DNA of 49,643 nucleotides, from NCBI GenBank assembly GCA_944387385.1, contig CALXES010000011.1, forward strand, positions 1-49,643, in the 5' to 3' direction. Position numbers and translations under genes: made by a program. Origin of the DNA: an uncultured Clostridia bacterium. GTDB taxonomy: Bacteria > Bacillota > Clostridia > TANB77 > CAG-465. A model generated the notes under the pieces. It was not told where the DNA came from. It ran no database searches and saw only the letters and a program-made list of their open reading frames with translations. Of this stretch, positions 1 through 49,643 are shown piece after piece (positions within the stretch are counted from its first letter, which is position 1; the number at the start of each line of letters is the position of its first letter).

Positions 1-58
1 ATCCTAGTAATGCAAATAGCATTGTAACTATTGATAATATAATCTTTGCAATTTTCAC
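1..58 (-). CDS. 5' end of a signal-peptide-bearing protein (partial)
   Basis: Only the first 19 codons lie in the window, and the gene runs off its left edge. The reading begins at a GTG preceded by a GGAGG ribosome binding site with normal spacing; an ATG five codons upstream is in frame but overlaps that site. The peptide starts with two lysines followed by a hydrophobic stretch, as in a signal peptide or membrane anchor. Function cannot be told. Confidence 0.5.
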   Translation of the reverse strand, partial: MKIAKIILSIVTMLFALLG

Positions 59-104
59 TTTTACCTCCTCCATAAATAACTATTTTCATATATCTATAAT
101 ACTA

Positions 105-137
105 TAAAAGCAGATAATTAGCAACTAACTATCTGCT
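105..137 (-). terminator. Intrinsic terminator of the serine hydrolase gene
   Basis: A 12-bp stem (109-120 with 126-137, one G-U on the minus strand) with a 5-nt loop is followed on the minus strand by TTTTATA. It lies just past the end of the minus-strand serine hydrolase gene. Confidence 0.7.
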
Positions 138-170
138 ACACATATTGTAATTGGCCACTATTGTTATTTT

Positions 171-1247
171 TTATTTATCTAACATTTCGTGCAATATCTT
201 ATTTCCTATGAAAGTCATATTAACATCACTTTTAGGAGATAAATTTGATAATACAACAACTCCAACTTTCTTTTCTTTGTTGTATCCGATATAACTATTA
301 AAATTAGTTGTTGAGCCATTATGCCAAATAATATCATTTTTATTGTCTATCATCCAAGTCATTCCTACTTTATCAACATTTATATCAAAAATATTATAAA
401 TATCGTTAACTGCTCTTACATCAGTTAGTGGTTCTTGAGTTTTTATAATATAACTTTCATCTGATGTGATTAAAGTTTCTAAATATTTTGACATATCTTC
501 AATATTAGAAATAATTGCTCCAGTTGGAATATATCCATCATCTTCATTCCATTTCCAATATCCTCTTAAATTACCTTTTCCTATTGCAACAGAGGTGTTA
601 TTCATATCTAGCTCTTTAAAGTATTCTTCTTGCAATTCATTATAATCTTTGTAATATACTTTTTCTAATATTAATCCTAATGTTGATATTCCAAAGTTGG
701 AATAATTAAAATCATAATCTTTATCTTCTAACTTTGTTTTATTTAATTCTTTTAATAATTGTTCCTTTGAAATGTTATAAAAATCATTTCCACCAGAAAA
801 ATAATTTTTTATTTTTTGAAAACTTAAGTAATATGGTTTAAATCCTGATGTGTGAGTAATTATTCGTTTTATAGTTGGATAGTACCTATTTTCAAGTTCT
901 AGATAATTAGAAATATTATCATCTAAATTTATTTTTCCTTCTTCTACTGCCCTAGAAATCAACATTGCTGTAAAAGTTTTTGTAGCTGAACCTATTTCAT
1001 AGTCATAATTCAAATTATATTCTCCACCATATATATTATAAGTTATCCCATTTTCATCATAAACTGCTATAGAAATAATTGTATTTTTGTTGTTCTTTAA
1101 AGTGTAATCTATCATTTCACTAGAACTAAATTTACTGATTTCTTTCATTTTATTTTTATATATAATTCCACTAATAAAATTAAATATAAAATATAATAAA
1201 ATTACTAATATTAAAAAAATTGCTAAAATTTTTAATTTTTTCTTCAA
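171..1247 (-). CDS. Membrane-anchored serine hydrolase of the beta-lactamase / class C PBP family
   Basis: The protein has 358 residues. One N-terminal membrane segment (about residues 5-30) is followed by an extracellular beta-lactamase-fold domain. The three family motifs are visible: S-A-T-K at 87-90 (nucleophile Ser87, Lys90), Y-S-N at 182-184 and H-N-G at 309-311, the counterpart of KTG. Such enzymes act outside the cell as DD-peptidases, esterases or D-amino-acid amidases, and the substrate cannot be told from sequence. The gene stands alone and ends in a hairpin terminator. Chromosomal class C-like hydrolases of this kind are usually not resistance enzymes. Confidence 0.85.
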   Translation of the reverse strand: MKKKLKILAIFLILVILLYFIFNFISGIIYKNKMKEISKFSSSEMIDYTLKNNKNTIISIAVYDENGITYNIYGGEYNLNYDYEIGSATKTFTAMLISRAVEEGKINLDDNISNYLELENRYYPTIKRIITHTSGFKPYYLSFQKIKNYFSGGNDFYNISKEQLLKELNKTKLEDKDYDFNYSNFGISTLGLILEKVYYKDYNELQEEYFKELDMNNTSVAIGKGNLRGYWKWNEDDGYIPTGAIISNIEDMSKYLETLITSDESYIIKTQEPLTDVRAVNDIYNIFDINVDKVGMTWMIDNKNDIIWHNGSTTNFNSYIGYNKEKKVGVVVLSNLSPKSDVNMTFIGNKILHEMLDK

Positions 1248-1357
1248 CTACTTACAACTCCCCCACAACTTACTATTTAACGATTTGTTTGTTGTGCTAA
1301 TTATACCATTAAAACAAAAAATAATCTATACTATTGGAGAATGTTGAAATTATAATA

Positions 1358-1386
1358 TTGAAAATATATTAATTTTAATATATAAT
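1358..1386 (+). promoter_or_regulatory. Consensus sigma-A promoter of the small RNA
   Basis: TTGAAA (1358-1363), a 17-bp spacer and a perfect TATAAT (1381-1386) predict a start near 1393. No open reading frame or ribosome binding site follows before a terminator at about 1469. Confidence 0.7.
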
Positions 1387-1392
1387 GAATAC

Positions 1393-1469
1393 AGAAAGAG
1401 AATAAAGTTCGTAACTTGTATGTGATTCGCTCCATATTAAACTAATTCAAATAGGATTAGTTTTTTTTT
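1393..1469 (+). ncRNA. Candidate small RNA of about 77 nt
   Basis: The segment starts at the predicted start of a near-perfect promoter and ends in an intrinsic terminator (AACTAAT 1440-1446 with ATTAGTT 1456-1462, then nine Ts). A short internal hairpin (AAGTT/AACTT, 1405-1417) is possible. There is no plausible coding sequence. It does not match an RNA family I recognise. It could be an autonomous sRNA or the attenuated leader of genes since lost from the degraded locus downstream. Confidence 0.5.
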
Positions 1470-1499
1470 ATTTAAATTAAAAATTATCTTACAAAACTT

Positions 1500-1737
1500 T
1501 TAGTTTATTTTTTCTATTTCTTCTAATATCTCTTCTCCGGTCATTTCACAAGGAACATTAATTCGCTTTATATAGTCTTTATTAAAATTATTATAATAAT
1601 TTATTCCTATATCATAAAACTGCATATCAATATTACTTATTTTTAGAGTCCATACTAATTCTTTAGTATATGCACCATATGGATAAGCAAATACTTTTAA
1701 CTGTTTTTTCCCGAGATTTTCTTCTATTAATCTATAT
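1500..1737 (-). pseudogene. 3' remnant of a polysaccharide deacetylase (NodB-like) gene
   Basis: The minus strand encodes the last 75-80 residues of a deacetylase-like protein. It includes the A-Y-P-Y-G-A-Y segment typical of the NodB homology domain and ends with a normal stop. There is no start codon, ribosome binding site or N-terminal catalytic part. The homology stops at about 1740, where the opposite strand becomes the truncated glycosyltransferase. These families are often neighbours in exopolysaccharide loci. Confidence 0.65.
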
Positions 1738-1741
1738 ATAT

Positions 1742-2347
1742 GATTCTACTTTAGTAGCTCAAGGTGCTTTTAGTGTATATAAAACAGAAATAATAAAAGA
1801 AATTGGTGGTTGGCAATCTTGCATCGGAGAAGACATTGTACTAACATGGAAACTTTTGAGCAGAGGCTATAAAACAAACTTTGCAAAAAATGCTATTGCT
1901 TTTACTGAGGTGCCAGAAAAATTATATACTTTAGGAAAACAAAGAAAAAGATGGGCCAGAGGCATGATTGAAGCATTTAAAAGGGTAAAAACAGTAACAT
2001 CTAAAAAGCTTAATTTCAAATCTAAGTTTTTAATGTGCTTAAACTTATTTTTTCCTTTTATTGATTTTGCTACTTTAATTTTTATGCCATTAGGATTAAT
2101 TTTTTTAGCATTTGGAAATCAGCTATTAATTGGATAGCTATATTTACTTGTTATATTGGTTGGATTAATACTATGTATAATTGTTGAAATAGAAAGAAAT
2201 AACATGCTAAAAGAAATAGAATGTAAATTAGAAAAAAGAAGTATTTTAGCTTTCTTATTTTATACTTTTCTTTATACATTCATATTAGCCCCTTATTGTT
2301 TAATTGAATATATTTCAGAATTAGCAAATTTTAAGAAAAAATGGTAA
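1742..2347 (+). pseudogene. 3' remnant of a processive family 2 glycosyltransferase with an internal stop
   Basis: The reading resembles the second half of a membrane GT2 synthase of the PgaC/YdaM type. It has a G-A-F-S-V-Y acceptor-region segment, a G-E-D motif and a K-Q-R-K-R-W (QxxRW) motif, followed by hydrophobic segments. The catalytic N-terminal half is absent. An in-frame TAG at 2135-2137 interrupts the membrane region, and the same frame then continues to the real end at 2345-2347. The gene is therefore 5'-truncated and carries a nonsense mutation. The junction with the opposing deacetylase remnant lies at about 1738-1742. Confidence 0.8.
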
Positions 2348-2352
2348 CTAAT

Positions 2353-2381
2353 AAAGTCTTAGAATAATTCTAAGACTTTTT
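2353..2381. terminator. Perfect 12-bp hairpin terminator
   Basis: AAAGTCTTAGAA (2353-2364), loop TAA, TTCTAAGACTTT (2368-2379), then T's. The stem is perfect and flanked by A's and T's, so it can work in both directions. It closes the glycosyltransferase remnant. Confidence 0.8.
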
Positions 2382-2428
2382 AATTAATCTCTTTTAATTT
2401 TAGCTTACATGTTATATAATTATCTTGG

Positions 2429-2923
2429 GTGATTATTATAAAAAGAGATATATTAATTTTTCCAAAATTTAAAAATATAAATTTAATACAAGATATTCGC
2501 AAAGACTATGATAGACTTGTAAATTTAATTCCGCCACATATAACTCTTGTATTTCCTTTTACAGATTATATAGCAAATGATGACTTAATAAAAAAAATTA
2601 AAGAATGTGTAAAAGACATTAAGCCTTTTAAAATAAAATTTAAAGGGGTATTACTTAACAACCAAAATTTTATATTTTTAAATTGTGTTTATGGAAATGA
2701 AGAAATTATTAATTTGCATAATAAAATATATACTGAAGTATTACCAACTCATTTAAATAAATCTGTTATATATACTCCACATATAACTTTAGGAAAAGCA
2801 AATAATATTGATTTTTTAAAAAATTTTGAATATGAATTTGAAGATATTGTAGATCAAATAGTAATTGAAGAAATAGGTTCAAATGAAGAATCAATTATAA
2901 TTGGCAAAATAAACCTGAACTAG
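2429..2923 (+). CDS. 2H phosphoesterase (LigT / 2'-5' RNA ligase-like)
   Basis: The protein has about 164 residues and two H-x-T motifs, each in a P-H-I-T-L context (about residues 36-40 and 117-121). This pair is the signature of the 2H phosphoesterase fold, which acts on 2',3'-cyclic phosphates or related RNA ends. Length fits the family. The start is a GTG without a clear ribosome binding site. A TATAAT at 2415-2420 would place transcription start almost on the GTG, so a leaderless message is possible. The stop codon lies inside the terminator stem shared with the convergent YitT gene. Substrate unknown. Confidence 0.8.
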   Translation: MIIIKRDILIFPKFKNINLIQDIRKDYDRLVNLIPPHITLVFPFTDYIANDDLIKKIKECVKDIKPFKIKFKGVLLNNQNFIFLNCVYGNEEIINLHNKIYTEVLPTHLNKSVIYTPHITLGKANNIDFLKNFEYEFEDIVDQIVIEEIGSNEESIIIGKINLN

Positions 2924-2951
2924 GGGATTAACTTCCTAGTTCAGGTTTTTT
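2914..2951. terminator. Bidirectional terminator between the 2H phosphoesterase and YitT genes
   Basis: CCTGAACTAGG (2914-2924) pairs perfectly with CCTAGTTCAGG (2935-2945), followed by six T's. The stem overlaps the last codons of the plus-strand gene and abuts the stop of the minus-strand gene. Confidence 0.85.
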
Positions 2952-3788
2952 CTTAATATGTGCTCCTATTATTTCAGAAACATCACTTACTGTAACAAAA
3001 GCATGGATATCGTCTGCATTTACTATATTTCTTAGCTCCGTAAGTTCAAGTCTTGTAATAACACAATATAATATCATTGTTTCACCGTTTATTAATCCTT
3101 TTCCTTCAAAAGCTGTTACAGTCCTTCCTAATTTTTGATATATATCGTTTGCAACTCTTGCACTCTGGTTTGTAATTATAATAACTGCTTTTCCTTGCTC
3201 TAAACCTTCTGATACAAAATCAATAACTTTAAAAGTAATAAAATATGTAAGAAGAGAATACAAAGCTCTATCAAATCCAAATAAGAAACCAGCTATTCCA
3301 TATATAAATACATTACACAAAAGTACTATCTGGCCAACAGAAAAAGTTGATCTCTTACTAACTATTATAGCTGCTATTTCGGTTCCATCTAAGCAACCTC
3401 CATATCTAATTACAAGCCCTACTCCAACTCCTAATATAAGTCCACCATAAATAGTTGCAAGTAACTTATCATGAATTCCAACATCAAACATCTCGGTAAA
3501 ATATAGCATTATTGAAAATGCTACCATTGCAAATAGTGCTTTAAATACGAACTCTTTTCCAAGTGTCTTATATCCTAATATTAAAAATGGTATATTAAGT
3601 ACAACTATAAATATACTTGTTGATATTTCAGTTACTTGTGACAACATAATTGAAACACCATTTACTCCACCATCAAGTATCAAATTTGGTATTAAAACCG
3701 AACCTATTGAAAATGCTGCTAAAGCGCATCCTACTAATATTAATATAATAGAAATTATATTATTTAAAATTCCTTTTTTCTTTTTCAT
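2928..3788 (-). CDS. YitT family membrane protein
   Basis: The protein has 286 residues with five or six hydrophobic segments and a soluble C-terminal DUF2179 domain (from about residue 200, with the alternating E-G-K-G / V-I-T-R-L-E pattern of that domain). This is the standard YitT layout; transport or regulatory function is not established. The start follows AAAGGAGGAAGAA. It lies 20 nt downstream of the Ppx/GppA-like gene with no terminator between, so the two form an operon. A paralogue sits at 43453-44322. Confidence 0.85.
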   Translation of the reverse strand: MKKKKGILNNIISIILILVGCALAAFSIGSVLIPNLILDGGVNGVSIMLSQVTEISTSIFIVVLNIPFLILGYKTLGKEFVFKALFAMVAFSIMLYFTEMFDVGIHDKLLATIYGGLILGVGVGLVIRYGGCLDGTEIAAIIVSKRSTFSVGQIVLLCNVFIYGIAGFLFGFDRALYSLLTYFITFKVIDFVSEGLEQGKAVIIITNQSARVANDIYQKLGRTVTAFEGKGLINGETMILYCVITRLELTELRNIVNADDIHAFVTVSDVSEIIGAHIKKKPELGS

Positions 3789-3808
3789 TTCTTCCTCCTT
3801 TCACTATA

Positions 3809-4663
3809 TTATATTATACCATAAATCATAGAAATATCTGTAGGAATAATATATTTTGCTTCTATTTTTTCTGCTACAACCAAAACAAAAGCACACATTG
3901 CTCTAGTTGCACTCCACCAAGCTGGTTCTTCTACTCTTTCTCTTATTTTATCAAGAGAAATTTTTGTATAATATTTTTTAGTATCTTCTATTCTTGTTTT
4001 TATATCCATCATTATAGTCTCATTAGGATCATCAAATAAATTGTTTTCTTTATATCTTATTCCGGATTCTCTAGCAAAATACTCATGTCCTCCACCTGCT
4101 AAAATCATTATATCTGTTTTTACTTTTGGAACATCTATTCTACTTCTTATATAATCCATAACTGTATCTAGTGGAGTAGTAGCAATATCTCTGGATAAAT
4201 CTGGAAAAACATTTAATATATCCATTACTCCAAAGTTATTATTTTTCATATCTTTAATACCTAAATTAAAATATGAAATTTCTGTAGAGCCACCTCCTCC
4301 AACAAAAACTAAAGCCTCTTTAACATGCTTTGTTGCTCCTTTTACAGTATATATATTCTCATCTTCTTGTGAAATTATATTAAAATCTTTTCCTGTTTTG
4401 TTTTTAAATTCATTTAAAAACTCCTCTTTTTCAAAATCTTCTAATTGTCTAAAAATACTTGTACCACATACAAACACATCTTTAGTTTCTATTGAGTTTA
4501 CAAGCTCAATTAGTTTAGTTACATCATTAATATTTAGCTTATTTTCCTTTTTATAGTTTTTTTTAAATTCTATAGGAACTGTTTTTAAATGCTCTATATT
4601 TTCACCATTATAGCAGTCTACTTTAGTACACGTAGAACCTACCTCTACAACAATTTTATTCAT
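3809..4663 (-). CDS. Ppx/GppA-like phosphatase-family protein (ASKHA fold)
   Basis: The protein has 284 residues. The start resembles the phosphate-1 loop of the actin-like ATPase fold (V-E-V-G-S-T-C-T-K). A G-G-G-G-S-T-E-I motif near residue 120 is the hallmark of exopolyphosphatase/pppGpp phosphatases, and A-G-G-G-H-E near 190 matches the later nucleotide-binding loop. It is close in length to short Ppx proteins lacking the C-terminal HD domain. It is first in a two-gene operon with YitT. A terminator-like hairpin lies 20 nt before its start, so expression may depend on readthrough from the tRNA-Leu unit. Polyphosphate or pppGpp as substrate is family inference. Confidence 0.75.
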   Translation of the reverse strand: MNKIVVEVGSTCTKVDCYNGENIEHLKTVPIEFKKNYKKENKLNINDVTKLIELVNSIETKDVFVCGTSIFRQLEDFEKEEFLNEFKNKTGKDFNIISQEDENIYTVKGATKHVKEALVFVGGGGSTEISYFNLGIKDMKNNNFGVMDILNVFPDLSRDIATTPLDTVMDYIRSRIDVPKVKTDIMILAGGGHEYFARESGIRYKENNLFDDPNETIMMDIKTRIEDTKKYYTKISLDKIRERVEEPAWWSATRAMCAFVLVVAEKIEAKYIIPTDISMIYGII

Positions 4664-4682
4664 TTTTTCCTCCTTTTAATAT

Positions 4683-4713
4683 AAAAAAGTACGTAGCATT
4701 TAAGTTACGTACT
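4683..4713 (-). terminator. Terminator or attenuator between tRNA-Leu and the Ppx/GppA-like gene
   Basis: AGTACGTAAC/GCTACGTACT (4704-4713 with 4689-4698, one wobble pair) is followed on the minus strand by T6. It lies directly downstream of tRNA-Leu and only about 20 nt before the next start codon, with no clear promoter in between. Confidence 0.7.
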
Positions 4714-4736
4714 AAATTTCAGGCTAGATATTTTTA

Positions 4737-4822
4737 TGGTAGCGATGGTGGGGCTCGAACCCACACGCCACAAGGACAATGGTGTTTGAGACCATCCTGT
4801 CTGCCAATTCCAGCACATCGCC
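4737..4822 (-). tRNA. tRNA-Leu (anticodon CAA)
   Basis: The 86-nt sequence folds as a class II tRNA: acceptor GGCGATG/CATCGCT (G-U at the end), anticodon stem ATGGT/ACCAT with loop CTCAAAC giving anticodon CAA, a long variable arm, T arm GTGGG-TTCGAGC-CCCAC, and an encoded CCA. It reads UUG leucine codons. Confidence 0.95.
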
Positions 4823-4823
4823 A

Positions 4824-4861
4824 AAATAAAAATGAAGCAAACTTTTATTGTCTGCTTCATT
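4824..4861 (-). terminator. Terminator hairpin of the TPR gene, overlapping the tRNA-Leu start site
   Basis: AATGAAGCAGAC/GTTTGCTTCATT (4850-4861 with 4831-4842, 7-nt loop) is followed on the minus strand by TTTATTTT. It ends just before the mature tRNA 5' end, while the tRNA promoter lies upstream of it. Transcripts coming from the TPR gene make the full stem; transcripts starting at the tRNA promoter would lack its outer half. Confidence 0.7.
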
Positions 4862-4890
4862 ATTATACTATATTTACTTTTATATTGCAA
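4862..4890 (-). promoter_or_regulatory. Promoter of tRNA-Leu
   Basis: On the minus strand, TTGCAA (4885-4890), a 17-bp spacer and TATAAT (4862-4867) predict a start near 4855, inside the 5' arm of the terminator hairpin. Confidence 0.6.
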
Positions 4891-4897
4891 TATTATA

Positions 4898-6127
4898 TTA
4901 ATTATTATTTTCATTTTCTTCTGTTCTAAATCCAGTACGTGTCATATCTATATCATCATATAATATGCTATTTTGACTTTGTTCTTCTTTATTATCTTTA
5001 TCTCTTCCAAACCAATTTTTTCTTGTCTTTTTTCTATATTCTATTTCTGCTTGTTCATTTTGTATTTCTAAATTTTCAGCTTCTCTTCTATTTTTTAAAA
5101 AACTATCTATTCTTGAACGCATCGCATTGAAAATAAATTCATTTTCTATTATATCTATATAACTTTTATCTTGATTAATTAAATACTCAATTATTCCCAT
5201 AGCCTTATCAAACTCATTTTTTGTAACATAAATTATTGCTATTTTATAATAAGCTTTTAAACCATAATTTTCAGATTTTGTAATTTCATTATATAATTTT
5301 AAAGCCTCTTTATAATCTCCTTTTAAAAGTTTAATATTTCCTAAACTATATATAGCCTCATTTATATTAGGATTAATTACTAAGGCAAACTCAAGATTTT
5401 TTTCTGCTTCATCAGTTTTTCCAAGCTCTAACTGAATCATTGCAAGATTATATAATAGCTCATATGATTCGGCATGATACTCTATAGCTTTTTTATATAA
5501 TTCTTCTGCACTTTCATAATCACCTTGATCTGCAATTAATATACCAAGTACTTCATAAGCATCATAAAAAAGAGGATCTATTTCAATACATTTTCTATAC
5601 ATATCAATAGCTGATTCTATATCATCTTCTTTTTCTAATATACTACCTAAAGTAAAATATGCATTAGCATTATTCTCATCTTTTTCAATTACTTCATAAA
5701 GCATTTCCTTAGCTTGAGTATATTCTTTAATCTCATAAAAACATTTTGAAAGCAAATAAAGAGTTTCACTTTTTCTTCCATCTTTATTAATTAATTTTTG
5801 CAATGTGCTAATACACTTTGTGAATTTTTTGTTATTATAATACTTTTCTGCTCGTTTATATAATAAATTCTTACCAAAACTAATATTATTATATTGTAAA
5901 ATAGCAACAATACATGGTAATACAAAGATTCCTATTCCAAGAGGAATTTGAAATCTAAGTCTTAACTGAACATCATAAAAAACTACAGGCAAATATACCC
6001 CTAATGAGAATGAACAAATTGCTATTAGAAGTAAATTTACTGGTGCATTTTTTTTAACATAATTGATTGATAGGTATGTTATTAAGATTATTGCTACAAT
6101 TATTACTATTATATTATCAATTATCAT
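4898..6127 (-). CDS. Membrane-anchored TPR-repeat protein
   Basis: The protein has 409 residues. Three hydrophobic stretches occupy about residues 1-80, followed by roughly seven tetratricopeptide repeats (about 95-330; the A-Y-F-T-L-G-S-I and A-I-D-M-Y-R-K-C-I-E-I-D-P patterns are typical), then a charged tail rich in Glu, Lys and Asn. TPR arrays mediate protein-protein contacts, here on the cytoplasmic face or in an envelope assembly. The start follows GGAGGGGCAGATAAG. It is transcribed alone, divergently from murC, from a promoter at 6151-6179. Partner unknown. Confidence 0.75.
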   Translation of the reverse strand: MIIDNIIVIIVAIILITYLSINYVKKNAPVNLLLIAICSFSLGVYLPVVFYDVQLRLRFQIPLGIGIFVLPCIVAILQYNNISFGKNLLYKRAEKYYNNKKFTKCISTLQKLINKDGRKSETLYLLSKCFYEIKEYTQAKEMLYEVIEKDENNANAYFTLGSILEKEDDIESAIDMYRKCIEIDPLFYDAYEVLGILIADQGDYESAEELYKKAIEYHAESYELLYNLAMIQLELGKTDEAEKNLEFALVINPNINEAIYSLGNIKLLKGDYKEALKLYNEITKSENYGLKAYYKIAIIYVTKNEFDKAMGIIEYLINQDKSYIDIIENEFIFNAMRSRIDSFLKNRREAENLEIQNEQAEIEYRKKTRKNWFGRDKDNKEEQSQNSILYDDIDMTRTGFRTEENENNN

Positions 6128-6150
6128 CTTATCTGCCCCTCCGCAAACGT

Positions 6151-6179
6151 ATTATATAACATTTTTTGTCAACTTTCAA
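6151..6179 (-). promoter_or_regulatory. Promoter of the TPR gene
   Basis: On the minus strand, TTGAAA (6174-6179), a 17-bp spacer and TATAAT (6151-6156), about 25 bases ahead of the start codon. Confidence 0.6.
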
Positions 6180-6217
6180 GCTTATAATACATATTATATC
6201 TAATTTTTTCATTCTCA

Positions 6218-6246
6218 TTGACTAATTTAACCTAGTAATGTATAAT
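6218..6246 (+). promoter_or_regulatory. murC: Promoter of murC
   Basis: TTGACT (6218-6223), a 17-bp spacer and TATAAT (6241-6246). The ribosome binding site AAGGA follows at 6261-6265. Confidence 0.75.
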
Positions 6247-6275
6247 ATAGGTTGTAAAAAAAGGATGTGACTATC

Positions 6276-7706
6276 ATGACTAAAGACTTTGATGCTTTAA
6301 AAAATATACATAAAATACATATGATTGGTATCGGTGGAGTTAGTATGAGTGGTATTGCTTTAATTCTAAAAAAAGATGGATTTGAAGTTACTGGCTCAGA
6401 TAAAAACTATGGCGATATGATAGATATATTAGAAAATAATGGTATACCAGTATTTATCGGATCAAATGCAGATCTTGTAAAAGATGCAGACGTTGTTGTT
6501 TATACATCTGCAATTAATCAGCATGACCCTGAATTTGTAAGAGCAAAAAGTTTGGGTATACCAACATATGAAAGAGCAAAATTTTTAGGCTTACTTTTAA
6601 CTAGCTATAAGATGCCTATTTGCATATGTGGAACACATGGAAAAACAACAACTACATCAATGGTTTCTTCTATTTTTATTGATGCTGGAATGGATCCAAA
6701 TGTTCAAGTTGGTTCAAAATACGAAAAATTAAACAATTCAAACTATAGACTTGGAAATTCAGATTATTTTATACTTGAAGCTTGTGAATATGTGGATAGT
6801 TTTTTAAATTTTCCACATCACTGTGCAACAGTATTAAATATTGAGGCTGAACATTTAGACTATTTTTCAGATATAGAAGATATAAAAAAATCATTTAAAA
6901 AATTTATTCTTATGCTACCACAAGATGGTATATTAATCATAAATCAAGATGATACAAATTGCATGGACGTTTTAAATGATATAAAAGATGAACTACAAAA
7001 AAAGAGCATAAGAATATTTAAGTTTTCACTAAGTGATCCTGATGCATATATTTATGCTGAAAACTTTAAATGTAATATGAAAGGCTTCTACTCTTTTGAT
7101 GTTACAGATCCAAGAAATGGAAAAAGTTATCACTTTTATCTAACAGTACCAGGAATTCACAATGTTTATGATGCCTTAGCAGCAATTACTACATGTCAAG
7201 CTTATGGTATTGATTTTAAAGATATGCAAGAAAGCTTAAGCAAATTTTGTGGTGCAAAAAGAAGATTTGAATACAAAAAAACTATTGCAGAAGGTGTTGA
7301 ATTATATGATGATTATGCTCATCATCCAACAGAAATAAAAGCTACTCTTTCTGCTGCAAAACAAAAAGAACATAATAGAATTATTGCTGTATTTCAACCA
7401 CATACTTATTCAAGAACGAAAGAACTTTTAGCAGACTTTGCTAATGCCTTTGTAGATGCAGACATTGTTTATTTGATGGATATATATGCTGCAAGAGAAA
7501 TTGATGATGGAACTATATCATCTAGAGATGTTGCAGATCTTGTAAGTAAAAATGGTACTGAAACATACTATATTCCATCTCTTGAAGAAATTGCAAATGA
7601 AATAAAAAAGATTATAAAACCAGGAGATATCGTACTTTCAATAGGAGCTGGAAATGTTACACATTTAGCAGACTATTTTGAGGATATTAAGCCAAAAGAA
7701 AAATAA
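6276..7706 (+). CDS. murC: UDP-N-acetylmuramate--L-alanine ligase
   Basis: MurC adds L-alanine to UDP-MurNAc, the first peptide step of peptidoglycan synthesis, in the cytoplasm. The 476-residue protein has the N-terminal Rossmann motif G-I-G-G-V-S-M-S-G (18-26), the Mur-ligase ATP loop G-T-H-G-K-T-T-T-T (109-117), the central E-A-E-H-L-D-Y segment and the C-terminal D-D-Y-A-H-H-P motif, all typical of MurC. I chose the ATG at 6276 because the GTG at 6267 touches the AAGGA site. It is monocistronic, divergent from the TPR gene, and ends in a terminator. Confidence 0.97.
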   Translation: MTKDFDALKNIHKIHMIGIGGVSMSGIALILKKDGFEVTGSDKNYGDMIDILENNGIPVFIGSNADLVKDADVVVYTSAINQHDPEFVRAKSLGIPTYERAKFLGLLLTSYKMPICICGTHGKTTTTSMVSSIFIDAGMDPNVQVGSKYEKLNNSNYRLGNSDYFILEACEYVDSFLNFPHHCATVLNIEAEHLDYFSDIEDIKKSFKKFILMLPQDGILIINQDDTNCMDVLNDIKDELQKKSIRIFKFSLSDPDAYIYAENFKCNMKGFYSFDVTDPRNGKSYHFYLTVPGIHNVYDALAAITTCQAYGIDFKDMQESLSKFCGAKRRFEYKKTIAEGVELYDDYAHHPTEIKATLSAAKQKEHNRIIAVFQPHTYSRTKELLADFANAFVDADIVYLMDIYAAREIDDGTISSRDVADLVSKNGTETYYIPSLEEIANEIKKIIKPGDIVLSIGAGNVTHLADYFEDIKPKEK

Positions 7707-7736
7707 CCAGAAAGTTTTACTTCTGGTTATTTTTTT
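7705..7736. terminator. Terminator between murC and the amidase-like gene
   Basis: AACCAGAA (7705-7712) pairs with TTCTGGTT (7721-7728), followed by ATTTTTTT. It is flanked by A/T runs on both sides, so it can serve both convergent genes. Confidence 0.75.
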
Positions 7737-8205
7737 ATACTAATAAATCTTCTAAAAGTATTGGTTCATCAACAAAAATACCTGGTCTTCTTGCACCATT
7801 AATCTCATATTCTGTAAGTACAGCTTCCCTTTTTATATTATATTTTTCCCTTAATCTTTTAATTAGACCCTTAAGTGAAATTAATTCTTTTTTTGTAAAT
7901 TCACCATCTTTATCTAAACATAGCATTATTCCTATACTATCACTATCTATATCAATATTTTGTGAGCAGATTGCTTTTTCATTTTCTGGAATTATATTAA
8001 TTATCTCACCATTAACTCCAACTATGTAATGACATGAAAATTCTCTATCGTCTCTATATTTACTCATCTCTATTATATTTCTATTTTTAAGACAACTAAA
8101 TCCATTATATTTAGAAGATGTTAATATTATCTTTTGAGGCAATTCCATCTTCTCCATTCTTCTTGTATTATCACTTTTTGTTAAATAGTATTTTTTTATT
8201 TTCAT
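7735..8205 (-). CDS. Amidase_2/PGRP-fold protein, probably without catalysis
   Basis: The 156-residue protein aligns by eye with N-acetylmuramoyl-L-alanine amidases of the Amidase_2/PGRP fold. It has the C-H-Y-I-V-G-V-N-G-E strand and the S-I-G-I-M-L-C-L-D segment, followed by a K-E-L-I-S-L-K-G-L-I helix. The zinc ligands look lost: the usual His of the first strand (V-I-H-H-T) is I-I-L-T-S-S, and the G-H-x-E plus D-P-G-P region reads L-T-E-Y-E and R-R-P-G-I-F. No signal peptide is visible. It may bind muropeptides in the cytoplasm or be a decaying gene. Confidence 0.65.
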   Translation of the reverse strand: MKIKKYYLTKSDNTRRMEKMELPQKIILTSSKYNGFSCLKNRNIIEMSKYRDDREFSCHYIVGVNGEIINIIPENEKAICSQNIDIDSDSIGIMLCLDKDGEFTKKELISLKGLIKRLREKYNIKREAVLTEYEINGARRPGIFVDEPILLEDLLV

Positions 8206-8255
8206 ATTCTATCACCACTATATTTTATGTAAATTTTTAGTTTTTGTTAATTTTC

Positions 8256-8283
8256 TTGACAACTTATTTATCTTTGATATAAT
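8256..8283 (+). promoter_or_regulatory. ychF: Promoter of ychF
   Basis: TTGACA (8256-8261), a 16-bp spacer and TATAAT (8278-8283), about 30 bases before the start codon. Confidence 0.75.
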
Positions 8284-8313
8284 ATTAGATGTGTAAAAAG
8301 GAGTGTATTATAA

Positions 8314-9408
8314 ATGAAAATAGGAATAGTTGGTTTACCAAATGTTGGAAAATCTACACTTTTTAATGCAATTACAAAAGCAGGAGCTGAAAGTGCAAAT
8401 TATCCATTTTGTACAATCGAACCAAATATAGGTATGGTATGTGTACCAGATAAAAGAATAGATGTTTTATCTAAAATGTATGATACAGATAAAACAACTT
8501 ATGCAACTATTGAATTTGTTGATATTGCTGGACTAGTAAAAGGTGCTTCAAAAGGTGAAGGACTTGGAAATAAATTTCTATCTCATATTCGTGAAACCGA
8601 TGCAATTGCACATGTAGTAAGATGCTTTGAAGATGAACAAATTGTTCATGTTGATGGAAAAATAGATCCAATAAGTGATATTGAAACTATATCTTTAGAA
8701 CTAGTTTTTGCAGATATTGAAACTATAACAAAGAGAATGGATAGAGTTGGAAAAATGACTAAATCAGGAGATAAAAAAGCAATTGCTGAAATGGAATTAC
8801 TAAGAAGAATAAAAGAGCATTTAGATAATGGAAATCCTGTAAGAACAATGGAGCTTACTGATGACGAAAGAGAAATTATAAAAGATGCATTCTTTTTAAC
8901 TGATAAAAAAGTCATATATGTAGCTAATGTTTCAGAAGAGCAAATTTCATCAATAGATACTGATCCATATGTACAAAAAGTTAGAGATTATGCAAAAGCA
9001 GAAGGTGCTGAAGTAATTGCACTTTGCGCTAAACTTGAAGAAGAACTTTCAGAACTTGATGATGAAGACAAAGAAATGCTTATGCAAGACTATGGTATTG
9101 ATGAATCTGGACTTGATAAACTAATAAAAGCTAGTTACTCTTTGCTTGGTCTTATCTCTTTTCTTACTGCTGGAAAACAAGAATGTAGGGCTTGGACTAT
9201 AAAAAAAGGTACAAAGGCACCTCAAGCTGCTGGTAAAATTCACTCTGATTTTGAAAGAGGATTTATAAAAGCAGAAGTTGTATCTTATGATGATTTAATA
9301 AAATATGGTAGTATGAATGCTACAAAAGAAAAAGGTCTTGTAAGACTTGAAGGAAAAGAATACGTTGTAAAAGACGGAGATATTATTGTATTTAGATTTA
9401 ACGTATAA
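8314..9408 (+). CDS. ychF: Obg-family ATPase YchF
   Basis: The 364-residue protein begins directly with the P-loop G-L-P-N-V-G-K-S-T (7-15), then the switch region D-I-A-G-L-V-K-G-A-S. The usual N-K-x-D is replaced by N-V-S-E, which gives YchF/OLA1 proteins ATP rather than GTP preference. A coiled-coil helical domain is in the middle and the TGS domain is at the C-terminus (about 280-364, ending G-D-I-I-V-F-R-F-N-V). It binds ribosomes and takes part in stress and redox responses. The gene is monocistronic with its own promoter and terminator. Confidence 0.97.
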   Translation: MKIGIVGLPNVGKSTLFNAITKAGAESANYPFCTIEPNIGMVCVPDKRIDVLSKMYDTDKTTYATIEFVDIAGLVKGASKGEGLGNKFLSHIRETDAIAHVVRCFEDEQIVHVDGKIDPISDIETISLELVFADIETITKRMDRVGKMTKSGDKKAIAEMELLRRIKEHLDNGNPVRTMELTDDEREIIKDAFFLTDKKVIYVANVSEEQISSIDTDPYVQKVRDYAKAEGAEVIALCAKLEEELSELDDEDKEMLMQDYGIDESGLDKLIKASYSLLGLISFLTAGKQECRAWTIKKGTKAPQAAGKIHSDFERGFIKAEVVSYDDLIKYGSMNATKEKGLVRLEGKEYVVKDGDIIVFRFNV

Positions 9409-9432
9409 AGCATGAGAAATCATGCTTTTTCT
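9408..9432 (+). terminator. Terminator of ychF
   Basis: AAGCATGA (9408-9415), GAAA tetraloop, TCATGCTT (9420-9427), then TTTCTT. It starts within the stop codon. Confidence 0.8.
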
Positions 9433-9525
9433 TATTATCAAAAAAAGTGCTTTACATAAGGATTTTACTTAATTTTTTGCCACTCTTTTTTTTTAGAGTT
9501 TTGTGTATTTTTTTATTAAAAAAGC

Positions 9526-9554
9526 TTGACTTTTAGTATCAAGTAGATTATAAT
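9526..9554 (+). promoter_or_regulatory. Promoter of the tRNA-CAU/tRNA-Tyr operon
   Basis: TTGACT (9526-9531), a 17-bp spacer and TATAAT (9549-9554), 20 bases before the first tRNA. Confidence 0.75.
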
Positions 9555-9575
9555 AATAACTGTCCACAGTGATGT

Positions 9576-9652
9576 GGGCCTTTAGCTCAGTTGGTCAGAG
9601 CACTCGGCTCATAACCGAATGGTCCGGGGTTCGAATCCCTGAAGGCCCACCA
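9576..9652 (+). tRNA. tRNA with anticodon CAT (tRNA-Ile2 or elongator tRNA-Met)
   Basis: This is a complete 77-nt cloverleaf with acceptor GGGCCTT/AAGGCCC, anticodon loop CTCATAA and encoded CCA. The D-arm, the anticodon stem and the acceptor resemble Bacillota tRNAs with a CAT anticodon that are modified to lysidine by TilS and read AUA isoleucine codons. An elongator Met identity cannot be ruled out by eye. It is not the initiator, because the first acceptor pair is a G-C match. Confidence 0.93.
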
Positions 9653-9667
9653 TTTATATTATTCTTT

Positions 9668-9753
9668 GGGTAGGTGCCCGAGTGGCTAAAGGGGGCAGAC
9701 TGTAAATCTGTTGGCTTACGCCTACGATGGTTCGAATCCATCCCTGCCCACCA
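9668..9753 (+). tRNA. tRNA-Tyr (anticodon GTA)
   Basis: This 86-nt class II tRNA has acceptor GGGTAGG/CCTGCCC, anticodon stem and loop CAGAC-TGTAAAT-CTG giving GTA, a long variable arm and encoded CCA. It is co-transcribed with the preceding tRNA, 15 bases apart. Confidence 0.95.
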
Positions 9754-9768
9754 TAAATAAATGGTTTT

Positions 9769-9797
9769 ATATCAATACATCTGTATTGATATTTTTT
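9769..9797 (+). terminator. Terminator of the tRNA operon
   Basis: ATATCAATACA (9769-9779), a 2-nt gap, TGTATTGATAT (9782-9792) and six T's. The innermost pairs would open to make a loop. Confidence 0.8.
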
Positions 9798-9952
9798 ATG
9801 TCATTATTTTATTACAAATTTCAACATAATTTTTATTAAATTCAAATTATTTTAATTCAAACAAATTTAATTTCAAAAAAAAAAATCCTTTTAATAAAAC
9901 ATATTATATTACAATTACAATTAAAGGCTATTGCTTTTGAAAGGAGAACAAC

Positions 9953-10917
9953 ATGGGACATAATTTAACAAAAAGACTAATTCAAAAATCTGAGGAAGCT
10001 TTTATTCTATCTATTGAGACATATAATAAGCCAACTATAAAATATCGCGTTGAAGGCTTCTCTTTTTTATATGCAATGCTTGGGAACTAATGCTAAAGGC
10101 ATATTTAATAAAGCAAAATAAAAGCGTATATTATAAAGATAAACCTGAAAGAACCATAAGTTTAACAGAATGTATAAAACGTATATTTACAAATGATAAA
10201 GATCCACTTAGATTAAATTTAGAAAAGATAATTGAACTTAGAGATACCAGTACACATTTTATTACAGAAGAATACTAAATGTTATATATTCCTCTTTTCC
10301 AAGCATGTGTATTTAATTTTGCCGAAAAAATGCAACAATTTCATAATGTTGATATAAGCAAACTAGTACCTCAGAATTTTTTAACTATAACTACAAACAT
10401 GAAATCTTTTAACGAAACGGAAATTAGAGCTAAATATCCAGAAGAATTGTCTAAAAAATTAATTAATACTTATGCTACTTTAGCTCCATTAATACAAAAT
10501 AATAATAATAACTTTCCAATTAAAATTGAACATTATCATTATATAACAAAAAATAAAAATGAAGCTACTGAACTGTTATATATAGATAATAATGCTTCTG
10601 AAAATGTTAAAGTAATAAAAGAATTAAAAGATCCAAATGTTACACATAAATATAATATGAAAAAACTAAATCAAGAAGTCTCACAAAGACTAAAAAAAAT
10701 AGGTATAGATTTAAAATTCAATCAATACCACTTCAAACTTTTTTGTAATTACTACAATATAAAAAATAATAAAAAATTCTGTTTTGTAAATACAATTGGT
10801 AGATATTCAACATACAGTTATTCTTTAAGTGCAATAGACTTTATTGTAGATGAAATAAAAAAAGATCCAAATAATATAATTTCAAATCTTAAGGAAAAAT
10901 TAAAAAAAGGGAGTTAA
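9953..10917 (+). pseudogene. DUF3644 family (HEPN-like) gene with a frameshift and a nonsense mutation
   Basis: The ATG follows AAAGGAGAACAAC. The first frame gives 45 residues (Y-N-K-P-T-I-K-Y-R-V-E-G-F-S-F) and then stops. One T lost from the run at 10063-10068 explains it: adding a T restores F-F-I-C-N-A-W-E-L-M-L-K-A-Y-L-I, typical of DUF3644. The restored frame carries E-L-R-D-T-S-T-H-F (an R-x4-H motif as in HEPN ribonucleases), meets TAA at 10276-10278 where relatives usually have Glu, and resumes at once (M-L-Y-I-P-L-F-Q-A-C) to 10917. The full protein would be about 320 residues. Its 3' end overlaps a convergent structured RNA. It lies beside a tRNA operon, a common insertion site. 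Likely a decayed defence or toxin gene. Confidence 0.8.
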
Positions 10918-11003
10918 CCCCAGGGGCAAAGGATTCTAAATATAATTAATTATATCTACTCCCATTCGGGAACCCAGCCTTATCCTTCACAAGCTAACTC
11001 CAT
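10902..11003 (-). ncRNA. Candidate structured RNA convergent with the DUF3644 gene
   Basis: The minus strand has its own promoter, with a start predicted at about 11003. The RNA opens with GGAGTTA (11001-10995), which pairs with TAACTCC (10916-10910), followed at once by a CT7 run. The closing stem thus acts as the terminator. Inside are AAGGAT/ATCCTT (10987-10982 with 10934-10929), a TCCC-GAAT-GGGA hairpin (10971-10960), the 16-nt palindrome ATATAATTAATTATAT (10955-10940) and a CCCC tract at 10926-10923 that could form a pseudoknot with GGG at 10975-10973. There is no coding potential. The layout recalls ncRNAs that accompany HEPN abortive-infection genes such as AbiF; I cannot assign a family. 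Confidence 0.6.
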
Positions 11004-11009
11004 TAGTTA

Positions 11010-11037
11010 ATTATATCATATATATTAAAATATTCAA
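11010..11037 (-). promoter_or_regulatory. Promoter of the structured RNA
   Basis: On the minus strand, TTGAAT (11032-11037), a 16-bp spacer and TATAAT (11010-11015) place the start 1-2 bases before the first stem of the RNA. Confidence 0.6.
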
Positions 11038-11070
11038 GTTTTGAAAATTTTATTTACAAAATAAAACAAA

Positions 11071-11101
11071 AATAGGCAGTGAAAATCACTGCTTATTTTT
11101 T
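11071..11101. terminator. Terminator downstream of the DUF3644/RNA locus
   Basis: AATAGGCAGTGA (11071-11082), loop AAA, TCACTGCTTATT (11086-11097, one G-U), then seven T's. It terminates plus-strand transcripts and also overlaps the stop of the small minus-strand reading frame. Confidence 0.75.
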
Positions 11102-11274
11102 TGATTTTTTCTAATTTTCGTAATATTAGTTAGCTCCTCTACTTTTATTTTTTGCTCATCTATGGATGTCAAATTGCTTAATGGAAATATGAAATCATAT
11201 TTCTCTTTATTTGGATTTTGAGCGTCTTTTCTTTCTATGTCTAATTGATACTCGATATTTTTCTTTTCTTTCAT
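11086..11274 (-). CDS. Hypothetical 62-residue charged protein
   Basis: The product is short and lysine-rich (about 62 residues) without membrane segments or a recognisable motif. A GAGGTG sequence lies 14 bases before the ATG, farther than usual. It is 51 bases downstream of the membrane protein gene at 11326-12093 in the same direction, and its stop codon falls in a terminator stem. It could be a real small gene, the last member of that unit, or a remnant. Function unknown. Confidence 0.4.
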   Translation of the reverse strand: MKEKKNIEYQLDIERKDAQNPNKEKYDFIFPLSNLTSIDEQKIKVEELTNITKIRKNQKNKQ

Positions 11275-11325
11275 TTTTGATACGTTTTCACCTCAAATAT
11301 AGTATGAGCATTTTTTTACTTAATA

Positions 11326-12093
11326 TTACTTTCCTTTTAAATAGTTTTCCATGTCTACATCAACAGAATTTCCATCTGCATCCTTTATCGTATTAGTACT
11401 CTCATCATATTCTTTGAATCCATATTTTAGTCCACTACATATATATAAAACTCCGTCCTTTTCATATGTTGTAGTTAAGTAATGTTTATTAGGTTCTACC
11501 TCTGCAATATATACGTCATTTTCACAAGTTACATTTACAAATTGATTATCATTATATTTACTTATTACATCATCTTCAATTCCTAATAAACTTTTAATTT
11601 CCTTTACGATAAATTTTCCACCGGGTATAATCATTTCTCTTTCTCCTTCTAAATCATTTAAATAGTTTTTTTCTACATTTACTTTAACCCTAGTTGATGG
11701 AACTCCATCTATTATTTCATATCCTTTTATCTCTTTGATCTCTATTATGCTGACATATTCAGGTGCCGGATCTCTATATAAAATTTGTGACAATTTAATT
11801 TTTACATCACCAACAGCCTCTTCCTCTATAGGATCTTCATTTGATGCACTTATATTATCTATATTTTTTTCTGCATCACTACTATTATCTTTTAAAAGAT
11901 TTATACCTATAACTGCAGCACTAATTAAAAATACTACTAAGATAACGCTTGCAATTCTTAATCTTCTCTTCCTACGCCTTCTCTCCTCAGCTATTCTTTT
12001 AAATAGCTTTGTAGTATCAAACATTTTATCTGGAACCTTAATTTCCTTATACTTTTTTTCAAGTATTTTATCGATTTCATTCATATCTTTCAT
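11326..12093 (-). CDS. Single-pass membrane protein of anti-sigma-like layout
   Basis: The product has 255 residues. A cytoplasmic N-terminal part of about 40 residues ends in a very basic stretch (E-R-R-R-R-K-R-R-L-R), followed by one membrane helix (about 46-66) and an extracellular domain of about 185 residues rich in beta-strand-like sequence. This resembles anti-sigma/RsgI-type or DUF4179-type proteins, but no zinc-binding H-x3-C-x2-C motif and no adjacent sigma factor are present. I chose the ATG at 12093 because AGAGG sits 9 bases before it; the in-frame TTG at 12102 touches that site. It lies 37 bases downstream of the matrixin gene and may share its message. Confidence 0.55.
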   Translation of the reverse strand: MKDMNEIDKILEKKYKEIKVPDKMFDTTKLFKRIAEERRRRKRRLRIASVILVVFLISAAVIGINLLKDNSSDAEKNIDNISASNEDPIEEEAVGDVKIKLSQILYRDPAPEYVSIIEIKEIKGYEIIDGVPSTRVKVNVEKNYLNDLEGEREMIIPGGKFIVKEIKSLLGIEDDVISKYNDNQFVNVTCENDVYIAEVEPNKHYLTTTYEKDGVLYICSGLKYGFKEYDESTNTIKDADGNSVDVDMENYLKGK

Positions 12094-12130
12094 TTCAATC
12101 AACCTCTCACTTTAAAATTTACATATGAAT

Positions 12131-12703
12131 CTAATATAAATAATTTATTGTATCATGGTCACATTGTTGAACAGTAGTAACATAAGTATCAGATAATGCA
12201 GGACACATTATACTATAACTATTTTCATAGTGATTTAGTCCAAAAGCATGTCCCATCTCATGTTTTGCTGTTCTTATATCATATGAATTTCCATTTGAAG
12301 CATTAAAAACTACCTCTGTATAAAAATAGTTATATGTTGGCTCATAACCTCTTCTAGCTGCTAAAGTACCATCAGTATTCCAAAATGTTGTATATCCTAA
12401 TACATCACTTGTTAGATGAACATCTTGACTAGAAGTTCTAGAATAAAAATCCATATGAGTTGCATAGTTACTAGATACTGCTGTCATATATATTGGGTTC
12501 CACCCGTATCCTGTGTCTTCCCAATTATTTGCAGCTGAAACAATATTTGAGTAATATCCAGAAGCTGTACCATCTATATAATAGCAACAGTTTCCTACCC
12601 CTCTTGTAAATTTTGCATCATTTTCATATGTAGGAGTCATTGCAAAAACAGAACATCCTAATGCACAAAAAAATACCAAATAACAAAATAAAAACTTCCT
12701 CAT
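12131..12703 (-). CDS. Secreted matrixin-like zinc metalloprotease
   Basis: The 190-residue product has a clear signal peptide (positive N-terminus, hydrophobic core, cleavage near residue 21, V-F-A). The catalytic signature H-E-M-G-H-A-F-G-L-N-H (148-158) is the full HExxHxxGxxH zinc site, with a Met-turn S-I-M at 164-166, as in matrixins/M10-like zincins. There is no propeptide cysteine switch or cell-wall anchor. It is predicted to work outside the cell on proteins; substrates unknown. It is followed by a membrane protein gene in the same direction. Confidence 0.85.
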   Translation of the reverse strand: MRKFLFCYLVFFCALGCSVFAMTPTYENDAKFTRGVGNCCYYIDGTASGYYSNIVSAANNWEDTGYGWNPIYMTAVSSNYATHMDFYSRTSSQDVHLTSDVLGYTTFWNTDGTLAARRGYEPTYNYFYTEVVFNASNGNSYDIRTAKHEMGHAFGLNHYENSYSIMCPALSDTYVTTVQQCDHDTINYLY

Positions 12704-12795
12704 AAAATCCCTCCTACATATATAGACGGAATTTATAACAATTTTGTCACATTTTTTTTAGTTTTTTTTAAAAAAGTGATATTTTTATATGTTTT

Positions 12796-13002
12796 TTAAT
12801 TCTTTTTCTTTAATACCAGTAATTCTTCTATATCTTTTTCTAAATGAATATCATGCATTATTTCTATTTTTCTTATTTTTAAGTTTAGTAAAGAAGATAA
12901 AAATTCTGTTAAAAAAGCTTCATTTCCTTTATGTGCAAATATTCTTTTAAACACTATATCTCTTTTTACAGATAGTCTTTTCTCTTGTAACTTTTCAGTC
13001 AT
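12796..13002 (-). pseudogene. N-terminal fragment of a PD-(D/E)XK (Rpn-type) nuclease/transposase-family gene
   Basis: The 68 residues match the start of the PD-(D/E)XK nuclease family long annotated as transposase (Rpn/PDDEXK_2): V-F-K-R-I-F-A-H-K-G-N-E-A-F-L-T-E-F-L followed by N-L-K-I-R-K-I-E-I. Full members have 280-300 residues. Here the reading ends just before the catalytic D-x-K region, and the rest is absent downstream. It is therefore a truncated relic of a mobile or recombination-promoting nuclease gene. Confidence 0.7.
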
Positions 13003-13195
13003 CTCTTACCTCTTATACTATCATAAAAAACATTACTTTTCAATATTGGGAATATTTTTAGATTAAAATGCGCATTTTTTATCTTCTTTATAGTAAAGTT
13101 ATTTATGATAAAGGTATTATATCCACTTAAAATTACATTTTAAATATTATTAATTACATGTTACATAACTAGATTTTTTGAAATTTTATAATTGT

Positions 13196-13234
13196 AAAAA
13201 AGTACTATACTCAATTTAAGTATAGTACTTTTTA
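13196..13234. terminator. Terminator of the xseB end of the asp23 operon
   Basis: AAAAAGTACTATAC pairs with GTATAGTACTTTTT across a 9-nt loop (core 13201-13210 with 13220-13229). It can act in both directions. The rest of 13003-13195 shows no gene or structure I can support. Confidence 0.8.
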
Positions 13235-13465
13235 TTATTCCTCAGAAACAAAATTTTCTTCTTTTAGCTCACCATTTTCTCCTTGAACTAATATATTTAT
13301 TTTCTTTTCTGCTTCATCTAATTTATTACTACATTCTTTTGAAAGTTTTATTCCTTTTTCAAACTCTTTTATTGCTTCATCAAGTCCAAGATTGCCACTT
13401 TCAAGGCTTGTAGCAATGTCTTCTAATTCTTTTAAATTTTCTTCAAAAGTCTTTTCTTCTTTCAT
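13235..13465 (-). CDS. xseB: Exodeoxyribonuclease VII small subunit
   Basis: The 76-residue protein has the conserved T-F-E-E-N-L-K-E-L-E-D-I-A-x-x-L-E-S-G core and two helices typical of XseB. It binds XseA to form exonuclease VII, which degrades single-stranded DNA. The ATG at 13465 has AAGGAG at proper spacing; the in-frame GTG at 13474 overlaps that site. It lies 12 bases after xseA and is the last gene of the operon. Confidence 0.93.
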   Translation of the reverse strand: MKEEKTFEENLKELEDIATSLESGNLGLDEAIKEFEKGIKLSKECSNKLDEAEKKINILVQGENGELKEENFVSEE

Positions 13466-13477
13466 TATTTTCACTCC

Positions 13478-14671
13478 TTATTTTACAATAGCAGATATCT
13501 TTCCATCTGTAAGTGTTATTTTTACCTCATCATTACTATTTACATCACTTACCTTTTTTATTATTTTTCCATCTGCATTTTCTGTAACACTATATCCCCT
13601 AGTAAGTGTTTTTAGAGGACTTAATGTATCTATCTTTGTAATACTTTTTACACATCTAGTTCTATATCTTTCTATCTTATATCTTAATACAGATTCTGAT
13701 TTAGACATTAAACTGTCTATAGTCATTCTATATCTATTAATTTTCTCCAAAGGTACTTTTTCAAGTTTAGACGCTTTTAGTCTTTCAACATACTGTCTTC
13801 TTCTTTCAATATAGTTTTTTATAGCTATAATTGTCCTATTTTTATCTTTTAAAATTCTATTTACTATCTCACTATACTCAGGATAGACAAGCTCTGCTGC
13901 TGCAGATGGTGTTGGAGCTCTTAAATCTGAAACAAAATCACAAATAGTAAAGTCTGTTTCATGTCCTACAGCTGATACTACAGGAATATTAGAAGCATAT
14001 ATCTCTCTTGCAAGATTTTCATCATTAAATCCAAATAAATCTTCAAAAGAGCCTCCACCTCTTGCAATTATAATAACATCTACATTATTTAATTTATTAA
14101 AAGTCTTAAGCCCTTCAATTACAGTGCTTGCAACATTTACTCCTTGAACGGCTGCAGGATATATAAGTAAATTAACATTTGGATATCTTCTTGTTGTAAC
14201 ATTTATTATATCTCTAATTACAGCGCCTGTTCTTGATGTAATTACACCAACTCTTTTAGGTAAAAACGGTATATTTTTCTTATTTTTATCATCAAAAAGA
14301 CCTTCCTTGCTAAGCTTCTCTTTTAACTGCTCATAAGCAAGATAAAGGTCTCCTAGTCCATCAGGACTCATTGATTTACAATATATTTGATAAACACCAT
14401 CTCTTTCAAATACACTTATTTGTCCATTAATAATAACCTTCATACCATCGGCTGGTTTAAACTTTACATACTGTGCATATCCTTTAAACATAACACACTT
14501 TATTGTTGAAGCTTCGTCTTTTAATGTAAAATAATAATGTCCTGTATAATGTGCTTTAAAATTAGTAATCTCTCCTTTTATATTAATATTATTTAAAAGA
14601 TCATCACTATCAAAAAGCATCTTAACATATTTATTAATCTCTGATACACTAAAAATCTTCTTTTGTTCCAT
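13478..14671 (-). CDS. xseA: Exodeoxyribonuclease VII large subunit
   Basis: The 397-residue catalytic subunit has the N-terminal OB-fold (about 5-100), the nuclease core with V-G-V-I-T-S-R-T-G-A-V-I-R-D-I (about 140) and A-R-G-G-G-S-F-E-D-L (about 205), the S-A-V-G-H-E-T-D-F-T motif and a C-terminal coiled coil. Length is normal to slightly short. The start codon overlaps the end of nusB by 23 bases, suggesting translational coupling. AAGGAAG precedes the ATG. Confidence 0.96.
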   Translation of the reverse strand: MEQKKIFSVSEINKYVKMLFDSDDLLNNINIKGEITNFKAHYTGHYYFTLKDEASTIKCVMFKGYAQYVKFKPADGMKVIINGQISVFERDGVYQIYCKSMSPDGLGDLYLAYEQLKEKLSKEGLFDDKNKKNIPFLPKRVGVITSRTGAVIRDIINVTTRRYPNVNLLIYPAAVQGVNVASTVIEGLKTFNKLNNVDVIIIARGGGSFEDLFGFNDENLAREIYASNIPVVSAVGHETDFTICDFVSDLRAPTPSAAAELVYPEYSEIVNRILKDKNRTIIAIKNYIERRRQYVERLKASKLEKVPLEKINRYRMTIDSLMSKSESVLRYKIERYRTRCVKSITKIDTLSPLKTLTRGYSVTENADGKIIKKVSDVNSNDEVKITLTDGKISAIVK

Positions 14672-15080
14672 TTTCTACTTCCTTACTCTCTATAACTTTT
14701 GCAATAAGTCCATTAACAAATGATTTTGAATCGTTATTTCCATAAGTTTTAGCAAGCTCTACTGCTTCATTAGCGCTTACTTTTTCAGGTATATCGTCCA
14801 TATATTTTATCTCATAAATAGCTACTCTTAAAATAGCCAAATCAATCTTAGCAATTCTATCTATAGACCAATTTTTTAAGTTATTTAAAATAATGCTGTC
14901 TATTTCCTCAAGTTTGTCTTTTACTCCTCTTACAACTTTTTCAACATATTCTTTTTCTGTTTGACTAACATTATTTTCTTCATAGCAATTTCTAAGGATA
15001 TTATCTATATTTTCATTCTTACCAAACTCTAGTTCATAAACGCACTTAAATGCATTATCTCTTGCTTTCTTTCTACTCAT
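14649..15080 (-). CDS. nusB: Transcription antitermination protein NusB
   Basis: The 143-residue all-helical protein has the expected N-terminal S-R-K-K-A-R-D-N-A-F-K-C-V-Y-E-L-E-F and the C-terminal I-P-E-K-V-S-A-N-E-A-V-E-L-A-K-T-Y segment. NusB binds boxA RNA with S10 during rRNA antitermination. Its place between the DUF2273 gene and xseA is usual in Clostridia. Confidence 0.95.
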   Translation of the reverse strand: MSRKKARDNAFKCVYELEFGKNENIDNILRNCYEENNVSQTEKEYVEKVVRGVKDKLEEIDSIILNNLKNWSIDRIAKIDLAILRVAIYEIKYMDDIPEKVSANEAVELAKTYGNNDSKSFVNGLIAKVIESKEVENGTKEDF

Positions 15081-15110
15081 TTTTTAACAAACTCCTATTC
15101 TAAATAATTT

Positions 15111-15362
15111 TTATTTTTTATCATCATTATCTCTATAGTAGTATACTTCTTGTTTAAAGCCCTTTCTTTTAATGAAGTCTTTTATTCTTTCTTCATTATC
15201 TTGCATTTTTTTTCCTAAAAATACAGCACCAGCGATTAAAGCAAGTAATATTACAGCTCTAGTTAAAAAGTCTACTATTCCAATTGCATATAACACTACA
15301 ACAATTGTAACAAATAAAATAACATACTTGTTTTTAGCAACATAATCAAAAAAATCTTTCAT
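15111..15362 (-). CDS. DUF2273 small membrane protein of the Asp23 cluster
   Basis: The 83-residue protein has two hydrophobic segments (about 11-33 and 36-49) and a charged C-terminal tail. Size, topology and position directly after amaP match the DUF2273 proteins that accompany Asp23/AmaP. Its role at the membrane is not established. The start follows AAGGATGTGATAGA. Confidence 0.85.
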   Translation of the reverse strand: MKDFFDYVAKNKYVILFVTIVVVLYAIGIVDFLTRAVILLALIAGAVFLGKKMQDNEERIKDFIKRKGFKQEVYYYRDNDDKK

Positions 15363-15381
15363 TCTATCACATCCTTAATAT

Positions 15382-15924
15382 TTAATTTGCTTTCTTTTGT
15401 GGTTCCATATAAACACCTTTAATTTTTACATTAGCCTCTTTAATTTCTACAGTAGTTTGTTTTTTTACTGCAGATTTTATATTTTCTTGTAGTTTACTAG
15501 ATAGTGTTGGAACTATTGTATCTGGTAATATCATAGAATATACATTTGCTTTTATTCCATCTTCTGAAATAATAACATCTACTTTTGGATTTACAAGTTC
15601 TGGATAATTTCTTGCAACGGACATGATCATTGATTCAAAGGTATCTCTATTTAAAAATACAGTACCAGAATCATTTTTTATAGCTAGTCCACTTCTAGAT
15701 TCATCTGAAGAATCTGAAGAAGAGAATAATCCAACAAGACCAAGTAAAGATATAATTGCTCCTATTACAAGTACCCATAGTTTATTTGCAACTAAAAATT
15801 CAATTGTAGCAGTATATAAATCGCTTATATTTATCATATTTGTAGATACAAGTATAAAAAATACTGATAACACTATCATTATGATTGAAAACAAGCATAA
15901 TATAAATTTTTCAAATCCTCTCAT
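15382..15924 (-). CDS. amaP: Alkaline shock response membrane anchor protein AmaP
   Basis: The 180-residue protein has two N-terminal membrane helices (about 7-29 and 46-67). A cytoplasmic domain follows whose V-F-L-N-R-D-T-F-E-S-M and V-D-V-I-I-S-E-D-G-I-K-A-N-V segments resemble Asp23-type folds. AmaP tethers Asp23 to the membrane in Staphylococcus. It sits between the Asp23 and DUF2273 genes, the usual order. Confidence 0.88.
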   Translation of the reverse strand: MRGFEKFILCLFSIIMIVLSVFFILVSTNMINISDLYTATIEFLVANKLWVLVIGAIISLLGLVGLFSSSDSSDESRSGLAIKNDSGTVFLNRDTFESMIMSVARNYPELVNPKVDVIISEDGIKANVYSMILPDTIVPTLSSKLQENIKSAVKKQTTVEIKEANVKIKGVYMEPQKKAN

Positions 15925-15956
15925 ATCTCATTATCCCCCTCATTTAATATAGCACA

Positions 15957-15990
15957 TAGCCCAAACTATAAATTTGAGTTCGGGCTATAA
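15957..15990 (-). other. Intergenic hairpin between asp23 and amaP without a T-run
   Basis: On the minus strand TAGCCCGAACT pairs with AGTTTGGGCTA (11 bp, including G-U) over a loop of about 9 bases, but TGTGC rather than T's follows. It may stabilise the asp23 message or be a processing site that sets the gene's higher expression. Confidence 0.5.
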
Positions 15991-16002
15991 AACTAATGCA
16001 TC

Positions 16003-16449
16003 TTATTCTTCTGGTGTAGTCTCTTCTACATCTTTTTTCTCTTCTTTATCAAAAGTAATACCTTGAACATTAATATTAACGGCAGCTACTTCTAAACCAG
16101 TCATATTTTCTACAGCATTTTTTACAGCTGTTTGAGCAGCCCAAGCAACATCTGGTATTCTAACACCATATTTAACGTTTACAAAAATATCAACTGTTAC
16201 TTTCTTTCCATTAAGTTCTATCTTTACTCCTTTTGAATATTTTTTACTGCTTCCTAGAATTTGATTGATGCCATCAACAAATCCAAGTGTCATTCCAGCA
16301 ATACCCTCTACTTCTGAAGCTGCAAGACCAGCAATAATTCCAATAACATCCTCAGATATATTTAAATTTGTGGCAATTTCTACCTTTTCATCTGAATCTT
16401 GTGCAGTCTCTACTACCTCTTCTACAACTTTTTCTTCTTTCTTACTCAT
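16003..16449 (-). CDS. Asp23/Gls24 family envelope stress protein
   Basis: The 148-residue protein has an acidic N-terminal tail, then the conserved N-I-S-E-D-V-I-G-I-I-A-G-L-A-A-S-E-V-E-G core and the K-Y-G-V-R-I-P-D-V-A segment of the Asp23 domain, and a charged tail. These proteins associate with the membrane through AmaP and support envelope homeostasis. The ATG at 16449 has GGAGG nine bases upstream and is preferred to an ATG two codons earlier. It is the first gene of the operon. Confidence 0.92.
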   Translation of the reverse strand: MSKKEEKVVEEVVETAQDSDEKVEIATNLNISEDVIGIIAGLAASEVEGIAGMTLGFVDGINQILGSSKKYSKGVKIELNGKKVTVDIFVNVKYGVRIPDVAWAAQTAVKNAVENMTGLEVAAVNINVQGITFDKEEKKDVEETTPEE

Positions 16450-16492
16450 AATCATTTTCCTCCTTTGTAGAATATTTCTACTTACTGATAAT

Positions 16493-16521
16493 ATTATATC
16501 CTATTTTATATTAAAAGTCAC
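16493..16521 (-). promoter_or_regulatory. Promoter of the asp23 operon
   Basis: On the minus strand, GTGACT (16516-16521), a 17-bp spacer and TATAAT (16493-16498). A small hairpin (GTAGAA/TTCTAC, 16468-16482) lies in the short leader. Confidence 0.6.
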
Positions 16522-16553
16522 GTATTTAACAAAAAAATCAATAATTACACAAA

Positions 16554-16907
16554 TTAATCATTTATAATTTTTGTTCCAAGTTTTTTTCCTCCAAGTAAAT
16601 GATAATGTAGATGTTTGACCTCTTGTCCTCCATCTTTTCCACAATTGCATATGACTCTATATCCTGATTCATTTACACCTGCTATTTTTGCAACTTCTTT
16701 AAAGGCTTCTTGTACCTTAGCTACATATTCAACATTTTCTTTATTTACATGCTCTAAATCTTGAATATGAATTTTTGGAATAACTAAAATATGTACAGGT
16801 GCTACTGGATTTAAATCTTTAAATGCACATACATATTCGTTTTCATAAACAATATTACTAGGTATCTCTCCTTTTATTATTTTACAAAAAATACAATTTT
16901 CATCCAT
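16554..16907 (-). CDS. HIT family nucleotide hydrolase (HINT-like)
   Basis: The 117-residue protein starts with the zinc-type C-I-F-C-K-I pair and ends with H-L-H-Y-H-L-L-G-G, the histidine triad. HINT proteins cleave AMP from phosphoramidates such as aminoacyl-adenylates. The first ATG (16913) is only three bases from GGAGG, so the ATG two codons later is preferred. It is the last gene after alaS and ycxB; a link to aminoacyl-adenylate clearance is tempting but inferred. Confidence 0.93.
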   Translation of the reverse strand: MDENCIFCKIIKGEIPSNIVYENEYVCAFKDLNPVAPVHILVIPKIHIQDLEHVNKENVEYVAKVQEAFKEVAKIAGVNESGYRVICNCGKDGGQEVKHLHYHLLGGKKLGTKIIND

Positions 16908-16913
16908 TTTCAT

Positions 16914-17441
16914 TTACCTCCTATATTTTATTTTATATTTTTTACCAAGAGTAGATTTTAATACTTCTGATAACTCATTATAATTACCATCTAAGTTATC
17001 TTTGCTACATATAAAAGCTTGATTTGATGCAATATATAAATATATATATTCTTTTAAATCTACAACTTTATACAAATCTTTGTAATTTAATTCTCCCCTT
17101 GCCATCTCTTTTTCATCTTTTATTGTCTTAGTTAATACTTTATCTTCATAAAATTCAAATTCAACATCAGCTTCTGAAGAAATTTTTGAAGATTTTAATA
17201 CTTTTTTTGCATTTAGCTTTGGTAAAACTAAAAGCTCAACAATCCACACAACTCCAACTAAGACAGTTAAAATTCTAAGTCCAATAGAAAAATCACTTGA
17301 TATTATTCCAAATATAATTAGTATTATAGATAAAATAGTAACTATTCTAGCCTGCAAAGACGAATACAAATTATATCTGTTAAAATCTATTAATACTTTC
17401 AAGTCATACTTTGACTTTGCCTTTAATATTAATTTATCCAT
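16914..17441 (-). CDS. YcxB-like membrane protein
   Basis: The 175-residue protein has two membrane helices (about 33-50 and 56-73). A C-terminal domain follows with F-E-F-Y-E-D-K-V, Y-K-D-L-Y-K-V-V-D and Y-I-Y-L-Y-I-A-S-N-Q-A-F-I, the pattern of the YcxB C-terminal family. Function is unknown. It lies 12 bases after alaS, and its stop overlaps the ribosome binding site of the HIT gene. Confidence 0.75.
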   Translation of the reverse strand: MDKLILKAKSKYDLKVLIDFNRYNLYSSLQARIVTILSIILIIFGIISSDFSIGLRILTVLVGVVWIVELLVLPKLNAKKVLKSSKISSEADVEFEFYEDKVLTKTIKDEKEMARGELNYKDLYKVVDLKEYIYLYIASNQAFICSKDNLDGNYNELSEVLKSTLGKKYKIKYRR

Positions 17442-17453
17442 AAAAACACCTAC

Positions 17454-19220
17454 TTATTGTACAAAAACTGCTTTTATTCTTCTTACTCCAGCAGATACAG
17501 CTTCTTCTTTTTTTATCTTTATATGTGGTATATTTGATGTATTTTCTACATGTGGTCCACCACAAAGTTCTGAAGAAACATCTCCAATTGAATAAACAGT
17601 AACAACGTCAGGATACCTTTCTATAAACATACACTCAGCACCAGATTTTAATGCTTCTTCTTTGCTCATTTCTTTCTTTACAACATTATATCCAGCATCT
17701 ATCCATTTATTTACAAGCTCTTCAACTTTTTGTTTTTCTTCATCTGTTAATTTATGATCACAAGAAAAATCAAAACGCATTCTTTCTGATGTTATGTTAC
17801 TTCCTTTTTGATGTACATCATTTCCAACAACAACCTTTAATGCTGCATTTAATAAATGAGTTGCTGTATGATATTGAGTCTCTGTTTCTCCTGTTGAAGC
17901 AAGTCCACCTTTAAATCTTTCTTTTGAACCAGCTCTAGATTTTTCTTGATGGGCTTTAAATTTTTCTTTAAATCCTTCCTCATCAACTTTTATTCCCATT
18001 TCTGAAGCTAATTCAACTGTAAGTTCAATTGGAAAACCAAATGTATCATATAGTCTAAATGCATTATCTTTATCCATTTTGCCATCAGTAATTTTTGAGG
18101 CAATCTTTTCAAATTCTTTTAAACCTTTTTCAAGTGTTCTATTAAACTTTATCTTTTCACTCTTTAAAACATCTATTACTACTTGTTTATTTTCTTCTAA
18201 TTCAACATAGTATTTTTTATACTTATTTATTATTAAAGTAGCAACTTCTTCTTCCCAATTAGAATTAATATCTATATCTAATTTTTTAGCATATCTTATT
18301 GCTCTTCTTATAAGTCTTCTTAAGATGTACCCTTGATCTGTATTACTTGGCTTTATACCTGATGGGTCAGCACTTATAAATACAGCACTTCTAATATGGT
18401 CAGCTATAATTCTCATAGCTTTTTCATTACCTTCATATGGTAGTTTTGATATATCCTCAATCTTTTTAATAACATCTTTCCATATAGAAGATTCGTAGTT
18501 ATCTGACACTCCTTCAAGGACTGCTGTTATTCTCTCTACTCCCATTCCTGTATCAACATTTTTCTTAGGTAAATCTGTAAAAGTTCCATCTTGGTTATGA
18601 TTATATTGCATAAATACATTATTCCATATTTCTACCCAGCGGTTATCTTCTGGATCAAATTCTTCTGGAACTTCTTCATCAGTACTAAAGTAAAAAATCT
18701 CAGTATCTGGTCCACATGGGCCTGTAAGTTCCATATTAGGCCACCAGTTATCATCTTCTCCTAAATACTTTATTCTTTTATCTGGTATACCCATTTTTCT
18801 CCATATATTTGCAGACTCATCATCAGCTGAAACTATATCATTTCCCTTAAATACTGTTACAGCAAGTCTTTCTATTGGTATATTTAAAACTTTTGTTAAA
18901 AATTCAAAGCTCCATGCAATACTCTCTTCTTTAAAGTAATCTCCTAAACTCCAGTTTCCAAGCATTTCAAAGAAAGTATGATGTGTTTTATCCCCAACTT
19001 CATCCAAGTCATTTGTTCTCATACATTTTTGATAGTCACAAAGTCTTGTTCCATATGGATGATGTTCACCCATTAAGTATGGTACTAATGGTTGCATTCC
19101 AGCTGTATTAAATAATACAGAAGGATCATTTTCTGGTACAACAGGAGCACTTGGAATTTGCTTATGTCCCTTTGATTCAAAAAAGTTTATAAATTTTTCT
19201 CTAATATTTAATTGTTCCAT
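17454..19220 (-). CDS. alaS: Alanine--tRNA ligase, short form lacking the C-Ala domain
   Basis: AlaRS charges tRNA-Ala. The 588 residues cover the class II catalytic core (F-F-E-S-K-G-H, T-F-F-E-M-L-G-N-W-S, G-M-G-V-E-R motif 3), the tRNA-recognition helices and the editing domain, with its zinc ligands in H-T-A-T-H (from about 451) and C-G-G-P-H (from about 553). The sequence stops right after the editing domain. The oligomerisation and C-Ala (DHHA1) parts, about 280 residues in usual bacterial AlaRS, are absent, and no frameshifted remainder follows. The ATG at 19220 has GGAG nine bases upstream. The layout resembles short AlaRS of some reduced bacteria. Confidence 0.93.
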   Translation of the reverse strand: MEQLNIREKFINFFESKGHKQIPSAPVVPENDPSVLFNTAGMQPLVPYLMGEHHPYGTRLCDYQKCMRTNDLDEVGDKTHHTFFEMLGNWSLGDYFKEESIAWSFEFLTKVLNIPIERLAVTVFKGNDIVSADDESANIWRKMGIPDKRIKYLGEDDNWWPNMELTGPCGPDTEIFYFSTDEEVPEEFDPEDNRWVEIWNNVFMQYNHNQDGTFTDLPKKNVDTGMGVERITAVLEGVSDNYESSIWKDVIKKIEDISKLPYEGNEKAMRIIADHIRSAVFISADPSGIKPSNTDQGYILRRLIRRAIRYAKKLDIDINSNWEEEVATLIINKYKKYYVELEENKQVVIDVLKSEKIKFNRTLEKGLKEFEKIASKITDGKMDKDNAFRLYDTFGFPIELTVELASEMGIKVDEEGFKEKFKAHQEKSRAGSKERFKGGLASTGETETQYHTATHLLNAALKVVVGNDVHQKGSNITSERMRFDFSCDHKLTDEEKQKVEELVNKWIDAGYNVVKKEMSKEEALKSGAECMFIERYPDVVTVYSIGDVSSELCGGPHVENTSNIPHIKIKKEEAVSAGVRRIKAVFVQ

Positions 19221-19285
19221 TATACATATCTCCATTTCATATAAATTTAAAAAAACATTAAAAAATGCTTATATTTAGCCATTTC

Positions 19286-19314
19286 ATTATATCAAAAAAA
19301 TATTATATAGTCAA
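19286..19314 (-). promoter_or_regulatory. Promoter of alaS-ycxB-HIT
   Basis: On the minus strand, TTGACT (19309-19314), a 17-bp spacer and TATAAT (19286-19291). There is no room for a T-box leader before alaS. Confidence 0.7.
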
Positions 19315-19389
19315 TAAAATACTGAGCAATTATATTGCTTTTTAATATAACTTATGTTAAACTTATTATTGTTTTATATGGAGGTAGAA

Positions 19390-20118
19390 ATGTTACAAAC
19401 AATAACTGGAAGAATAAGAAGAGCAATAGATGACTATGATATGATAGAAGAAGGAGATAAAATTGCAATAGCTTTATCTGGTGGAAAAGATAGTATTACG
19501 CTTCTTTATGCACTTCACAACTTAAAAAGATTCTATCCCAAAAATTTTGATATTATTGCAATAACTATTCACCCAGATAGTAATACTTTTAAAACAGATA
19601 AATTAGAAGAACTATGTAAAAAACTCGAAATAAAATATATTGTATATCATTCAGATTTATCTAATATAGTATTTAATATTAGAAAGGAAAAAAATCCATG
19701 TTCTTTATGTGCAAATTTAAGACGTGGAATGCTAAATACATTAGCACTTGAAAACGGATGTAATAAGATAGCACTTGGACATCATTTAGACGATGTAATA
19801 GAGACTCTTTTTATGAATATGTGCTTAAATGGAAAGATTCATACTTTCTCTCCTGTTACAAGCTTTGCTAACTCTACAGTAAAAGTAATTAGACCGATGA
19901 TATATGTTTATGAAAAAGAAACTCGAGCTCTCTCTAGAAAAATGAATTTTCCTGTTATTGGAAAATGCTGCCCAAAAGATGGAGATACCATGAGAGAATA
20001 TATGAAAAATTTAATATTTAAATTAAGAAAAGATATACCCAAAGTAAGAGAAAATCTAATTGGTTCTATAATCAGATCAGATATTCCTGGTTGGAGTAAA
20101 AAAGACAAGAGTAATTAA
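19390..20118 (+). CDS. TtcA-like PP-loop tRNA thiolation enzyme
   Basis: The 242-residue protein has the PP-loop S-G-G-K-D-S (30-35), a C-S-L-C pair (104-107), A-L-G-H-H-L-D-D and a later Cys pair in G-K-C-C. This is the arrangement of TtcA-type enzymes that adenylate a tRNA base and add sulfur, using an iron-sulfur cluster held by three cysteines. The exact target (C32 or another base) is inference. An upstream in-frame ATG (19354) lacks a ribosome site; GGAGG precedes 19390. Confidence 0.88.
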   Translation: MLQTITGRIRRAIDDYDMIEEGDKIAIALSGGKDSITLLYALHNLKRFYPKNFDIIAITIHPDSNTFKTDKLEELCKKLEIKYIVYHSDLSNIVFNIRKEKNPCSLCANLRRGMLNTLALENGCNKIALGHHLDDVIETLFMNMCLNGKIHTFSPVTSFANSTVKVIRPMIYVYEKETRALSRKMNFPVIGKCCPKDGDTMREYMKNLIFKLRKDIPKVRENLIGSIIRSDIPGWSKKDKSN

Positions 20119-20135
20119 ATACTCTTGTCCTTTTT
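20104..20135. terminator. Terminator between the ttcA-like and ASCH genes
   Basis: GACAAGAGTA (20104-20113), a 6-nt loop, TACTCTTGTC (20120-20129), then T's. The stem overlaps the plus-strand stop codon, and its end abuts the convergent ASCH gene. Confidence 0.8.
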
Positions 20136-20478
20136 AATTAATCAGTTCTACTCTAATTCCTATAACACCATATTGATTTTGTTTTTCTTTTGAATAAAAC
20201 TTATTTAATGTTTCTAGTAATTCTTCTTTTGTTGTATCAAAATCTGAAAGCGATTCTATAGGATAATCATCGATTAAAGATTCAAAGCTTTCATAAAGTA
20301 AAATCCCTTTAACTCTTGTAATGGTACTCTCTTTTAATTCTGGCTCTTTCTTAAATTCTATTTCATCTCCTAAATTTATATTTTTTCTTTTTTCATCTAA
20401 TAATCTAAGTTCTATTATTTTAACCCCTTTTTTTATTGCCTCATAATATTTAGGTTGTAACTTTAAAGTATGTCTCAT
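20134..20478 (-). CDS. ASCH domain protein
   Basis: The 114-residue protein starts with H-T-L-K-L-Q-P-K-Y-Y-E-A-I-K-K-G-V-K-I-I-E-L-R and has N-L-G-D-E-I-E-F, the usual opening of the ASCH (ASC-1 homology) fold. The fold binds RNA and in some members cleaves modified nucleosides. AAGGAGG precedes the ATG at 20478. It is a single-gene unit. Precise role unknown. Confidence 0.8.
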   Translation of the reverse strand: MRHTLKLQPKYYEAIKKGVKIIELRLLDEKRKNINLGDEIEFKKEPELKESTITRVKGILLYESFESLIDDYPIESLSDFDTTKEELLETLNKFYSKEKQNQYGVIGIRVELIN

Positions 20479-20516
20479 AAGAAATACCTCCTTAATAATT
20501 ATAACATTTTCAGTCA

Positions 20517-20552
20517 AATAAAGAATAGCTTGAAAACAAGCTATTCTTTATT
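20517..20552 (-). terminator. 16-bp perfect hairpin terminator
   Basis: AATAAAGAATAGCTTG (20517-20532), 4-nt loop, CAAGCTATTCTTTATT (20537-20552). The G/C core is followed on the minus strand by TTTATTT. It closes the cohesin-like gene cluster. Confidence 0.75.
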
Positions 20553-22157
20553 CTACTTTTCATCATCTATTTGCTCTTCAAGCATTTTTTTTATATCATC
20601 ATCATTCAAATTTTCAAATATATTAAAAGTAAGTTCATCTTTTGGTCCATCATTTTTATCTAAATCTACAAGTTTTATTCCAGAAGAATTAACTTCCTCT
20701 GCTTTAAAACTATTCTTTTCTAAACTTCCTTTTCTTTCTAGCTTTTGTGGAATTTCTTCTTTTATTGTATCTTCTAGTAAATCTACTTTCGGTGGATCAA
20801 TCTTTACATTTGTTTGCACTATATTATCTTGAGATGGAAGTTTTACATCTTCTTGTTTTTTATCTACTTTTAAAATTGTTTTATCTGGATCATCTGGACC
20901 ATTATCATTGTTTTTTAATCTTTTTACTTTTTTTCTTAAAACAATAATATATACAAATTCAATTAATATTAAAAGATACATTAAAACAAGTAAATAATTC
21001 TTCTTAATTGCTGCCCATATATACTTTAAATATGAAAGAACTATTTCTTTTTTACTCTTTGAGTCTTGTATATCTTTTAGATAATCTTTCATTTCTCGCT
21101 CTGCCTCTTCCTCTTGAGTTGCAGTTTTTACCGTATATTTTATTTTATATTCTTTAGTTGTTGTTCCATCCGGTGCTGTAATTTTTATAACAATCTCTCC
21201 CTCACCTGAATCAACTAATTTATCTGCACCAATTATCTCAATTTTTGCATCTGTATCTTTTGCAGATGCTATAACATTTAGCGAATCAACAGTTGACAGT
21301 ATTTCTCCTATATCATATTCAAAAACTTCAGATTGAAATTCTTTATTTAATTCATACCCTTCAATAATTAAACTTTCTAAATATGCATTAGATTTTTCTT
21401 TATCTGCACTTTTTGTAACTATAATATTATATATCCTATAATAACCATTTTGTGCTGTAACCTTTATTGTAATTATATTATCTCCATCAACCAAATTAGT
21501 ATTTCCTGAAATTTCAACTCTCGCATTTGGATCTTCTGCCCTTGCTAGGACCTCAATTGAGTTAACATTTTCATCAACTGATATAGCATAGTCTGTTATA
21601 TTTCTAGTAAAATTTGGAGTAAGTCCTTCTTCACTAATTTGAAGATATTTTAGATAATTATTTCCACTTGATGTATTAGAGTCAGGATTTACATTACCTG
21701 TTGTATTTTGTGTATTATCTGGAACAGTAGTATTATCGTTTGTTTCTTTTTTAGATACATCTATCATTTTTTCAGCTGTAATAGTTCCAAGCGAATCCAT
21801 TGTCTCATTAGCACTTATTGCTCCATTTGTTACAACTGTAATTTTACTTGATCCTTCTTTAAGAGCCCTAAAAGTATATGTCTTTGTTCTTATTCCAGAA
21901 GACGCTTCTGTTTGATCCCACCAAACCTCTTCATTTAAACTATCTCCAGAAACATATTCAAACATACTTGTATCATATGACACACCTAAATTATCATATG
22001 CTGCTACATTTGTTCCAAAATCAAAAGTAAGAGTAAAAGTATCTCCTACGTACACACTCGAATTACCTGTTAAACTTGCAGCATATATTCTAGTTGTAAT
22101 AACTAAAATAAAAACAAATACACCTACTGCAATTCTTTTGAGCATTACCTTGTTCAT
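20553..22157 (-). CDS. Membrane-anchored surface protein with cohesin-like and cadherin-like domains
   Basis: The protein has 534 residues. A signal peptide (about 1-27, ending Y-A-A) is followed by a cohesin-like beta domain (about 28-135, with V-Y-V-G-D-T-F-T-L-T-F-D-F and N-L-G-V-S-Y-D-T-S-M-F-E-Y-V-S). An Asn/Thr linker leads to two cadherin-like beta-sandwich domains (about 165-255 and 258-343, each with a Y-L-x-x-L opening and a terminal V-T/V-K strand). One membrane helix (about 388-408) and an acidic cytoplasmic tail of about 125 residues complete it. The protein downstream of the HD gene carries a dockerin, so the cohesin-like domain may hold it. Confidence 0.75.
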   Translation of the reverse strand: MNKVMLKRIAVGVFVFILVITTRIYAASLTGNSSVYVGDTFTLTFDFGTNVAAYDNLGVSYDTSMFEYVSGDSLNEEVWWDQTEASSGIRTKTYTFRALKEGSSKITVVTNGAISANETMDSLGTITAEKMIDVSKKETNDNTTVPDNTQNTTGNVNPDSNTSSGNNYLKYLQISEEGLTPNFTRNITDYAISVDENVNSIEVLARAEDPNARVEISGNTNLVDGDNIITIKVTAQNGYYRIYNIIVTKSADKEKSNAYLESLIIEGYELNKEFQSEVFEYDIGEILSTVDSLNVIASAKDTDAKIEIIGADKLVDSGEGEIVIKITAPDGTTTKEYKIKYTVKTATQEEEAEREMKDYLKDIQDSKSKKEIVLSYLKYIWAAIKKNYLLVLMYLLILIEFVYIIVLRKKVKRLKNNDNGPDDPDKTILKVDKKQEDVKLPSQDNIVQTNVKIDPPKVDLLEDTIKEEIPQKLERKGSLEKNSFKAEEVNSSGIKLVDLDKNDGPKDELTFNIFENLNDDDIKKMLEEQIDDEK

Positions 22158-22180
22158 ATATATCCTCCAATAAAATAAAT

Positions 22181-22651
22181 TTACATAAGCTTTTTAAGTT
22201 CTTGTTTCAAATCATCTTCAAAAACAGTACCACTAGCAAGTGGTAAATACCACTTAACTGTCTCTTTAATATATTTTTGCTTAAATTCTTCTGTTGCTAG
22301 ATAAGTTTCTGAAATATTATGAAGTCTATCGGCAAGCTTTACCATCTTTGCTATAGGATTATTTCTTATTCTAGAAATATATTCCTCCATAATATAACCA
22401 CTCTCTTTTGTAAGTAATCTCACAGCATCAGCAATTGTTTTGTTACTAATTCTTAAAATTTCTTCATATGTTGTATCAGTATCCTCTATTAAATCATGAA
22501 AAAGTCCAACAATTTGATACTCCTCTGAAAATCCCTTATCTTTTAATATTTTAGCAACTTGAAGTGGATGCATATAATATGGTGTTCCCTGCATTCTTGT
22601 TTGTCCTTCATGTTTATTTTTAATATATTTTATGTATCCACCAAGTTCCAT
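22181..22651 (-). CDS. HD-domain hydrolase of the SpoT/MESH1 type
   Basis: The 156-residue protein has the family motifs Y-Y-M-H-P-L-Q-V-A (first His), F-H-D-L-I-E-D-T-D (HD pair plus E-D) and V-K-L-A-D-R-L-H-N. These match the (p)ppGpp hydrolase domain of RelA/SpoT proteins and small MESH1-like enzymes; the synthetase and TGS domains are absent. It is probably a stand-alone phosphohydrolase, and the substrate is inferred. It lies between two surface-protein genes in the same direction, 15-23 bases apart. Confidence 0.8.
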   Translation of the reverse strand: MELGGYIKYIKNKHEGQTRMQGTPYYMHPLQVAKILKDKGFSEEYQIVGLFHDLIEDTDTTYEEILRISNKTIADAVRLLTKESGYIMEEYISRIRNNPIAKMVKLADRLHNISETYLATEEFKQKYIKETVKWYLPLASGTVFEDDLKQELKKLM

Positions 22652-22666
22652 TATAAATTCTCCTTT

Positions 22667-24922
22667 TTACTGTTCTATAACATATTTTCCTAAAATGTGT
22701 CTTTGTATTTTAAGTAAATCTGCTGCTTTAGGAGTCTGACTTACTTTATCTATTATTGATGCTTTTATCTGAATATTATTTAATTCTGCTTTACCTAAAA
22801 TATATCTTTGAAGCATCAATAAGTCTCTAGCATTAATAACTCCTGATCCATCTACATCTCCATATATTACAATCGTATATTCTTCAACTACAGATCCATT
22901 TTCTATAAATTGAATTTTTGTACCAGTTCCTACTCTGTCATCATCTGATAGTTCTTCTCCATCTATATTTATTACTGTAATATCATAATTTGTAGTAATT
23001 TTATTTTTTATATCTAATACAAAGTTATTATCTAAATCTATATTGCTTAGTACTCCATCTTCAAGTCTTAATGAGTCATCTACTAAAATAGTCTTATCCT
23101 CACCTGTAACAGTAACATTTGCTTTAGCTGTAAATCCTCCATCATCTGTCTTAAATGTTAATGTTGCTTCTCCTATACTATTTGCAATTACAATATTGTT
23201 TTCTACAGAAACAACATCTGAATTTGAAGATGTAATAGTATAATTAGTATTTGTAGCTGTAGAAGGTATAATTATAGGTGTAATTGCAAGCGAATCTCCA
23301 ACATGTAGCATATAATTTGTTTTATCTAAACTTATTCCTGTAACTTTATTTGACACAACATTTATTGTACATATTGCAGTCTTTGCTTTATCTTCTGTTG
23401 TTACTGTAATTGTTACTATACCATTTTTTAGAGCTTTTACATTTCCACTACTATCTACTGTAGCAATTGAATTATCTGATGAACTCCATTTTACATTTTT
23501 ATTATCTGCATTAGATGGATTAACTGTTGCATTTAGTTTTAAAGTATCACCAACATTTAAGTTCGCATACGTTGTGTCTAAACTTACAGATTCAACTTCA
23601 TTATACTTATACTCATATATCCATTTTTTAAGTATGTATCCTACTCTTCCATCATCATACTTTATCTTATCATACAAGGTATTCTGGCCTATTCCTATTC
23701 TTGTAAATTTAGTTCTGTTTTCAGCCCCATCAACAGTCTCATATAGTACTTCTAGTATAGTTGATACTGTATCTGGACCTGTTCTAATCCAGAATTCATC
23801 TGTTGCTCCTGAATCTGATGGATCATCTAAATATACTCTAGTATCATCTTCAACAAAGTATACATCACTTGGCACTGGCATACTTGCTACTTCTTCTGGC
23901 ATATTTTCATATACTGGTATATGAAATTCAAATGGAGAGTTAATCATATTATAACTGTTATACGCATTATACGTAATTAAAGCTTCTCCCTTAGGTCCAA
24001 ATATATTTGTCATATATCCAGTTCCAAGCAACCACTGTGCGGTTCCTGGATTATTTACATCAAATCTTTCAAAGTATATTGTATCTTGTCCCCATTTTAT
24101 GTATTTACTATAAATATACTCTATTCCACCTCTTAGAGCTGCCGATACGCTTGTCCAGCCATTATTTCTTGCATAATTTAATCCATTTGTAACTGCTGAT
24201 TGACCATTTGCATCATATGCTCCTATATTAAAGAAGTTGTATACTCCATAGTCTCCATTAATTAGACTGCCATTTACTATATTACCACTATTTTCTTGTC
24301 TAATTCTTGAAGCAATATGAACAGGGTTAATTCCTACATCTTTTGATATACTATGTATTAGCTCAGCATAAGTTGTTCCCAAATCATACCATGTACCATA
24401 TGATTTATATTGACTTTTATACTGTCCACCCATAGGCGTTGCAGCAAGTACACTTTGCACAGCATCAACACTTTGAGTTGCACCATTATAACTTAATACT
24501 TCAAACTGAAATATTCCATTTTCGTTAATAAAATTACGTGGATCTACAACATATGCAACAGCCTGCTTTGAAGCTGTAACATAGTTTCCATCTTGATAGT
24601 AGTTCTGTCCATCTCTTTTCCATTCTGCACCATATATATCCTCAACTAAGCTTATCCCCTCATTTACCTCATATGACTCATGAGATAAAACTGTGTTCCA
24701 GTCTAAGCCAGTATGAACAGCCTTAAATATCCAGTTAGGATGTTTTTCTTTTAAAGCATTAATATATGGCATATATGAATCCGGAAAGTTTTCATCTATA
24801 TAAGACACTGGTAAATTTGAATAAATAGCACCCTTTACCTCTCGAAAATTTATAGTTGAGGTTATAATACATATAACTAATAGCAATATTATCCCCTTAA
24901 ACTTTAATTTTCTACTTTTCAT
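22667..24922 (-). CDS. Secreted beta-N-acetylglucosaminidase with Big_2 repeats and a dockerin
   Basis: The protein has 751 residues. A signal peptide (about 1-32) precedes an N-terminal module with P-D-S-Y-M-P-Y-I-N-A-L-K-E-K-H-P-N-W-I-F. The glucosaminidase domain follows (about 145-325, S-R-I-R-Q-E-N-S-G with the catalytic Glu), then an SH3-like stretch, two bacterial Ig-like Big_2 domains (about 443-610), and a C-terminal dockerin-like pair of F-hands from about 685. The first F-hand (D-V-D-G-S-G-V-I-N-A-R-D) has full calcium ligands; the second lacks the D-x-D. It cleaves the GlcNAc-MurNAc backbone. Two genes downstream is a membrane protein with a cohesin-like domain. Confidence 0.85.
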   Translation of the reverse strand: MKSRKLKFKGIILLLVICIITSTINFREVKGAIYSNLPVSYIDENFPDSYMPYINALKEKHPNWIFKAVHTGLDWNTVLSHESYEVNEGISLVEDIYGAEWKRDGQNYYQDGNYVTASKQAVAYVVDPRNFINENGIFQFEVLSYNGATQSVDAVQSVLAATPMGGQYKSQYKSYGTWYDLGTTYAELIHSISKDVGINPVHIASRIRQENSGNIVNGSLINGDYGVYNFFNIGAYDANGQSAVTNGLNYARNNGWTSVSAALRGGIEYIYSKYIKWGQDTIYFERFDVNNPGTAQWLLGTGYMTNIFGPKGEALITYNAYNSYNMINSPFEFHIPVYENMPEEVASMPVPSDVYFVEDDTRVYLDDPSDSGATDEFWIRTGPDTVSTILEVLYETVDGAENRTKFTRIGIGQNTLYDKIKYDDGRVGYILKKWIYEYKYNEVESVSLDTTYANLNVGDTLKLNATVNPSNADNKNVKWSSSDNSIATVDSSGNVKALKNGIVTITVTTEDKAKTAICTINVVSNKVTGISLDKTNYMLHVGDSLAITPIIIPSTATNTNYTITSSNSDVVSVENNIVIANSIGEATLTFKTDDGGFTAKANVTVTGEDKTILVDDSLRLEDGVLSNIDLDNNFVLDIKNKITTNYDITVINIDGEELSDDDRVGTGTKIQFIENGSVVEEYTIVIYGDVDGSGVINARDLLMLQRYILGKAELNNIQIKASIIDKVSQTPKAADLLKIQRHILGKYVIEQ

Positions 24923-25108
24923 TTCTCCCCCTTATGACGAAAATTGTCATTTTATACAAAAATTATATCATAAACGCATACTTTGTCAAAGAGTTTAACA
25001 AAAGATAAGTCAAATTATTAAAATTTCACATTTTTTTCATATTCAATTTATTTGTAATTAAAAAGTAATAAATAATTACATAATCTCTTTTTTTTAAAAT
25101 TTATGAAT

Positions 25109-25137
25109 TTGACAATGAATATTGGATATAATATAAT
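25109..25137 (+). promoter_or_regulatory. Promoter of the glmS transcript
   Basis: TTGACA (25109-25114), a 17-bp spacer and TATAAT (25132-25137), giving a short leader before the ribozyme. In the 457-base space 24923-25379 I see only this promoter, the ribozyme and the glmS ribosome site. Confidence 0.75.
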
Positions 25138-25184
25138 GAGCAAAAGTGTATTTTTGATGGAGGTGAAAAAAAATCAAATTTACT

Positions 25185-25317
25185 CTTAGCGCATGGACAT
25201 AAACATTTATGTTGACGAGGATGGTAGTTGTCGAAAGTCAGCGGATGCTACCACGGCAGTTAGTTGTCGTTAGAATATAGTAAAAAGCAAAATCCTAAAT
25301 TGTAACAAAACTATATT
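25185..25317 (+). ncRNA. glmS ribozyme riboswitch
   Basis: The region directly before glmS shows the conserved core: TTAGCGC with the cleavage site between A25188 and G25189, GTTGACGAGG, the GTTGTCGAAAGTCAGCGGATG segment broken into pairing halves, CTACCACGGC, and a P4 stem AATATAGT/ACTATATT (25274-25281 with 25310-25317). Glucosamine-6-phosphate acts as cofactor for self-cleavage, and the processed message is degraded, so the enzyme's product limits its own synthesis. Confidence 0.93.
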
Positions 25318-25379
25318 TATACTAATAATATATATAAATTGTACATTGAAAATTATAAATATTTAGGAGGTAATTTAAT

Positions 25380-27188
25380 ATGTGTGGAATAATTGGATAC
25401 ACAACAAGAAAAAATAATTCAGTGGAAATAACACTTAACGGATTAAAAAACTTAGAATATAGAGGTTACGATTCATCAGGAATTGCCTTATTTAATGGAG
25501 AAAATATTGATATTATTAAATCAAAAGGAAAAATCTCTAACTTAGAAGAAAAACTAAAAAATCATGATACTACATCATGTTGTTCTATTGCACATACAAG
25601 ATGGGCAACTCATGGAGAACCAAACGAAACAAATGCACATCCTCATCATGTAGGAAAAGTTACATTAGTTCATAATGGAATAATTGAGAACTATGCAACT
25701 TTAAAAGATGAATTAAAAGAAAAAGGCTATGAATTTCAAACTGAAACAGATACAGAAGTTGCTGCTGCATATATTGACTACTGCTATAGTCAAACAAACG
25801 ACAAACTAAAAGCTCTAGTTGAAGCTTGTAAAAAATTTAGAGGATCATACGCATTTAACATTCTATTTGAAGATGAACCTACTACAATTTATGCGACTAG
25901 AAAAGATAGTCCTTTAGTTATTGGATATTCTCATGACGGAAATTTTGCCGCATCTGACATCTCTGCAATACTAAATTATACAAATAAATACTCATTAATT
26001 AATGAAGGTGAATTCGTAAAAATAACAAGAGATATTGTAACTTACTATGATAAAGACCTACATCAAATTGAGAAAAAATCTGAAACTGCTACTTGGGATG
26101 CTGCACAATATCAAAAAAATGGATATGATCACTTTATGCTAAAAGAAATTTACGAGCAACCTAAAGTTATAAATGATATTTTTGATAGATTTTATAACAA
26201 CTGTTCATACAAAGATATTGATTTAACAAAATATGAGAAAATACATATTGTAGCCTGTGGTAGTGCTATGCACGCATCTTTAGTTGGTAAATATCTACTT
26301 CAAACATATGGAAAAATTCCTGTTATGGTTGAAATAGCTTCAGAATATAGATACTCAGAAGAATTAATTACTCCTTCTACCCTACTTATTGTTGTATCTC
26401 AATCAGGTGAAACTGCTGATACACTTGCTGCTTTAAGACTTGCAAAAGAAAAAGGAGCTTACGTTGTTGGAATTGTAAATGCAGTAGGATCTACAATTGC
26501 AAGAGAAGTAGATAAATGTATCTACACTTACGCAGGACCTGAAATTGCAGTTGCTACAACTAAAGGATATACTTCTCAAGTCGCAGTATTTGCAACACTT
26601 GCACTAATTGCTATGGAAGAAAAAGGTCTCCTTACAGATGAACTTTCAAAAACTATTAAAGAAGATTTGACAAATGTAGAAGAAAAAATAAACTTAGTTC
26701 TAGAAAATAGAGAAAAATATTTAGACATTGCAAGAGACATTTATAACCATAATGATCTGTTCTTTATTGGAAGAGGAATTGACTCTGCAGTATGTATGGA
26801 AGGATCTCTAAAACTTAAAGAAATCTCATATATGCATTCAGAATCATATAGTGCTGGTGAATTAAAACATGGTACAATTTCACTAATTGATAAAGGTACA
26901 CCAGTGATTTCTATTGCAACTGATGATAAACTATTTGAAAAAACAGTAAGTAATATAAAAGAAACAAAAGCAAGAGGTTCGTACTCTATCTTTGTTACTA
27001 CTCAAAATCATGGAGATGATTTTGGTGAATTTGCAGATAAAACTATTTTACTACCTAAAACAACAGATTTTACACAACCAATCTTAACTGTAGTAGCTCT
27101 TCAACTTATAGCATATGAAACTGCTAAACTTAGAGGATGTGATATAGATAAGCCTAGAAACTTAGCTAAATCTGTTACAGTAGAATAA
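25380..27188 (+). CDS. glmS: Glutamine--fructose-6-phosphate aminotransferase (isomerising)
   Basis: GlmS makes glucosamine-6-phosphate, the entry to amino-sugar and cell-wall synthesis. The 602-residue protein has the N-terminal nucleophile Cys2 (M-C-G-I-I-G-Y), the glutaminase domain with T-R-W-A-T-H-G, two SIS sugar-isomerase domains (about 285-600, including V-S-Q-S-G-E-T-A-D-T-L) and the conserved end K-P-R-N-L-A-K-S-V-T-V-E. A TTTAGGAGG site precedes the ATG. It is controlled by the ribozyme upstream. Confidence 0.98.
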   Translation: MCGIIGYTTRKNNSVEITLNGLKNLEYRGYDSSGIALFNGENIDIIKSKGKISNLEEKLKNHDTTSCCSIAHTRWATHGEPNETNAHPHHVGKVTLVHNGIIENYATLKDELKEKGYEFQTETDTEVAAAYIDYCYSQTNDKLKALVEACKKFRGSYAFNILFEDEPTTIYATRKDSPLVIGYSHDGNFAASDISAILNYTNKYSLINEGEFVKITRDIVTYYDKDLHQIEKKSETATWDAAQYQKNGYDHFMLKEIYEQPKVINDIFDRFYNNCSYKDIDLTKYEKIHIVACGSAMHASLVGKYLLQTYGKIPVMVEIASEYRYSEELITPSTLLIVVSQSGETADTLAALRLAKEKGAYVVGIVNAVGSTIAREVDKCIYTYAGPEIAVATTKGYTSQVAVFATLALIAMEEKGLLTDELSKTIKEDLTNVEEKINLVLENREKYLDIARDIYNHNDLFFIGRGIDSAVCMEGSLKLKEISYMHSESYSAGELKHGTISLIDKGTPVISIATDDKLFEKTVSNIKETKARGSYSIFVTTQNHGDDFGEFADKTILLPKTTDFTQPILTVVALQLIAYETAKLRGCDIDKPRNLAKSVTVE

Positions 27189-27194
27189 TAATTT

Positions 27195-27230
27195 GACGTA
27201 TAATACTAAACGTATTATACGTCTTTTTTT
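27195..27230 (+). terminator. Terminator of glmS
   Basis: GACGTATAATAC (27195-27206), a 5-nt loop, GTATTATACGTC (27212-27223) and seven T's. Confidence 0.85.
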
Positions 27231-27255
27231 ATGGTAACTCTGTGTTATATTTTTA

Positions 27256-27284
27256 TTGACTTTATCATTAATGAATGATAAAAT
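27256..27284 (+). promoter_or_regulatory. Promoter of the class A PBP gene
   Basis: TTGACT (27256-27261), a 17-bp spacer and TAAAAT (27279-27284). Confidence 0.6.
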
Positions 27285-27348
27285 AGTAATCGGATTTTGA
27301 TATTATATCTCAAAAATTAATATTTTTTAGAAAATGGAGGGATTCTTT

Positions 27349-29421
27349 ATGAAGAAAAATTATGAAAAAAGGAGGAAGTCATATAAAACTGCATCGCATG
27401 CAATTCACAGTAAAAAAAATCAATCATTAAAAGAAAAAGTAGATAGATTTTTATACACCAGTGAATATTTAAAATCAAGAGAAAATAGTAATGCTTCAAA
27501 AAATAAAGATATAAAAAAAATCTCTAGTGTAAAAATAACTACACCAGTAAAAAAGAAAAAAACAATAAGCAAAGTTATAATAATATTATTATGTATTATA
27601 TCAATTATTGGAATTTGTCTATTAATATTTTTTATACCATATATTACTATAGCATACAATTCATATAACAATGGATTTGATACAACTAAAATAGATATAA
27701 GTAAAGTACCACATATATACGACAAAGACGGCAATTTACTTTCAATTATGTATGGATATTATGATTCAGGTGAAGAAAACTTTGTTCCAACATACTCTAG
27801 TGTATATACTGATATAACTACTCTTCCAAAATATGTAGGAGATGCTTTTACAGCAATTGAAGATGAAACATTTTATGACAATAGTGGTATTTCTATAAAT
27901 AGGCTACTATATGCTACTTTTAACTATGTAGTACATGGTGACTCTAATTTTGGTGGAAGTACAATTACCCAACAATTAGTAAAAGTATCTACTGGTGATG
28001 ACTCACATTCACCATCAAGAAAGGCAAGAGAAATTGGTAGTGCTTTATATCTTACAGATAATTGGTCAAAATCTAAAATACTTGCTAGCTATATAAATCT
28101 AGTATATTATGGAAATGGTGCATATGGAATTTATGAAGCTTCACTTACCTACTTTAATACTGAACCTAAAAATTTAAACATTGCACAAGCTGCAATTCTT
28201 GCTTCAATTCCAAATTCACCAGATAATCTAAATCCTTATGGAACTGACTCAAATAGGACAAGATTATTTAATAGGCAAAAACTTGTTCTCAAAAAGATGC
28301 TTGAACTAAATTTAATTACAGATAAAGAATATACTGATGCTTTAAACTATAAAATTGAATTTAATAATGGTTCATCAAAACTAAATAAAAACAATCCAGC
28401 AATTAGTCCTTATCTTAAGATTGCATTTGATCAAGCAATAGAGATTGTAAAAGAAGATTGCTCTTGTTCTAACAAAGAAGTTATAGATAAGATATTAAAT
28501 GGTAATACAAAAATTTACTTAAATTTAGATACTAACATGCAAAATAAAGTATATGAGATTGCTAAATCAAGTTTTTCAGAATATCCAGAAATAGAACTTG
28601 GAGGTGCCATTTCAACAAAGGATGGAAAAGTTATTGCAATAATTAGTTCTAGAAAAGATTCACAAGTTGACCATGCCTACTATATGACTAGACAAACAGG
28701 TTCTGCAATTAAACCACTTAGCGTCTATGGACCTGCATACGATATGGGAATACTTAACCCTACAAGCTACGTAAAAGATGTCCCAGTAAGCATTAAAACT
28801 GAGTCTGGAACATGGAATGTTCACAATGCTAGCAATTCATATAGAGGCACTATAACAACTAATGAAGCTATTGCATATTCTTTAAATACTGTGGCTGTTA
28901 CTACACTTGAAAAAGTTACTTTATCTAAGTCCTATGAATATTTACAAAGTTTTGGTATCACATCACTTGATAGTAAAAATGATATGTATTACCCGGCTCT
29001 AGCTCTTGGTGGTCTAACATATGGTATTTCACCTTATGAAATGACCCAAGCATATAATGCAATTAGTAATGATGGAAAGTTTTCAAGTATTTCTACAATA
29101 AATTATATTGAAATAGATGGAAAGAAAATTCAAAAGCAAAAAAATGAGCATCAAGTAATTTCAACTGATGCAGCAAATAAGCTTAAAATATCATTACATG
29201 AAGTTGCAAGATATGGTACAGGAAAAACTGCTAATCTATCTAACACCACTACATACTTAAAAACAGGTACAACTAGTGATGTCAAAGATGTTTGGACATG
29301 TGGATTTACAAATGATTTAACAGCTTGTATTTGGGGCGGATATGATACTCCAGCGACTCTTCCAATATATAACGTAAATACTGTCTGGAAACAAATAATG
29401 CAGTACTATTATAACAAATAA
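27349..29421 (+). CDS. Class A penicillin-binding protein (glycosyltransferase/transpeptidase)
   Basis: This bifunctional enzyme polymerises and crosslinks peptidoglycan outside the membrane. The 690-residue protein has a basic cytoplasmic tail, one membrane helix (about 72-95), a GT51 domain (about 125-310, with I-E-D-E-T-F and G-G-S-T-I-T-Q-Q-L-V-K) and a transpeptidase domain with S-A-I-K (Ser452), Y-S-L-N and K-T-G-T-T. In the first GT51 motif the usual His (E-D-x2-F-x2-H-x-G) is Asn, while the catalytic Glu is kept. The ATG at 27349 has GGAGG upstream; the earlier ATG overlaps it. Monocistronic. Confidence 0.95.
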   Translation: MKKNYEKRRKSYKTASHAIHSKKNQSLKEKVDRFLYTSEYLKSRENSNASKNKDIKKISSVKITTPVKKKKTISKVIIILLCIISIIGICLLIFFIPYITIAYNSYNNGFDTTKIDISKVPHIYDKDGNLLSIMYGYYDSGEENFVPTYSSVYTDITTLPKYVGDAFTAIEDETFYDNSGISINRLLYATFNYVVHGDSNFGGSTITQQLVKVSTGDDSHSPSRKAREIGSALYLTDNWSKSKILASYINLVYYGNGAYGIYEASLTYFNTEPKNLNIAQAAILASIPNSPDNLNPYGTDSNRTRLFNRQKLVLKKMLELNLITDKEYTDALNYKIEFNNGSSKLNKNNPAISPYLKIAFDQAIEIVKEDCSCSNKEVIDKILNGNTKIYLNLDTNMQNKVYEIAKSSFSEYPEIELGGAISTKDGKVIAIISSRKDSQVDHAYYMTRQTGSAIKPLSVYGPAYDMGILNPTSYVKDVPVSIKTESGTWNVHNASNSYRGTITTNEAIAYSLNTVAVTTLEKVTLSKSYEYLQSFGITSLDSKNDMYYPALALGGLTYGISPYEMTQAYNAISNDGKFSSISTINYIEIDGKKIQKQKNEHQVISTDAANKLKISLHEVARYGTGKTANLSNTTTYLKTGTTSDVKDVWTCGFTNDLTACIWGGYDTPATLPIYNVNTVWKQIMQYYYNK

Positions 29422-29452
29422 GCAAGTAGAAAATTTCTACTTGCTTTATTTT
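29421..29452. terminator. Terminator after the PBP gene
   Basis: AGCAAGTAG (29421-29429), a 7-nt loop, CTACTTGCT (29437-29445), then TTATTTTAT. Confidence 0.75.
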
Positions 29453-29473
29453 ATATAAACTTATTAAATATTT

Positions 29474-30331
29474 CTAATCTATATTTTCAAAATTTGATAT
29501 TCTATATTGTGAATCTGTTTTAGTAAATGTATATTTTACACTCTCAAGACTTGCTGTATCTATTACTCCATTATCTATTTGAGTTTTTATATAATCATTT
29601 TGTGTTGAATCATTAAATACGCTCTCATCTGTAAGAGACATTATTAAAACAGATTTTGACTTATCATAATATAAATTATTTTTTACTGTAGTCTCTATAT
29701 CTTGCATTTGAACGTTTTTAGTAATATATACTCTATATGCCAAAAGTTCTATTCTATCTGAATACTCTGTTATTTTATATGGTATCTCTAATGTATACTC
29801 CATTACTCCATTTGCAAATCCCCTTGGGAGTATAATATATGCATTAGTTGAAGTATCATATGATAATACATCTGTTATTTCTCTATTTGTTATAGTAGTA
29901 TCTGCAAAAGTTGAAGCAAGTACTGTATTCATATTCTCTGGAAGTATATATGTACTATTATATTCATCTGAATACTGCATAAAAGATTGATATTCTTCTT
30001 TTCTTGATATTTTATCTAAAGCAATTAGTAGTTTAGCATTATTTGTTAAACCATAATCATCTAACTCATTTATTATTGAATTAGAATATACCTCTGAATA
30101 AGTTATAAGTTCTTTAAGTTGAAGACCAATTCTACTATTTACATTAACATTTTGCCCTCTTTCTTGTCTTTCATTTTGCTCCTCTTCCACAACAACATCA
30201 TCTTGAGGTTGTACTTCACTTTCAACAGTTTCATTATTACTTATAAGAGTATTAACTAATATAAATATTATACACAAAACTGCTATAACACATAAAACAA
30301 TACAAACAATATTTACTACTTTCTTATTCAT
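29474..30331 (-). CDS. Hypothetical membrane-anchored extracellular protein
   Basis: The 285-residue protein has one N-terminal membrane helix (about 5-29), an acidic Glu/Gln-rich linker (about 33-60), then an extracellular helical and mixed domain of about 220 residues without recognisable motif or cysteine. No family is assigned. It lies 14 bases downstream of recO in the same direction and is probably the last gene of the era-yqzL-recO unit. Confidence 0.6.
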   Translation of the reverse strand: MNKKVVNIVCIVLCVIAVLCIIFILVNTLISNNETVESEVQPQDDVVVEEEQNERQERGQNVNVNSRIGLQLKELITYSEVYSNSIINELDDYGLTNNAKLLIALDKISRKEEYQSFMQYSDEYNSTYILPENMNTVLASTFADTTITNREITDVLSYDTSTNAYIILPRGFANGVMEYTLEIPYKITEYSDRIELLAYRVYITKNVQMQDIETTVKNNLYYDKSKSVLIMSLTDESVFNDSTQNDYIKTQIDNGVIDTASLESVKYTFTKTDSQYRISNFENID

Positions 30332-30345
30332 AACCTTCCCCCTAT

Positions 30346-31068
30346 TTATAATCCACTAAGTGTAGCATCCATAAATACTTGTCCAAATAAATCATAATCT
30401 GTATAACTTTTAAGTTCAAAAGAAAAGATTTTTTTTATGTCTGACCTAATAACGTAAAAAATCGCATTATATGTTGCCTTACTTATTCTAATCCTTCTTT
30501 TAGAATCAACTGTATCTTTACAATCTTCACAAATAAATTTGTTATCTATATAATCATAGTATACAAATTCATCTAAATCTTCTAATAAAGCTTTAGAACA
30601 GTTTTCACACTTGTCCTGCCTAGGTGCAAATCCAAGTAAAGCAAAAAGCTTTATTTTAAAAGTATTTATTACTTGCTTCATATCTTTGTCATATTTATCT
30701 AAAACATATATTGTATTTAAAAATAACTTTAAAATTTTTTCACAGTCTTGATTTTCATCAGTAACCTTATTTAAAATTTTTGTCATCTCAAAAACAATTT
30801 GTAATTTATCAAAATCTATTCTTAAATTATAAAAAGTATTAATAACTGATGCAGAATTTAAGTAAAAATAACCTGTATTTTGATATAATATAAACTCACT
30901 ATAAACTAAATATTGAGAACTTGCTAAAAAAGGACTATTAGTTTTTTTTGCCCCTTTTGCTATAACTGAAACTTTACCTAAAGAGTCTGTAAGTATAGTT
31001 ATTATTTTATCGTTATCTTTATATGCTACTTCCCTTATTACTATTCCCTTCACTTTGATAAGCTTCAT
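30346..31068 (-). CDS. recO: DNA repair protein RecO
   Basis: The 240-residue protein has the N-terminal OB-fold (V-K-G-I-V-I-R-E-V-A-Y-K-D-N-D-K-I-I-T-I-L-T), G-A-K-K, helical middle, and a zinc site formed by C-E-N-C and C-E-D-C. RecO loads RecA on SSB-coated DNA with RecR in the RecF pathway. Its first 50 bases overlap the end of yqzL. Confidence 0.95.
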   Translation of the reverse strand: MKLIKVKGIVIREVAYKDNDKIITILTDSLGKVSVIAKGAKKTNSPFLASSQYLVYSEFILYQNTGYFYLNSASVINTFYNLRIDFDKLQIVFEMTKILNKVTDENQDCEKILKLFLNTIYVLDKYDKDMKQVINTFKIKLFALLGFAPRQDKCENCSKALLEDLDEFVYYDYIDNKFICEDCKDTVDSKRRIRISKATYNAIFYVIRSDIKKIFSFELKSYTDYDLFGQVFMDATLSGL

Positions 31069-31189
31069 TTATATCTTCACCCTTTTTCTCATTAATACCT
31101 CTATCTAAATCTACTATTTTTCTATATTCAATATAAGTTTCAAGATTACCTGTTTTTATAAAATTTTCCCAAGCAAAATTTTTATACAT
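31019..31189 (-). CDS. yqzL: YqzL-like small protein
   Basis: The 56-residue frame starts at an ATG after AGAGGTGATTTGT and ends inside recO, overlapping it by 50 bases. The N-terminal F-A-W-E-N-F-I-K-T-G-N-L-E-T-Y-I-E-Y matches the short YqzL motif (W-x2-F-x-x-T-G-x2-x-x-Y), and YqzL genes lie between era and recO in Bacillus and relatives. The polar C-terminal half is not conserved and may simply be read through to the recO start. Function unknown; the overlap suggests coupling to recO. Confidence 0.8.
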   Translation of the reverse strand: MYKNFAWENFIKTGNLETYIEYRKIVDLDRGINEKKGEDINEAYQSEGNSNKGSSI

Positions 31190-31239
31190 ACAAATCACCT
31201 CTTATTAATATTATATGCTAATATTTTATGTACATACAA

Positions 31240-32154
31240 CTATATTTTTGATTTTATATTTCCAAGATAATTTTCGTTATCTTGCCAATCTTGTCTAACT
31301 TTTACCCAAAGCTTTAAATTAACTTTATCTTCTAGCATTTGTTCTATATCTATTCTTGCTTGAGTTCCAATCTTTTTTAGCATTGCTCCATCTTTTCCAA
31401 TAATAATTCCTTTATGAGACATTTTTTCGCAAATAATATTTACTTCTATATCATATACACTCTGTTTTTGTCTATTTTTCCTTTTTTTAAACTTTTCTAC
31501 TTCAACTTTTATTCCATGTGGTACTTCTTCATCAAGATTATTTAATGCTTTTTCACGAATTATTTCTTCAACAATTTCTCTTTCTGTAATATCTGTTATT
31601 TCATCTTCTGCATAAATTAAATCTCCTTCAGGTAAATATTTTATTATGCATTCTTTTAATATATCTAACCCATCTTGTTTATATACAGATATTGGAACAA
31701 TATCCTTAAATTCTCCTCCTATTGATTTAAAATAATCATCATATACAGTTATTATTTTTAAAATTTTTCCTTTTTCAATCTTATCTATTTTATTTATACA
31801 TAAAATAACATTATGCTTACTACTTGCTATATTTTGCATAATTGTCTCATTTGCTTTATCTATAGTTGGTTTTGAAGCATCTACCATATAAACAATCACA
31901 TCAACAGAATCAATAGCACTCTCTACATTTTTCATCATATACTCTCCCATTTTATCTTTTGGGATATGAACTCCTGGTGTATCTATTAATATCATTTGAC
32001 TTTTTTCATCTGTTATTATTCCTTTTATATTAAATCTTGTTGTCTGTGGCTTTGGTGTTGTAATTGCAACTTTAAATCCAACTAATTTATTAACAAGTGT
32101 TGATTTACCAGCATTTGGTTTACCAACAACAGTTATATATCCTGATTTGAACAT
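31240..32154 (-). CDS. era: GTPase Era
   Basis: Era aids 16S rRNA maturation and 30S assembly. The 304-residue protein has G1 G-K-P-N-A-G-K-S-T, G3 D-T-P-G-V-H, G4 N-K-I-D and the C-terminal KH RNA-binding domain (about 225-300, with I-I-G-K-D-G-A-M-L-K-K-I-G). It is the first gene of the era-yqzL-recO group. Length and motifs are normal. Confidence 0.97.
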   Translation of the reverse strand: MFKSGYITVVGKPNAGKSTLVNKLVGFKVAITTPKPQTTRFNIKGIITDEKSQMILIDTPGVHIPKDKMGEYMMKNVESAIDSVDVIVYMVDASKPTIDKANETIMQNIASSKHNVILCINKIDKIEKGKILKIITVYDDYFKSIGGEFKDIVPISVYKQDGLDILKECIIKYLPEGDLIYAEDEITDITEREIVEEIIREKALNNLDEEVPHGIKVEVEKFKKRKNRQKQSVYDIEVNIICEKMSHKGIIIGKDGAMLKKIGTQARIDIEQMLEDKVNLKLWVKVRQDWQDNENYLGNIKSKI

Positions 32155-32257
32155 TCTATCTTTTCCTCCGCATTACTATTATATCAAAAAAGTAAAAAAA
32201 AGACAACGTTACATAACTTTAAATTGGTAAATATTGCATTTGATGTTAACATAATAA

Positions 32258-32286
32258 TTGACTTTTTTGTCATTTTATGATATAAT
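32258..32286 (+). promoter_or_regulatory. Promoter of the S1-domain gene
   Basis: TTGACT (32258-32263), a 17-bp spacer and TATAAT (32281-32286), about 85 bases before the start codon. Confidence 0.75.
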
Positions 32287-32307
32287 TTAAGAGCAATTAA
32301 AAAATTG

Positions 32308-32355
32308 TAACATAACTAACTATGTTATGTATATACTGCAACAATATATGTTGTA
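32308..32355 (+). promoter_or_regulatory. Two tandem hairpins in the S1-domain gene leader
   Basis: TAACATA (32308-32314) pairs with TATGTTA (32321-32327). TGCAACA (32337-32343) pairs with TGTTGTA (32349-32355, one G-U). No T-run follows; the GGGGGG ribosome site comes 6 bases after the second. They may be a binding site for the encoded RNA-binding protein (autoregulation); this is inference. Confidence 0.45.
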
Positions 32356-32373
32356 AGATCAGGGGGGAAAATT

Positions 32374-33147
32374 ATGAAAAACTTGTTAAAAAGCCGTATA
32401 CAAAATTTTTGGCTTTTTACAAAGGATAAGGAGGTGCAAGCTCTTGTTATTGGATACGATTATGTAACTGGTAACTTAGTAGCACAATTAGGTACAAAAA
32501 GAGCATTACTTGCTCCAGAGGATATAACAATATATCAAAAAAAGAACGTCCTTGATGAGGAAATACATAGGTTATTAGGTTCTACAATAACTTGTAATAT
32601 AATTGGAAAAAATGATAATGATATATTGATATCTAGAAAGTCTGTAATGCAAAAAAGAATACAAAAATACAACAAGGGACAAATTGTTGAGGCAACCATT
32701 GTATCTGCTTCAAATAAAGCTTTATTTTTAGAATTTGATGAAGGACTTAGTGGTATAATGTATACTAATCAACTAACATCTTCTAAGGTAAAAAAACCTT
32801 TAGACCTTTATGAAATTGGTGACAAAATAAAGTGTGTTATCACTAAGAAAAAAGAAGATGAAGGGTATTTTGAACTTTCAAGAGTTGCTCTTTATAAGAC
32901 AGTAAAACTAAACATTGAACATGGGCACACGCTATTATGCAAAATCACTAAAAAACTAGATGATAGCACAGGATACTTTGTGGAAGTACTACAAAACCCT
33001 ATGTATTCTGGTATTTTTGACCTAAATCAGTATAATTATAAACACAATTATAGAATAGGAGAAATTCTAAATCTAAAAGTTGTGGACATAACTGATAATA
33101 AGCACTTGCGCCTAAGAACATTACATACTAATAAAGAAGTGTTGTAA
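32374..33147 (+). CDS. Protein with S1-like RNA-binding domains
   Basis: The 257-residue protein shows two to three OB-fold repeats of the S1 type. The middle one is clearest (about 95-170: K-G-Q-I-V-E-A-T-I-V-S-A-S-N-K-A-L-F-L-E-F, then G-D-K-I-K-C-V-I-T). It is too short for a canonical ribosomal S1 with four to six repeats, and resembles the S1-like proteins of Clostridia that help mRNA binding. It has its own promoter, a structured leader and a terminator, all signs of a separately controlled gene. Confidence 0.75.
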   Translation: MKNLLKSRIQNFWLFTKDKEVQALVIGYDYVTGNLVAQLGTKRALLAPEDITIYQKKNVLDEEIHRLLGSTITCNIIGKNDNDILISRKSVMQKRIQKYNKGQIVEATIVSASNKALFLEFDEGLSGIMYTNQLTSSKVKKPLDLYEIGDKIKCVITKKKEDEGYFELSRVALYKTVKLNIEHGHTLLCKITKKLDDSTGYFVEVLQNPMYSGIFDLNQYNYKHNYRIGEILNLKVVDITDNKHLRLRTLHTNKEVL

Positions 33148-33167
33148 CAACAACACTTTCTTTTTTT
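33137..33167 (+). terminator. Terminator of the S1-domain gene
   Basis: AAGTGTTGT (33137-33145), AACA loop, ACAACACTT (33150-33158), then TCTTTTTTT. It overlaps the stop codon. Confidence 0.8.
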
Positions 33168-33222
33168 AACAATTTATATTAAATTTCATATAATATAATA
33201 AATTGATTTGAGGTGAATATAT

Positions 33223-33543
33223 ATGGAAACTTTATGCTATGACTTAGCTATTAGACAAATTAAATGTCAAAATGGAATTTCAGTAACAACAGATAATATT
33301 TATACAAATATTGAAAATCAATCACAAATTCTTCTGTCCTATGGATATGTTCTAAATGTCCTATCTAAAAATACAAATAGCATAACCATTTCTTTATATA
33401 ATTTTGAACTACTAGATACAGTAAAATTTAATATTCCAAATAACACATATAAATCTTTTGATTTACCACTTTTTAATGGAACATATATTCTACTTATAGG
33501 ATCAGTTAAAAATACCTGTCCTTGTCCTAGACTGTTGAGGTGA
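33223..33543 (+). CDS. Hypothetical small beta-rich protein, first of a tandem pair
   Basis: The 106-residue protein has no signal peptide or membrane helix and alternating hydrophobic residues suggesting a beta-sandwich. It shares a Y-x-L-N-V-L-S core and S-I-x-I repeats with the next gene, so the two are paralogues. Its end is cysteine-rich (C-P-C-P). A GAGGTG site precedes the ATG. Its stop TGA lies inside the GAGGTGA ribosome site of the next gene, implying coupled translation. No family recognised. Confidence 0.6.
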   Translation: METLCYDLAIRQIKCQNGISVTTDNIYTNIENQSQILLSYGYVLNVLSKNTNSITISLYNFELLDTVKFNIPNNTYKSFDLPLFNGTYILLIGSVKNTCPCPRLLR

Positions 33544-33550
33544 TTAATAT

Positions 33551-33826
33551 ATGAATGTAGATTTAAGTATAAATGATACATACTGTACACAATGCTATAA
33601 AAATTCTATTGAAAAAAACGTAAATATCACTTCAAGAGATACTTCAATTGAACTACAAAATAACTATTTTTTAAATGTTTTATCCGTTTCAAGTAATACA
33701 TGTAGTATTTTAATTCAAAATGGCAATTGTGTGATAATCAGAAATATTTTAAATGGTGTTGAAACAAGTATTCTTATTCCTTCAAGTTGCTCTCATATTC
33801 TTACAATAACATGTACACATGAATAA
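33551..33826 (+). CDS. Hypothetical small cysteine-containing protein, second of a tandem pair
   Basis: The 91-residue protein resembles its upstream neighbour (N-Y-F-L-N-V-L-S, S-I-L-I) but adds a C-x2-C near the start (C-T-Q-C) and four more cysteines, including C-T near the end. There is no signal peptide. The pattern of small, beta-rich, cysteine-bearing tandem proteins occurs among coat or surface-layer components, but nothing here proves that. Its stop lies in the terminator stem shared with smpB. Confidence 0.6.
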   Translation: MNVDLSINDTYCTQCYKNSIEKNVNITSRDTSIELQNNYFLNVLSVSSNTCSILIQNGNCVIIRNILNGVETSILIPSSCSHILTITCTHE

Positions 33827-33853
33827 AAGCTAGTATAAAAAATACTAGCTTTT
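33825..33853. terminator. Bidirectional terminator between the small-protein pair and smpB
   Basis: AAAAGCTAGTAT (33825-33836), A5 loop, ATACTAGCTTTT (33842-33853). The stem overlaps the last bases of both convergent genes. Confidence 0.85.
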
Positions 33854-34306
33854 AAATATATTCATTTGCTTTTTTGCTTCTTTTTCTTTTAAAGACTCTC
33901 TTTTATCATAAAGTTTTTTACCTTTGCATATACAAAGCTCTACTTTAAACCATCTTCCACTTGTATATATTCTAGAAGGAACTAAAGTATATCCACCTTG
34001 CTTTATATAATTTAATATTTTTAAGATTTCTTTTTTGTGTACTAAAAGCTTTCTATCTCTTGTAGGATTTACATTATATATGTTTCCATGTTCATAAGGA
34101 CTAATATGCACATTTTTTAATATAATCTCATTATTTCTTATAAGAGCAAAACTATCCTTTAAATTACACATTCCTTCTCTAATAGATTTTACTTCTGTTC
34201 CTTTAAGTTCTATTCCACATTCAATTTTATCTATAATATCATATTTAAAATTAATTTCTCTATTTTTTATCTGTATATTATTTTTGTCTACAAACTGCTT
34301 TTTCAT
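33845..34306 (-). CDS. smpB: SsrA-binding protein SmpB
   Basis: SmpB brings tmRNA to stalled ribosomes. The 153-residue protein has the conserved start of the fold (I-K-N-R-E-I-N-F-K-Y-D-I-I-D-K-I-E-C-G-I-E-L-K-G-T-E-V-K-S broken over two strands), N-L-K-D-S-F-A and the C-terminal K-K-L-Y-D-K-R-E-S-L-K-E-K-E-A. No tmRNA gene is visible in this window. It lies 11 bases downstream of the exported coiled-coil protein gene. Confidence 0.97.
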   Translation of the reverse strand: MKKQFVDKNNIQIKNREINFKYDIIDKIECGIELKGTEVKSIREGMCNLKDSFALIRNNEIILKNVHISPYEHGNIYNVNPTRDRKLLVHKKEILKILNYIKQGGYTLVPSRIYTSGRWFKVELCICKGKKLYDKRESLKEKEAKKQMNIFKS

Positions 34307-34317
34307 TTAATCTCCTA

Positions 34318-35877
34318 TTAACTTTCTAAAACTTTTTTTAATGTATCATTATAAAGCTTAGTTATTTTCTTATTGTTATTTGAAAGCTCACTTATCTCCT
34401 GTCTTAAAAGCCTAATTAAATCTTCTAATTCAATTGTTGAATCAATATTATTTTCATCTATATATTTTTCTAAGTTTTCTGGTAAATCTATATAAATATA
34501 TTTAGTATATGTAAATATATCATTATTTATATCAATACCAGAGTCAATCTCAGCTATTATAGAAGAGACCTTATCATTACTATCTTTAAGTAACATATTT
34601 ATATTACTTGTGTAAAAATTATACTCTCTTTTTATTACATCCTTATATGTATTATATAACTCATCTATTTTAGTAGAATTTTCTTCGATTTTTTGTGTTT
34701 TTTCTTGTTCTAACTCTTCCTTAGTCTTTTGATCTTGCTCTGTAGTCTCTTCACTACTCTCCTCTTTACTACTTAAAGTATCTTTATAATCTTCAATCTT
34801 CGTATTTAAATCATCTAAAACTGTATTCATATAATCAAGAGTAGCTTCAGATGTAACTTCATAATTTACCGTAGTAACAGTTTCTTCTGTATTTTCATCT
34901 ACCTTTTTAGTAGTTGTAGATTTTTCAATATATGAATCCATCTTATCAATTCTATTTTCATATCTTGAAGCTATATCTTCAAGTAATGCTAAGTAATCAA
35001 TCTCTTCTAAGTTTTCTTCATATGCCTTTGTAATTTGAGTACTAAAGTCTATCACATCGGACTCATTAGTTAAAGACTCTTTCATTAAATTATTAAGGTC
35101 TTCATCTAATATCAAAGTATTTTTTGAAGCGACATTTATATTATATAATTCATCTGACAAGGTATTATATGTTTCTTTATATTCTGTTACATCAACACCT
35201 AAAAATTCTAATTTTTTAATTTCATCTGATATAGTTTCCAAATCGTCTGTTACTTTTCTTACTCTATCTCTAACATCTTTAATATTAGCTTTCTTAGTCT
35301 CACTAATATAGTCTCTAAAAATGTTATTAGTTTGTGTTTCAATATAGTCTTCAACACTATTTACTTGAGATAAATACTGTATACTTTTTACTAAAGTAAG
35401 CTTTAGTTGTGCTAAAGTCATAGTATCATCTATATCATATTCTTTAGTTGAAACTACAATAGCGCCTAAATAAGATTCTGGTAATCTTATCTTTTTATTT
35501 TTAACTATATCTCTTATTGAATATTTCTCTGCAACATCAGTTGTAGATATATCTCTTTTTACTCTAAGTTTATTATCTACTACAGCAGTAAGTCCAAACA
35601 TTGGTGCATCCATATTTAATCTTATTGCTGGATAATAATCAAATTCCTTCTGCTCTTTAGAATTTGCTATATCTTTATCTATTTCACGTAGTTTAGACTC
35701 AATTTCAGTTAAATATTCTTCTATTAATAATAATATATTCTCTTTTTCTTCCTTATCACTAAGTTTATCTGTATCTTCCTCAGTACTTTGCTCTTCTTCT
35801 GCATACAAAACTGGAGTGATGCAGCTAAAAGAGATCGTAATTACTAGTGCTATGAATAAAAACTTAATTTTTTTCAT
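34318..35877 (-). CDS. Exported coiled-coil protein
   Basis: The protein has 519 residues. A signal peptide (about 1-27, ending V-L-Y-A) leads to an acidic segment, a compact middle part (about 75-165, with Y-L-G-A-I-V-V-S-T-K-E-Y) and long charged heptad-like stretches (about 175-270, 290-420, 470-515) of coiled-coil character. No anchor motif or catalytic signature is seen. It could be a structural envelope protein. It precedes smpB and follows two membrane-protein genes in the same direction. Function unknown. Confidence 0.65.
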   Translation of the reverse strand: MKKIKFLFIALVITISFSCITPVLYAEEEQSTEEDTDKLSDKEEKENILLLIEEYLTEIESKLREIDKDIANSKEQKEFDYYPAIRLNMDAPMFGLTAVVDNKLRVKRDISTTDVAEKYSIRDIVKNKKIRLPESYLGAIVVSTKEYDIDDTMTLAQLKLTLVKSIQYLSQVNSVEDYIETQTNNIFRDYISETKKANIKDVRDRVRKVTDDLETISDEIKKLEFLGVDVTEYKETYNTLSDELYNINVASKNTLILDEDLNNLMKESLTNESDVIDFSTQITKAYEENLEEIDYLALLEDIASRYENRIDKMDSYIEKSTTTKKVDENTEETVTTVNYEVTSEATLDYMNTVLDDLNTKIEDYKDTLSSKEESSEETTEQDQKTKEELEQEKTQKIEENSTKIDELYNTYKDVIKREYNFYTSNINMLLKDSNDKVSSIIAEIDSGIDINNDIFTYTKYIYIDLPENLEKYIDENNIDSTIELEDLIRLLRQEISELSNNNKKITKLYNDTLKKVLES

Positions 35878-35955
35878 TTGTACACTCCTTCTTTTTGCTC
35901 ACTTATTATATCATGATAATTGCAATATGTAAAGTTATAATGTTTTTAATATAGG

Positions 35956-36816
35956 CTAATCAAGAAATGTTGAAAAATGAAAATCAGAAATAGAAATATT
36001 TTCATATATCTCATTTAAAAGATAATTTATTTTAGCATCTATATTTGTACCATTTTTCAAATATCCTTCTTTTTTATTAATCATCATAAGCTCAGCAAAA
36101 ATCTCTGCTCTATCTTCCCTTGGTGAAACCTTAGAATATTTAGTTAAAAAGTATGCATTTTTATTTTCATCATCTGTTGCATATTTATTGTATACAAACT
36201 CTTCTGTTAACTTACTAATATCTTTTTCATAGTCAAATCCAGATGGATTATATGAGTTCCACGCATAATATAAGTATTTTACTTTATCTGCCATATAATA
36301 CTCTAGTACATGAAAAAACTCATGATGAAAAGCTCTTTCAAAATCTATATCATTACTTAAATATATCCTATACTGATTTAATGTATTTTTTGATGCCAAT
36401 GCTATATTGTTATCATTAAAATTTGACACTAATAGTATATGCAAATTATATCCATCATTTTTGAATATAGAAAATACATCTTTTGGATATTTTTTTAAAG
36501 CATTATATATTATTTTAGTGTTGTTATTTACTATATTTATATCATCTTGAATATTTGCATTTACAGATGATAAAAAGCTTTTTGCCTCTTCACCATATTC
36601 AATTATAATTCCATACTCATTTTTTATTTTATTAATATAGTATTTGTTCTCCTGCTCTACATTACTCTCAACATTCTTTTGATATAATATTTCCTCAAAC
36701 CCATTTGAAATATTTAGCTCTTTATATACAAGTATTGTTATTCCAACAAAACAAGAAAAAATCAAAAAATATGTAAAGATAGACAGTTTTTCTTTTCTTA
36801 TAGCTTTTCTTTGCAT
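35956..36816 (-). CDS. Membrane-anchored zincin-like metalloprotease
   Basis: The 286-residue protein has one membrane helix (about 12-32) and an extracellular domain with H-E-F-F-H (165-169) and, about 75 residues on, E-D-R-A-E-I-F-A-E (third-ligand Glu candidates at 238 and 242). This is the gluzincin-like HExxH...E arrangement. The ATG at 36816 has GGAGG seven bases upstream; an ATG four codons earlier overlaps it. It lies 17 bases after the membrane protein gene at 36834-37874. Substrate unknown. Confidence 0.75.
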   Translation of the reverse strand: MQRKAIRKEKLSIFTYFLIFSCFVGITILVYKELNISNGFEEILYQKNVESNVEQENKYYINKIKNEYGIIIEYGEEAKSFLSSVNANIQDDINIVNNNTKIIYNALKKYPKDVFSIFKNDGYNLHILLVSNFNDNNIALASKNTLNQYRIYLSNDIDFERAFHHEFFHVLEYYMADKVKYLYYAWNSYNPSGFDYEKDISKLTEEFVYNKYATDDENKNAYFLTKYSKVSPREDRAEIFAELMMINKKEGYLKNGTNIDAKINYLLNEIYENISISDFHFSTFLD

Positions 36817-36833
36817 TTTATCCTCCATATAAT

Positions 36834-37874
36834 TTAATCAAAATACTCAATATTTAAAGCTCTCATAATGTATTCATATGGTTCTTCTTGTGATTCTTCC
36901 AACATTTTATTATACCCTGACATAAATACATATGAAGATAGACTGCTCTGTGAGTTTTGTGAAGACTCCAATGTAAGTTTTATTTGCTCAATTTTATCAA
37001 AATCATCTACATTTTTTAAATTTTCTAAATAATTAACAACTTCTTTTGAGTAATTTTCTATTTCTTGCTTACTAATACTATCAATTTTTTTACTAAAATT
37101 AATTGTAAGTATATTTGTATTAGAATTAGATACATATACATTTATATATTGTTTATCATTATATATCTGAGAAATCTTTTCATTTAAAATTCTAGATATT
37201 CTATCTCCTACTTTTTCCTGATAGTCATCTTGAATATTATCCATATCTTTTAAATAAACTGTAAACTTACCTGTTACGTTATTTGATAGTGTATCCTGTG
37301 CATAAAATACATATCTTGGATTATTAAACGAAAAAATATAATTTGCAGATATCACTTTAAATCTGCTTCCTGAACTATACTCAGTTATAAAATAGCTTTT
37401 TAAACTATCTTTTGAAGAAAAATATGTAAAATAATTTCCGTTTAAAATGGATGAAAAAACTACAGCAACAACAAATGATATTAAAGAAATACTTCCACAT
37501 TTTACTTTTTCGTTTTTTATCTTTTTACCAACATTTCTCTTCTTTTTAGATAATCTATAAAATCTTTTTATGCTCCAACCAAAAATTTCACCTAACATTG
37601 TTAAAGACATAACTTTTAATGTAACTAGTATATTATCAAGTATTAGTGCAGGTGCTTTCATCTGCAATAAAATAATTGCAATAATTCCGCTAAAAATACT
37701 TGTCATTATTTTTTTACCAAACAAAATTTGTCCAATAATACCAACAATAAAGGATATTGGTATCATTGAAATATAAATATTATCTACTAAACAAAGATAA
37801 ACTGATAAAATAAGAAAAATACTGTAAACTACTGCTTCTAAATATTTTCTTATCATACTATTATTCTTTTTCAA
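36834..37874 (-). CDS. Hypothetical multipass membrane protein with an extracellular domain
   Basis: The product has 346 residues. It has about four hydrophobic segments within residues 10-110 and a fifth near 130-148, then an external domain of about 200 residues with no cysteine. No family is recognised. Translation probably starts at the TTG at 37874, which has GAGGTG seven bases upstream; the in-frame GTG at 37883 is inside that site. It is transcribed together with the downstream zincin gene, so the pair may act together. Confidence 0.6.
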   Translation of the reverse strand: MKKNNSMIRKYLEAVVYSIFLILSVYLCLVDNIYISMIPISFIVGIIGQILFGKKIMTSIFSGIIAIILLQMKAPALILDNILVTLKVMSLTMLGEIFGWSIKRFYRLSKKKRNVGKKIKNEKVKCGSISLISFVVAVVFSSILNGNYFTYFSSKDSLKSYFITEYSSGSRFKVISANYIFSFNNPRYVFYAQDTLSNNVTGKFTVYLKDMDNIQDDYQEKVGDRISRILNEKISQIYNDKQYINVYVSNSNTNILTINFSKKIDSISKQEIENYSKEVVNYLENLKNVDDFDKIEQIKLTLESSQNSQSSLSSYVFMSGYNKMLEESQEEPYEYIMRALNIEYFD

Positions 37875-37995
37875 GGCAATCACCTCATTTATTTAATTAT
37901 ATATTAAATAACAAAATATAGCAATTAGATTATATTTAAATTAATAAGATGAATACTTTTTTAGAAACACAAATATAATATTACGAGGTAAAATT

Positions 37996-39129
37996 ATGAG
38001 AAGAACAATAAAAATAATTCTGTTTACATTATCTATTCTTTTTATTTATCCCCAAAAAATTCTAGGTACTCAAATTCAATCTCCATCAGCAGTAGTCATA
38101 TGCGAAGATAGTGGACGTATTCTTTTTGAAAAAAATGCAAATGAAAGAAGAAAAATGGCATCTTTAACAAAACTTATGACCTCTATACTATTAGTTGAAA
38201 ATTGTGACTTAGATGAAAAAATTAAAGTTGCAAAAGAAGCTTGCTATATTGGAGGCTCAGAGGCTGGAATAAAACCTAATGAAGAAGTAAGTGCACAAAA
38301 TTTACTCTATGGTATGCTTCTTCCTTCTGGTAACGATTGTGCTATGGCCACTGCATATCATATAGGTGGAAATATTGAAAATTTTGCAGCTCTTATGAAC
38401 AAAAAAGCAAAAGAATTGGGATTAATTAATACAAGCTTTGATAATCCACATGGCTTAGATTCAGACAATCACTATACAACAGCTTATGAAATGGCACTAA
38501 TTGCAAGATATGCTAAAAGTTACGAATCAATATCTAAAGCAGTTTCTACTGTAGAAAAAGATGTAACATTTGGAGATAGAACAGTTCATTTACACAATAC
38601 CAACTCATTACTTAGAACTTATCCTTATACAACTGGTATGAAAACTGGATTTACAAATGGAGCCAATAGATGCCTTGTTGCCTCTGCTACTAACGACAAT
38701 CTAAATTTAATAGCCGTTGTTCTTGGCAGTGATACTTCCAAAATAAGATTTGAAGACGCAAAGACAATACTCGAAGACACATTTGATACATATAAATCAT
38801 ATGATATCTCTTCATTTTTAAATGTTTATATAGATATTCCGATAATTAAAGGGAAACAAGAAAGATACATCCGTACATATAGTGATAGCAAAATTGAAGC
38901 TTTAACAGAGGAAGAATACTCTAAAATATATGTATCACAAAATTTTCCACAAAACATTGAAGCACCAATTGAAAAAGGAACATATCTTGGAACATACACT
39001 GTAAGCATTGATGATGAAATCTTATACTCTAAAGAATTTTACTTAGAAGAAGATATTTTAAAAAAGACACCTCTAGATTACTTTAGTGAGAGTTTAAAAA
39101 ATATGTTTAACTCTTTAGAAGTAATATAA
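37996..39129 (+). CDS. D-alanyl-D-alanine carboxypeptidase (PBP5/DacA-DacF type)
   Basis: This enzyme removes the terminal D-Ala from peptidoglycan stem peptides. The 377-residue protein has a signal peptide (about 1-25), the S-L-T-K site (Ser56, Lys59), S-G-N (111-113), K-T-G (216-218) and a C-terminal PBP5 beta-domain ending in an amphipathic segment that holds it to the membrane. A GAGG site precedes the ATG. It is divergent from the membrane protein gene and has its own terminator. Confidence 0.94.
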   Translation: MRRTIKIILFTLSILFIYPQKILGTQIQSPSAVVICEDSGRILFEKNANERRKMASLTKLMTSILLVENCDLDEKIKVAKEACYIGGSEAGIKPNEEVSAQNLLYGMLLPSGNDCAMATAYHIGGNIENFAALMNKKAKELGLINTSFDNPHGLDSDNHYTTAYEMALIARYAKSYESISKAVSTVEKDVTFGDRTVHLHNTNSLLRTYPYTTGMKTGFTNGANRCLVASATNDNLNLIAVVLGSDTSKIRFEDAKTILEDTFDTYKSYDISSFLNVYIDIPIIKGKQERYIRTYSDSKIEALTEEEYSKIYVSQNFPQNIEAPIEKGTYLGTYTVSIDDEILYSKEFYLEEDILKKTPLDYFSESLKNMFNSLEVI

Positions 39130-39157
39130 AAAAGTACCTCATAAGAGGTACTTTTTC
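39129..39157. terminator. Bidirectional terminator between the carboxypeptidase and pheT
   Basis: A-run plus GTACCTC (39134-39140), ATAA loop, GAGGTAC (39145-39151) plus T-run; 12 pairs in all. Confidence 0.85.
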
Positions 39158-41547
39158 TACTCTTCTATAACCATATTATTACTATTTAAGGCTTTTAAAA
39201 CTGTTTCTCTTTCTAAGTCAATTTGCTCTTTTGTTAAAGTATCTGTATAAGAACCAATCGTAAATCTAACAGTAACAGCCTTTTTATCTTCTAATTTTTC
39301 TTTGTTCTCATAAATATCTACAAGATTATATTCTATTAAATAATTCATATTAGAATCTCTTATTACTTTTTCAATATCTGAATACTTAGTGTCTTTATCT
39401 ACTATTAAAGACAAATCAAAATTAACTGTTTGATATTTTGATACTTCTTTATAATTAATTTCTCTTTTTAAAATCTCTCCAAGTGTATCAATTCTTAACT
39501 CTGCTACAACAATTGAAGCTTTTGAATTTATTGCATCTTTAATCTTTGGATGTAAAACAGAAATATATCCAAGTGAAGTATTATTTACAATAATTTCAAA
39601 ACTATTTACAGGATGCATCCAATTATTTTGAACACTATCTATGTTTTTATATTCCACATCTAAATTTTTATTTATTTTTACTATACTATCTATCATAGAC
39701 TTAACTTCATATGCAAGCTCTTTTTCAGTGTTTTTGCAGCTAGCTACTGCAAGACCTAAAACTTTATACTCATTTGCCTCTTTACCATCAAAATGATATT
39801 CAAATGTTCTACCTATTTCAAACACTCTACACTCTGACATATATTTTAAATTTTTATTCACAGCATAAAGCATTGTTGGAGCCATTTCTCTTCTTAAAGT
39901 GTTATCTAGCCTTACAATTCCATTTACAATTTTCAAATTATCTTTTACTTCAATTCCTAGCTCTTGATTTAGCTCTGTATTATACCAAACATAACTATGA
40001 ATCTCATTCATTCCATATTTTGCTGCAAGTAACTCCTTTGCTGAATATTCAAGTTCTCTTATTGGATCTTTTTGAACAGGAGAAACTTTCCAAAGATTTG
40101 TCTTAGCTTCTATATTATCATAACCATAAATTCTAGCTATCTCTTCAATTATATCTGCTTTTTGACTAACATCTTTAGTAGCTCTAAATGAAGGCACATC
40201 TACTGTTAGATTATCATTATCTACTTTTACACCAAACTCAAGATTTTTTAAAGTAGTAACTATATCTTCCATAGGAAGAACTTTGCCTATACTTCTATCA
40301 ATATAATCTTTATCTAAAGTAATTGTAATATGTGGATACTTTTCAATATATACATCTGAAAATGCTGAAGTAACTCTGATATCTTTATCTTCTTCTTTTA
40401 ATAATTTTATAAATCTAGCTATTGCAAGTTCAGTAAGTTCTGGATCTAGAGTCTTTTCATAACGAGCAGCCGCATCTGTCCTTAAGTCTAACTTACTTGC
40501 TGTTTTACGGATTGTAACTGCATTAAAGTTTGCTGACTCTAAAAATAGTGTTGTTGTATCATCTACAATCTCACTTGCAAGACCTCCCATAACACCAGCT
40601 ATACCAACAGGTTCTTTGTCATTATATATCATTAAAGTGCCTTTATCTAATTTTCTTACTTGTGAATCAAGAGTTGTAAATTCAGAATCTTCTTTTAAAG
40701 TTTTTACTTCAACACATGATACTTTTCTATTGTCATAAGCATGCATTGGTTGACCTAATTCGAGCATAATATAATTTGTCATATCTGCAAGAAGATTTAT
40801 ACTTCTCATTCCACAATAATAAAGTCTAACTTTCATTTTCCAAGAAGACTTAGCTTTAGTAACATTTTCTACTCTCATAGCGCTAAACCTTAGGCATAAT
40901 TGTTCATCATCTTGTGCTTCTACTCCAATACTTAATTTTTCTAAATCGTTATATAAAGCTAAATTTTCAATATCTAATGGCTTTAATTTTCTTTTAGTAA
41001 TTGCGGCAATCTCTCTAGCAATACCATAGTGTCCCCATAAATCTGGTCTATTTGTTAAAGATTTGTTATCTACTTCATATACAACATCATCAATAGGAAT
41101 TATATTTTTTATATCTTCACCAAGTTTTACATCATCATCTAATATAATTATTCCTGAGTGATCATCACTTATTCCTAGTTCCTTTTCAGATAAACACATA
41201 CCATTACTAATTTGTCCTGCAAGTGTTGCCTGTCCTATTTTTTGTCCATGTACAACACTTCCAACTTGTGCGTATGCAACCTTTGCTCCCTCTTTTACAT
41301 TAGGAGCTCCACAAATTACTTGTAGTTTTTCTTTACCTGTATCCACCATTAATTTATGTAATTTTTTTGAATTTTCGACATTTTCTACACTTAAAATTTT
41401 GGCAACAATAACTCCGCTTATATCTTGGCCATATTTAGTAATCCCTTCAACTTCAGCTGTTGACATTGTAAATTTATATATTAACTTATCTATATCTACT
41501 CCATCTAAATCTACGAAATCTTTAATCCAATTTATTGATATATACAT
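39157..41547 (-). CDS. pheT: Phenylalanine--tRNA ligase beta subunit
   Basis: The 796-residue subunit has the N-terminal tRNA-binding OB domain (about 40-150), B3/B4 editing domain (about 210-380), B5 (about 405-475), a catalytic-like core and the C-terminal anticodon-binding FDX-ACB domain (about 700-796). It pairs with PheS to charge tRNA-Phe and edits Tyr-tRNA. GGAGGG precedes the ATG; it lies 11 bases after pheS. Confidence 0.97.
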   Translation of the reverse strand: MYISINWIKDFVDLDGVDIDKLIYKFTMSTAEVEGITKYGQDISGVIVAKILSVENVENSKKLHKLMVDTGKEKLQVICGAPNVKEGAKVAYAQVGSVVHGQKIGQATLAGQISNGMCLSEKELGISDDHSGIIILDDDVKLGEDIKNIIPIDDVVYEVDNKSLTNRPDLWGHYGIAREIAAITKRKLKPLDIENLALYNDLEKLSIGVEAQDDEQLCLRFSAMRVENVTKAKSSWKMKVRLYYCGMRSINLLADMTNYIMLELGQPMHAYDNRKVSCVEVKTLKEDSEFTTLDSQVRKLDKGTLMIYNDKEPVGIAGVMGGLASEIVDDTTTLFLESANFNAVTIRKTASKLDLRTDAAARYEKTLDPELTELAIARFIKLLKEEDKDIRVTSAFSDVYIEKYPHITITLDKDYIDRSIGKVLPMEDIVTTLKNLEFGVKVDNDNLTVDVPSFRATKDVSQKADIIEEIARIYGYDNIEAKTNLWKVSPVQKDPIRELEYSAKELLAAKYGMNEIHSYVWYNTELNQELGIEVKDNLKIVNGIVRLDNTLRREMAPTMLYAVNKNLKYMSECRVFEIGRTFEYHFDGKEANEYKVLGLAVASCKNTEKELAYEVKSMIDSIVKINKNLDVEYKNIDSVQNNWMHPVNSFEIIVNNTSLGYISVLHPKIKDAINSKASIVVAELRIDTLGEILKREINYKEVSKYQTVNFDLSLIVDKDTKYSDIEKVIRDSNMNYLIEYNLVDIYENKEKLEDKKAVTVRFTIGSYTDTLTKEQIDLERETVLKALNSNNMVIEE

Positions 41548-41558
41548 TTTCTACCCTC

Positions 41559-42587
41559 CTACTTAATATTCATTTGCTTTAATATTCTTACATCACATGA
41601 ATTTAAAGCACGCAAATCATTAATATTGTATTTCATCATTGCAAGACGACTAAGTCCAAGTCCAAATGCAAATCCAGAATATTTTTCTGGATCGATTCCA
41701 CCCATTTTTAGCACGTTTGGATGTATCATTCCACATGGACATAGCTCAATCCAACTTCCATTTTTACATACTTTGCATCCTGCGCCATCACAATATGGAC
41801 ATTTAATATCAAGTTCAAATCCAGGCTCAACAAATGGGAAAAATCCTGGTCTAAGTCTTACTTCTACATCTTTTTTAAATATTTCAGATAGTAAAGTCTT
41901 CATAAAATATATTAAATTTGATATTGATACATCTTTGTCTATCATCATTCCTTCCATTTGAAAGAATGTATTTTCATGAGAGGCATCAAGAGCTTCATTT
42001 CTAAAACATCTACCAGGAAATATTGCCTTAAGAGGAGCTCCATACTTTAGCATTATTTTATTTTGAGCAGCTGATGTTTGTGTTTTTAATAGTTCTCCAT
42101 TTTCAAGCCAAAATGTATCTTGCATATCTCTTGCAGGATGATATTTAGGTACATTTACTGCCTCAAAGTTATTATACTCAGTTTCTACTTCATTTCCGTC
42201 TTCTACTGTAAATCCCATACTAGAGAAGATATCTTCAAGTTCTCTTTGTACTATAGTAATTGGATGTAGTGATCCTATTTTATCGTCAACAGGTACACTT
42301 AAATCTATTTTTTCTGCATTTTTAATTTTATCTTCATACTCTTTTTCTTTTAGTTCTGCTTTTTTAGTCTCAATTAAATTTTCAATTTCAACTCTTAATT
42401 TATTTGCTTTTTCCCCTACTTCTTTTCTTTTAGAAGCTTCAACATTTTTTAAATTTTTAAGTATTTCTATTACTTCTCCTTTTTTTCCTAAATACTCAAC
42501 ACGAATATTTTCTACATCTGTTGCACTCTTAACATTTTTCATTTTATCAATTACTTGTGATCTTAAAAGTGATATTTTTTCTTCCAT
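41559..42587 (-). CDS. pheS: Phenylalanine--tRNA ligase alpha subunit
   Basis: The 342-residue catalytic subunit has the N-terminal coiled coil (about 1-90), then the class II core with H-P-I-T (motif region), Q-T-S-A-A-Q, F-R-N-E (motif 2), a cysteine-rich insert (C-P-Y-C, C-K-V-C, C-P-C-G) common in Bacillota PheS, and G-L-G-L-S-R motif 3. It is the first gene of pheST, under T-box control. Confidence 0.97.
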   Translation of the reverse strand: MEEKISLLRSQVIDKMKNVKSATDVENIRVEYLGKKGEVIEILKNLKNVEASKRKEVGEKANKLRVEIENLIETKKAELKEKEYEDKIKNAEKIDLSVPVDDKIGSLHPITIVQRELEDIFSSMGFTVEDGNEVETEYNNFEAVNVPKYHPARDMQDTFWLENGELLKTQTSAAQNKIMLKYGAPLKAIFPGRCFRNEALDASHENTFFQMEGMMIDKDVSISNLIYFMKTLLSEIFKKDVEVRLRPGFFPFVEPGFELDIKCPYCDGAGCKVCKNGSWIELCPCGMIHPNVLKMGGIDPEKYSGFAFGLGLSRLAMMKYNINDLRALNSCDVRILKQMNIK

Positions 42588-42611
42588 AAAAAATTCCTCC
42601 TTAAACTACAA

Positions 42612-42880
42612 TAAAAAAGTCATCTCATCCTTAAAACATAGGACGAAATGACTTTAAATTCCGCGTTACCACCTAATTTCATTCAAAAAAATCTGAATGC
42701 ACTCAAAAGCTATTACGGGCATACCCGCTTGTTCCTACTTATTTTACTGTTCAAAACAAGACCTCCAAAGTGAAATTTCAGCAATGGTATATTAGTATGC
42801 TTTCAGCCGGTGACATACATTCTCTACAATATATTATCCATTACCTACTTTGCTTTATCAACGGTTTTATGTTATTCTGT
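42612..42880 (-). promoter_or_regulatory. T-box riboswitch (tRNA-Phe) of pheST
   Basis: The leader shows the T-box motif GGTGGTAACGCGG (about 42673-42661 on the minus strand) before a terminator with stem AAAGTCAT/ATGACTTT (42655-42648 with 42624-42617) and T's. Stem I is long, with its loop region near 42800-42820. A TTC at 42774-42772 in the expected 3' arm of stem I can serve as Phe specifier. Uncharged tRNA-Phe would favour the antiterminator. Confidence 0.92.
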
Positions 42881-42885
42881 TTTGA

Positions 42886-42914
42886 ATTATACCATATGTT
42901 ATTAGATTTGTCAA
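42886..42914 (-). promoter_or_regulatory. Promoter of the pheST T-box leader
   Basis: On the minus strand, TTGACA (42909-42914), a 17-bp spacer and TATAAT (42886-42891). Confidence 0.75.
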
Positions 42915-42923
42915 ACCCTAAAG

Positions 42924-43388
42924 TTATATTTTTCTTCTAAGTTTTATTTGATATTCTTCAAATCCAATTCTATCATAAAAAGCTCTTGCATTATAATTAT
43001 TACTTAATACATTTAATTCAATGCTATCTAAATTTCTTTTTTTGGCCCAATTTATTGCTTCTTCTATCAATGTTTTACCATATCCCTTAGTCCTGTATTC
43101 TGGTAAAACTACCAGCTCATATATAAAAGCATAGTGATCTTCTATAAATCCTTCATACTCTTTATATGGTGATACTCTTTCTTCGATTAAAGCATATCCT
43201 ACTATTTTATCATCATCTTCCACAATGATATAATCCGAGTTTAATGAGTTAATCATTGACTTTATAAATATCATTGGAAAAGCTATAGGGTTATATATAT
43301 CTCCCCTTAAATTATTAAGAACTACAAATAATTCAGTATTTAATTTATATATTTCTTCTGCTTCTTGCAAACCTGCTGTTCTTAACAT
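42924..43388 (-). CDS. GNAT family N-acetyltransferase
   Basis: The 154-residue protein has the acetyl-CoA loop R-T-K-G-Y-G (of the R-x-x-G-x-G/A type) after a V-V-L-P-E-Y strand and the typical end N-A-R-A-F-Y-D-R-I-G-F. The start is the ATG at 43388, 6 bases after GGGGTGAGG. Acceptor substrate unknown. Its end lies just upstream of the pheST promoter, and no terminator is evident between them. Confidence 0.85.
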   Translation of the reverse strand: MLRTAGLQEAEEIYKLNTELFVVLNNLRGDIYNPIAFPMIFIKSMINSLNSDYIIVEDDDKIVGYALIEERVSPYKEYEGFIEDHYAFIYELVVLPEYRTKGYGKTLIEEAINWAKKRNLDSIELNVLSNNYNARAFYDRIGFEEYQIKLRRKI

Positions 43389-43452
43389 ACACCTCACCCC
43401 TTTTTTCGAGGATATTATATTATAATTATATCTATTTTTCAACAATAAAATA

Positions 43453-44322
43453 TTATTTTCTGTTTGTTCTAAAACCATTTCCAGCTGCTTCACTTGCAGA
43501 CGTAATATACATGATTGCATCACTATCATTTTCATCAATTATATTTCTAATCTTTGATATTTGAGGTCTGGTAATAATACATGTTATTGTAGTAATTTCT
43601 TCTCCAGTATGTGCACCAACACTATTTGTTACTGTAGCGCCTCTTTTTAAGTCATTTAAAATAGGATCAATTATCTTATCTGATTTTTTAGTTATTATAG
43701 TGACAACTTTAACATAATCTACACCAGAAAATACAATATCAATTACTTTTGTAGAAATGAATAAAGCAACTAATGAATATAATCCAATATTTATATCTTT
43801 AAATACAATTATTACAGCAGAAATAATTACAAACTCTATAATAAGAAGTATATTACTAAGCCTTTCAACTTTTATCGTTTTATATATTATCTGTGCAAGT
43901 AGATCTGAACCACCCGTACTTGCTCCTGCTTTAAATACAAAAGATAGACCAAGTCCTGTAATAATTCCACCAAATATACAAGAAGTAAATAAATCAGTAG
44001 GACTTTTTTGAGTAAAATAGCTATAATCAAAAATTTCTAAAAAGACAGCTAAAAGAACAGTAGCTATTATTGTCTTAATACTAAATTTAATACCAAATTT
44101 ATAAATAGACACCAAAAATAGTGGCAAATTAATAACCAATATAGAAAATCCCATAGGAATATTAAATACATAATACAATATTGTTGCAATTCCACTTGCA
44201 CCACCAGTTGTCATCTTATGTGGTAATAAAAACATATTAGTACCCAAGCTAATAAGATAAACACCTAATAATATAAAAAAGCAATCAACTAAAAGTTTTA
44301 TTTTATTACATTTTATATTCAT
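43453..44322 (-). CDS. YitT family membrane protein (second copy)
   Basis: The 289-residue protein has five or six hydrophobic segments and the C-terminal DUF2179 domain. It keeps G-A-S-G-I-A and the G-A-S-T-G-G-S-D-L-L loop of YitT proteins, while the copy at 2928-3788 has G-G-C-L-D-G-T-E. They are distant paralogues. It stands alone, 64 bases upstream of the GNAT gene. Function not established. Confidence 0.85.
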   Translation of the reverse strand: MNIKCNKIKLLVDCFFILLGVYLISLGTNMFLLPHKMTTGGASGIATILYYVFNIPMGFSILVINLPLFLVSIYKFGIKFSIKTIIATVLLAVFLEIFDYSYFTQKSPTDLFTSCIFGGIITGLGLSFVFKAGASTGGSDLLAQIIYKTIKVERLSNILLIIEFVIISAVIIVFKDINIGLYSLVALFISTKVIDIVFSGVDYVKVVTIITKKSDKIIDPILNDLKRGATVTNSVGAHTGEEITTITCIITRPQISKIRNIIDENDSDAIMYITSASEAAGNGFRTNRK

Positions 44323-44363
44323 ATTTATCCTCCATTAATATTATTCACATTTTTTCTATTCAT

Positions 44364-44394
44364 AAAAAAAATTCCTATAAAATTATAGGAATTT
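44364..44394 (-). terminator. Terminator of the DUF402 gene
   Basis: On the minus strand AAATTCCTATAA pairs with TTATAGGAATTT (44383-44394 with 44369-44380) and is followed by T's. Confidence 0.75.
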
Positions 44395-44407
44395 AAGAAA
44401 AATAATA

Positions 44408-44944
44408 CTATTTAAAGTTCTTTTCAATATATTCTTTATGATTATTATTTATATATTTATTAGTTCCATCAGCTATCTGATGCAATAATTCTTTTAATGT
44501 TACATACGCAACATCATACTGTTCTTTTGTTATGTCTTTTTCATCAAGTGCTTTTTGAAGTTCATCTTCATCCCAAACCTTTACAATATCATCATTTACT
44601 TTATCAATTGTAATATCTAAAAATAAATCATCATAATACAAACCCTTTTCGTAATCAATACCAATATCATCTATAATATCAATATAATACGAAATAGTAT
44701 TCTTTTTATCATCCAAAAATACTCTAATTCCATATTTTTCATTTTTAGGTAAATATTCTACCATGTAATATCCTTCTTTTAAAAGACATACTCCTTTTCC
44801 AGTATGAGTTGAGATATATGGTTTATCTATACTATTTACTTTTTTTATTACAGTATAGCAATCAAGACTATCATCTTCAAATTGCATTAATATATATTTA
44901 TCTACTCCCCTTAAATAAGTATTTGTTAAAAACTTTCTTTTCAT
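44408..44944 (-). CDS. DUF402 domain protein (nucleoside phosphatase-like)
   Basis: The 178-residue protein shows the DUF402 core: V-F-L-D-D, Y-Y-I-D-I-I-D-D, Y-Y-D-D-L-F-L-D and V-W-D-E-D-E-L. The acidic residues bind metal in nucleoside di/triphosphatases such as Ntdp/YgaC and FomD-like enzymes. AAGGTG precedes the ATG at 44944. The physiological substrate is inferred. It is a single-gene unit with its own promoter and terminator. Confidence 0.8.
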   Translation of the reverse strand: MKRKFLTNTYLRGVDKYILMQFEDDSLDCYTVIKKVNSIDKPYISTHTGKGVCLLKEGYYMVEYLPKNEKYGIRVFLDDKKNTISYYIDIIDDIGIDYEKGLYYDDLFLDITIDKVNDDIVKVWDEDELQKALDEKDITKEQYDVAYVTLKELLHQIADGTNKYINNNHKEYIEKNFK

Positions 44945-44964
44945 AATATACACCTTCAACATAA

Positions 44965-44993
44965 ATTATACCAAAATTTTGTCAATCTAGCAA
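44965..44993 (-). promoter_or_regulatory. Promoter of the DUF402 gene
   Basis: On the minus strand, TTGCTA (44988-44993), a 17-bp spacer and TATAAT (44965-44970). Confidence 0.55.
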
Positions 44994-45022
44994 GAAAAAA
45001 TAGGTGAAGTACATCACCTATT
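44994..45022 (-). terminator. Terminator after the hypothetical membrane protein gene at 45032
   Basis: AATAGGTGA (minus) pairs with TCACCTATT (45014-45022 with 44999-45007) and is followed by T's. It directly adjoins the next promoter. Confidence 0.75.
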
Positions 45023-45031
45023 CTACCTTTT

Positions 45032-45451
45032 TTAGTTTTCTGTTACCATTACACTTACTTTCCCTGTTTCAATTCCAGTAAAATCTACTTTATATGGAAT
45101 ATTATTTGGTTCACTATGTATAGAATATCCTGTTGCAAAACGATAAGTTCCCTTATACTCTACTTCGTTTACAATTAAAGTATATGGTACTTCAAATTCT
45201 TCTCCTTCTACATAGTTTAAATCCGAATCAATTCTTAATACAATATTATCTGGTCCATTGTCTATACCTACTGTCTCATTTGGTCCTAACCAAACTTCAG
45301 TATTTAGTCCACTAGTTATTGTAGTATCATCTTTATTAATAAATATTATTATCTCAATAATAACTACAACTATGATTACAATAGCCACAATAATACCAAG
45401 TATTGTCTTTTTATTTAACTTATTTGATTTAGCTCTATTATTCTTTTTCAT
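45032..45451 (-). CDS. Hypothetical membrane-anchored protein
   Basis: The 139-residue protein has a basic N-terminus, one membrane helix (about 16-38) and a small extracellular beta-rich domain (about 45-139) without cysteines. No family is recognised. AGGAGAGAG precedes the ATG. It lies between SpoIVB and the DUF402 gene and is bounded by its own terminator. Confidence 0.6.
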   Translation of the reverse strand: MKKNNRAKSNKLNKKTILGIIVAIVIIVVVIIEIIIFINKDDTTITSGLNTEVWLGPNETVGIDNGPDNIVLRIDSDLNYVEGEEFEVPYTLIVNEVEYKGTYRFATGYSIHSEPNNIPYKVDFTGIETGKVSVMVTEN

Positions 45452-45545
45452 AATATCCTCTCTCCTTGTTTATTTTTTGCGACTTAATTATATCATAATA
45501 TATTTTTTAAAACAAGAATAAAGTAATATTTTGTAATTAATCATT

Positions 45546-46562
45546 TTAAATACTATCCATATCACTTATCATATTTTCAATAAAAGCTCCATATCCTCTT
45601 AATGGATCATCTAATAAAACATGTGTTATACATCCAATAAGCTTTCCATCTTGAACAATTGGTGCACCACTCATTCCTTGAACAATACCACCAGTTTTTT
45701 CAACTAATTCTTCATCAGTTATTTTTATTGCAATGTTTTTATTATCAGTTGAATTTAGATATACCTTTTCAATTTGAATTTCATATTTTTTCTTTACGTT
45801 ATCATCTAAAGTAAGATAAATATATGCCTCTTTAGTTTCTATATCTTCTTTACTTCCAATTTGAATAACCTCATTTTCGTTATATAATTCTTTGTTTTCT
45901 ACATATCCAAATATACCATTTTGCGTATTACTATATATTTGTCCAAGCGTATCATTTGTAAGAGTACCCTTAAGCTCACCAGGAATTTTTGATATTCCTT
46001 TTTTTATCATATATATTTCTGTTTTAGTTATACCACCTGTGGTAATTGGTAAAATATTTTGATTAGATGTCTCTGTTATAGCATGACCAAGTGCAGCAAA
46101 TTTAGAAGTGTTTTTTTCATAACAAGTAATTGTTCCAACTCCTGCACTACTATCTTTTACCCATAATCCCAACTTATATTCTCCAGTGTTTTCACTAAAT
46201 ATTGGATCAATTTTAAAAAACATAGTCTTATCATTTCTTGATATGGTAAGATCTAAAGTCTCTCCCAGACTTGCATATTCTTCAATCTCTGCATTAGTTT
46301 CAATTTTACAACCATTTACTTCTAATATTATATCTCCTATTTCTAATTCTGTATCATCTCTATCTATTCCCATAATAAGTACACCTGTAGCAAGTAACTT
46401 TATACCTACTGCTTCTCCACCCAAAATATACTCTGTACTATCTTGAGAACAAGTAACTGCCTTTTTAGAAGTAGAAAATAAAAAAATCATAATAAAAGTA
46501 AAAACAAATATACAAGTAATAATAGCAATAATCACTTTTTTATTTTTTAAATATCTAAACAT
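45546..46562 (-). CDS. spoIVB: SpoIVB-type S55 serine peptidase
   Basis: The 338-residue protein has an N-terminal membrane helix (about 9-30), a PDZ domain (about 50-120) and the SpoIVB peptidase domain with A-L-G-H-A-I (catalytic His, about 158) and G-M-S-G-A-P-I (catalytic Ser, about 297). In endospore formers SpoIVB signals from the forespore to activate sigma-K processing. It suggests a sporulating ancestor. It overlaps the upstream membrane protein gene by 8 bases. Confidence 0.9.
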   Translation of the reverse strand: MFRYLKNKKVIIAIITCIFVFTFIMIFLFSTSKKAVTCSQDSTEYILGGEAVGIKLLATGVLIMGIDRDDTELEIGDIILEVNGCKIETNAEIEEYASLGETLDLTISRNDKTMFFKIDPIFSENTGEYKLGLWVKDSSAGVGTITCYEKNTSKFAALGHAITETSNQNILPITTGGITKTEIYMIKKGISKIPGELKGTLTNDTLGQIYSNTQNGIFGYVENKELYNENEVIQIGSKEDIETKEAYIYLTLDDNVKKKYEIQIEKVYLNSTDNKNIAIKITDEELVEKTGGIVQGMSGAPIVQDGKLIGCITHVLLDDPLRGYGAFIENMISDMDSI

Positions 46563-46914
46563 TTACACCTAGTATTCCTCCAACTATTCCACTTAAGCAA
46601 CAAATAGAAATATAAATTCCTAAAGTATTAGTTATAGATATATTATTATTTAAAATACAAGAAATTATAAAAATAATTAATACACTTATTACGTTTACTA
46701 CTATTCCATGAATTAGTCCTTTTTTCTTTATCATTTTACATAACACAAAAGACGATATAAAAGCAGATATTGCCATAGAAAGAAAAATTCCAGAATCTAT
46801 AAATCTATCTTCAATTTTAGTATACGTAAAAATTAAAGATACTATAAATAAAAACAACATTATTGTAACTACAAATGTAGAAATTCCAATTAAATAACTT
46901 TTTACTAACTTCAT
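46555..46914 (-). CDS. Small four-helix membrane protein (TIGR04086-like)
   Basis: The 119-residue protein is nearly all hydrophobic, with four predicted membrane helices and short charged turns (K-M-I-K-K-K-G). Size and topology fit the TIGR04086 family common in Clostridia; the assignment is by resemblance. The ATG at 46914 follows GAGGTTGATAAA. Its end overlaps the SpoIVB start, suggesting translational coupling. Function unknown. Confidence 0.6.
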   Translation of the reverse strand: MKLVKSYLIGISTFVVTIMLFLFIVSLIFTYTKIEDRFIDSGIFLSMAISAFISSFVLCKMIKKKGLIHGIVVNVISVLIIFIISCILNNNISITNTLGIYISICCLSGIVGGILGVNV

Positions 46915-46980
46915 TTTATCAACCTCAATAAAGTATATGAGAACATATAAATTTGTATTCAAATAATATTAGAAAAAATA

Positions 46981-47010
46981 AAACTGCTGACATTTAGTCA
47001 ACAGTTTTTT
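46981..47010. terminator. Terminator of the ABC transporter operon
   Basis: AAACTGCTGAC (46981-46991), 5-nt loop, GTCAACAGTTT (46997-47007, one mismatch/wobble) with A and T runs outside. Confidence 0.75.
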
Positions 47011-47012
47011 TA

Positions 47013-47723
47013 TTAATAAAGTTCTAATAACTGGTCTTTAGTATAATCTTTTGGATTATCTATAAAAACATATTTATTTTTTCCAAGTACTAGCATTTTG
47101 TCTGCAAGAAATAATGCTTCATTAATATGATGAGTTACAAATAAAACTGTATTTTTCATCTTTTTTATTATTTTCTTTGTAGACTTTTGAAGTGAAGCTT
47201 TAGTATTATAATCAAGTGCTGCAAATGGTTCGTCCATAAGAATCAAATCTGGATTTAAACTTAAAACTCTAGCAAAAGCAACTCTTTGTTTTTGTCCCCC
47301 AGATAGCTGATATGGATACATATCTTTACAGTCATCAAGTTCTACTAAATGAATGTATTCATTAATTTTGTTTTCTAATTCTTTACCTTTATATCCCATC
47401 ATACTTAGAGTAAATTTAATATTTCCAACAACATCTAACCAAGGAAATAATTGATTATAATCTTGTTGTAAATACATTACATTTCTAGTAGGCTTTTTGA
47501 GTTTTTCACCATTTACTACAATCTGTCCTGAAGTAGGAGTTAAAAAACCAGCTATAATTCTTAAAAGTGTAGATTTTCCACATCCAGACTCTCCTATAAT
47601 ACAAAGTATTTCTCCTTTTTCTAGCTCAAATGAAATATTTTTTAGAACTTCTTTTTGTTTTTTTCCGTTCTTAAATACTTGTGTTAAACCATCTATTTGT
47701 AAAATAACATTATTTTTCATCAT
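47013..47723 (-). CDS. ABC transporter ATP-binding protein (SsuB/TauB/NrtD type)
   Basis: The 236-residue ATPase has Walker A G-E-S-G-C-G-K-S-T, Q-loop Q-Q-D-Y, signature L-S-G-G-Q-K-Q-R, Walker B L-I-L-M-D-E-P and the switch His in V-T-H-H. It belongs with nitrate/sulfonate/taurine importers. The ATG at 47723 follows GGGG and overlaps the end of the permease gene by 14 bases. It is intact although its two partners are frameshifted. Confidence 0.9.
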   Translation of the reverse strand: MMKNNVILQIDGLTQVFKNGKKQKEVLKNISFELEKGEILCIIGESGCGKSTLLRIIAGFLTPTSGQIVVNGEKLKKPTRNVMYLQQDYNQLFPWLDVVGNIKFTLSMMGYKGKELENKINEYIHLVELDDCKDMYPYQLSGGQKQRVAFARVLSLNPDLILMDEPFAALDYNTKASLQKSTKKIIKKMKNTVLFVTHHINEALFLADKMLVLGKNKYVFIDNPKDYTKDQLLELY

Positions 47724-48490
47724 AAGACATTCCCCACTTTCTAACCGTAATTTTTTCAAGTGCTGAGAATAACTTATCTATTATAACGCTGATTACGATA
47801 ATTAAAAGTACACCTACTATAACATTAGCTAAGTTACCATACGCTCTATTTACGTAAATATACATTCCTAGTCCACCTGAAGTTCCAATCATTCCAAAAA
47901 TCGCTTCTGAACTTATAATTGATCTCCAAGCTCTTGAACATCCAATTCTTAATGCTGCAATTATTCCAGGTAATATTAGCATAAAATATATATACACTAC
48001 CTTTTTTATACTACCGTACTTCAACATTTCTTAAAAAATCATGATAAACTGTTGGTATAGAATCAACTTTTTCAATTAAATTAATTATCATAGGCCAAAC
48101 GATACTGTGAATTACTAAAACAAGCATAGCTGCATCGTTTATTCCCATCCAAATAATTACAAGTGGTAATATTGCAACACTAGGAAGAGGTGACAATATA
48201 TTACATATCGTACGTATAAAATATTTAAAGTATTTAAATTTATCTGACAATATTAAAACAACAAGTGACATAGCAAGACTTATTCCAAGTCCTAAAACTA
48301 CTAACTTAAATGAATTAAATACTTGTTCTAATAAATTTTTAGAAGTTATTTCTGATACAAGTTGAGTTACTTCCTTTGAAAATGCAGGTAATATATATGA
48401 TGAAACAAGTCCTGATGCTGACACAATTTCCCATATAATTATAATGCAAACTATCCAAAACCAATTAGACTTTAAAATCTTATCTTTCAT
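47710..48490 (-). pseudogene. ABC permease (SsuC/TauC type) split by a frameshift
   Basis: The first frame (159 residues from 48490) has the N-terminal helices and ends H-D-F-L-R-N-V-E-V-R. The second continues in a different frame within the same bases (K-Y-G-S-I-K-K-V-V-Y-I-Y-F, then the permease loop A-L-R-I-G-C-S-R-A-W), ending at 47710. Joined, they give about 258 residues, the normal length of a six-helix permease. The break lies at about 48011-48027, in GTTGAAGTAC; loss of two bases or gain of one would explain it. Either a real mutation or a sequencing error. Confidence 0.85.
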
Positions 48491-48514
48491 AAAAAGTCCT
48501 CCTATAAATTATAT

Positions 48515-49508
48515 TTATCTAGGTAGTTTATCATAGTTTGGTAAATCTTCAAGTTTTAATGGCTTACTTAACATTTCTGTTTCATACAATAAGTTTGCAA
48601 GATCATTATATCCTGTAAGTTTATCTGTTGGAGGTTGAGTTCTCATTAAATCTTCAACATCTTCTATGTCACAGTCATATTGACTTGCAAGTAATTTTGC
48701 ATTTTCATCAAAATTTTCATCCCAAGTATCAATTACTTCTCTTTGTACTTTTAAAACAGCGTCACATATATCTTGATTTTCTTCATAAAATTGTGTATTA
48801 GCTATTAAAGCAGTTCCAATAGAATATTTTTGAATAACATCAGTAAAATCAGCAACCATATGAACGTTACTTAATTCTTCTGCCTTTAAATTTGCTGAGA
48901 AAGATAAAATACTTCCTCTAATTTGATTATTTGATTCAAGCATTGCAATTGCTTCTGTATTAGGAATCTTAACTAGCATCTTATTATACTCATTAACATC
49001 AAGACCTTCTTCTTTTAATGCAGCTAAATATGCAGCTTGTGGATTAGATGCTAAACCACTAATACTAATTTGATCTCCAGCTTTAAAATCTGCTAGTGAA
49101 TTTACGCTATCATCGTTTGTATATGCTTTAACTGTCGCATATCCGATAAAAACTCATAAGCGATAATGGCATTCCATTATCTATAGCAGTCATATATGCC
49201 ATAATTCCTGGTGTTCCAATATCTATATCTCCTGATACCATTGCGTCTCTAATATCTGATGCAGATGATAAAGTAGTCCATTCTACTTTAACATTTTCTG
49301 GTAAATACTTTTCAAATAATCCTTTTTCTTTAGCGATTTGAAAAACAGCAGATGCATAATTGTCTGGGTTGTAATTTATAACAACAGTCCTTTCTTTAGC
49401 AACTTGCTCTCCATTCTCTTGGCTTCTGTTTTGTAATACTACGCTTGCAACTATAGCAACTATCACTACAGCTATAACTAAAATAATCCCTAATTTTCTT
49501 TTATTCAT
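48515..49508 (-). pseudogene. ABC substrate-binding protein split by a frameshift
   Basis: The N-terminal frame from 49508 has a membrane anchor (about 8-26, no lipobox cysteine) and the N-terminal lobe (V-V-I-N-Y-N-P-D-N-Y-A). It runs out at S-F-Y-R-I-C-D-S. The rest (A-T-V-K-A-Y-T-N-D-D-S-V-N-S-L, then I-S-G-L-A-S-N-P-Q-A-A-Y) continues in another frame to 48515. Removing one T from the T5 run near 49150-49160 restores S-F-I-G-Y-A-T-V-K. The whole would be about 330 residues, of the NMT1/SsuA-like type. AGGAGTG precedes the ATG. Confidence 0.85.
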
Positions 49509-49610
49509 AGCAATACACTCCTTTTTAATATAATTTTACAAACAGTAATAACTAATATAATTACTCACCTCCTAAATTATTAGTTGTGTTACTATTTATA
49601 TTCCGATGAA

Positions 49611-49639
49611 ATTATACCATGCCTTTGTATTTATTTCAA
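49611..49639 (-). promoter_or_regulatory. Promoter of the ABC transporter operon
   Basis: On the minus strand, TTGAAA (49634-49639), a 17-bp spacer and TATAAT (49611-49616). The leader of about 95 bases holds a GGAGGTG sequence at about 49567-49573 but no reading frame of note and no riboswitch that I recognise. Confidence 0.6.
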
Positions 49640-49643
49640 TTTT

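Follow-up and report, generated by a model that had tools for sequence, protein, structure and literature searches.

Dockerin-bearing glucosaminidase and cohesin-like membrane protein as a putative tethering pair in Clostridia

The glucosaminidase and the membrane protein encoded in the window (the whole stretch of 49,643 nucleotides that was analysed) are probably a cognate pair, in which the enzyme, a wall hydrolase, is kept at the membrane by binding of its dockerin to a cohesin and which fulfils a SagB-SpdC-like task with unrelated parts. Computed here were the domain identities, the conservation of the gene pair, partner types that match and switch together, the paired absence of both modules and gene fusions. 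We infer that the two proteins bind each other physically, that the enzyme is located at the membrane and that it acts on the cell's own wall. A search of the full-text literature did not yield an earlier description of this pair.

Table 1. Features of the hydrolase/membrane protein locus, in positions of the window.
Feature	Position	Strand	Size or basis
Glucosaminidase, predicted secreted, GH73-type	22667..24922	-	751 aa; Big_2 and Dockerin_1 by Pfam
X module (GTGTK...YTIVIYGD), preceding the dockerin	22871..23089	-	first ~70 residues of model A4
Dockerin, hydrolase residues 685-751	22670..22870	-	PF00404 33.2 bits, cut-off 22.9
HD_4 / SpoT-like hydrolase gene	22181..22651	-	156 aa; PF13328 55.9 bits
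Single-pass membrane protein	20553..22157	-	534 aa; PF12733 53.5 bits, two stretches
Cohesin-like N-domain, residues 26-138	21744..22082	-	model and structural matches
Best-scoring cadherin-like domain, residues 172-249; second one downstream	21411..21644	-	PF12733
Transmembrane helix, ~residues 388-407	20937..20996	-	by eye; conserved in alignment A1
Conserved cytoplasmic tail end (GIKLVDLDKxxGPKDELTFNIFENLxDxDIKKML)	20565..20681	-	alignment A2

The glucosaminidase gene, an HD-domain gene and the membrane protein gene were all found in the window on the minus strand (Table 1). The sequence-only reading had regarded them as one gene group, which is correct for the hydrolase and the membrane protein and not for the HD hydrolase, whose place there is not conserved. 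Among the loci read, the HD gene stands between the other two only in the window genome (G000) and its near relatives G005 and G007; it is therefore a local insertion outside the conserved pair, and it was rejected as a part of the system. In G016, other genes lie between the hydrolase and membrane genes. The HD gene product also matched spoT_relA of NCBIfam with an E-value of 4e-25, under the cut-off of that model.

The hydrolase is composed of a signal peptide, a catalytic part, an SH3-like stretch (recognised by eye), two Big_2 domains, the X module and the C-terminal dockerin. No glucosaminidase family appears in its Pfam listing, and the SagB model of NCBIfam gave 42.9 bits, far under the cut-off of 425. 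Six glucosaminidase sequences of the PDB gave matches that span some 90-110 residues (E 7e-12 to 6e-7); they include Bifunctional autolysin 6fxo, 6u0o_B and Autolysin E. The chain 6u0o_B (E 2.8e-10; entry title LYZ2 domain-containing protein) is presumably SagB from the SagB-SpdC complex, and we take the glutamate of the RQE motif in the hydrolase to be the catalytic residue. The relation to solved glucosaminidases points to a GH73 or SagB-type enzyme, which would be peptidoglycan-hydrolase-like and is predicted to be active on peptidoglycan.

That the hydrolase ends in a dockerin-like pair of F-hands, the second of them without calcium ligands, had been read correctly. The PF00404 match spans profile positions 1-35 of 57 and thus the first repeat only, which is a canonical F-hand (DVDGSGVINARD); in the second repeat (ASIIDKVSQTPKAADLLKIQRHILG) the helix is kept and the calcium ligands are lost. 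Positions 17-18, described as putative recognition positions of dockerins in the available part of the source (PMC3413522), are QR in both repeats. The profile A4 matched the dockerin chain 2ccl_B (E 1e-9). In model A4 the X module reached block pLDDT values of 79-93 over the first seven blocks; the dockerin part was of low confidence (pLDDT <50) and was left out of the fold search.

The membrane protein starts with a signal peptide, followed by the cohesin-like domain, two cadherin-like domains, a transmembrane helix and a cytoplasmic tail. Inspection by eye located basic residues after the helix and the N-terminus outside. The tail shows many invariant columns from I494 to L526 in alignment A2 (10 sequences), and its conserved end was not seen in the 13 rows of alignment A1 that belong to other lineages. 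It may be linked to wall synthesis. A CAAX protease is not listed by Pfam for this protein. Matches to the membrane protein, some of them partial, occur in 35 of the 36 genomes of the family.

The sequence-only reading had described the first domain as cohesin-like, and the structural model supports a cohesin beta-sandwich for it. In the list of structural matches of this model (pLDDT 94.8, pTM 0.85), three cohesins of C. perfringens come first (2w1n, Z 11.2; 2vo8, Z 11.1; 2jh2, Z 11.0), with 106-108 of 113 residues aligned and an rmsd of 2.8-3.1. The profile of the N-domain obtained just two matches among the PDB sequences, both of them scaffoldin cohesins (E 0.21 and 0.24).

It is quite unlikely that the N-domain is instead another bacterial Ig-like, BatD-like or S-layer-type beta-sandwich. 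For such a fold speaks the absence of a Pfam match above the cut-off: cohesin is not listed when the whole membrane protein is scanned, and the N-domain alone gave 22.5 bits for BatD (DUF11-like) and 16.5 bits for Cohesin, both under the cut-offs of 24.1. Non-cohesin structures also reach Z-scores of up to 9.6, the best being an unrelated beta-sandwich, nanobodies are mixed with cohesins near the top if Foldseek is used alone, and some lineages possess a Big_2-like domain at the same place. Against it stand, beside the leading position of the three cohesins, sub-threshold matches to PF00963: the genus has 14 window-type genes, and 11 of them show such a match, with 22.3 bits at best. From the wider set, 10 N-domains that looked cohesin-like by eye were chosen, and PF00963 exceeds its cut-off in 6 of them; some N-domains of the sister family are Pfam cohesins. 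Since BatD also matches weakly (16-17 bits) to two N-domains above the cohesin cut-off, its score does not exclude a cohesin. The profile-profile comparison of window-type with C-type N-domains gave a probability of 97.6%, and the Ig-type profile reached 97.2%, so that this match alone is not decisive.

Of the 238 genomes in the order, 211 gave a match to the membrane-protein profile, in some cases over the cadherin-like part only. A partner dockerin could be read for 90 of the 95 membrane-protein genes examined in the order, and it is nearly always encoded by the adjoining gene. In 84 cases it lies in an upstream gene no more than 1 kb away (gaps of ≤50 bases in 63 of the 84, median 19 bases), three are fused, and three were assigned by hand from earlier outputs, namely L039 (hydrolase a few genes off), L173 (dockerin inside the hydrolase) and L081 (partner without a GH73 look). 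Not counted were L079 and L161 without any dockerin, L176 without an adjoining hydrolase, and L196 and L197 with a broken hydrolase frame; L082 (a duplicate of L039), L064 (cut by the contig end) and L204 (a fragment) were dropped. The loci of the sister family f3 are the best hits of the order search, and weaker paralogues are therefore unsampled. Two membrane genes without the N-domain adjoin hydrolases without dockerin. In three genomes, hydrolase and membrane genes are fused to one frame of 1154-1169 aa in which both modules are kept, and the one fusion scanned carries a PF00963 cohesin (46.8 bits). Paired absence and gene fusion support a functional link of the two proteins. The pair also recurs in other families of the class.

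The earlier proposal of a cohesin-dockerin contact outside any cellulosome is supported, with the correction that further cohesins and dockerins are encoded elsewhere in the genome. This contains 17 dockerin matches above the cut-off in 13 reading frames, including the hydrolase, one cohesin above the cut-off, which is the only one in its own protein, and a 199-aa protein, here called the adaptor, with a cohesin-like domain and a dockerin. Pfam misses cohesins of the window kind, so the tally of cohesins by Pfam may be incomplete. On contig C26, which carries an LPxTG-anchored cohesin protein, the cohesin is unlisted in the whole-protein scan and scores 36.8 bits when scanned alone. A weak match to PF00963 is present at C1:152340. 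The adaptor domain is related to the N-domain (38% identity), gave no Pfam cohesin match when scanned alone, and is combined with a dockerin of the genome's other type. Adaptor-like proteins occur in 13 of the 14 genomes with a window-type N-domain; the 22 remaining family genomes have no listed match at E 0.001, and in these, dockerins adjoin the membrane gene.

This large number of dockerin frames beside a single cohesin above the cut-off would fit a membrane cohesin that serves the remaining dockerin proteins of the genome as a common receptor at the surface, with the adjoining hydrolase as one ligand or none. The other dockerin proteins are CAP, BspA-type LRR, GH25 and transglutaminase-like proteins, and GH25 was the sole glycosidase found by Pfam in the nine dockerin proteins scanned. 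Such a receptor is improbable, because the bulk dockerins at contig C4 show LD (by eye) at positions 17-18, where the hydrolase dockerin has QR, and because the hydrolase and the membrane protein stay together across the order. Furthermore, the hydrolase dockerin is conserved between 10 genomes (79% identity), whereas the adaptor dockerin (47%) is closer to the bulk dockerins encoded in the same genome (0.64, n=12) than to bulk dockerins from elsewhere (0.48, n=108); 10 of 13 adaptors were recognised in this comparison.

A dedicated pairing of the hydrolase with the membrane protein is also reflected by the types of their domains. In some lineages a Big_2-like domain occupies the place of the N-domain, and the types of N-domain and dockerin agree in 90 of 90 pairs: 23 Ig-type domains occur with a DYVxIKN-type dockerin and 67 others with other dockerins, and none is mixed. 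In this wider labelling an Ig profile score of at least 38 was required, a cut that was chosen with the scores known, which leave a gap from 36.3 to 40.1. With the first, weaker profiles, L047 and L209 appeared as Ig with a Q-type dockerin, L077 and L078 as Ig with a dockerin of another kind, and the type of five rows was ambiguous; with the rebuilt Ig profile, L047 (33), L209 (31), L077 (36) and L078 (36) are all under the cut. Strict labels (N-domain score at least 40, difference at least 14) gave agreement in 64 of 64 pairs, with 2 changes on the cadherin tree, too few for a test. Positions 17-18 distinguish the dockerin classes (QR/QK versus KN). In the count of dockerin motifs the register was misplaced in the odd rows L049, L060 and L209, and L205 was unread, so that the counts of calcium loops are approximate.

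On the tree of the cadherin-like region the N-domain type and the dockerin type change 12 times each, and the independent starred pairs changed in the same direction in 6 of 6 cases (p 0.031). For the hydrolase body (87 rows) the tree shows 11 changes each, with the same direction in 7 of 7 (p 0.016); the tree of the catalytic domain (52 rows) has only 2 changes and is therefore unable to test co-switching. As the Ig-type is contrasted with all other N-domains, the co-switching shows pairing and not cohesin binding as such. We tentatively consider, at somewhat below even chances, that the pair is a module for positioning wall hydrolases at the membrane which has spread over several families of Clostridia and whose receptor domain is exchangeable. 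Most of the lineages read would use a cohesin and others a Big_2/Ig-like domain, and a separate class of dockerins would belong to each receptor. In that case dockerins would have a second kind of receptor in the Ig-like domain, which is not a cohesin in the current meaning of the term.

The mirror-tree analysis, in which the other domains were allowed for and the permutations ignore relatedness, had a mixed outcome. The partial correlation of N-domain and dockerin distances was 0.27 for the Ig-type (22), 0.29 for all (87) and -0.14 (p 0.995) for the cohesin-type of the sister family (42 pairs). In the window clade (13) the correlation of N-domain and dockerin was 0.66, and that of cadherin-like region and dockerin also reached 0.55. 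The absence of a fine-scale correlation in the sister family, as well as the existence of the adaptor in nearly all window-type genomes, would be in accordance with a functional link without contact, in which the N-domain has a wall polymer or a different protein as its ligand, the dockerin attaches to the adaptor cohesin, and the types match through inheritance as a unit or through a third partner. This is improbable, because the switches of type conflict with the trees built from the rest of each gene, because N-domain and dockerin are missing together, and because the 22 family genomes without a listed adaptor still have dockerins beside the membrane gene.

For the cognate pair, the following mechanism is proposed. 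The glucosaminidase would be secreted, and its C-terminal dockerin would bind the cohesin that forms the outer end of the membrane protein. The two cadherin-like domains might serve as a stalk, and the hydrolase would in this way be held near the membrane, where new peptidoglycan emerges. In the window genome, the adaptor could additionally connect the hydrolase with another network of cohesins.

Cohesins and dockerins are mainly known from the digestion of cellulose, starch or mucin. In these gut Clostridia with small genomes, their role seems to lie in growth of the cell's own wall, and the pair would be a second solution to the problem solved by SagB-SpdC. Because cohesins of the window kind fall under the Pfam cut-off, the pair would contribute to an explanation of genomes with dockerins and few or no annotated cohesins. 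Binding studies and designed assemblies may profit from receptor-dockerin pairs that are matched by nature, among them pairs whose receptor is possibly not a cohesin.

Four known systems resemble the pair, as far as the available parts of the cited papers describe them. The mucinolysome of Limousia is a cohesin-dockerin network of the gut for multi-enzyme degradation of mucin with an LPxTG-anchored cohesin protein (PMC12997984), as is present at contig C26 of the window genome; the terms GH73 and transmembrane are absent from the main text of that paper. The lone cohesin of Ruminococcus albus was proposed as a surface anchor for many dockerin enzymes (PMC6118326) and is likewise a surface tether and not a scaffold, whereas the window pair has a dedicated partner encoded in the adjoining gene. 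In C. perfringens, glycoside hydrolase complexes are formed by non-cellulosomal pairing of cohesin (X82) and dockerin, and all five cohesin proteins carry a GH domain (PMC12997984). These cohesins are structurally closest to the window domain (Z 11); in the window, however, the cohesin protein is a predicted membrane anchor and its partner a peptidoglycan-hydrolase-like enzyme. A proposed counterpart in function is SagB-SpdC of Staphylococcus aureus, in which a GH73-type glucosaminidase is held and tuned by an integral membrane partner (PMC12272431). The window pair probably also combines a GH73-type enzyme with a membrane partner, and the catalytic parts are related. SpdC belongs to the CAAX protease family, is integral to the membrane and makes direct contact with SagB (PMC12272431), whereas the partner in the window is a single-pass protein with a cohesin-like and two cadherin-like domains, and the dockerin is located on the enzyme.

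The Pfam scan of the secreted hydrolase gave a dockerin (PF00404, 33.2 bits) in addition to two Big_2 domains, and no glucosaminidase domain. Its catalytic part matched six solved PDB sequences (E 7e-12 to 6e-7), including the Bifunctional autolysin (6fxo), Autolysin E and 6u0o_B, which we take to be SagB; the NCBIfam SagB model scored 42.9 bits, far under its cut-off. Of the two repeats in the dockerin, the first has the regular F-hand form. In the second, the helix DLLKIQRHILG is kept and the calcium ligands are gone, as in all 13 such sequences of the alignment A4, that of the window among them, which bears out the sequence-only reading of a terminal dockerin with a ligand-free second repeat. 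The dockerin part of the predicted model is of poor quality, which counts against the proposed contact.

Coordinates of the genes, proteins and regions discussed
Feature	Position	Strand
Secreted hydrolase, 751 aa	22667-24922	minus
HD-domain protein, 156 aa, HD_4 / SpoT-like hydrolase	22181-22651	minus
Membrane protein, 534 aa	20553-22157	minus
Conserved end of cytoplasmic tail	20565-20681	
Putative adaptor, 199-aa secreted protein	G000:C4:84356-84682; L026 12162-12761	minus
Fused hydrolase-dockerin-cohesin-cadherin-like-helix frames	L193 2408-5917; L194 2360-5836; L195 2309-5773	
Hydrolase with internal dockerin (G232)	L173 2488-4236	minus
PF00963-positive protein and CAP-like dockerin proteins (C26)	L028 2054-10378	
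Cohesin match in long open frame	G024:C33:16957-17304	
110-aa secreted protein	L030 4149-4481	minus

In the membrane protein a signal peptide precedes the N-domain; two cadherin-like domains (PF12733, 53.5 bits) come next, then a single transmembrane helix (recognised by eye) and the cytoplasmic tail. In the window clade the end of this tail is strongly conserved; the other aligned lineages did not show it, and it is possibly a docking site for a cytoplasmic partner.

The N-domain is cohesin-like. When its predicted model (AlphaFold2, 14 aligned sequences; pLDDT 94.8, pTM 0.85) was compared by VIA-align, the top three structures were cohesins of C. perfringens (Z 11.2, 11.1 and 11.0; 106-108 of 113 residues), followed by many cellulosomal cohesins near Z 9; the top non-cohesin reached 9.6. 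In the ranking by Foldseek alone a nanobody came top, with cohesins at ranks two and four, and the N-domain profile found just two matches among 177,635 PDB sequences, both scaffoldin cohesins with weak E-values (0.21 and 0.24). In a Pfam scan of the domain alone nothing passed the cut-offs of 24.1, and BatD (22.5 bits) ranked above Cohesin (16.5 bits), which speaks against a cohesin-dockerin reading. PF00963 matched in 11 of the 14 window-type orthologues of the genus, never reaching its cut-off of 24.1 (highest score 22.3). Among ten N-domains picked by eye as cohesin-like (eight from the sister family f3, two from f1), the PF00963 cut-off was passed by six, all from f3 (top score 46.8 bits), and BatD also matches weakly in two of these six. 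The proposed resemblance of the first domain to a cohesin is supported by the fold ranking; its own Pfam scores lie below cut-off.

The pair of hydrolase and membrane protein is conserved, and the HD gene is not. At the level of the family, the membrane-protein profile matched 35 of 36 genomes; it matched 211 of 238 in the order and 29 of 156 sampled from the class. In each of these sets some matches span the cadherin-like part only. From 98 membrane-protein genes collected, 95 were retained, 90 of them with a readable partner dockerin. This dockerin belongs to a gene upstream, on the same strand and at most 1 kb away, in 84 of the 90 (median gap 19 bases; at most 50 bases in 63 of 84), lies in the same reading frame in three, and was set by hand in three (L039, L081, L173). 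Seven new class-level loci were obtained outside the order (L231-L235, L237, L238) and six were read: in four (L231, L232, L237, L238) a GH73-looking protein ending in a dockerin adjoins a protein that is both cohesin-like and cadherin-like, in L234 the dockerin is borne by a different surface protein, and L233 is unrelated. The small HD gene is an insertion splitting the pair in three genomes only (G000, that of the window, G005 and G007); of the three genes first read as one group, the hydrolase and the membrane protein stay together and the HD gene drops out.

The membrane proteins of L079 (G015) and L161 (G019) lack any N-domain, and the hydrolase beside each has Ig-like repeats at its end and no dockerin. 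Both loci are sisters on the tree and therefore probably reflect one event; G019 additionally has a normal pair (L052). In three genomes (G147, G098, G197) both genes are fused in a single frame of 1154-1169 aa, in which the cohesin comes shortly after the dockerin, with a pair of cadherin-like domains and the transmembrane helix behind it. The dockerin inside the hydrolase of G232, which is not terminal, is of the Y-type (DYVxIKN) and matches its Ig-type partner.

In some lineages the N-domain is Big_2/Ig-like instead of cohesin-like. Among ten such domains, PF02368 was over the cut-off in L173, under it in L050, L160 and L170, and absent from the listing for the remaining six; one of these, L081, showed a weak cohesin match. 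With an Ig-type profile, the partners of DYVxIKN-type dockerins scored at least 40.1 and all others at most 36.3, the cut between Ig and non-Ig being placed within this gap after the scores were seen. Accordingly divided, 23 Ig N-domains occur with a Y-type dockerin and 67 non-Ig N-domains with others (62 Q-type, five of further types), and no pair is mixed. A tree built from the cadherin-like region, in which neither trait is included, shows 12 changes in each trait; 6 of 6 independent pairs on starred branches are concordant (p 0.031; best tree, 12 pairs). The tree of the hydrolase body (dockerin removed, 87 rows) gave 11 changes with 7 of 7 pairs concordant (p 0.016; best tree, 11), and long branches were flagged in both trees. 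The catalytic-domain tree (52 rows) holds 2 changes only. G063 possesses pairs of either kind, and in both the partner types agree (L155, L159). Matched types would also arise if both domains bound a third partner that varies by lineage. At fine scale, co-variation of N-domain and dockerin is mixed, and it is absent in the largest subset. Both points count against the proposed contact.

As regards recognition of the cohesin by the dockerin itself, positions were numbered with the last Asp of the loop as 12. Non-Ig dockerins have QR or QK at positions 17-18 in 56 of 64 rows in each repeat, and Ig-type dockerins KN in 18 of 22 rows (repeat 1) and 19 of 22 (repeat 2). The putative cohesin-recognition residues given in PMC3413522 are positions 10, 11, 17, 18 and 22; the class difference thus falls where recognition would be expected. 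Some related pairs (L081, L083, L084, L199) have an N-domain or a dockerin-bearing partner that differs again in type; an odd-looking N-domain and a dockerin of LK type are common to L084 and L199, which come from different families.

The genome search suggested earlier revealed further dockerins, with 17 matches above cut-off in 13 frames of the window genome, the hydrolase included. Nine dockerin proteins were scanned and showed GH25, BspA-type LRR, CAP, transglutaminase-like and Ig-like domains; no plant-polysaccharide enzyme was among them. One cohesin exceeded the cut-off (36.8 bits scanned alone, missed in the whole-protein scan). Its protein has an LPXTG-like end and lies beside two CAP-like proteins that end in dockerins, of which the second is truncated where the contig stops; together they form a second, wall-anchored cohesin-dockerin group. 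A related genome has a cohesin match within a 5805-aa open frame, and the small secreted protein at L030 is scarcely more than a dockerin-like stretch.

The secreted protein encoded on contig C4 is possibly an adaptor. It combines a cohesin-like domain resembling that of the membrane protein (38% identity), which gave no match to the Pfam cohesin, directly with a dockerin of the same kind as the bulk dockerins of this genome. Proteins of this build were present in 13 of the 14 genomes that have a window-type N-domain; for the other 22 family genomes none was listed. For the 10 of 13 adaptors recognised by script, mean dockerin identity was 0.64 to the bulk dockerins of the same genome (n=12) versus 0.48 to those of other genomes (n=108); hydrolase dockerins share 0.79 between genomes. 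These identities suggest two orthogonal specificities that the putative adaptor would bridge.

No description of a cohesin-dockerin pair for a peptidoglycan hydrolase was found among the listed titles, opening lines of abstracts and passages covered by full-text searches of mostly open literature. A 2009 survey of non-cellulosomal cohesins and dockerins reportedly may include some of these domains. Most likely, the dockerin would attach the glucosaminidase to the cohesin tip of the membrane protein, so that the enzyme would act close to the membrane. For S. aureus, PMC12272431 describes binding of SagB by the membrane protein SpdC and release of nascent peptidoglycan by the resulting complex. 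The window pair lies outside the family of this complex, because its membrane partner does not belong to the CAAX proteases; both would work alike with unrelated parts.
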